DNA of 26,499 nt from the IMG/VR virus record IMGVR_UViG_3300025085_000155, positions 1-26,499 of that record, one strand, 5' to 3'. The position numbers and the translations under genes were made by a program. The stretch is from a virus. The notes beneath the pieces were generated by a model that worked only from the letters and a program-made list of their open reading frames with translations, was not told the DNA's origin and did not search any database. Shown one piece after another: positions 1 through 26,499 of the stretch (within the stretch, counting starts at the first letter, position 1; the number at the start of each line of letters is the position of its first letter).

Positions 1-69
1 GGTCTTGTCGAACTCAGTAAGGAGTTCTTCTTTCAGGTGCCTTCGCCAGTTTTCAAGGAGTAGTTTCAC
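1..69 (-). CDS. Partial gene, leader-bearing protein (N-terminus only)
   Basis: Only the first 23 codons are in the window; the gene runs off the left edge. It starts at a GTG preceded by a strong ribosome binding site (AAAGGAGG around 75-82). The first residues, MKLLLENWRRHLKEE, nearly match the N-termini of the next two genes, so this is probably a third member of the same tandem family or another protein with the same leader. Its start overlaps the end of the upstream HAD gene by 17 bases. The body of the protein cannot be seen, so membership of the HAD family is only inferred from position and leader. Confidence 0.7.
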   Translation of the reverse strand, partial: MKLLLENWRRHLKEELLTEFDKT

Positions 70-739
70 TGTGTACCTCCTTTCCGTCTAGCTTTTCCAG
101 TTGTTGTATAGTCTCGGCTGTGCTTGTATGTAAGATGGCTAGCTGTGGCAACCCCTGTGCTTCCTGTGTTTTATTCCAAGGCCCTGTATTTGTTTGGAAA
201 TCATCAATTAATACACTGGCGCTACCATCTTCGCTGATTGCCCATCTATATTTGCCGCCCGACACAAAGACCTTCGCCGGTTTGGGTTCAAGATTGTTTT
301 TAATCCAAATAAGCTTACCTCTCTTGGAGCCTCCGTCCTCGGGCCCCATGGCCGTTGTCAATATGGATGCACCAAACTTGCTTATATAATTCCATAGTTC
401 TTCGCCATCTGGCATCCATGGCAGGTTCGCCCAAAAATGTTCGTTGTCAGCAATTGCATACTTCATATAACCTCGCGCCTCATCCAATACCGTGGGCGAC
501 TCTTTATATAAATCTTCTTTTGTTATTTCTGGGCCGCGGCCAAGATCAGAGAGTCTCAGCCTTAGTTTGTCTATTGATTCCCCTGTAATGGTTTCATCTT
601 TTAAATCTTCATTTATCTTATCTACAGCAGCTTTATCAAAATCTACAAGAACGCCGTCCATATCACAATAAATTTGATAGGGGAAATTTTCATTATACTC
701 TTTTAGATACTTTCGCCAGTTTTCAAGGAGTAGTTTCAT
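53..739 (-). CDS. HAD-superfamily phosphatase / 5'-nucleotidase-like protein with N-terminal leader
   Basis: A 228-residue protein. After a 14-residue leader (MKLLLENWRKYLKE) comes HAD motif I, YCDMDGVLVDF (about residues 24-34), with the nucleophile and acid/base aspartates. A Thr in ILTTAMGP is probable motif II, the Lys of SKRGKL probable motif III, and LIDDF probable motif IV. The segment FWANLPWMPDG is typical of phage deoxynucleotidase-like HAD proteins. The likely activity is phosphomonoester hydrolysis, perhaps on nucleotides; the substrate is not shown. The ATG follows GGGGAG. The gene overlaps both neighbours by 17 bases and ends in ETTP, like its upstream paralog. The leader ends in LKE, which fits the L-x-E sites cut by T4-type prohead proteases, so packaging into the head is possible but unproven. 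Confidence 0.8.
   Translation of the reverse strand: MKLLLENWRKYLKEYNENFPYQIYCDMDGVLVDFDKAAVDKINEDLKDETITGESIDKLRLRLSDLGRGPEITKEDLYKESPTVLDEARGYMKYAIADNEHFWANLPWMPDGEELWNYISKFGASILTTAMGPEDGGSKRGKLIWIKNNLEPKPAKVFVSGGKYRWAISEDGSASVLIDDFQTNTGPWNKTQEAQGLPQLAILHTSTAETIQQLEKLDGKEVHSETTP
698..739 (-). repeat. Leader-coding repeat, copy 2 (others at 42-68 and 1395-1436)
   Basis: This 42-base stretch encodes the leader of the 228-residue HAD protein. By eye it differs by one base from 1395-1436, and its 27 bases at 712-738 match 42-68. Besides the start of one gene, copies 1 and 2 hold the ETTP-stop end of the gene before, so the gene junction itself is duplicated. Confidence 0.85.
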
Positions 740-1436
740 TATAGCTCCCCAAAGCTGCCAACGTGTTACTGACCGCCTCTGGTGTTGCCGGCGGGTAGTG
801 GTGAATGACCTGACCGCCGACAGCTTTGAACTGCTCTATATATTTAAGGCGGTCGTCAATTAAAATGGCTGTCTCGCCTTTATCAACAATTCCCGTGGCT
901 GCTAAAGCTTCGCCCTTTTCAGAGGAAAAGATCTTATCTACAAAAGGCTCGCCTTCGAAGTGGTGGTCTAGCCATTCCTTTTTCTTTTCCACAGAAATAG
1001 GTCCAACCGGTGAAGATAAAACATAAATGTTTCCCTTTTCTTTTGCTGCGTCAATCATTTCCTGTGCACCAGTGGCTACTTCCATATCTAACCAGATTTG
1101 CCCAGTTTTATCACCAAGTAACACATAAACATAATTGTTGATTGCTCTCTCTTCTGGTGTCCTCTCTTCGCCCGCATCTTTTTTAATGGTTATATCTTCC
1201 AATTGTTGGGGCGTCACCTCTGTTACAAGTACCTTCAATTTACGCAGTACCTTTATTCCCTTCTTATTACCAGCATGAACTTCATCAGGCTCAAGGGACA
1301 GATTTTTATTCATTTTGTTGGCCAGTGTTGTAACAAGATCAACCAAAACGCCGTCCATGTCAAAAAAGATGTGAAGGCTGCTGTTTTCAGCGCCCTCTTT
1401 TAGATACTTTCGCCAGTTTTCAAGGATTAGTTTCAT
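723..1436 (-). CDS. HAD-superfamily phosphatase-like protein, paralog with the same leader
   Basis: A 237-residue protein. I start it at the ATG at 1436, giving MKLILENWRKYLKEG; the frame extends eight codons further up, but this start restores the shared leader and sits after GAGGA. HAD motif I is FFDMDGVLVDL (about residues 24-34), motif II is probably the Ser in VLSSPVGP, motif III the Lys of VEKKKEW, and motif IV LIDDR. The body differs a lot from the downstream paralog while the leader is almost identical, so the leader is under separate selection or was copied recently. It ends in ETTP with its stop inside the next gene's leader. Function: phosphatase or nucleotidase, substrate unknown. 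Confidence 0.8.
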   Translation of the reverse strand: MKLILENWRKYLKEGAENSSLHIFFDMDGVLVDLVTTLANKMNKNLSLEPDEVHAGNKKGIKVLRKLKVLVTEVTPQQLEDITIKKDAGEERTPEERAINNYVYVLLGDKTGQIWLDMEVATGAQEMIDAAKEKGNIYVLSSPVGPISVEKKKEWLDHHFEGEPFVDKIFSSEKGEALAATGIVDKGETAILIDDRLKYIEQFKAVGGQVIHHYPPATPEAVSNTLAALGSYNETTP

Positions 1437-1444
1437 CTTTATAA

Positions 1445-2290
1445 TTAGTCCTCGTAACAACTAAAATAGCGCTCGCCTCTGTCACAAAGTATAGTAACGA
1501 CAGGGCGTTCTGGATTATTTTTTTCCACCCACTTTTCTGCTGCTAAAACATTTGCTCCGGATGAAATTCCAACAAGCAGTCCATTCTCTTTTGCTAACTT
1601 TTTAGCTCTTTTTACTGCGTCATCTGTTTTAATAAAAATTGTTTCATCGACAATTGTTTTGTCAAGTAGAAAATCTTCACCATCGTTGATACCTTGAATG
1701 CCATGAAGTGCATTGCTTTCTTCAGGCTGAACTTGGATAATCTTTGCGTTTATCTTCTTTGCCTTGAGCGCGTTGTTAACCCCCATTAAGGTGCCGCCAG
1801 TACCAGAACCAGCAATGAAAGCAGAGATGGTATTTGCTTGTTTGATAATTTCAGCGCCGGTTGTATTGTAATGACACAACACATTATCTGGATTGCTGAA
1901 TTGTCTAGGATTGAAATAATCCTCTCTAGCAGCGCACATTTCGTCTCTAAGCGCAATTGCGTCCTTAAAGGCGTTATCACCTACCTCAATGATTTCCGCG
2001 CCGTATACGCGCATCATGCACTTTCTTTCCTCGCTCATGTTGCGTGGCATAATAATAATGACTGAGTGACCCATGGCTGCGCCAAGCATCGACATAGCGA
2101 TGCCCGTATTGCCAGATGTTGCTTCCACAATAGTATCACCGGGTTGCAACTCGCCGCGCTGTTTAGCCCACGACAATATAAAATAAGCCATCCGGTCTTT
2201 GATTGAGCCGGATGGATTATAAGTTTCTAGTTTTGCGTATATTTTGTCAGCCACCTCTACTAGTGGGGTGTTGCCGATTAAATTTTCCAA
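1445..2290 (-). CDS. cysK: Cysteine synthase (O-acetylserine sulfhydrylase family)
   Basis: A 281-residue fold-type II PLP enzyme, slightly shorter than the usual 290-320. Visible motifs: the PLP lysine in PSGSIKDR (K31), substrate loop TSGNTG (58-63), phosphate-binding loop GSGTGGT (161-167), SSGAN (243-247) and the terminal CDRGERYFS. All catalytic elements look intact. The family joins O-acetylserine with sulfide to give cysteine; cysM-like or other beta-replacement enzymes are alternatives, so the symbol is approximate. The start is TTG, six bases after AGGA, directly downstream of the frameshifted small gene. In a phage this is an auxiliary metabolic gene, perhaps serving cysteine or sulfur supply during infection (inference). 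Confidence 0.88.
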   Translation of the reverse strand: MENLIGNTPLVEVADKIYAKLETYNPSGSIKDRMAYFILSWAKQRGELQPGDTIVEATSGNTGIAMSMLGAAMGHSVIIIMPRNMSEERKCMMRVYGAEIIEVGDNAFKDAIALRDEMCAAREDYFNPRQFSNPDNVLCHYNTTGAEIIKQANTISAFIAGSGTGGTLMGVNNALKAKKINAKIIQVQPEESNALHGIQGINDGEDFLLDKTIVDETIFIKTDDAVKRAKKLAKENGLLVGISSGANVLAAEKWVEKNNPERPVVTILCDRGERYFSCYED

Positions 2291-2303
2291 CTTTTATCCT
2301 GCC

Positions 2304-2562
2304 TTATTCTTCTTCCAGCACACCTTGCTTATGTTCACACTCTAAATGATTTTTAACAGAGCCAATCATATGAGACATCGTTGCTATCTTTGATTGAATC
2401 CACGACTCCAATTTATCATCGTCATGAAGATTGTCATAAAGTTCTTGAGCGTGATTTATTATCTTATAAAGCTGGGCCTACGGTCTTCCAAATAACCTCG
2501 CTTCTCTTTAGCCACTTGCCATGTATCTTCCCTTCATAAATATCTTTATTATAACGTGACAT
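2304..2562 (-). pseudogene. Small gene of about 86 codons split by a +1 frameshift
   Basis: Two adjacent frames look like halves of one protein. The first starts at the ATG at 2562 and gives 32 residues (MSRYNKDIYEG...WKTVGPAL) before a stop at 2464-2466. The second frame opens at 2477 and runs to a stop at 2304 with no start codon of its own near its beginning (QLYKIINHAQELYDNLHDD...VLEEE). Removing one C from the CCC run near 2475 would join them as ...WKTVGQLYKII.... It is therefore a frameshift mutation, an assembly error, or less likely a programmed +1 shift. I do not recognise the family; the joined protein would be small and mostly helical. It lies 13 bases upstream of the cysteine synthase start. 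Confidence 0.6.
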
Positions 2563-2566
2563 AAAA

Positions 2567-2574
2567 TAAATAGT
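2567..2574 (-). promoter_or_regulatory. ACTATTTA element
   Basis: The minus strand reads AAACTATTTATT just before the start of the frameshifted small gene (2562). It is one of six exact ACTATTTA copies on this strand. It overlaps the last bases of the upstream 59-residue gene. A role as a phage promoter element is inferred from recurrence and position only. Confidence 0.4.
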
Positions 2575-2754
2575 TTAAATTGCTTTTACACTTTCCACAT
2601 GCTGGTCAATCTTTTCATAATCTGACCAACTTTCCTCGTCTTGCGATAAAACGTCTTCAGCCAATTGGATGGCATCTTGCTCATTTTCTGCCTGTACTTC
2701 AACTTCAGCCGTTGTCTCGTACACTCTAATCAATTGAACATTCCACTTTTTCAT
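2575..2754 (-). CDS. Small protein resembling the DpnD/PcfM-like family
   Basis: A 59-residue protein starting at the ATG at 2754, six bases after a perfect AGGAGG. The sequence opens MKKWNVQLIRVYETTAEVEV and continues with a QAENEQDAIQLAEDVL helix, then an acidic, aromatic tail. This strand-strand-helix layout, with alternating hydrophobic residues and an 'AENEQDAI' helix, resembles DpnD/PcfM-like small proteins found in phages and mobile elements. That likeness comes from memory of the family pattern and is tentative. It begins nine bases after the upstream SH3-like gene, so the two are probably co-transcribed. No catalytic motif is visible. Confidence 0.75.
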   Translation of the reverse strand: MKKWNVQLIRVYETTAEVEVQAENEQDAIQLAEDVLSQDEESWSDYEKIDQHVESVKAI

Positions 2755-2763
2755 GCAGTCCTC

Positions 2764-2994
2764 CTATTTATCGGTTTCATAATTAGTCGGAGTCTGTTCT
2801 AGAAGTCGCATGTCGGTAATAAAAAACTTTCTCATAATTCCATATTCGGGAACATAAATTTTGTAAAGGCCCGCTTCAAAATAACTATCGTCAATTATTA
2901 AACCCAGCTTCCATACGACGCTTGCCTCCACATTAACGTGCATACTATCCACTATGCTCATAAAGCGCACCCATACTAAGTCGCCCACTTCCAT
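2764..2994 (-). CDS. Small SH3-like protein of unknown function
   Basis: A 76-residue protein, MEVGDLVWVRFMSIVDS..., rich in alternating hydrophobic and charged residues. The opening 'GDLV-V-' followed by short predicted strands and 'GLIIDDSYFEAGLYKIYVPEYG' resembles small beta-barrel (SH3 or KOW-like) proteins often seen in phages. No ribosome binding site of the usual strength precedes the ATG; CTATTTATT lies just upstream at 2999-3006 with one mismatch to the ACTATTTA element. I do not recognise a family with confidence and no enzymatic residues stand out. It shares the GDLV opening with the 61-residue gene at 3309-3494. Confidence 0.7.
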   Translation of the reverse strand: MEVGDLVWVRFMSIVDSMHVNVEASVVWKLGLIIDDSYFEAGLYKIYVPEYGIMRKFFITDMRLLEQTPTNYETDK

Positions 2995-3009
2995 ACAATA
3001 AATAGAAAA

Positions 3010-3135
3010 TCATGATGTGGATAATGAATTTACAAAATTAAAGGTTGGTAGCCCTAGTTTTTTATTTAATTCGTGATTAATTTCTTTAATACTTAAAGCC
3101 TGTTTTATTGCATTTTCTACAATCAAATCTTTCAT
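3010..3135 (-). CDS. Possible 41-residue protein overlapping the end of a membrane protein gene
   Basis: From the ATG at 3135 the frame gives MKDLIVENAIKQALSI, a predicted helix, followed by a KEINHELNKKLGLPTF segment and a stop at 3010. An AGAGG sequence lies eight bases upstream of the ATG. The gene would overlap the last 50 bases of the 99-residue membrane protein frame and end 15 bases before the next gene, which is compatible with the packing elsewhere here. It is short and has no recognised homolog, so it may be spurious; it is listed because it fills an otherwise empty gap and has a plausible start. Confidence 0.4.
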   Translation of the reverse strand: MKDLIVENAIKQALSIKEINHELNKKLGLPTFNFVNSLSTS

Positions 3136-3385
3136 TTTCAGTTGCCTCTTCATAGGTTCTCCAGAACGCCTCAAAAAAATGCTGAAGTGTTACATAGCTT
3201 ATAGACAATATTATACCTAATTCAACAGCAATATCAAGCCTTCCGATGTACCTGTAAGTGGTAATGATTGTTAAAAAAGCAATCAATAAGAAGCAATTTA
3301 AAATTTTTTTATACTTGTTTTTTATCTTCGGTAGGTTGAAGATGGGTCTCTCGTAACCACTTGGTCTTGTTCGTTGGCCCCTCAC
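3086..3385 (-). CDS. Putative small membrane protein
   Basis: A frame of up to 99 residues with two hydrophobic stretches (about residues 30-50, ILNCFLLIAFLTIITTYRY, and 52-73, DIAVELGIILSISYVTLQHFF), so probably two transmembrane helices. It ends with a CRKCNKTGF tail that has a CxxC pair. The start is uncertain: the longest version uses a GTG inside the upstream SH3-like gene with no clear ribosome binding site, and the first 25 residues may not be translated. I do not recognise the family. Phage two-helix proteins can be holins or exclusion proteins, but nothing here supports a specific role. Confidence 0.5.
   Translation of the reverse strand: MRGQRTRPSGYERPIFNLPKIKNKYKKILNCFLLIAFLTIITTYRYIGRLDIAVELGIILSISYVTLQHFFEAFWRTYEEATENERFDCRKCNKTGFKY
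3210..3237 (-). promoter_or_regulatory. Candidate sigma70 promoter inside the membrane protein gene
   Basis: TTGATA (3232-3237) and TATAAT (3210-3215) are separated by 16 bases on the minus strand. It would serve the 41-residue and 76-residue genes. The -35 has one mismatch and the site lies within a coding frame, so it may be fortuitous. Confidence 0.35.
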
Positions 3386-3494
3386 TTACTAAATAGTGAA
3401 AACCATCACCAGCTTTGGTGTGAACTTTTAAAATTATTGCCAAGCTTTGTTTTATTTTTACCAAATCCCCTACTCTCCACAAAGGTTTGTTCAT
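3309..3494 (-). CDS. Small SH3-like protein of unknown function
   Basis: I start this 61-residue protein at the ATG at 3494 (MNKPLWRVGDLVKIK); the frame continues 13 codons upstream but that part falls in a large hairpin, and a GGGAG sits nine bases before this ATG. The pattern GDLVKIKQSLAIILKV, a Gly-rich turn, FHYLVSEGPTNKTKWL suggests a compact beta-barrel. It is probably related in fold to the 76-residue gene at 2764-2994. No catalytic residues are evident. It is the first gene after Hsp20 and its ribosome binding site follows directly on the 3506-3560 hairpin, so its translation could depend on that structure. Confidence 0.65.
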   Translation of the reverse strand: MNKPLWRVGDLVKIKQSLAIILKVHTKAGDGFHYLVSEGPTNKTKWLRETHLQPTEDKKQV

Positions 3495-3505
3495 TGTTGT
3501 AACTC

Positions 3506-3560
3506 CCAAGTTAACTATGAAAGAGGGGGGCAAAAGCCCCCACCCCCTTAGTTAACTTGG
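3506..3560 (-). terminator. Long near-continuous hairpin after hsp20
   Basis: The outer arms are a perfect 12-base inverted repeat (3506-3517 with 3549-3560). An inner GGGGGC-TTTT-GCCCCC hairpin (3526-3541) sits inside, and the bases between can mostly pair through G-U, giving about 27 stacked pairs. The upstream arm contains the Hsp20 stop codon. No good U-run follows, so it may act as a terminator, an RNA-stabilising 3' end or a translation control element. Confidence 0.7.
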
Positions 3561-3958
3561 ATAGTACGAACAACTCGCTTCTTTGCTTCTGGCTTTGAAA
3601 TAGTAATGGTCAAAACCCCGTCTTCGTGTGTGGCATCAATCTTACCAATGTCAACGTCGCGGTCAACATTCCAAGAGCGACTAAACGATGAAACAAAACT
3701 GTGGTGTTCTCCTTCTGTTTTGTTATCATACGAAACTGTTAGAATGTGGTCATCAACCTTAATCTCAACAGCGTCCTTCTTGACACCGGGGACCGCAAAG
3801 ACAACCTGCCAATTATCATCATTATTATACACTTGAGCGCCTCTTTGAACATTGTTCATGTAAGGTCGAGCGACTGCCCTGTCGTTAAAAAAGTCGTCAA
3901 ACACATCGTTAAAAAGTGAATCAAACATATTATTTCTTCGTGTTGTTAATGTAGTCAT
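3548..3958 (-). CDS. hsp20: Small heat-shock protein (Hsp20 / alpha-crystallin family)
   Basis: A 136-residue protein with an N-terminal region rich in Phe, Asn and Asp (FDSLFNDVFDDFF), then an alpha-crystallin domain from about residue 45 (WQVVFAVPGVKKDAVEIKVDDHILTV) to the signature ATHEDGVLTITISKP. A short tail, RVVRTIQVN, contains an I-x-V-type C-terminal anchor. The family forms oligomers that hold unfolding proteins for refolding by ATP-driven chaperones. It has its own near-perfect sigma70 promoter and a good AGGAG site nine bases before the ATG. It lies next to a GroEL gene, which supports a chaperone module. Small heat-shock proteins are known in several marine T4-like phages. Confidence 0.93.
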   Translation of the reverse strand: MTTLTTRRNNMFDSLFNDVFDDFFNDRAVARPYMNNVQRGAQVYNNDDNWQVVFAVPGVKKDAVEIKVDDHILTVSYDNKTEGEHHSFVSSFSRSWNVDRDVDIGKIDATHEDGVLTITISKPEAKKRVVRTIQVN

Positions 3959-3984
3959 TATTTATTTCTCCTTTATCTAATAAC

Positions 3985-4012
3985 ATTATAGCACAGACCT
4001 ATTCTTTGTCAA
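3985..4012 (-). promoter_or_regulatory. Sigma70 promoter of hsp20
   Basis: TTGACA (4007-4012) and TATAAT (3985-3990), both perfect consensus, with a 16-base spacer. The -35 box encodes part of the LDKE-stop end of the upstream gene. The predicted start of transcription is about 20 bases before the Hsp20 ATG. Confidence 0.9.
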
Positions 4013-4358
4013 GGCTGGTCATGCCTTCAATTTTAGAAATTAAATTATCCAACTGTGCTTTTGGATCTTTTTTCTCTCTCTCATTTAAAAGTTCTGGCTC
4101 TTGAGTTGGTGTTTCAAAATGCTGAAGGTTTGACTTTAACATTAATAAAATATTCATCATCTTTTCTACTTCGGCCAACACCAGTTCATTTATGTTAGCG
4201 GCGATGCTTGGATCGATCTCTTCTTTACCCAAAGAGGAAAGCATTTCCCTCAAGAGTACATCTATTTTGGGATGAAGTCTTAAGGCTAAATGAACATCTT
4301 GTTTCAAAGCTGTTTTAAATTGATCAGCCTCCTCCATTCTTGTGTATTTAACTAACAT
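3999..4358 (-). CDS. 119-residue helical protein coupled to groEL, unknown function
   Basis: I start at the ATG at 4358 (MLVKYTRMEEADQ), seven bases after GGAG and overlapping the GroEL stop by 11 bases, so the two are probably translationally coupled. The frame could begin seven codons earlier or seven later. The protein is predicted to be nearly all helical, with heptad-like segments (about 12-46 and 55-88) and a charged linker before a final helix, KAQLDNLISKIEGM. It shows no GroES-like pattern. Its position between GroEL and Hsp20 suggests a chaperone-related, structural or substrate role, but that is inference. The hsp20 -35 box overlaps its last codons. Confidence 0.8.
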   Translation of the reverse strand: MLVKYTRMEEADQFKTALKQDVHLALRLHPKIDVLLREMLSSLGKEEIDPSIAANINELVLAEVEKMMNILLMLKSNLQHFETPTQEPELLNEREKKDPKAQLDNLISKIEGMTSLDKE

Positions 4359-5931
4359 CTTTAGTCTCCACAATCGCATGGTTGCTTGTTACCAAAGTTC
4401 CCACTGCTGATACAGAATTACGGACGGCTGTACAAGTGACCATAACCGGATCAATGATCCCATCTTTTAGTAGATTTTTAATTTCGCCACTTAAAAAATC
4501 GAACCCTTCCTCAGAACTTTCCGTTTCCAAAACCTTTCCCAGACACACATCAGCCGACATGCCGGCGTTATCCGCTAGCGTCTTGAACGGAGCCAGCATG
4601 GATTCCCTCACCACGTCATAGCCAAGCCTAGTGGCAGGATCGCCACTGGGAGCCTCTAACGCCTGATAGGCTCTTACGAGGGCCATACCACCTCCAGCAT
4701 GAATACCGCCATCCTGTGCAGATCTCACGGCTTCTAAGGCATCCTCTACACGGTGTCTCTTCTCGATCATTTCCACCTGTGTTGCGCCGCCCACTCGGAT
4801 AATGGCAACACCACTACTTAAACGAGTGATACGCTCTTGGAGCTTGTCGCATTCCGGAAGTTCCTCCGTGTTTTCAATGAGTTCTTCTAACATTTCGATA
4901 CGCTCATCCAGTTTCTTATGATCGCCTGCGCCCCCAACAAATGTAGAAGTGGTTGCTGTAATCTCACTTGTTTTACAGCGGCCAAAATCTGCTAGTTTAA
5001 ATTCTTTAAACTGCTTGCCGCTCTCTCTTTTAAAGAACGTGGCCCCGGTAGACACACATAAATCTTTTAAAATGTTGCGACGTTCCTCACCATAGCGCGG
5101 GGATTTAATTGTTACAACCTTCATTGATCCACGAAGTGCATTCATAATAAGGGCCGCTAAAAACTGGCCTTCAATGTCATCAGCAACCACAACCAGAGGC
5201 TTGTTTTCCCTAGCCGCTAATTCTAGAATTGGCATAACCGGCTCAACAAATTCTAACTTGTGGTCAGTAACAAACAATAAACAGTCCTCAAATCGACAAA
5301 GACCTCGGCGTTCATCTGTAACAAACTGGTTGGAAACAAAGCCAGAATCGATTGTGAATCCCTCAATTACCTCCAAGCTTGTTTGGTGAGATCGTGCCTC
5401 TTCAATAGAAATCGCGCCATTAGCGCCTGCCTGATCGATAGCGGTGGCAATAAGTTTTCCAATTTCGCTATCATTATTGGCAGAAATAGTGGCTACACTC
5501 TCTACATCTTCAACTCTTTTAATAAATTTAGAATTATCTTTAAGGTGTTTAATAACGTCTTCACAGGCTGCGCTCATCCCATCGATGAACGGCTTTAAAT
5601 TTACACCAGAATTTAAGTATTTAAGTGATTGGTTATAAATTTCACGAGCCAACACCGTTGAAGTGGTGGTACCATCTCCCGCGTTTTGATTCGTTTGCTT
5701 GGCAACCTGTTTAACAATAAGGGCTGCTGCGTTTTCAACAGGATCTTCTAGTGTAAAGTGATTGGCGACTGTTACGCCGTCCTTTGTAATAAAAGGATAC
5801 TTTCCCTTCGGATGTATAATTACATTTCGGCCGCTTGGACCTAACGTCGATGCCACATAATCTGCTAACTTGTTAACACCACGCTTCGTTTTATTTTGTA
5901 GTTCTTCGTTATCGCTTAAAACAACGCTCAT
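4348..5931 (-). CDS. groEL: GroEL-type chaperonin, full length and divergent
   Basis: A 527-residue group I chaperonin (E. coli GroEL is 548). The ATP-site elements are intact: STLGPSGRNVII (28-39), TKDGVTVA with D51, GDGTTTS (85-91) with D86, and RVEDALEAV with D397, matching E. coli D52, D87 and D398 almost to the residue. The apical domain keeps its layout (GFTIDSGFVSNQF, VVADDIEGQFLAAL). The glycine-methionine-rich C-terminal tail of cellular GroEL is missing; the protein ends NHAIVETKDVS. It has its own consensus promoter and a GGAGG site. Its likely role is folding phage proteins such as head or polymerase proteins; a GroES-like gene lies about 11 kb away. Phage GroELs are known but uncommon. 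Confidence 0.95.
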   Translation of the reverse strand: MSVVLSDNEELQNKTKRGVNKLADYVASTLGPSGRNVIIHPKGKYPFITKDGVTVANHFTLEDPVENAAALIVKQVAKQTNQNAGDGTTTSTVLAREIYNQSLKYLNSGVNLKPFIDGMSAACEDVIKHLKDNSKFIKRVEDVESVATISANNDSEIGKLIATAIDQAGANGAISIEEARSHQTSLEVIEGFTIDSGFVSNQFVTDERRGLCRFEDCLLFVTDHKLEFVEPVMPILELAARENKPLVVVADDIEGQFLAALIMNALRGSMKVVTIKSPRYGEERRNILKDLCVSTGATFFKRESGKQFKEFKLADFGRCKTSEITATTSTFVGGAGDHKKLDERIEMLEELIENTEELPECDKLQERITRLSSGVAIIRVGGATQVEMIEKRHRVEDALEAVRSAQDGGIHAGGGMALVRAYQALEAPSGDPATRLGYDVVRESMLAPFKTLADNAGMSADVCLGKVLETESSEEGFDFLSGEIKNLLKDGIIDPVMVTCTAVRNSVSAVGTLVTSNHAIVETKDVS

Positions 5932-5953
5932 CTTTCCTCCAATGTACCCTAAT

Positions 5954-5981
5954 ATTATAGCACGTTGGAAGCCGTTGTCAA
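5954..5981 (-). promoter_or_regulatory. Sigma70 promoter of groEL
   Basis: TTGACA (5976-5981) and TATAAT (5954-5959), perfect in both boxes, 16-base spacer, 23 bases before the groEL ATG. It has the same architecture as the hsp20 promoter. Confidence 0.92.
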
Positions 5982-5995
5982 GGGAAGATATAAAA

Positions 5996-7705
5996 TTATT
6001 TCTTAAAAACTTCAGCCAAGAGCTTTTCTAGTTGATTATCAAATTCTTTGGATTCCTTTTTGGTACCCCTATCTAAAGGAGGGGTTGGGTCGGCGGCGGC
6101 GGACTGTGCTCTTTTTTGCCGACTCAAACTCTTTGCTTTTTCACCGGTTGGGTCTGCCATTTCTGGAACGTCAACCAAGTTTTCCTCTGCGGCCTGTGCT
6201 AATTGTTTCGATTCTGCCTTGGCTTTCGTAGCGAATCGATTGCGCTCGTTTGCGTTCACACCTAAGAAATAACCTGAAACATCATCGATCAGATTACTTA
6301 AATTGGTAAAGATGTCAAAGATTTGTTTGCCAACCAACTCTGTGTAGGCGTCTGCTGCGGTCTGGAACTTGTCTCTGTCGAGCGTCAGCCTCTTTGGGCC
6401 TCTTACATTGGGGTGATTTTTCATGTAGGGACCATAAGTTTTAAACTGGCCGGCGCCGCCTTTACCTGTGTAAGTGCCAAGGGCTTTAAGGCGCTCAAAG
6501 AATTCAGGATCATCCTTATAAACACCTTCACCAACATAAGTTACAAAGTCTTCCCCACTTGGCCCTTCAAAGGCACCGGGCTTTAAGAAGTCTTTATAAA
6601 GCTCTTTGAAATTGGCGCTCTTCTCATAATCTACGGCACGTTTCTTGCCAACAGGAATTTTAACTTTATACTTTCTTCCTGTGATTAAATAAGTTGGGAC
6701 TTCTCCATCCTCTCTTTTTAATCCGTGTGCTTTGCCGGCACCAGATTTAATCTCTGTTGCCTTCAAAGCTACCTTTGGAACACGCACGTCCACCTCTTCG
6801 CCCGATGTTTCCTCATAGGATTTTCTGTATTCTTTTTGTTCATCTTTGTCTAATTTGCTATAGCCTTCCGGTTTTTTTGGCATAAAACTACCATCAGTTT
6901 TTATTTTAATAATGGTAGGATTGTTTGTGATACCCGCCATCACTTCTTCGGGAGTTTCTGGAGAGCCAAATTCAAATTCTCTTTCTTCGTATGCTACTAC
7001 CTCTTTTGCCTGTGGGACGCCGACCCATTCAAACCAGTTCTCTTTATTAATGTCGTACTCATAGAAATCTAAATTCATCACCTCATCAGTTCCGCTCTTA
7101 AGAACCACAAGATAGGTCTCTTGGGCATCAGGGCTTTTACTAATGCCATCAATCAAATCCTTAAAGCTTCCCTTGATTATTGCAGCTTTATCCGACAGCA
7201 ACTTAAATGAATACTCAATGCCGCTCTTTGCTCCTTTGCCTTTTGGCTTTACGTTTAGAACAACATCTGTTGTGCCTGCCTCTCCACCACCCTCTTTGGC
7301 CTCAATTTGAAAGCCTTCGAAGATCCCAGCGAACAAAGATTCAAACAAGAAGCCTGCCACAGAAGCATTAAACTCAAAAACAACAGAAGCAAAGATGTCT
7401 AAAAACATAAGAGTCCCCATAACTTCGCCAACCGTAATGTCTGATTTTACCTGCTCTGTTTCAGTAAGAAAGCGCTGTAAATACTCAACACGCTCTAATG
7501 GATCACCACCTTTTAATTGAGCACCGATTCTTTCAATGACTGCGCGGTCGTCCGTTCCTAGATTTTTACCCCAGTGCTTTTCATTAATTTTAAATTTGGG
7601 AAACTTAATTACAGTTTTGGGACCTTCTTTCTGTTCTTGTAAAAGATAAAACTTTTCGTTGTTCATTACTTCGTTAATTAAATTTAAAATTGTTTCTGTG
7701 CTCAT
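5996..7705 (-). CDS. 569-residue protein, probable virion or head-assembly protein
   Basis: A large protein I cannot assign firmly. Residues 1-30 (MSTETILNLINEVMNNEK, then FYLLQEQ) form a helical leader ending in L-x-E. Around residues 115-135 is VEFNASVAGFLFESLFAGIF, then a Gly-rich segment, TTDVVL and YSFKLLSD, a strand-helix pattern like one I have seen in marine phage structural proteins and loosely like nuclease-type folds. The middle is a charged beta-rich region; the C-terminus has a helical, Lys/Glu-rich tail. The ATG follows GAGGT, an ACTATTTA element lies 16 bases upstream, and a terminator separates it from the gene before. A virion role is inferred from context; a DNA-binding role is possible. 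Confidence 0.75.
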   Translation of the reverse strand: MSTETILNLINEVMNNEKFYLLQEQKEGPKTVIKFPKFKINEKHWGKNLGTDDRAVIERIGAQLKGGDPLERVEYLQRFLTETEQVKSDITVGEVMGTLMFLDIFASVVFEFNASVAGFLFESLFAGIFEGFQIEAKEGGGEAGTTDVVLNVKPKGKGAKSGIEYSFKLLSDKAAIIKGSFKDLIDGISKSPDAQETYLVVLKSGTDEVMNLDFYEYDINKENWFEWVGVPQAKEVVAYEEREFEFGSPETPEEVMAGITNNPTIIKIKTDGSFMPKKPEGYSKLDKDEQKEYRKSYEETSGEEVDVRVPKVALKATEIKSGAGKAHGLKREDGEVPTYLITGRKYKVKIPVGKKRAVDYEKSANFKELYKDFLKPGAFEGPSGEDFVTYVGEGVYKDDPEFFERLKALGTYTGKGGAGQFKTYGPYMKNHPNVRGPKRLTLDRDKFQTAADAYTELVGKQIFDIFTNLSNLIDDVSGYFLGVNANERNRFATKAKAESKQLAQAAEENLVDVPEMADPTGEKAKSLSRQKRAQSAAADPTPPLDRGTKKESKEFDNQLEKLLAEVFKK

Positions 7706-7720
7706 AACTTACCTCGTTAA

Positions 7721-7728
7721 TAAATAGT
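7721..7728 (-). promoter_or_regulatory. ACTATTTA element before the 569-residue gene
   Basis: The minus strand reads AAACTATTTATTAAC, just downstream of a terminator and 15 bases before the ATG at 7705. Because the terminator cuts off upstream transcription, a promoter is expected here, and no TTGACA/TATAAT pair is visible. This is the best-placed copy of the element. Confidence 0.55.
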
Positions 7729-7740
7729 TTATTTTTTACA

Positions 7741-7776
7741 CAAAAACAAAAGGGTGGAAACAAGTTCCACCCTTTT
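7741..7776 (-). terminator. Rho-independent terminator
   Basis: A 12-base perfect stem (7748-7759 with 7765-7776, AAAAGGGTGGAA and its complement) with a 5-base loop, followed on the minus strand by GTTTTTG. It lies 22 bases after the stop of the acidic 256-residue gene and ends its transcript. Confidence 0.9.
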
Positions 7777-7797
7777 GAGTCTGTAACACTCTTTATT

Positions 7798-8568
7798 TTA
7801 CTTTTTAGCTTCTTTAGCTTCTTTTACGAGGCGAGCAGCAACTCGCTTCATTACTTTCTCTACTAACGCATCGCGGTTGATGGACTCTTTTTGGTAATCT
7901 TTGCCGGCGTGAGTCTTGGACTCGTCGCCTTCACGGTCACCACCGTCTTCGTAATCCTTGGCCTCTGGGTCTTTTTTGTCTTTACCCTTGTCGCCCTTGG
8001 ACTCTCCATCATCGTGTTCTTCCATAATTTCTTCTTCAACGTCTACATCCATTTCTTCTTCGGTGTCTACATCTACTTCTTCTTCACCACCAGAGCGAAC
8101 GTCGATCTTGATCTTAAGGGCATCGCCAATTGCGCTGGCCATCGCCTCTAAGCCGGCTTTAAGCGCAGCCTCAACGTCTTCCTGCGACATGCTGACTTCA
8201 GCATCCACTTCAACTTCGTCTTCTTCAGGTTCCTCTTCAACGTCGATTTCCTCGTCGTCTTCTTCAGGCTCTTCTTCAACGTCGATGTCGGCCTCGATGT
8301 CTTCATCGCCGGCGACCATTTCCATTTCATCATCAACATCAACGTCTTGCTCTAAAAGACCTTCTAGTTCGGCCAACACGTCAGCTTCTTCTAAACTTTT
8401 TTCTTCTAGCGGCGGTAAGTCGCCAAGGGCCCCTTCTTCGCCAACGTCCTCTTCTTCCAAGGGCATGTTATAGGCTTCTGAGAGGAAGTTCTCGGCATCT
8501 TTCTGGATACCAGCGTACTTTGCCCAACGTCGAGCGACGTTCTCTTCTAATAAAGGCTTTTTAGACAT
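7798..8568 (-). CDS. Very acidic protein, possible prohead core/scaffold protein
   Basis: A 256-residue protein dominated by Glu and Asp. A short helical N-terminus, MSKKPLLEENVARRWAKYAG, is followed by a long acidic region with near-repeats of DVEEEPEED (about 95-125), a short more ordered part (SQEDVEAALKAGLEAMASAIGDALKIKI, 128-155), another acid-rich stretch, and a basic helical C-terminus (ALVEKVMKRVAARLVKEAKEA). Acid-rich helical proteins with this layout act as internal scaffolds in T4-like heads, so a prohead-core role is plausible. No sequence signature proves it; a DNA mimic is an alternative. An ACTATTTA element and AAGGAG precede it and a clear terminator follows. Confidence 0.8.
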   Translation of the reverse strand: MSKKPLLEENVARRWAKYAGIQKDAENFLSEAYNMPLEEEDVGEEGALGDLPPLEEKSLEEADVLAELEGLLEQDVDVDDEMEMVAGDEDIEADIDVEEEPEEDDEEIDVEEEPEEDEVEVDAEVSMSQEDVEAALKAGLEAMASAIGDALKIKIDVRSGGEEEVDVDTEEEMDVDVEEEIMEEHDDGESKGDKGKDKKDPEAKDYEDGGDREGDESKTHAGKDYQKESINRDALVEKVMKRVAARLVKEAKEAKK

Positions 8569-8598
8569 TTGTAAATTCTCCTTAAAGTGTTACATTAT

Positions 8599-8606
8599 TA
8601 AATAGT
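8599..8606 (-). promoter_or_regulatory. ACTATTTA element before the acidic protein gene
   Basis: The minus strand reads GAAACTATTTAATAATG, about 30 bases before the ATG at 8568, between two genes. It resembles the copy before the 569-residue gene, including the flanking AA and the following TAA. Confidence 0.5.
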
Positions 8607-8612
8607 TTCCAT

Positions 8613-8837
8613 TTAAACAAAGTTCTCTTTCTTAAGCTTAAGGACGGCTTTATCCTCTATTTGTTTAATGCGAACGTAACTTACGCCTAGTCTTTCGGCC
8701 ACCTCACGAAGGGTAATTCGGCCATGCTTGTCTACTGTAGTTAGGCAACAGTTATTATCTTCTTTATAATTAATCCAGTGACGGCAGCTTTTTTCTTTGC
8801 AGGGACAATTTTCTTTTGTTTTTCTTATACACTTCAT
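8613..8837 (-). CDS. Mini sigma-region-4-like protein with a Cys-rich N-terminus
   Basis: A 74-residue protein. The C-terminal half, ITLREVAERLGVSYVRIKQI followed by EDKAVLKLKK (residues 41-70), closely follows sigma70 region 4.2, the helix-turn-helix that reads the -35 box, including the 'R-I-K-Q-I-E' end. The N-terminal part has six cysteines, four in CPCKEKSC and CC (C11, C13, C18, C30, C31 among them) plus a His, suggesting a bound metal. Regions 2 and 3 of a sigma factor are absent. It may be a transcription regulator contacting host RNA polymerase or DNA. It overlaps the previous gene by TAATG and is followed by the ACTATTTA element and the acidic protein gene. Confidence 0.8.
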   Translation of the reverse strand: MKCIRKTKENCPCKEKSCRHWINYKEDNNCCLTTVDKHGRITLREVAERLGVSYVRIKQIEDKAVLKLKKENFV

Positions 8838-9157
8838 TATAACTCCGGATGTGAACTCTCAATTGCGTCAAAAATACTATCTAATTCGTCTTCATTAATG
8901 TCTAACGTATTATTAACTTTCTCTGCGTTTTTTATGTTTCTCTTAATTCTATTTCTCTTAGTTTTGCTGTGGATTTTCATTTGTTCTTTATAACGGTCTA
9001 CAAATTTACGCATAATGGAGTCATCCTTGATATACGATTCCATAATTGCTCTAATAAATTTAGTTTGTGTTAAATCATCGTCATAAAGTTTAGACATCCA
9101 TTCTGCATGGATGTGTTGATCTATTTTAACAACTATTCTCTTTTTAGTCAAGCTCAT
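8837..9157 (-). CDS. Possible ribbon-helix-helix DNA-binding protein
   Basis: A 106-residue protein beginning MSLTKKRIVVKIDQHIHAEW, a predicted strand followed by two helices (TQTKFIRAIMESYIKDD), the layout of Arc/MetJ-type ribbon-helix-helix proteins. The middle is strongly basic (KIHSKTKRNRIKRNIKNAEK) and the end acidic (INEDELDSIFDAIESS). It overlaps the IMPDH/GMPR gene before it by ATGA and the sigma-like gene after it by TAATG, so the three are probably translated together. Role: perhaps a regulator of these genes; the fold is inferred from pattern alone. Confidence 0.7.
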   Translation of the reverse strand: MSLTKKRIVVKIDQHIHAEWMSKLYDDDLTQTKFIRAIMESYIKDDSIMRKFVDRYKEQMKIHSKTKRNRIKRNIKNAEKVNNTLDINEDELDSIFDAIESSHPEL

Positions 9158-10173
9158 TTAATTAATCTCACATGATCGGAACTCTCTATGATGCCAGCGT
9201 TAGTTTGTTTGAGCCATTTTGCTTTTAGTTGCAATTCTTTAATAGTACGTGCGCCTGAATAAGAAAGGCCCGATCTAATTCCCGTCACCAATTCGTTAAT
9301 CACTGTAGCTACGGGACCTTTATACGGAACAGAGGACGAAACACCCTCTTGTGAAGCAACTTTGCCGCGCCAGTCTTGCTGTGCGGTCGATGAAGCCATA
9401 CCACGATAAACCTTTCTTAGTTCCCCACAGTTCCCTGTAAAAGTTTCACCGGGCGACTCATCTGTTCCAGCAAGGAGTGATCCCAACATGACAAAATCAG
9501 CGCCAGCAGCAAGAGCCTTAACAATGTCACCCGCAGTTTTAATACCGCCATCAGCGATGATTTTTGTGTCTCTGTCTGATTTGGCGCACTCAAATATTGT
9601 CTCAAGCCCCGGAACACCGTGTCCCGTTTGTATTCTTGTAGTACAAATGCTACCACCTCCAATATTACATCTAACACTATCAGCACCCCAATCAGCCAAA
9701 TCATTGAAACCCTCCAAGGTTGCTACGTTTCCTGCCATTAGGTGAAAGCGAGATGGTAAAATTTTACGCAGAGCAGTTAATGCCTCTTTCATGAGAATGT
9801 GATGGCCGTGGGCGACATCGACACAAAGAAAGTCTGCGCCTGCCTCGTATAGACTAAGGGCGCGGTCTAAATAATCACCACTTACCCCCACTGCCGCGCC
9901 CACTTTTACTTGGTCTGGAAGAGATGCTACAATAGTTGTCTGTTCTGTAATGGTGTTGTAGCGATGAATAATGGCTGTGCCCCCTAGTTGTGATAGTCTG
10001 TTCGCCATTTTACACTCGCTTACCGTATCCATCGGTGACGCAACAATTGGAAGATCTAATTTAATAAACTCAGCCAACTCACTGTGTAATTTAACTTCAG
10101 ATCGGCTACGCACGCCACTGTATTGTGGTACCAACAACACATCATCGTAGGTAAGTCCTGTTTTCATTTTCAT
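9154..10173 (-). CDS. IMP dehydrogenase / GMP reductase family enzyme without CBS domains
   Basis: A 339-residue TIM-barrel enzyme. Motifs in order: LTYDDVLLVPQ (7-17), SPMDTV (46-51), DVAHGH (119-124), the catalytic loop GGGSICTTRIQTG with Cys177, IADGGI (206-211), GSLLAGTDESPG (231-242), YRGMAS (256-261), and QEGV...VPYKGP. The CBS (Bateman) pair of bacterial IMPDH is absent and the flap lacks the Arg-Tyr pair of a typical IMPDH, which favours GMP reductase (GMP to IMP); the RSGLSYSGA end looks more IMPDH-like. The direction of reaction is therefore undecided. It starts one base after the thioredoxin-like gene and is part of a nucleotide-metabolism run. Confidence 0.92.
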   Translation of the reverse strand: MKMKTGLTYDDVLLVPQYSGVRSRSEVKLHSELAEFIKLDLPIVASPMDTVSECKMANRLSQLGGTAIIHRYNTITEQTTIVASLPDQVKVGAAVGVSGDYLDRALSLYEAGADFLCVDVAHGHHILMKEALTALRKILPSRFHLMAGNVATLEGFNDLADWGADSVRCNIGGGSICTTRIQTGHGVPGLETIFECAKSDRDTKIIADGGIKTAGDIVKALAAGADFVMLGSLLAGTDESPGETFTGNCGELRKVYRGMASSTAQQDWRGKVASQEGVSSSVPYKGPVATVINELVTGIRSGLSYSGARTIKELQLKAKWLKQTNAGIIESSDHVRLIK

Positions 10174-10174
10174 C

Positions 10175-10516
10175 TTAGATCCTTTTCAAGTTTTTATTTC
10201 GAATTAAGCTTTCTTTAATGTAAGAATAATCATAGCCTTCGTCGGGGTAAACAAGTTCATAAAAGTTGCCCTCCCTAAAAAGTAAAATAGTTGGAACACC
10301 ATTTGGAGATAGAAGATCTGAGAGCTTGAAATGGGCGGCTGAATCGATTTTTATGAAATCAAATTCTTCTTGCAACTCATTCGAAACCTTTTCATAATCA
10401 GGTGTTAAACTATGACATATCCCACAGTCATCACTAAAAAATTTTATAACATGTGGCTTAAGATTTTCTTCTTCAAAAAACTTTTTAAAATAGTTTTGTT
10501 CAACCGTAGCGACCAT
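10175..10516 (-). CDS. Thioredoxin-like protein
   Basis: A 113-residue thioredoxin-fold protein, close to the usual 105-110. It has FFSDDCGICHSL with a CGIC active site (C31, C34) and the cis-proline motif NGVPTILLF (P75). Both cysteines are kept, so it should be redox active; CGIC differs from the CGPC of classic thioredoxins and is more like glutaredoxin- or disulfide-isomerase-like variants. It may reduce ribonucleotide reductase or another phage enzyme, but no reductase gene is in this window. It overlaps the dUTPase stop by one base (TAATG) and precedes the IMPDH/GMPR gene, so the three are one operon. Confidence 0.85.
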   Translation of the reverse strand: MVATVEQNYFKKFFEEENLKPHVIKFFSDDCGICHSLTPDYEKVSNELQEEFDFIKIDSAAHFKLSDLLSPNGVPTILLFREGNFYELVYPDEGYDYSYIKESLIRNKNLKRI

Positions 10517-10977
10517 TATCTATCTCCCGTGCTTCCAAGTGCCCCTTCGCCTCTGGTAGAATTATCATTTAAAGTATCTGTAGAACATTCAACAACCACG
10601 CACGGCTCAACAGGAATCATTACCGCCTGAGCGATTTTCTGTCCCGGCTGGATAATACGGGATACTGGGCCGACGTTGTGTAGGTTAACGAACACTTCAC
10701 CATTGTAGCCGCTGTCTACAACACAAGCACCAACGAGTAATTGTTTCTTTGCAGCAACGCTTGATTTATTCTTAATCTCCAACATGAAGCCGTAAGGAAC
10801 TTCTACTTTAATCCCAGTTGGAACAACTTTTGATTCGCCAGTATGAACGCAATAATCCATTCCATACATCGTATGTTCCCTATCTGGGCAATAAAACAAG
10901 TCGATCCCCGCGTCTGCTGCGTGGGCGCGCACTGGCATTTTGGCACTGTCTCTAATTCTATAAACTCGCAAATTCAT
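10516..10977 (-). CDS. dut: dUTP diphosphatase (trimeric dUTPase)
   Basis: A 153-residue dUTPase with all five family motifs: I AADAGIDL (20-27), II NKSSVA (70-75), III GACVVDSGYNGEV (83-95) with the catalytic Asp88, IV PGQKIAQAVMIPV (111-123), and V STRGEGALGSTG (140-151). Length and spacing match cellular trimeric enzymes. It converts dUTP to dUMP, keeping uracil out of DNA and feeding thymidylate synthesis, which fits the ThyX gene elsewhere in the window. A consensus-like promoter lies just upstream, and it heads the run with the thioredoxin-like and IMPDH/GMPR genes. Confidence 0.96.
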   Translation of the reverse strand: MNLRVYRIRDSAKMPVRAHAADAGIDLFYCPDREHTMYGMDYCVHTGESKVVPTGIKVEVPYGFMLEIKNKSSVAAKKQLLVGACVVDSGYNGEVFVNLHNVGPVSRIIQPGQKIAQAVMIPVEPCVVVECSTDTLNDNSTRGEGALGSTGDR

Positions 10978-11001
10978 TTTTCATCTCCAATTGTTATAAA
11001 G

Positions 11002-11030
11002 ATGATAACTTATTTAGGAGTCTTTGTCAA
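11002..11030 (-). promoter_or_regulatory. Sigma70 promoter of the dut operon
   Basis: TTGACA (11025-11030) and TATCAT (11002-11007), 17-base spacer. The -35 lies in the last codons (LDKDS-stop) of the upstream 93-residue gene. The start of transcription would be some 20 bases before the dut ATG. Confidence 0.85.
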
Positions 11031-11295
11031 GTGTTTTCTTAGTGCGCTTTCTAGCTGTCTTTCTTGTCATTTTAACGGAAAGGGTTTTTTTAGATGTTAA
11101 CATCTTGGGAGGGTCATTCTCCTTAACTTCCACCTTTGGAGGGGGTGGTTGTAGCTTGTTTATAAAAGCCAATCTAGCTTCATTGTTAGGGAGAGTGCGG
11201 ATACGCCGTACTAATGATGGCTCTTTTAAAATTTCTTCAGGATTGGAAGCGTGTTGGCGTATAAACGACCCCACCTGTTCCTTGTTCATTTTCAT
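11014..11295 (-). CDS. Small protein with a basic tail, unknown function
   Basis: A 93-residue protein. The N-terminal half is helical (MKMNKEQVGSFIRQHASNPE, EARLAFINKL); a proline run (QPPPPKVEVKENDPPK) leads to a strongly basic tail of Lys, Arg and Thr ending TLDKDS. The tail suggests nucleic-acid contact, but no domain is recognisable. It lies directly downstream of the DNA polymerase gene, with an ACTATTTA element between. Two in-frame ATGs are present two codons apart; the ribosome binding site is weak, so either start is possible. Confidence 0.7.
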   Translation of the reverse strand: MKMNKEQVGSFIRQHASNPEEILKEPSLVRRIRTLPNNEARLAFINKLQPPPPKVEVKENDPPKMLTSKKTLSVKMTRKTARKRTKKTLDKDS

Positions 11296-11299
11296 GTTA

Positions 11300-11307
11300 T
11301 AAATAGT
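11300..11307 (-). promoter_or_regulatory. ACTATTTA element before the 93-residue gene
   Basis: The minus strand reads GGACTATTTATAACATG in the 13-base gap after the polymerase stop. It is only a few bases before the ATG, so as a promoter it would give an almost leaderless message; a chance match or another role cannot be excluded. Confidence 0.35.
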
Positions 11308-11308
11308 C

Positions 11309-14300
11309 CTAATTAATCATTCGCCAATTGTATTTAATTGAGCGCGTTGAGAAACCCCACGTTTCATTATAGTCTAGTTTGGCTAAATAGGGCCTATTAA
11401 TCGCGATTCTATCTCGAATTGGATCAACTCCCCAGCATTTGATTGAAAACTGATTGTTTGTATCATCAATTGTTCTTACAATGTAATAGGTCTTGCCGTG
11501 TTTGGTCTTTTTTTCAATGACTTCGCGTGGAATGAACCAAGCAATCCCCAAATCCTTGTCGAATTCTCCCAACGGCGGGATCTTGTTTTTATTAATCATG
11601 TCATAGACCTTTTTCTTAATGACCAAATTGAATGGAAAAATACCAGTCAACCCAGTTAAGTATTCAATCTTTTCCTGATCGCTGAAATCGCCTTCAGGCT
11701 TGTATAAATCGATGTTCTCGTTTAAGTTCTTTTCCTTCTTTGGTCGATCGACGGCAACTGCTGACCAGAAGTGCTTCATTCCTGTAAAGCGTTCATCAAC
11801 CATACAATTTAACGCGCCGCATCGAGTTAAAACATCCAAAGCCTTTTTGTTTAATTTAGAATAAACAACCTCCTCATTAAACAATAATTCCTCTACGGTG
11901 TTGAATGGTCGGTGTGCCAAGATTTGCTCAACCGCCTTGTCGCCCAAGCCCTTAATGGATGTCAAAGGCTGAATAAGACTCTTATTGTCTGCGCCGATGT
12001 CCCAGACCTGTCCTGATTCGTTAATGTGCGGACGCTTTACTCGATACCCAAGGCTTTGCACAATATTAATAGCTCGTTCCTTTCTTCCTTCGGGCTCTTT
12101 GTCGAGGTAAGCGGCCATCCACTCAACGGGATAGTAAGTAAGAAGATGGGCGCACTGATAGCTAAGAATACTGTAGCTGACAGCGTGGGACTTATTAAAA
12201 CCATACCCTGAGAAATACTCAAATGTTTGCCAAAGCTTTTCTGCTTCACGCATTGTGATACCTTTCTCTTCGCATCCTTCAATAAACTTGCCATGAATCT
12301 TCTTTTTCTTTTCATACGTTTTCCCCGTTGTTCCCTTTTTAGTTAGAAGTTTACGAAGCAGGTTGCCTTCGTCAAGCGTAAGATTTTTACCCAATTTGTG
12401 AGCGAGCAAAGCGATTTGCTCTTGGAAAATAAGGAAGCCATGAGTTTCCTTGGTGACCTCTTTCACTAATGGGTGCAGATACTTAACACCCTTTGGATTT
12501 CTCTTTGCCGCTACATAATGATCGTGGACCTTTGCTGATAGTGGTCCCGGTCGATAGATTGATGTAATCGCTGAAATATCAATGATGCTCGTTGGCTTCG
12601 CCTTCTTACAGAAGCCTTGTGCCCCCTTCTCTGTAAATTGGAAGACACCAGCCCATTTGCCCTTATGAAAGACATTCTTATACACCTTCTGATCATCGAG
12701 ATCTAAAACGTTGGGATCTAAATGTCGATCGTACCAGTCCTTAACATCTTGGAAAGTCGGCTCTTCCACGCCTTCGTGCCGTCGTAGGACATGCCGAATA
12801 GCGCCCTCAAGCATTCGTAAAGATGCAAGTCCCAGAATGTCAAACTTAATAAACCCAAGAGGCTCAAGATGTCTAACATTTTGCCCTTCACTCCATGGGG
12901 TCTGTTGAACGCCGGCACTATTAATAAGTGGCATGTGCTTGTTTAATTCGTCAGCAATAACCACACCACCAGCGTGACGACTGATAGATCGTACCTGTCC
13001 ATAAAGGTTATCAACATGTGTGGCGATGTGTGGATACTTGTTAAGGAACTCTTTAAGAGTGTGACTGTACTCCTTAACTTCTTCAAATGTTGGAGCATAA
13101 ACCCCTGCTGTAATTCCATGTGCTTTCTTTGCGATCGGTGTCGCCTCCTTCAACATTACACTCGTAACTTTGTTTACTTCGCTAAAGTCTAAGCCATAAA
13201 ACTTAGAGATATCTTTAATCAAAGAACGAAGCTGTAGGGTGTTGTAGTTGCTGATAGGCACTACGGTATTCTTTCCCCACTTTTCAATCAGAACTTCTTT
13301 AAGAACCATCGGATCCGCAACATCATAATCGATGTCGGGATAATCTTTAGCATCTTTGCGTAGGAACCTACTAAAGAGTAGTCCGTACTTTATGGGATCA
13401 ATCCCTGTGATACCAAGTACATACGCAACAAGAGAGCCAGCAGCACTGCCCCTCCCAGCACCGACAAGTTGGGTTTTCTTAGCTTCATCGCTTACCGCCT
13501 TCATAGTTAAAAAGTATTTCGAAAAGCCACGGTCTTTAATGACCTGTAGCTCTTCTTTTACTCGTTGAATGTATTCTGGTTGTTTGTCGAATCCGTATTC
13601 GCTGATTCCCCTGTTACATAGTCGATCAAGTTCTTGATCGGCGGTGCTTCCGTCAGGGACCACAAAATCAGGAAGACGCACAGTAGAATCAGGAGAAAAG
13701 CTAGCAATCCGTTCGTGAGCAATTCTATAAGTCTCTTCGATGCTCTCTCGTACCAAGTCGTCGTCATAATTTACCTCGCATTGTTTTGAATAGTTGTTGT
13801 AAGACTCCCACATTTCATCGCCATTCTTTGGGTATAGTTCATACTTCAATTCTTCTCGACTCTGTGGGAGTGTGTTTTCTGCATAGTCTGGCTTAGACTT
13901 TCCAAGCCAACCAAGCTGTCTGTAAAGTGATCGATCTTTAAAGAGATCTGGACGCGGGTAATGACTATCTGCTGTAGAGATAAGTTTAACGTCCAGCTTC
14001 TTTGAAGCCTCGATAATGTGCTTGTTGATTTCGTGCTGTTCTGGGATAGCATTCCACTGAAGCTCTCCATAGAACCTATCGCCAAAGATCTCAACAAAGT
14101 TGTCAATTGTTTCGGTCATCGCGGCTTGTACAGCCTCGTGGCCGCTCTCACGGTTGTTCCAGTAATCTTTGGATAGTGGACCACCCATACAAGCAGAAGA
14201 CACGATAATGCCCTCATGGTGCTCTGCTAGCATCTTATAATCAATACGAGGATAGCGATAAAAACTATCGCCGTTAAATGATTTACTAATTAACTGAAAT

Positions 14301-14740
14301 AAATTGTTTAGGCCCGTTTGGTTTTGAGCCAACAGTACCAAGTGTGCTCGTCGGTTAATGATGTTCTTTTCTTGACGCTTTGTAGCCTCTTCATCCTCAA
14401 CAACAACGGCGCTGTTCTCTTCTTTCTTTTTACGACCCTTTTTACTCTTTCGAATTTCTTCGTAATCTTCTTTCCATTTGTCAACGGAGTCAATAAAGTA
14501 AGCCTCAATCCCATAGATTGGCTTAAAATCTTTGCCCTCTGCCTGCATCTTTTTAGCATGAAGCACCTGATGTGATAGCCCATTCATGTTGCCGTGGTCT
14601 GTCAACGCCAGAGCATCACAGCCATTTTCATAGGCAAAGTTCATGTGGTCTTGAGGATAACCCAAACCATCGAACACACTAAACACACTATGCGCGTGCA
14701 AGCCAACAAACTTAACACTCGACTTATTCACTACACTCAT
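11309..14740 (-). CDS. dnaE: DNA polymerase III alpha subunit (DnaE type)
   Basis: A 1143-residue replicative polymerase, close to E. coli DnaE (1160). The N-terminal PHP domain starts GLHAHSVFSVFDG, with TDHGN and IYGIEAY following. The palm has GRGSAAGSLVAYVLGI and PDIDYD, with the paired aspartates, and the third aspartate in KFDILGL. The finger region includes YRPGPLSAKVHD, HGFLIFQEQ and YFSGYGFNKSHAVSYSI. A helix-hairpin-helix, IKGLGDKAVEQIL, comes near residue 950, then a C-terminal OB-like region. Catalytic elements look complete. It would be the phage's own DNA polymerase; no separate epsilon or clamp gene is visible here. The ATG follows GGAG and overlaps the preceding gene by 17 bases. 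Confidence 0.96.
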   Translation of the reverse strand: MSVVNKSSVKFVGLHAHSVFSVFDGLGYPQDHMNFAYENGCDALALTDHGNMNGLSHQVLHAKKMQAEGKDFKPIYGIEAYFIDSVDKWKEDYEEIRKSKKGRKKKEENSAVVVEDEEATKRQEKNIINRRAHLVLLAQNQTGLNNLFQLISKSFNGDSFYRYPRIDYKMLAEHHEGIIVSSACMGGPLSKDYWNNRESGHEAVQAAMTETIDNFVEIFGDRFYGELQWNAIPEQHEINKHIIEASKKLDVKLISTADSHYPRPDLFKDRSLYRQLGWLGKSKPDYAENTLPQSREELKYELYPKNGDEMWESYNNYSKQCEVNYDDDLVRESIEETYRIAHERIASFSPDSTVRLPDFVVPDGSTADQELDRLCNRGISEYGFDKQPEYIQRVKEELQVIKDRGFSKYFLTMKAVSDEAKKTQLVGAGRGSAAGSLVAYVLGITGIDPIKYGLLFSRFLRKDAKDYPDIDYDVADPMVLKEVLIEKWGKNTVVPISNYNTLQLRSLIKDISKFYGLDFSEVNKVTSVMLKEATPIAKKAHGITAGVYAPTFEEVKEYSHTLKEFLNKYPHIATHVDNLYGQVRSISRHAGGVVIADELNKHMPLINSAGVQQTPWSEGQNVRHLEPLGFIKFDILGLASLRMLEGAIRHVLRRHEGVEEPTFQDVKDWYDRHLDPNVLDLDDQKVYKNVFHKGKWAGVFQFTEKGAQGFCKKAKPTSIIDISAITSIYRPGPLSAKVHDHYVAAKRNPKGVKYLHPLVKEVTKETHGFLIFQEQIALLAHKLGKNLTLDEGNLLRKLLTKKGTTGKTYEKKKKIHGKFIEGCEEKGITMREAEKLWQTFEYFSGYGFNKSHAVSYSILSYQCAHLLTYYPVEWMAAYLDKEPEGRKERAINIVQSLGYRVKRPHINESGQVWDIGADNKSLIQPLTSIKGLGDKAVEQILAHRPFNTVEELLFNEEVVYSKLNKKALDVLTRCGALNCMVDERFTGMKHFWSAVAVDRPKKEKNLNENIDLYKPEGDFSDQEKIEYLTGLTGIFPFNLVIKKKVYDMINKNKIPPLGEFDKDLGIAWFIPREVIEKKTKHGKTYYIVRTIDDTNNQFSIKCWGVDPIRDRIAINRPYLAKLDYNETWGFSTRSIKYNWRMIN

Positions 14741-14924
14741 TCTCTAGCTCCTCAATGTACTCATTACATCTTTTTAGTTCATCATGAATCTCTTTATAGT
14801 ATTCATCAAAAACGTATTCCAGCAACCGGCGTTGGGCGTCTGTTAGCCACACAATATTAGTTGGAAACCCGGCGTCACGAAGGACAACCAAAGGAATCTT
14901 TTCGTATTCAGTTTCGTAATTCAA
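14724..14924 (-). CDS. Small protein upstream of dnaE, unknown function
   Basis: I choose the TTG at 14924, which overlaps the upstream stop as TTGA and lies seven bases after GGGAGG, giving 66 residues (MNYETEYEKIPLVVLRDAG...). The frame continues ten codons further upstream. A short beta-like start is followed by two helices (TDAQRRLLEYVFDEYYKEIH and DELKRCNEYIEELENE) that could form a coiled coil. The family is unknown. A promoter with TTGTCA and TATAAT lies just upstream and would drive this gene and the polymerase. Confidence 0.7.
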   Translation of the reverse strand: MNYETEYEKIPLVVLRDAGFPTNIVWLTDAQRRLLEYVFDEYYKEIHDELKRCNEYIEELENECSE

Positions 14925-15103
14925 TCTATTTCCTCCCATGCTTTTCTGTCCCAAAGCATGTCATCATTATACCCCATTTTTGTGTTTATGACAAGCTCTT
15001 CTAGGGCCTCAATTTTATTTCTTAACTCTTCAATCTCTTCCATTAACTCGTTATTCATCTTGCGAAGAGAAGCTATTGTTTGGTCTTTGTTCGTCTTGTT
15101 CAT
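14921..15103 (-). CDS. Small coiled-coil protein
   Basis: A 60-residue protein from the ATG at 15103, ten bases after AGGA. Residues 8-42 form a strong heptad pattern (IASLRKMNNELMEEIEELRN and onward), so a coiled coil is likely. A short DDMLWDRKAWEEID tail follows. It overlaps the end of the nucleotidyltransferase-like gene by 53 bases and the next gene by TTGA. Function unknown; such short coiled coils in phages may be adaptors. Confidence 0.65.
   Translation of the reverse strand: MNKTNKDQTIASLRKMNNELMEEIEELRNKIEALEELVINTKMGYNDDMLWDRKAWEEID
14966..14994 (-). promoter_or_regulatory. Sigma70-like promoter for the dnaE region
   Basis: TTGTCA (14989-14994) and TATAAT (14966-14971), 17-base spacer, inside the coiled-coil gene. 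It would transcribe the 66-residue gene and dnaE. Confidence 0.7.
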
Positions 15104-15968
15104 AATTAATAATCCTTTCTTTTCCTCTGTTATAAAAGTACTTACTTCTTGGAGCCTTAATACTAAAATTAGACTTTAAAAATTCAACGTACTCATTCCA
15201 ATTAGTAATGGGAAAATAAAATCTAGCTTCAATTTTTTCATAGTCTTCAAGATTAATAAATGAAAATAGATCTGAAAGATTAAATTTTCTGGCTGAGTAG
15301 CGTTCCGCAATTGGAAGAGGCACATTCCAATTCTCATCGTCCAAACCTGTGGCGGGTGAAAAGAATCCAGTTCCTTTATTTCTTACGGTCTTTATGGCTT
15401 CCTTCAAATCGGGCTGCGAAAAGGTAAAAGGCAACAAAAGATCATCTAAAAAAGTCTTTTCATCATGAATAAAACACGCTTGCTGACTACTCCGAAAAAC
15501 ATCTCGCGACTTTTGTGGTTGCCAGATGTGCGTAGCTGAAAAGGGGAAGGAAACAAAAAACTTATCAGGAACAAAATTCGCACTAAAGTTATGTGCTACT
15601 CGACTTGCTACAGACGCAGCGTTAAGAATGCCCCACCAGCATGAATCTCTTTTGCCGACATCTTTTTGATGATTCCAAGAATAGTAAATTGGGATGTATC
15701 TCTTCTTTTCATGTGGTCTAAATTCGTATTGACGCCAAAAATAGATTGGATCTTCAACCCATGAGCCAATTTGGCCTTTTAATAATTTAATTTGTGAATA
15801 GTCGGCGTTGATCCAAATAGAATGACAGCCGGCGCTCGCACACTCCAATACGGAAGCTTGAATCGCATTAATGCCCTCTCCCACGTTTACAAAGCCATCA
15901 TCCCAGATTTTATCAAAAATGCTGTATGGTTTAGAAAGCGGTATTATTCCTACAAAGTGTTTAGCCAT
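15051..15968 (-). CDS. Nucleotidyltransferase-like protein (tentative)
   Basis: A 305-residue protein. The start, VGIIPLSKPY, then NAIQASVLECASAGCHSIWI and IGSWVEDPIY, resembles the opening Rossmann-like half of sugar-phosphate nucleotidyltransferases, where a strand-loop binds the nucleotide and a helix-strand unit follows. The usual GxGTR signature is absent, so an altered or inactive version is possible. Later segments are rich in Trp, Tyr and Phe. The C-terminal 20 residues overlap the coiled-coil gene. It follows the 248-residue gene with an 8-base overlap, so the pair probably work together. The assignment rests on pattern only; confidence that it is a real gene is high, in the function low. 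Confidence 0.75.
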   Translation of the reverse strand: MAKHFVGIIPLSKPYSIFDKIWDDGFVNVGEGINAIQASVLECASAGCHSIWINADYSQIKLLKGQIGSWVEDPIYFWRQYEFRPHEKKRYIPIYYSWNHQKDVGKRDSCWWGILNAASVASRVAHNFSANFVPDKFFVSFPFSATHIWQPQKSRDVFRSSQQACFIHDEKTFLDDLLLPFTFSQPDLKEAIKTVRNKGTGFFSPATGLDDENWNVPLPIAERYSARKFNLSDLFSFINLEDYEKIEARFYFPITNWNEYVEFLKSNFSIKAPRSKYFYNRGKERIINYEQDEQRPNNSFSSQDE

Positions 15969-16707
15969 TGGTATTGTCTATAATGTTGTCAGGCAAATTT
16001 AAATTATAATGTGCCCTTTTTAATCTTTTGTGGTGGTAAAGCTTCGTTACGTTTCCCTTCACATGAGACTTGTGACCATTTATTTTAAGCCACCATCCAA
16101 CTTTACGGCGGACCATGAACTCTGAATGTTCGTGACTATTGAGTTGCTTGGCCGTTAATTTAGACTTAATGTACATTAAATTCTGTTTTCCAAAACTAAT
16201 TTCCGTCACAAAACAATCTTCGTCTGTGATAAATGTTTTGTTATCAGGGGTTAGTAGATAACGTTTTTTAAGAACATCCACAACTTCATAATAATTTACA
16301 GTCCTTCTTATGTTCTCTATCTCTTCCGCATCAAATAAAAACAACTTCTTAAAATAAAGTTTTTGTGAGGAAGTTTGAGAGATTAAGGACAGGTAGCCAC
16401 TTCTCAAATAGATTAAATCTATTGAAGGAAAAATTAGTTTTCCAGTGATCGCCAATTTTATTTTCTCGGTGGCCACAACATCTTGAAGCTGTTGGTCTTC
16501 TCCGCTCACCTCGTGTGAAAAATAAACAACCTTCCCATTGGTTAAGAGGGGAAGGTTGTTATCCACAGCAAAATCAACTGCTTTTAAAGTTGCGCCGGCG
16601 ACCAATTCATCACATTCAAATGTCGCTGGTGCTACTAATTTCATTTTTAGTTTATTATAATAGCGCAGTGGCTGGCCAAAAAAATCAATTAACCACGCCC
16701 AGAACAT
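15961..16707 (-). CDS. Protein of unknown function paired with the nucleotidyltransferase-like gene
   Basis: Up to 248 residues. The longest start (ATG at 16707, MFWAWLIDFFGQPLRYY) overlaps the GroES-like gene by 23 bases and lacks a clear ribosome binding site; a later ATG at 16644 (MKLVAPATFECDELV) is the alternative. The segment FECDELVAGATLKAVDFAVD followed by NNLPLLTNG looks like a nucleotide- or sugar-binding alpha/beta start. The C-terminal third is basic (MVRRKVGWWLKINGHKSHVK). I do not recognise the family. Its tight coupling to the 305-residue gene suggests a shared pathway, perhaps modification of a sugar or nucleotide, but that is inference. Confidence 0.7.
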   Translation of the reverse strand: MFWAWLIDFFGQPLRYYNKLKMKLVAPATFECDELVAGATLKAVDFAVDNNLPLLTNGKVVYFSHEVSGEDQQLQDVVATEKIKLAITGKLIFPSIDLIYLRSGYLSLISQTSSQKLYFKKLFLFDAEEIENIRRTVNYYEVVDVLKKRYLLTPDNKTFITDEDCFVTEISFGKQNLMYIKSKLTAKQLNSHEHSEFMVRRKVGWWLKINGHKSHVKGNVTKLYHHKRLKRAHYNLNLPDNIIDNTNG

Positions 16708-16957
16708 GGTTTTCTAAAATCAAATGGCATGTTTCGCCAAATACCATGGCTTCGCGCAACATGTGTCCCTCAACAACAATTTTATCACCCATGTTTAACA
16801 CGTTATAAAATTTAGAATCATCGGCCACAGACTTAACAGCAACAACTTCAAACTCTTTTTGGTTAGTTACCATGTCATCTGGTAAATAAAATGTAGGCTT
16901 CGAATTTTCCTCTTCAGCTAGTGGCTCTACCACCACCATTCTATTCAACGGTTTCAT
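16685..16957 (-). CDS. GroES-like co-chaperonin
   Basis: A 90-residue protein with the GroES layout: MKPLNRMVVVEPLAEEE (GroES IRPLHDRVIVKR), a flexible segment with a hydrophobic FYLP at about 24-27 where GroES has its mobile loop, then EFEVVAVKS, a MGDKIVVEG turn (GroES VGDIVIF) and the C-terminal CHLILENHVLGVV (GroES VLIMSESDILAIV). GroES is 97 residues and phage T4 gp31 is 111. It would cap a GroEL ring; whether it prefers the phage GroEL at 4348-5931 or the host one is unknown. It overlaps the upstream stop by ATGA after GGAG. Identification is by pattern, with low overall identity. Confidence 0.8.
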   Translation of the reverse strand: MKPLNRMVVVEPLAEEENSKPTFYLPDDMVTNQKEFEVVAVKSVADDSKFYNVLNMGDKIVVEGHMLREAMVFGETCHLILENHVLGVVN

Positions 16958-17211
16958 TCAACTGTCTCCTTTTCCGCAAAACCAGTCTCAATGGACTCGT
17001 AAATGGCTGTAAGGTCGTCAAAATTAATTTGTTGTTCCCACATGCGAAATGCCTTGGTTGCCATCGAGATTTCGTCTTTTGATAACCAACGGTTATCGAC
17101 AAAGTTACGTCGAAGGTCCTTTCGTTGTTCGCGGTATGGCCTCATGCTATCTTCAATAGCTGCCAATGATTGTACATACTCTGCAAATTTTTGTCGCTTT
17201 TCCTTTTCCAC
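16954..17211 (-). CDS. Small helical protein, unknown function
   Basis: An 85-residue protein starting at a GTG six bases after AGGAGG. Predicted all-helical: KRQKFAEYVQSLAAIED, MRPYREQRKDLRRNFVDNRW, LSKDEISMATKAFRMWEQQI, FDDLTAIYESIE. The 'PYREQRKDL' to 'N-WLSKDE' pattern seems familiar from unannotated phage proteins, but no function is known to me. It is ATGA-coupled to the GroES-like gene downstream. Confidence 0.75.
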   Translation of the reverse strand: MEKEKRQKFAEYVQSLAAIEDSMRPYREQRKDLRRNFVDNRWLSKDEISMATKAFRMWEQQINFDDLTAIYESIETGFAEKETVE

Positions 17212-17220
17212 TACTTCCTC

Positions 17221-17448
17221 CTATAATATATTAGTGTTTTCAGATTCTTGTTGGACGATTCGTCCAGATGCAAAAGACCACCGATGGTAAACAACGCCTT
17301 TTGTATCCACCCTGTGTTCCATAACAAGGTGGTTGTCGCTTGCTGGCGCGCCCTCTTGTTTACAGACCGGGCATTTATAATGTCGCCCAACGGTAATGTC
17401 GTAAATGTTCTCAACCCTTGAGCAGTGCTCGTTCCCTTTCCGATTCAT
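17221..17448 (-). CDS. Small zinc-knuckle-like protein
   Basis: A 75-residue protein. After a basic start comes a YDITVGRHYKCPVCKQEGA segment with a CPVC pair, and further His residues (DNHLVMEHRVD, YHRWSF) that could complete a metal site. The ATG lies eight bases after GGGGAG and overlaps the upstream gene by 38 bases. A different frame here (17211-17414) lacks the cysteine pair and is not chosen. Function unknown; possibly a nucleic-acid-binding knuckle. Confidence 0.65.
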   Translation of the reverse strand: MNRKGNEHCSRVENIYDITVGRHYKCPVCKQEGAPASDNHLVMEHRVDTKGVVYHRWSFASGRIVQQESENTNIL

Positions 17449-17575
17449 TCAATTTCTCCCCTTGTTCTTCTCGCTCTAACAGTTTAGCAAGATCTTCGTA
17501 CTTTGTCAAGACCTCTTGAGTTGTTAAATTCTCTTCGTTTTTTAGCTTTTCAATTATTTGTTTAATTTTTCCCAT
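17411..17575 (-). CDS. Small helical protein next to tRNA-Thr
   Basis: 54 residues from the ATG at 17575 (MGKIKQIIEKLKNEEN), six bases after AGGAGG. The frame runs on upstream but that part is the tRNA-Thr gene, so the later start is required. Predicted two-helix protein, very charged, with LTTQEVLTKYEDLAKLLERE. Function unknown. It follows the tRNA by less than 20 bases and was probably processed from the same transcript. Confidence 0.7.
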   Translation of the reverse strand: MGKIKQIIEKLKNEENLTTQEVLTKYEDLAKLLEREEQGEKLNESERERALLKG

Positions 17576-17592
17576 CTCAAATCCTCCTTTGG

Positions 17593-17668
17593 TGGAGCCA
17601 CAAACAGGAGTCGAACCCGTGGCATCGTCATTACAAGTGACGCGCTCTACCAACTGAGCTATTGTGGC
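17593..17668 (-). tRNA. tRNA-Thr (anticodon UGU)
   Basis: A standard 76-base cloverleaf: acceptor GCCACAA with TTGTGGC, D arm GCTC...GAGC, anticodon stem CGTCA/TGACG with loop CTTGTAA (anticodon TGT), T arm ACGGG/CCTGT, and encoded CCA. It lies 65 bases after the tmRNA and likely shares its transcript. Confidence 0.96.
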
Positions 17669-17733
17669 TTTGTAGTTTTTATCCTCTGCGCATCTAATTC
17701 TTCTGCCCTAAAGGTGGAAACGCCCAGATTGGT

Positions 17734-18100
17734 TGGTGGAGTCGGAGGGAGTCGAACCCTCGTCCTAAACACATCAAATTTTTCGTCATTCACAAGGTTG
17801 TTTGGTTATTTGACACCAACAAACTCTGCGCCACGCGCCACCTACTTTTTTTAAGAGAAGTAAGAAACTCTGGCGGCATAGCCTCCACCAAGTTTATTTA
17901 TTTGGAAAACTTGGAAAACCTCATTAGCAGTCTTTGGTTTACAAGGCGCTGCCGGTCCCCGTAACTATGCCGCTAGGGCGTAGTTATAATTTTCAACGTT
18001 ATCGTTGGCAATTAAAATGTTTCAGCGTTTTTAAAGAGCCACGCTGCCCTCTTCCTTGCACGAAAAATCCTCCTTGCCCAGTCGAAACCGTTTCGACCCC
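17734..18100 (-). ncRNA. ssrA: tmRNA (transfer-messenger RNA), one-piece form
   Basis: The 5' end reads GGGGTCGAAACGGTTTCGAC, matching the tmRNA consensus, and pairs through GGGGTCG/CGACTCC with the 3' end. The 3' part has GGACGAGGGTTCGACTCCC followed by the acceptor strand, A and CCA, very like E. coli tmRNA. At 18009-17965 is a tag reading frame: GCC AAC GAT AAC GTT GAA AAT TAT AAC TAC GCC CTA GCG GCA TAG, giving ANDNVENYNYALAA, which ends in the protease-recognised ALAA. The total of 367 bases is close to E. coli's 363. With host SmpB it would rescue stalled ribosomes and tag the unfinished protein for destruction. A perfect -35 box lies upstream. It sits between a DUF3310 gene and tRNA-Thr. 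Confidence 0.93.
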
Positions 18101-18118
18101 GTATAGTAATTATTTGTC

Positions 18119-18148
18119 TCTGTACATAAAATGAACTATTAGTGTCAA
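18119..18148 (-). promoter_or_regulatory. Probable tmRNA promoter
   Basis: A perfect TTGACA (18143-18148) with a weak TACAGA (18119-18124) 18 bases downstream, just before the tmRNA 5' end at 18100. The -10 is poor, so the exact start is uncertain. Confidence 0.5.
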
Positions 18149-18244
18149 TTATTAAAAGTCCTAGCCCCGCATACATTAAGCATTCCATGATCGTTTCATA
18201 AACGATCAACGAAAGCCAATCCATTAATAACTCAAACGGTTCTA

Positions 18245-18571
18245 CTATCTCTCCAACTGATTAATCAAGTAGTCCAAATACCAGCGAGCCTTTTTGAGAT
18301 CGCCAAGTGTATCTCCTTTGTGTTTGGCTCGTGTAACGTATTTTACCACGTTTCCCTCGATAAAGTCAAGCTTCCAATCAACGATCGCATCAATAACTTC
18401 AATCTTTCCAGCGTTGTAGTGCGGTGGGTGATTGACTTTTGACAACTTATTTAATTGTGCATGTTCTGCCATTTCCATTTTAATGTTGTCAAACTGCTTA
18501 ACATTGTCGAATGGGTCTGGCTCTTTCTTATAAATTGTTGTGTGGTCGTAATACTCTTTAGCGTTTCTCAC
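18245..18571 (-). CDS. DUF3310-type protein (T7 gp1.7-like nucleotide kinase family)
   Basis: A 108-residue protein whose C-terminal half (about 46-105) has the DUF3310 signature: VNHPPHYNAGKIEVIDAI, IEGNVVKYVTRAKHKG, DLKKARWYLDYLI. This domain occurs in many phages and in T7 gp1.7, reported to phosphorylate dTMP and dGMP, so a nucleotide kinase role in DNA precursor supply is plausible. The N-terminal 45 residues are unassigned. The start is GTG after GGAGG and overlaps the transglycosylase gene by 14 bases. It fits the dUTPase and ThyX genes of this window. Confidence 0.85.
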   Translation of the reverse strand: MRNAKEYYDHTTIYKKEPDPFDNVKQFDNIKMEMAEHAQLNKLSKVNHPPHYNAGKIEVIDAIVDWKLDFIEGNVVKYVTRAKHKGDTLGDLKKARWYLDYLINQLER

Positions 18572-19031
18572 TCTTTTCCTCCGTGTGATACATAATTCTC
18601 GTAGCCGTCTTCATGACCTTTTTAGCGTATTGTTTGCCGTGCTTAATTGGGTTTTTTCCTTTACATCTAAACCCTGCGTTATAGCCGCATAATGCCGTGT
18701 AGTAATTGCCCTTGGCGTATTTGTGTAGCCAGTAGCCTAAGATTCTTGAACCTACCTTTATAGATGTTTTGGGGTTTTTTAATTGTTTGCAGGTCCAACC
18801 CCTGCTCCATTTCGGAATCACCTGTGTTAGTCCGCAAGCATTAGCATAACTTACCACATGTGGCCTCCAATTACTTTCTACACTAATCAAAGAAACAAAA
18901 ACAATTGGATCTAACTTATGTTTTTTACACTCTTTAACAACCTGTTTTGTGTGCGTGCAAGCGTACTTAGCTCGTGGTATCTGTGCGCTTACCATCGCCG
19001 CACACAAAACGGCTGCTGTAATGGTGTTCAT
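18558..19031 (-). CDS. Lytic transglycosylase with signal peptide
   Basis: A 157-residue secreted enzyme. Residues 1-16 (MNTITAAVLCAAMVSA) form a signal peptide, so it acts in the periplasm. The SLT domain has SVESNW with the catalytic Glu52, the ACGLTQVIP motif, and YYTALCGYNAG, all typical of soluble lytic transglycosylases. The extra cysteines suggest disulfide bonds. It would cut the glycan strands of peptidoglycan, for lysis or DNA entry. It overlaps ThyX by ATGA and the DUF3310 gene by 14 bases. No transmembrane segment follows the signal. Confidence 0.92.
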   Translation of the reverse strand: MNTITAAVLCAAMVSAQIPRAKYACTHTKQVVKECKKHKLDPIVFVSLISVESNWRPHVVSYANACGLTQVIPKWSRGWTCKQLKNPKTSIKVGSRILGYWLHKYAKGNYYTALCGYNAGFRCKGKNPIKHGKQYAKKVMKTATRIMYHTEEKSEKR

Positions 19032-19726
19032 AGACTTGTAATTTCCTTATAGGCTCCAACAGTTACTGGATACAACTTGGTAATTATGTCCAACATAGCT
19101 TTTGCCATCTCTTGAATCTCCCATTGTGCGCCTTCGTGTGTGCGTAGGTCAATGAACTTTAGAATGTTGTTGAGGTTTGCTGAAGCATAGTATTCCGTAT
19201 ACATGTTTTGTGGCAGAACCCCTCTAGCCTGTTCTCGACAAACGCCGGCCTCAATAAGTTCGTTAAACAATTTTAAACTCGCATCATGATGCATTGTAAT
19301 ACAATCAGAGGCTTCATGCTGCCAACTTTCAATAACTGGATCTATTAGCTCTTCAGCATTGCTTGCTTGACGATTAGACTTATGTTGAGTCCTGAAAGCC
19401 TCTGGCTCGTAGAACTGAATGTCAAAGTCGGTGTATCGCCTGCTGATCTCGTTATAAGACCAAGTACGATGTCTGTGATGCTGGGAGCGGACAAACAACG
19501 GCACCTTAACACGAAAGGTTACAAAACAATGTTCTAGAGTTGAAGTGTGCCTATGCTCAATAAGATATTTGATAAGCTTTTTATCCTTCTTCTCCAATTC
19601 TGCTTTTTGTTTGCCAAAGCTTACGCGAGCAGAGTTGACAACGGTTAGGTCATCCCCAACCGCGTCAACCAACTCCACGGAGCCTATGTTGTCTCCGTAA
19701 AGACGCTTTTTCATTCCCACTCTCAT
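19028..19726 (-). CDS. thyX: Flavin-dependent thymidylate synthase
   Basis: A 232-residue ThyX. The family signature RHRTWSYNEISRRY is at 85-98, with HTSTLEHCF at 60-68 and LPQNMYTEYYAS further on. Length matches the 215-260 usual for the family. It makes dTMP from dUMP using FAD and methylene-tetrahydrofolate, complementing the dUTPase in this window. The first ATG (19726) has no clear ribosome binding site but overlaps the upstream small gene's stop (TAAATG); a second ATG four codons later is possible. It is ATGA-coupled to the transglycosylase. Confidence 0.96.
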   Translation of the reverse strand: MRVGMKKRLYGDNIGSVELVDAVGDDLTVVNSARVSFGKQKAELEKKDKKLIKYLIEHRHTSTLEHCFVTFRVKVPLFVRSQHHRHRTWSYNEISRRYTDFDIQFYEPEAFRTQHKSNRQASNAEELIDPVIESWQHEASDCITMHHDASLKLFNELIEAGVCREQARGVLPQNMYTEYYASANLNNILKFIDLRTHEGAQWEIQEMAKAMLDIITKLYPVTVGAYKEITSL

Positions 19727-19837
19727 TTAAATTCCACACATGTAGCCAGCAATAATGGCAAAGCCACAAAGAAAGATTAAACCACCATAAAATACTTTAT
19801 TTGCTTCTTTTATATGTTTATTATCTTGTATTAACAT
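19727..19837 (-). CDS. 36-residue single-pass membrane protein
   Basis: From the ATG at 19837, six bases after AGGAG, the frame gives MLIQDNKHIKEANKV, then one hydrophobic helix FYGGLIFLCGFAIIAGYMCGI and a stop that adjoins the ThyX ATG (TAAATG). One transmembrane segment with a short charged N-terminus fits many phage micro-proteins; its function is unknown. It lies between tRNA-Glu and thyX and is probably co-transcribed with thyX. Confidence 0.7.
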   Translation of the reverse strand: MLIQDNKHIKEANKVFYGGLIFLCGFAIIAGYMCGI

Positions 19838-19849
19838 TTTTTCTCCTTT

Positions 19850-19924
19850 TGGTACTCCCAGAGAGAATTGAACTCTCGTCGCCGGCTTGAAAGGCCGGTG
19901 TCCTAACCGCTAGACGATGGGAGC
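19850..19924 (-). tRNA. tRNA-Glu (anticodon UUC)
   Basis: 75 bases. The acceptor GCTCCCA pairs with TGGGAGT (first pair G-U), anticodon stem CCGGC/GCCGG with loop CTTTCAA (anticodon TTC), T arm GAGAG/CTCTC with TTCAATT, and encoded CCA. Confidence 0.95.
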
Positions 19925-19934
19925 GGGTGGATAT

Positions 19935-20153
19935 TTAACCGTTTGTCCCACTAACGTCGGCAGGCGTCGAGACAGTATCAGCCTTGGTAGCCGTAGCATC
20001 ATCGGGCGAATCAACCACATCCTTTTCAGCCTTCTTTTCTTCTTTAACGTCTGCCACCACATCGGTATCGCACGTCTTCTCTTCCTTGTCTCCGCAACTA
20101 GATGCGATAAATAAAATCGCAACAGTAAGCATCATTGTAGTAAAGTATCTCAT
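19935..20153 (-). CDS. Small lipoprotein
   Basis: A 72-residue protein with a lipoprotein signal: MRYFTTMM, hydrophobic core LTVAILFI, lipobox ASSC (Cys20). The mature part is rich in Asp, Glu, Lys, Thr and Ala and probably disordered. It should be anchored in a bacterial membrane, which points to a Gram-negative or otherwise lipoprotein-making host. Phage lipoproteins can be outer-membrane spanins or superinfection blockers, but the mature sequence gives no clear type. AGGAG lies nine bases before the ATG. Confidence 0.8.
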   Translation of the reverse strand: MRYFTTMMLTVAILFIASSCGDKEEKTCDTDVVADVKEEKKAEKDVVDSPDDATATKADTVSTPADVSGTNG

Positions 20154-20231
20154 TATATTTTCTCCTTTAATGTTTTACTTTTAAGATCCAGCAATTGCTG
20201 AAAATGTTTATTGAGTTTTACCCAATAGGTT

Positions 20232-20239
20232 TAAATAGT
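20232..20239 (-). promoter_or_regulatory. ACTATTTA element between tRNA-like element and lipoprotein
   Basis: The minus strand reads GGAAACTATTTAAACC in the 99-base gap between the tRNA-like element and the lipoprotein gene, about 80 bases before that gene. No TTGACA/TATAAT pair is visible in the same gap. Confidence 0.4.
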
Positions 20240-20252
20240 TTCCTAAACTGTT

Positions 20253-20342
20253 TGGTACGGGATGGAGGAGTTGAACCTCATTGGGCACCACCCGGCCTAG
20301 TTTAGCCAAAGGCATATAAGACCCCCGCCGGGAACATCCCGC
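20253..20342 (-). tRNA. tRNA-like element of non-standard fold
   Basis: 90 bases. The acceptor GCGGGAT pairs with ATCCCGT, a T arm with loop TTCAACT follows a 4-pair stem (GAGG/CCTC), and A plus CCA end it. But the middle does not give a normal D arm or a 7-base anticodon loop. A 6-pair stem CCCGGC/GCCGGG encloses about 30 bases instead, so I cannot read an anticodon. It could be a decayed class II tRNA, a tRNA with an inserted segment, or a tRNA-like RNA. Confidence 0.5.
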
Positions 20343-20352
20343 ATGGGAAGGG

Positions 20353-20841
20353 CTACTCCACCTTTAGAGTACCCATTGGAGTTTGTACCTCTACTTCCCA
20401 ACTGTTGAACAAATAAGGGATTTCCATATCCGCCTTCAACAATTCCCCAAGAGTTGTTCCCACTTCAGCCTTTACACTTGTAAAGCCGCGCTTGTGATCA
20501 TAGTGTTCGGTATCAACATCTAAATATTCATACCAATCACTGCGAATGGCACTTGCCACATACTCTTCAAAATTAAAAGAACCCCTCTCATAATCATCAA
20601 GAGCGCCGTTGTCACGCAACTTTTCAATAACAGTGTTATTGGCAAGTTGAGGACTAATAATTAAATCGGCCAACAAATTTGCGATGCCAGTTTCATCGAT
20701 GGTTTCGCCTTCATAGTCCTCTCCCGTATAATGGATGATCTCTGACCCTCCCTCAGTTGAGAGAGTGACCTTGGAGGTTGAATCCAAGTTCATTTCTCGT
20801 AGCTTATTGAATCTACTTTCTTTATTAAGAACTAATTTCAT
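20353..20841 (-). CDS. 162-residue protein, unknown function
   Basis: An acidic protein with no recognised domain. It opens MKLVLNKESRFNKLREMNLD, then has beta-like stretches (KVTLSTEGGSEIIHYTG), a helical segment GIANLLADLIISPQLAN, and a Trp/Tyr-rich SDWYEYLDVDTEHYDHK region. The C-terminus, WEVEVQTPMGTLKVE, is strand-like. It is ATGA-coupled to a 63-residue coiled-coil gene upstream and followed by the tRNA-like element. Confidence 0.8.
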   Translation of the reverse strand: MKLVLNKESRFNKLREMNLDSTSKVTLSTEGGSEIIHYTGEDYEGETIDETGIANLLADLIISPQLANNTVIEKLRDNGALDDYERGSFNFEEYVASAIRSDWYEYLDVDTEHYDHKRGFTSVKAEVGTTLGELLKADMEIPYLFNSWEVEVQTPMGTLKVE

Positions 20842-21029
20842 TTGTGCTCCTTGAGGAACTTAACGATGTTTTGGATGTCTGTTTCTACAACACTCTTGAA
20901 GCTATTAACCTCATGGCAGATGACATCTAGACGCTGTTGCAATTTTCCAATTTGTGTATTTAGCGAATCAATTTTTTTGTTAGTCTCCGAAATTTCCTTT
21001 TCAATCTGTGCATTTGTATCTCTACCCAT
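20838..21029 (-). CDS. Small coiled-coil protein
   Basis: 63 residues from an ATG seven bases after AGGAG. Residues 8-60 form a continuous heptad pattern (IEKEISETNKKIDSLNTQIG and onward through VVETDIQNIVKFL), so a coiled coil is nearly certain. No other signal. It overlaps the 162-residue gene by ATGA and follows tRNA-Arg in transcription order. Function unknown. Confidence 0.75.
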   Translation of the reverse strand: MGRDTNAQIEKEISETNKKIDSLNTQIGKLQQRLDVICHEVNSFKSVVETDIQNIVKFLKEHK

Positions 21030-21050
21030 TTTTTTCTCCTTGTGTTAAAA

Positions 21051-21127
21051 TGGTACCCCCGGCAGGATTCGAACCTACGACCTACGGCTTAGAAGGCCGT
21101 TGCTCTATCCAACTGAGCTACGGAGGC
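21051..21127 (-). tRNA. tRNA-Arg (anticodon UCU)
   Basis: 77 bases. Acceptor GCCTCCG with CGGGGGT (two G-U pairs), D arm GCTC...GAGC, anticodon stem ACGGC/GCCGT with loop CTTCTAA (anticodon TCT), T arm GTAGG/CCTGC with TTCGAAT, and encoded CCA. It has its own strong promoter. Confidence 0.96.
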
Positions 21128-21140
21128 ATACTGTGTATAC

Positions 21141-21169
21141 AGTATAGCTCAGTTTTAATTTATTGTCAA
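21141..21169 (-). promoter_or_regulatory. Sigma70 promoter of tRNA-Arg
   Basis: TTGACA (21164-21169) and TATACT (21141-21146), 17-base spacer. The -35 overlaps the last codons (LTIN-stop) of the upstream membrane protein gene. Confidence 0.9.
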
Positions 21170-21451
21170 GCCTTTTTGACTCTTTAATTTTGCTAATTTT
21201 TTCTCTAAGATGGCGATTTGATTTTCTTCTACAAACGGAACATAATAATATCTGTCATATAAACAAATAAGAAAACACGCCATAATCAAACTTGTATAGA
21301 TTCCCAAACAAATATAGCCGGCTTGTGGCCCATAAGTAAACCTAGCAAAAACGGTTGTGGGCATCATAAGCTTGCCAAGTAGAAAGCAAACCATGGCGGT
21401 TTTTTGTAGGTTGCTTGCCCCGATCATTAAATCAGATGCTTTATAAATCAT
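21155..21451 (-). CDS. Small membrane protein
   Basis: A 98-residue protein with two hydrophobic segments (about 18-36, TAMVCFLLGKLMMPTTVFA, and 45-64, GYICLGIYTSLIMACFLICL), likely transmembrane helices, then a soluble helical end (NQIAILEKKLAKLKSQK). It is ATGA-coupled to the GIY-YIG gene. Function unknown. The tRNA-Arg -35 box overlaps its last codons. Confidence 0.75.
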   Translation of the reverse strand: MIYKASDLMIGASNLQKTAMVCFLLGKLMMPTTVFARFTYGPQAGYICLGIYTSLIMACFLICLYDRYYYVPFVEENQIAILEKKLAKLKSQKGLTIN

Positions 21452-21753
21452 TTTTCCTCCTTGCCACAGGGTTTAATACAACCATGGCAGCGAATGCAAT
21501 AGCCCGTTGCCTCTCTTTCCAGCTTTAGTTTCTTTTCTTTTCGTGTGAGTTTTTTAAAAGCGTATTCCGCTTTTTGAGCCTTTGACTGATTTTCGTAAGA
21601 TTTGTAGTATATCATTTCAACTGGCCTTCTGGTTCTTGTGTATTTTGCCCCACGGGCGCTTGTATTGTGCTCTATCAATCTTCGACCTAAATCTGTTGTA
21701 ACACCTGTATAAAATGTATTGTCGTTGCACAACAAAACATATAAATACCACAT
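21448..21753 (-). CDS. GIY-YIG domain nuclease (UPF0213/YhbQ-like)
   Basis: A 101-residue protein. Its first 80 residues form a GIY-YIG nuclease domain of the YhbQ type: WYLYVLLCNDNTFYTGVTTD (the GIY/YIG strands as YVL and YTG), RRLIEHN, then KYTRTRRPVEMIYYKSYEN and a QKAEYAFKKLTRKEK helix. A C-terminal tail with several cysteines (CIRCHGCIKPC) may bind metal and is not part of the usual domain. YhbQ-like proteins cut branched or damaged DNA in some studies; here it may also be mobile. Start: ATG four bases after the upstream stop. Confidence 0.88.
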   Translation of the reverse strand: MWYLYVLLCNDNTFYTGVTTDLGRRLIEHNTSARGAKYTRTRRPVEMIYYKSYENQSKAQKAEYAFKKLTRKEKKLKLEREATGYCIRCHGCIKPCGKEEK

Positions 21754-21757
21754 AGCC

Positions 21758-21988
21758 TTATTCTTCGTCTTCTTGTTTGTGCTCGTCTTTAAACATCACA
21801 AGGAGTCTGTATCCTTTCCAACGACGAGGTATTTTTTTTCTAATTCGGTTCGCATGACGCTTGGGGAGTAAAATGTCTATACTTTTACCGCAGACATCCC
21901 TACCAAAAGAATATTCATATTTTTTACTTAACACAAGTTCCCTTTGAAGTTCCTCGACAAGCTTTTGTTGTTTCTTAGTTAAAGACAT
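21758..21988 (-). CDS. Small protein, unknown function
   Basis: A 76-residue protein with an N-terminal helix (TKKQQKLVEELQRELVLSK), a middle GKSIDILLPKRHANRIRKK and IPRRWKGYRLLVMFKDEH segment that suggests a small alpha/beta fold, and a very acidic end. It is driven by the strong promoter at 22032-22060. AAGGA lies seven bases before the ATG. I do not recognise the family. Confidence 0.75.
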   Translation of the reverse strand: MSLTKKQQKLVEELQRELVLSKKYEYSFGRDVCGKSIDILLPKRHANRIRKKIPRRWKGYRLLVMFKDEHKQEDEE

Positions 21989-22000
21989 TTATTTTCCTTT

Positions 22001-22020
22001 TGGTACGAGCGGGGGGACTT
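22001..22020 (-). repeat. tRNA-Leu 3'-end relic (20-base copy of 23122-23141)
   Basis: These 20 bases are identical to the CCA end, acceptor 3' strand and half of the T arm of tRNA-Leu at 23122-23207. The match stops in the T loop. They lie in the leader of the 76-residue gene, right below a strong promoter, so they look like the remains of a second, lost tRNA gene. Confidence 0.85.
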
Positions 22021-22031
22021 CATTTGTTACA

Positions 22032-22060
22032 ATTATACTTCATCTGGAGCTAGGTGTCAA
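22032..22060 (-). promoter_or_regulatory. Perfect sigma70 promoter
   Basis: TTGACA (22055-22060) and TATAAT (22032-22037), 17-base spacer, perfect consensus. It now transcribes the tRNA-Leu relic and the 76-residue gene, but its spacing resembles the promoters of the intact tRNA genes. Confidence 0.92.
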
Positions 22061-22080
22061 CCTTTTGGATAAAAAAGCCC

Positions 22081-22380
22081 TCATATGCCCAGGTAGTAAA
22101 TTTCCTTTTGTTCCAAGATCTTTTTGACTCTGGCTGTTTGTTCTTCCACTCTCTCTGTGGTGTTGCCTGTTTCGGGAAACACGCCCGAATTGGACAACGC
22201 TTCTTCAACCTCGCCATCAATGCTTACCACAAAGTATTCTCCTTCTTTCCAATCCATTGAACAAGAGTTATCATAAAGATGTTGTGCAAGTTCTTCGTGT
22301 TCTTTCGCAAGATATTCCACAATGGCTTGTTTGAGTTCGTCTGCTGTGAGGTAGATGGTTTTAAGTGATGTTGTTTTCAC
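22081..22380 (-). CDS. Small protein, unknown function
   Basis: I start this 99-residue protein at the GTG at 22380 (MKTTSLKTIYLTADEL), which overlaps the upstream stop as GTGA and follows GGAG. The frame continues 21 codons upstream, but that part lies in the previous gene. It opens with LTADELKQAIVEYLAKEHEE, a helix, then a SMDWKEGEYFVVSIDGEVEE strand pair and a charged helical end. Function unknown. It is the last gene of a three-gene set with repeated junction sequences. Confidence 0.75.
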   Translation of the reverse strand: MKTTSLKTIYLTADELKQAIVEYLAKEHEELAQHLYDNSCSMDWKEGEYFVVSIDGEVEEALSNSGVFPETGNTTERVEEQTARVKKILEQKEIYYLGI

Positions 22381-22393
22381 TCTTCGTTCTCCA
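22377..22393 (-). repeat. Repeated gene-junction element, copy 1
   Basis: The minus strand reads TGGAGAACGAAGAGTGA. The same 17 bases, with A for G in the start codon, occur at 22724-22740 and 23104-23120. Each holds a GGAG ribosome binding site and the next start codon; in the first two copies it also encodes LENEE-stop of the gene before. Confidence 0.9.
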
Positions 22394-22727
22394 ATGTGTT
22401 TGAAACATTTCCAGTAAAATCTGCGCTGCTGGTTCCGACCCAATAAACTTCGTCTAGGACAAAGCGAACGTCACTATACCAACGGGGCTTCTTAACGTTA
22501 CTATACCAATTGGGCTTCTTACCTACGTTCGCTGGATTGGAAAGGAGGGGTTCCATCCACAAATCGAGCGTGCTGCGATCGACACCATCATAATAACAGT
22601 AGTAAGACCCAGTGGAAATCACATAATAGATTCCTTCTGGTTTGCCCTCAAAAGATTCTCTATCAGATATCTCACCTCGGTATTCTACCTGCTTTCCTTT
22701 ATAGGTCTTTGGGCGGTTATCGCTCAT
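22377..22727 (-). CDS. Protein with internal WYS repeat, unknown function
   Basis: A 116-residue protein. A beta-rich N-terminal half (KGKQVEYRGEISD, GIYYVISTGSYYCYYDGVD) is followed by two near-copies of KKPxWYSxV (about 70-88: KKPNWYSNV then KKPRWYSDV), so a short internal duplication has occurred. It ends VSNTLENEE. ATG after GGAG in the repeated junction element. It overlaps both neighbours by four bases. Function unknown. Confidence 0.75.
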   Translation of the reverse strand: MSDNRPKTYKGKQVEYRGEISDRESFEGKPEGIYYVISTGSYYCYYDGVDRSTLDLWMEPLLSNPANVGKKPNWYSNVKKPRWYSDVRFVLDEVYWVGTSSADFTGNVSNTLENEE

Positions 22728-22740
22728 TCTTCGTTCTCCA
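22724..22740 (-). repeat. Repeated gene-junction element, copy 2
   Basis: TGGAGAACGAAGAATGA on the minus strand. It encodes the LENEE-stop end of the 127-residue gene and the ribosome binding site and ATGA overlap of the 116-residue gene. Confidence 0.9.
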
Positions 22741-23107
22741 GTCTTTCTACCTGCCCCTCGTTTAGAACAACAGGAATGACATCGCCATCTTCATGAAGCC
22801 AAACTCGTCTAACGACCGTTGTGTCTTCTCCAAAGACTTTTAGTTCTGACAGGCTTTCTTGCAGATAGTCTGGGAGGTTGCCCCAAGCATGCGCGGTGAT
22901 GGCGGGCAAGATCATGCTTGGATCTTTTTCGCCTATCAACTCCACATCTTTTGGAGTCAGCATAGCATTCATTATGTCTGCTGTGTGATGTGGACTTTCA
23001 TAGTCCATCTCCTTCTCGTTAAAAGAAACAACCTGTATGTAAAGTGTGGCTTCCCGCTCGGGTTCTGTTGACTTGGATTCTATCCAAACTGGTCCTTCAA
23101 TTCTCAT
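22724..23107 (-). CDS. 127-residue protein, unknown function
   Basis: A mixed alpha/beta protein: MRIEGPVWIESKSTEPE, a REATLYIQVVSFNEKEMDY strand region, a helical TADIMNAMLTPKDVELIG part, then a PAITAHAWGNLPDYLQESLS helix and VVRRVWLHEDGDVIPVVLNE strands. It ends RLENEE like the 116-residue protein, but the bodies differ, so only the junction is shared. No motif is recognised. It begins 14 bases after the tRNA-Leu CCA end. Confidence 0.75.
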   Translation of the reverse strand: MRIEGPVWIESKSTEPEREATLYIQVVSFNEKEMDYESPHHTADIMNAMLTPKDVELIGEKDPSMILPAITAHAWGNLPDYLQESLSELKVFGEDTTVVRRVWLHEDGDVIPVVLNEGQVERLENEE

Positions 23108-23120
23108 TCTTCGTTCTCCA
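23104..23120 (-). repeat. Repeated gene-junction element, copy 3
   Basis: TGGAGAACGAAGAATGA on the minus strand, directly after the tRNA-Leu 3' end. No upstream gene ends here, so in this copy the sequence acts only as ribosome binding site and start. Confidence 0.9.
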
Positions 23121-23121
23121 G

Positions 23122-23207
23122 TGGTACGAGCGGGGGGACTTGAACCCCCATGCCTCTAAGGCGCGACATTTTGAGTGTCGTGTGTCTACCGATTCCACCA
23201 CGCTCGC
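23122..23207 (-). tRNA. tRNA-Leu (anticodon CAA)
   Basis: 86 bases, class II. Acceptor GCGAGCG with CGCTCGT, D arm with TGGTGGAATCGGTAGACAC, anticodon stem CGACA/TGTCG with loop CTCAAAA (anticodon CAA), a long variable arm, T arm GGGGG/CCCCC with TTCAAGT, and encoded CCA. It has its own strong promoter. Confidence 0.96.
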
Positions 23208-23218
23208 ATCTTGAATCT

Positions 23219-23247
23219 ATTCTACCCTACTTTTAATTTTCTGTCAA
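23219..23247 (-). promoter_or_regulatory. Sigma70 promoter of tRNA-Leu
   Basis: TTGACA (23242-23247) and TAGAAT (23219-23224), 17-base spacer. The -35 box contains the stop codon of the HNH fragment. Confidence 0.9.
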
Positions 23248-23405
23248 GCCTTTTTAATGTTCCGTCCTCTATAGGTTTTTGTTTGGGCATGACAATTAGG
23301 ACACAAGATTCTTAAATTCTCTAACCTATTATCTGTTCGAACTCCATTAATGTGGTCAAGTTCTATTGGAGCAGGCTTTCCATTCCATTCAATTATTCCA
23401 CACAA
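23244..23405 (-). CDS. HNH endonuclease fragment (C-terminal part)
   Basis: A frame from a TTG at 23405, after a GAGG about eight bases before it, reads LCGIIEWNGKPAPIELDHIN, then GVRTDNRLENLRILCPNCHA and QTKTYRGRNIKKA. This is the standard core of phage HNH nucleases: the DHIN histidine, the N of DNRLENL, and LCPNCH with the last His and CxxC. The usual N-terminal half, with its first CxxC and DNA-binding part, is missing; the in-frame sequence upstream has stops at TAG TGA. It lies over the end of a cut-short SH3-like gene. Homing-type nucleases invade such sites; this may be a remnant or an active mini-form of 53 residues. Confidence 0.7.
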   Translation of the reverse strand: MCGIIEWNGKPAPIELDHINGVRTDNRLENLRILCPNCHAQTKTYRGRNIKKA

Positions 23406-23451
23406 TTCCCACTCCCTCGCCGAACACTTTCACTAGATCACCAATTTTCAT
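23389..23451 (-). pseudogene. Truncated SH3-like small gene
   Basis: From the ATG at 23451 the frame gives only 20 residues, MKIGDLVKVFGEGVGIVWNN, before a stop. The MKIGDLVKV opening is like the SH3-like small proteins at 2764 and 3309, which continue for 60-75 residues. The reading breaks where the HNH core begins in another frame, so the gene was probably cut by the nuclease insertion. A TATAAATA sits three bases before the ATG, and a TATAAT further up, but neither has a convincing partner. Confidence 0.5.
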
Positions 23452-23491
23452 TGTATTTATAACCCACAACTTTATGTGCAAGGCGCGCCCA

Positions 23492-23779
23492 TTATACTTT
23501 CTTGCGACCCTTATGAAAGAAGCGTTTCTTATCAACACTGAGAAATGAATCTTCGTCTTCGTGAAGGTGCATGTAGGCTTCGGCCACAGCGTGACTAGCA
23601 TTGACTGCTGTGTCATCCAAAGGAGAAACCTTTCCGAAAGGAAGTGTCTGCGACGGATTGAAAAAGAAGGGCATCACAGTCTCTAACTCTGCCCACCAAC
23701 TCAGAACTGCTTCTTTGTCTTTACCAGTGTCCCACAGCCAGCATCTATAACCGTATTCTTCTTCTAAAAAAATTTTCAT
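23492..23779 (-). CDS. Small protein (MKIFLEEEYGY family), unknown function
   Basis: I start at the ATG at 23779, eight bases after GGAG, giving 95 residues (MKIFLEEEYGYRCWLWDTGK). The frame continues eight codons upstream. The sequence is rich in aromatic residues (WSxxE-type: LSWWAELETVMPFFFNP), with an AHAVAEAYMHLHEDEDSFL region near the end. It seems familiar from unannotated phage genes, but no function is known to me. Driven by the perfect promoter at 23841-23869. Confidence 0.8.
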   Translation of the reverse strand: MKIFLEEEYGYRCWLWDTGKDKEAVLSWWAELETVMPFFFNPSQTLPFGKVSPLDDTAVNASHAVAEAYMHLHEDEDSFLSVDKKRFFHKGRKKV

Positions 23780-23840
23780 TTCATCTCCAAATCTGTTGCC
23801 CAATGGTCAGGCTTCACTCATCCCCTCAATCACGCCTACT

Positions 23841-23869
23841 ATTATACTAAAATGAAGGGCCGATGTCAA
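23841..23869 (-). promoter_or_regulatory. Perfect sigma70 promoter of the 95-residue gene
   Basis: TTGACA (23864-23869) and TATAAT (23841-23846), 17-base spacer, perfect consensus. The -35 contains the stop codon of the upstream 58-residue gene. A leader of about 55 bases precedes the ATG. Confidence 0.93.
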
Positions 23870-24042
23870 GCATGTTTATACGGCGTGTTGCTGTTAATTG
23901 CGTCTTTATAACTTAATTTCAACTTCTTAAGAACCTTCAAATTCTTTTCTTGATTTGGAGTGAGGCTTTCCATCTCGGATAAACGCCTAACCTCCTTACT
24001 CAATTCCCTGTGCCGTTCAATAAATTTTGATATTGTTGTCAT
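23866..24042 (-). CDS. 58-residue helical protein, DUF465/YdcH-like
   Basis: From the ATG at 24042, seven bases after GGAG: MTTISKFIERHRELSKEVRR, then LSEMESLTPNQEKNLKVLKK and LKLSYKDAINS. Two helices joined by a short loop, with 'LKxxKLxxKDxI' near the end, match the pattern of DUF465 (YdcH-like) small proteins. It lies just below a strong terminator, so its own promoter is not obvious; read-through or an unseen promoter is needed. Its stop codon lies inside the next -35 box. Confidence 0.7.
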   Translation of the reverse strand: MTTISKFIERHRELSKEVRRLSEMESLTPNQEKNLKVLKKLKLSYKDAINSNTPYKHA

Positions 24043-24054
24043 TTATAACTCCGT

Positions 24055-24086
24055 AAAAAGATGAGGCACCTTTTACCCCGTGCCTC
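24055..24086 (-). terminator. Rho-independent terminator
   Basis: Perfect 7-base stem GAGGCAC/GTGCCTC (24080-24086 with 24063-24069) and a 10-base loop, followed on the minus strand by ATCTTTTTACG. It ends the transcript of the 67-residue gene. Confidence 0.85.
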
Positions 24087-24149
24087 CCTGCGGGAACTCG
24101 TAGCCACGATAAGTGAAATCACCCCCTTGTTGTGGTTAGATTTACGAGA
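24087..24149 (-). other. Structured 3' untranslated segment, possible small RNA
   Basis: Between the 67-residue gene and its terminator the minus strand can fold as nested stems: CTCGTA with TACGAG, inside it CCAC with GTGG, and GTGA with TCAC; then TCCC-GCA-GGGA. With the terminator this makes a compact 95-base structured end. No frame here has a start codon and family pattern. A role as a small RNA or mRNA stabiliser is speculative. Confidence 0.35.
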
Positions 24150-24353
24150 TTATGTTAAATTTTTATCTAATTTGAATTCAACCTCTAAATCATAAATGGA
24201 AGCAATTATCCATTCTTCTTTAGTGATACTGTTCAAGTCCAGCATTTTGCTTTTAGCATAGGCGTAAGCGCCAGTAAAAGTATTATTAATGATTGTGTTC
24301 ATTTTTGTTTCTTTGGTCTTTGAACAATAAAAGACAACTTGATAGCGTATCAT
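24150..24353 (-). CDS. 67-residue protein, unknown function
   Basis: Starts at an ATG six bases after GAGG: MIRYQVVFYCSKTKETKMNT, then a FTGAYAYAKSKMLDLNSITK helix region and EEWIIASIYDLEVEF. A strand-helix-helix-strand layout like a small ferredoxin-like fold is possible, but no family is recognised. It has its own perfect promoter 28 bases upstream and a strong terminator downstream, so it is a single-gene unit. Confidence 0.8.
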   Translation of the reverse strand: MIRYQVVFYCSKTKETKMNTIINNTFTGAYAYAKSKMLDLNSITKEEWIIASIYDLEVEFKLDKNLT

Positions 24354-24380
24354 CGGATGCCTCGTGGAAGCTGTTTTAAG

Positions 24381-24409
24381 ATTATAACAAAAAGTTGTGG
24401 CGCTGTCAA
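24381..24409 (-). promoter_or_regulatory. Perfect sigma70 promoter of the 67-residue gene
   Basis: TTGACA (24404-24409) and TATAAT (24381-24386), 17-base spacer. It lies just after the stop of the XhlA-like gene, in the only non-coding bases available. Confidence 0.93.
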
Positions 24410-24413
24410 GAGA

Positions 24414-24704
24414 TTATCCTTGGAGTATTTTCCAAATGTGGAGAGCCATCGACCCAATAATTCCGGTTGCGCCGATCCACAATACTTTGGAAATTCCCTC
24501 TTTCCAATTCTCCAATTCTTTTAAGCGTGAATAGATTCCCTGATCAGGGTTATAAATAGCCTCTTTTATCTTTGAAGTGTCTTCGGCCATTTCTTCATTC
24601 TTTTCTTTGATGACCATCATCATGTCCTCTATTCTAGACAATTGGCCTTTTAATTCAGTAAAACCAACAGCAGTGGCTGTTATCAAATTATTCTTATCCG
24701 ACAT
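24414..24704 (-). CDS. XhlA/holin-like membrane protein
   Basis: A 96-residue protein with a long coiled-coil first part (about 15-68, LKGQLSRIEDMMMVIKEKNE, DTSKIKEAIYNP, IYSRLKELENWKE) and one C-terminal transmembrane helix (ISKVLWIGATGIIGSMALHIW). This is the layout of XhlA-type proteins that help phage lysis, and the gene lies nine bases after the endolysin gene. A holin or an endolysin partner is likely; a tail protein is the main alternative. AGGGGG precedes the ATG by six bases. Confidence 0.75.
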   Translation of the reverse strand: MSDKNNLITATAVGFTELKGQLSRIEDMMMVIKEKNEEMAEDTSKIKEAIYNPDQGIYSRLKELENWKEGISKVLWIGATGIIGSMALHIWKILQG

Positions 24705-24713
24705 AGAAACCCC

Positions 24714-25664
24714 CTAAAACCAGTTAACTTTCCACTTACAGTTTTTGGCTTCGTCCCAATAAACAAACCTACTAGCCTTTTGTAAAGTATAGGCTTTTAA
24801 CAGTTCTTCGCCAAACGTGGTCTTGCGAGGCTCCAAGCCCTCTTCCCACTGAAAGTGCCACCACTCTGCGCCACCATAAGCACCACCCCTAAAAAAACTT
24901 CGACGGGCTGAAATGTTTTCAAAGCCGTGGTCCTTTGCTAATTTAGTAAAGTTAAAGACTCTGGCTGTAATTTCTTTTGTTTTAAGGATAGTGTATTTCT
25001 TTCCCTTTGAATTTCTTTTTGTAACAACATAACAAGCTTCAATTGTTTTTTCTGGAACGTCTAGATCTTCGGTCTTGGCCCACACAATCCACTTTCTACT
25101 ATTGCCATCTCGCTGAATTAAGTAAGGATCTGTGCTAGGGTTCTGCATCCCGGTAGGAAGCGCCATGTCGAACGCTCTACCAACATAGTGCATAGACTTC
25201 TTACTTCTCGACGGGCTAGCCTTCCCACTCAATCCTCGTCTACCGCCAGCAGAAGTTATTATGCCACCAAGGTCATGAACTGCTTCATAAAGCTCTTTGT
25301 ACGCCTTTGCAGTATCAGAGCGAAGCGTTACTCTCGTAAAGCCGCCCCTGTTCGCAAACTTATCAGCAGGACACTTGACCCATTTAAGCTTTGTGTCGCT
25401 GTCTACCAATTCTTCTTGTGGTGGCCCCAAATCCAAATGAAGTTCCATCTTTGGAGAGCCAAGCGCTGAATTAAGTGCTGCAGCAGTTGATGGGCCGACA
25501 AGGCCATCCGAATAAAGTTTTACTTTCTTTTGGAATGCTTCTACCGCGTCTTCGGTCATTTGGCCATAGTGACCATCAATTGGGCCGGGGTGGTAGCCCA
25601 AATAGGCTAAACCCTCTTGTAATTTTTTAACTAATTCGCCTTTTGTGCCTTCGCGCAAAACCAT
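24714..25664 (-). CDS. Endolysin: peptidoglycan-binding domain plus M15 zinc peptidase
   Basis: A 316-residue two-domain lysin. Residues 3-65 form a PG_binding_1 domain (LREGTKGELVKKLQEGLAYL, PIDGHYGQMTEDAVEAFQKK, GLVGPSTAAAL). The C-terminal part (about 110-280) is a VanY/M15 peptidase with SMHYVGRAFD (zinc ligands H159, D166) and GAEWWHFQW (catalytic E267, zinc ligand H270). It would cut peptide cross-links of peptidoglycan, as D-Ala-D-Ala or L-Ala-D-Glu type. No signal peptide is visible, so it probably depends on the holin-like protein next to it. The last 35 residues are an unassigned Trp-rich tail. Confidence 0.93.
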   Translation of the reverse strand: MVLREGTKGELVKKLQEGLAYLGYHPGPIDGHYGQMTEDAVEAFQKKVKLYSDGLVGPSTAAALNSALGSPKMELHLDLGPPQEELVDSDTKLKWVKCPADKFANRGGFTRVTLRSDTAKAYKELYEAVHDLGGIITSAGGRRGLSGKASPSRSKKSMHYVGRAFDMALPTGMQNPSTDPYLIQRDGNSRKWIVWAKTEDLDVPEKTIEACYVVTKRNSKGKKYTILKTKEITARVFNFTKLAKDHGFENISARRSFFRGGAYGGAEWWHFQWEEGLEPRKTTFGEELLKAYTLQKASRFVYWDEAKNCKWKVNWF

Positions 25665-25683
25665 AACTTAAACCTCGCGTTAA

Positions 25684-26499
25684 TTATATTTTAATTTTCA
25701 TGTAAGAGCCGCCACCATAATCGTTTATCTTAAAATAGATGGTGCCGTCCTCTGTTCTTTTTAAAGGCAGGAGTTTGTCATTGCTCGTTGAATTTGTAAA
25801 AGCCATTACATCGGGGTACGAAGCAGGGTCAACAATTTGGAGATCATTAAAGTTTTCCCCCAACGCATTACGAAGATCGCCGGTATCTACAAAATCCGCG
25901 CTCCCTGCCGTTTCTCTTTTGTATTCCTCTCGTTCGACCTTGGTGGGAACACCGGGCATGGCTTCTTCTACTTCACTCTCGTTTAAGTGCTCTCTAAAGC
26001 TCTCCATTGTATCTTTCATTGTTAGCGGCTTAAGCGGCGACTTGGATTCGTCAACCCTGCCGGATAAAGCCTTAAGATTCTTATAAGCTGCTCGCCACGC
26101 GATGTTGTTGGCGGTGGCGCCTTTTATAGTGTTCATGATTTTTTCATCACTCACCCCTTTCTTCCTTGCGGCTTTGATCCACTTACCAAACACACCGCCA
26201 CCGTGTTTCATGGAAAAAGAGTCAATTGTTTTAGCCAAATCTAAACCGGGAGCTTTTGCTGCGCCTTGGGGCTTCGCCTTGCCTGCGGCTTGGGGCTTCG
26301 CCTTGCCTGCGGCTTGGGGCTTCGCCTTGCCTGCGGCGGTGCCTTTGCCAGCACCTTTTAAATAATCAACAAGGGCACGAACGCTTTTCTTAAATGAGCC
26401 TTGGCGCTTGGGAGCATTTTTATCAGTTTTTCTCAATGCGTCAATTGCCCCTTGAGTCTTTCCGCCGTAAATACCATCGGCACCTGGGGCATATCCCGG
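25684..26499 (-). CDS. Partial structural-type protein with repeat linker (N-terminus cut off)
   Basis: The frame is open to the window's right edge: 271 residues are visible, and a TTG at 26436 is not a real start. The first residues, GYAPGADGIYGGKTQGAI, resemble a PG_binding_1 repeat. A basic region and a linker of three AGKAKPQA-like units follow (24-base tandem DNA repeats), then a helical WIKAARKKGVSDEKIMNTIK region, and MKDTMESFREHLNESEVEE, a segment like the HAD leaders that ends in L-N-E, fitting T4-type prohead protease sites. The C-terminal 100 residues are mixed alpha/beta. It precedes the endolysin by 19 bases. Role: perhaps a virion-associated peptidoglycan-binding protein. Confidence 0.75.
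   Translation of the reverse strand, partial: PGYAPGADGIYGGKTQGAIDALRKTDKNAPKRQGSFKKSVRALVDYLKGAGKGTAAGKAKPQAAGKAKPQAAGKAKPQGAAKAPGLDLAKTIDSFSMKHGGGVFGKWIKAARKKGVSDEKIMNTIKGATANNIAWRAAYKNLKALSGRVDESKSPLKPLTMKDTMESFREHLNESEVEEAMPGVPTKVEREEYKRETAGSADFVDTGDLRNALGENFNDLQIVDPASYPDVMAFTNSTSNDKLLPLKRTEDGTIYFKINDYGGGSYMKIKI
26265..26336 (-). repeat. Three tandem 24-base repeats
   Basis: Three identical 24-base units (26265-26288, 26289-26312, 26313-26336) encode the AGKAKPQ-type linker in the partial structural-type protein. The units are GC-rich compared with their surroundings. Copy number may vary by slippage. Confidence 0.92.

Follow-up and report, generated by a model that had tools for sequence, protein, structure and literature searches.

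One question raised by the genes at the edge of this viral contig is why two HAD-type proteins with dissimilar bodies, and a third gene truncated by the contig end, begin with nearly the same 14 residues. The initial annotation had suggested that this leader is a capsid-targeting signal, by which nucleotidases would be packed in the head and injected with the DNA. The window analysed here (the whole stretch of DNA, 26,499 bases) is a complete IMG/VR record. The results presented below indicate that the leader MKLLLENWRKYLKE is probably a capsid-targeting propeptide of the T4 type, placed on an enlarged set of cargo proteins. What carries this reading is the identity of the leaders, their restriction to N-termini, their boundary at a hydrophobic-x-Glu motif, the unrelated bodies behind them, the T4-type protease and head genes of the relatives and the copying of leader DNA, all of which were observed.

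Leader copies and leader genes in the window

The leader is present on both HAD proteins and on the partial third gene, all on the minus strand (Table 1), as had been described. The bodies of the two HADs differ as much as had been claimed (25% identity over 182 residues), and therefore the similarity of the leaders far exceeds that of the remainder of the proteins. The earlier figure of one base in 42 for the divergence of the leader DNA is valid for copies 1 and 2 only, since copy 3 differs from these at 6 and 7 bases. Both HADs share the C-terminus ETTP.

Table 1. Features of the window. Positions in brackets are given in the direction of the coding strand.
Feature	Position	Strand	Remarks
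Leader copy 1, MKLLLENWRKYLKE	698..739 (739-698)	minus	N-terminus of ORF 53-739; predicted cut follows Glu14 (bases 698/697)
HAD 5'(3')-deoxyribonucleotidase-like protein with leader 1, 228 aa	53..739	minus	PHROG 2643, PDB profile, AlphaFold
Leader copy 2, MKLILENWRKYLKE	1395..1436 (1436-1395)	minus	41/42 bases identical to copy 1; predicted cut follows Glu14 (bases 1395/1394)
Second HAD nucleotidase with leader 2, 237 aa	723..1436	minus	Pfam NT5C match
Leader copy 3, GTG start, (V/M)KLLLENWRRHLKE	28..69 (69-28)	minus	Shine-Dalgarno-like GGAGG upstream
Partial third leader gene, 23 codons visible	1..69	minus	Begins (GTG) MKLLLENWRRHLKE; exits at the window edge
17-base overlap	723..739	minus	Upstream HAD (..NETTP stop) terminates at a TGA within the next leader (CTT GAA)
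Second 17-base overlap	53..69	minus	Like arrangement with leader copy 3 (..SETTP stop)
Internal leader-like segment ESFREHLNE	25978..26004	minus	Residue 166 of an open-ended ORF
Candidate further head protein, very acidic, 256 residues	7798..8568	minus	RRWAKYAGI (8532-8506), scaffold-tail-like, near the N-terminus, then FLSE-A
DnaE-type polymerase III alpha	11309-14740
GroEL	4348-5931
Cpn10-like protein	16685-16957
tmRNA	17734-18100		Tag ANDNVENYNYALAA

The first HAD matched PHROG 2643 (E 5e-16) and, in a profile search of the PDB, mitochondrial 5' nucleotidase (E 1e-8). The second matched Pfam NT5C (PF06941) at 3e-9, above the cut-off. The catalytic motifs DMDGVLVD and IDD are present, and in profile and fold searches the HAD body fell among HAD hydrolases, including 5'(3')-deoxyribonucleotidases. 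AlphaFold modelled the first HAD with a mean pLDDT of 91.6; residues 2-16 formed an isolated N-terminal helix (pLDDT 63-75), with most of the body above 90.

The protein at 25684-26499 had been cited as a parallel because of its segment ESFREHLNE. That parallel was withdrawn: the segment is internal (26004-25978) and not an N-terminal leader, although its score is unusual and was equalled by 6 of 196,564 internal windows. MESFREHLNE might be a processing site within a longer virion protein. The window also has phage genes for a DnaE-type polymerase, a tmRNA, GroEL and a Cpn10-like protein; the relatives in this clade possess heads of the T4 type.

Distribution of the leader and its cargo

IMG/VR and GTDB were searched with a degenerate pattern of the leader DNA in which all third positions of the leucine codons were left open. 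In a recurrence far above chance, at least 119 stretches matched in IMG/VR, and a single contig among the 84,980 genomes of GTDB. The latter, L254 (PBSV01000031.1), was binned into an Opitutia MAG; it looks like phage DNA and carries several leader genes of the two classes (A and B) described below. A six-frame scan of the related viral loci that were fetched yielded 280 distinct leader proteins of at least 50 residues, far more than had been reported, with the leader virtually always at the N-terminus. According to BLAST they form about 120 body families, with 83 singletons. Most of these families remained unnamed in the Pfam search; the domains recognized were protein kinase, zeta-toxin/AAA kinase, GNAT acetyltransferase, ART-PolyVal (PF18760), exonuclease, HD, PAP2, NUDIX, NT5C, nucleotidyltransferase, transglutaminase-like and ParB. 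The carriers are accessory enzymes, as expected of an injected set, and not replication or tail genes, which agrees with the initial proposal. No isolate with the leader was found by tblastn against INPHARED, and the leader motif strings gave no match in the literature searched.

A short, amphipathic N-terminal peptide on many enzymes might also be a secretion or membrane signal that places them in the envelope or the periplasm. However, charged residues occur throughout the leader, which has neither a hydrophobic core nor a small-residue signal-peptidase site, the nucleotidase and kinase cargo would be cytosolic, and the leader lies in viral contigs, of which the larger records contain an S77 protease gene. 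The probability of this explanation is close to negligible.

The leader ends at a hydrophobic-x-Glu motif

In the alignment of the 280 leader proteins, information exceeded 2.4 bits throughout the leader, with two positions excepted, and Trp8 was kept in 273. Conservation dropped abruptly after Glu14, from 3.0 bits at this residue to 0.59 at residue 15 and to 0.3 or less thereafter. Residues 12-14 read hydrophobic-x-Glu in 249/280 proteins; all 249 leaders with Glu14 have L, I, V or M two residues before it, a regularity that was partly imposed by the search pattern. Register shifts were used as an independent test of this boundary. Among the 31 leaders devoid of Glu14, 23 retain a hydrophobic-x-Glu 1-3 residues away; counted by independent family, 12 of 19 do so (background 8%, p about 4e-9), and five of the seven remaining families have Asp in place of Glu. 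The gp21 protease of T4 cleaves after L/I-x-E (PMC9026906), so the leader stops exactly at the motif of this protease, as the initial annotation had noticed for the window copies. In the capsid-targeting sequence (CTS) of T4, Asp at the cut position permits targeting and blocks processing (PMC9026906).

Several leader classes detected by an unbiased test

The N-termini of all unrelated protein pairs of each genome were compared without prior choice of a motif, using internal segments as controls. In four near relatives of the window, 115, 53, 21 and 38 similar N-terminal pairs were obtained, versus 1, 1, 2 and 5 pairs in the internal controls. As positive control, T4 gave IPII and IPIII, and also IPI at lower stringency; the proteins recovered are exactly its known capsid-targeted internal proteins. 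Cyanophage Syn9, considered as a second positive control, showed no leader family in this test and therefore serves as negative control.

Two leader classes were found in each of the four relatives. Class A, the leader of the window, forms clusters of 14, 7, 7 and 8 genes. In class B, MKLTKSQLKQIIKEEL precedes a hydrophobic-x-Glu that is weaker and lies near residue 22. This class forms clusters of 9, 10, 3 and 7 genes; over all loci it comprises 66 proteins of 60 families. A derivation of class B from the N-terminus of the gp68-like core protein was discarded, the class B profile having scored those genes near -20. The only true class B gene in a head cluster (G001 16921-17532) adjoins the S77 protease gene (G001 17536-18144). 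The likeness of class A to the pro-region of the capsid protein (RLLENQAKELLRE) was also abandoned, given that it was not ranked by a profile scan of internal positions, and our claim is limited to the common hydrophobic-x-Glu ending. No source of class A was found, two parallels having failed a profile test.

Other leaders were observed as well. MIKLxDLLKE, which resembles the N-terminus of T4 gp24 (MAKINELLRE), occurs on five unrelated genes in G008 86106-119475 and on three in G011 29315-76184. Unrelated proteins of genomes G010, G011, G007 and G008 begin with M.NFDLKKFLVENKLTxNSxLLKE, and two of them adjoin the S77 protease.

The nucleotidase carries different leaders or none

In other T4-type phages the same nucleotidase starts with MGKLADLLLE, MNTSIVDLLE, MKKSLKELLNE or METSIVTLLE, all of which end in hydrophobic-x-Glu, and one copy (locus L044) bears a class B leader. 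The extension of the nucleotidase in the isolates HTVC008M and Melnitz ends in LVQE and SINE, respectively. The nucleotidase of five isolates (phiM5, Karma, phiXF1, Atu_ph07 and Phosso) has no such leader. Since an S77 match is present in phiXF1, Atu_ph07 and Phosso, the leader is not obligatory where the protease exists. This variety, including the absence of any leader, indicates that the leader is an add-on to a free-standing enzyme.

Head genes and the scaffold tail in the relatives

Head genes were looked for in the window record (26.5 kb) and none were found. The prohead protease, named in the initial annotation as a check, was found in the relatives: PF03420 (Peptidase_S77) is present in all four that were read through, and in all those records of the set searched that reach 130 kb, although these share ancestry, were partly chosen by the leader and are not independent counts. 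The four relatives encode terminase, portal, S77 protease (E 1.5e-32), an acidic gp22-like scaffold and the Gp23 capsid protein (E 1.7e-71) in T4-like order. The window is syntenic with them, with DnaE identity of 60-66%. Their capsid pro-regions align with that of T4 gp23 and end in LLRE or LLKE, followed by a variable linker, whereas in other lineages the pro-region ends in IVSE or LVVE. Because the capsid pro-regions end, like the leaders, in hydrophobic-x-Glu, the local protease appears to follow the same cut rule.

The gp22-like scaffold ends in a C-terminal tail, RMQKLAGI (e.g. RMQKLAGIIK), in 8/8 scaffolds, and is the sole protein with this motif at the C-terminus in those eight genomes. 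At the N-terminus the motif is confined to another leader class, with four proteins distributed over two of the eight genomes (e.g. MKKQILSEQFKRMQFLAGIITE). Hence, at least one leader class copies an element of the scaffold, which suggests how such tags dock. The candidate head protein of the window with a scaffold-tail-like segment (Table 1) has counterparts in the same neighbourhood of two relatives (G001 157149-157784 and G016 116070-117146).

The leader might instead be a docking tag for another phage complex, such as a replication factory, the chaperonin or a membrane site, with the final Glu lying within the docking helix. An amphipathic helix of 14 residues could bind many partners, and GroEL and Cpn10 are encoded by these phages. 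Such a tag leaves unexplained that hydrophobic-x-Glu follows the register shifts, that conservation stops exactly after Glu, that different leaders on the same enzyme have like endings, and that one leader class copies the scaffold tail; we therefore consider it unlikely.

The T4 late promoter TATAAATA, considered as a sign of late expression, precedes 21 gene starts in T4 and hardly any in these phages; no T4-type late promoter was found before the leader genes.

Copying of the leader DNA

The leucine codons of the leader are CTC-CTA-CTT in 27 of 37 independent families, versus 0.26% expected from codon usage. This excess indicates that all copies of the leader DNA descend from one source and have spread by copying between genes that are otherwise unrelated. 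Among 250 leader genes, 165 overlap the stop codon of the preceding gene; 123 have a 4-base ATGA overlap, and 24 the 17-base overlap seen in the window, in which codons 5-6 contain the TGA. In G016 (74956-76791; L224 14956-15030) a 611-residue ORF ends C-terminally in a copy of the class A leader (CLFENWRGFLKED stop), and the next leader gene, whose start DNA is nearly identical, follows after a few bases. This fusion is a trace of recombination at the leader sequence. Together with the comparison of the window copies, these results support the earlier suggestion that the leader is copied between genes.

The same data would suit a mobile cassette, which seeds recombination or supplies a start that also holds stop codons for the upstream frame, its peptide having no targeting role: the leucine codon choice, the frequent stop overlaps and the tandem leader copy fused to a C-terminus in G016 all fit. 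However, Arg9, Leu12 and Glu14 are retained although their codons vary, which points to selection on the peptide, the upstream DNA is unconserved beyond a weak ribosome-site signal, and unrelated leader classes share their ending. A cassette alone is thus very unlikely. Both ideas are compatible, since the copied DNA may encode a useful tag.

Proposed function of the leader

The protease, the type of cargo, the boundary at the motif and the copying of the leader DNA support the capsid-targeting reading put forward in the initial annotation. By analogy with T4, the amphipathic helix of residues 2-14 would dock the cargo into the prohead core, and the S77 prohead protease of the phage would cut after the hydrophobic-x-Glu (Glu14). 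The freed enzyme would remain with the packaged DNA and be injected on infection, so that the two nucleotidases would be delivered before expression of any phage gene. There the cargo may act on the host.

These results suggest that uncultured, mostly aquatic T4-like phages place a common 14-residue tag on at least 100 unrelated kinds of protein and thereby carry a ready-made set in the capsid for injection. With about an even chance of being right, we further propose a "head address code" of several short propeptides that are unrelated to one another, one or more of which copy the scaffold tail RMQKLAGI. All would end at the cut site of the head protease and, exchanged as DNA cassettes, would come to lie on dozens of enzymes in each lineage. 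The virion would then be preloaded with replaceable host-modifying and counter-defence proteins.

The proteins injected by a phage are usually unknown without purified virions, and for this clade no virion proteomics or mass spectrometry was found in the literature, including Flavobacterium phage immuto and its close kin. A readable N-terminal tag would list the probable injected proteins of unculturable phages, about 120 families, straight from metagenomes. In T4 the injected Alt protein modifies RNA polymerase. The few known tagged proteins of this phage block host restriction enzymes (PMC12373910, PMC3012670). With both precedents, it is plausible that new enzymes of counter-defence and host take-over are to be found in the tag list. 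As a packaging signal, the tag should moreover be portable.

Comparison with known systems

The phage nucleotidases resemble the NT5C and PHROG 2643 families in HAD fold, DxDGV and IDD motifs and profile matches, and differ from NT5C in bearing lineage-specific propeptide-like extensions.

The idea of a CTS is already T4's; the literature searched has no description of a cargo set of this size and enzymatic kind, of several leader classes or of a leader that copies the scaffold tail. As in the T4 internal proteins, a short helix-like N-terminal leader on non-homologous, widely differing proteins ends in hydrophobic-x-Glu, the motif cut by the gp21-type S77 protease, with T4-type head genes in the same genomes (here, in the relatives). 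T4 has three internal proteins, which are small inhibitors, whereas here 7-14 class A and 3-10 class B genes per genome encode enzymes. The leader described here also differs from the T4 CTS in sequence, in its length of 14 residues, in its nearly invariant Trp8, in the existence of several classes and in the copying of its DNA among genes. With MKTYQEFIAE of T4 the leader shares its architecture; 10-14 residues are a short basis for comparison, and no homology in sequence was demonstrable.

In SPN3US and phiKZ the head protease also removes N-terminal propeptides of ejected proteins (PMC10052503, PMC7411985), but these are mostly long (111-254 residues) and protein-specific, unlike the leader reported here. 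T4 Alt is an ADP-ribosyltransferase that is injected and whose 7-residue N-terminal propeptide is cleaved by gp21 (PMC9026906). Alt and the leader proteins described here have in common a short propeptide, or putative propeptide, on an injected or putatively injected enzyme, and ART-like domains (PF18760) occur among the leader proteins. Alt, however, is a single protein, whereas here one leader is common to many enzyme families.
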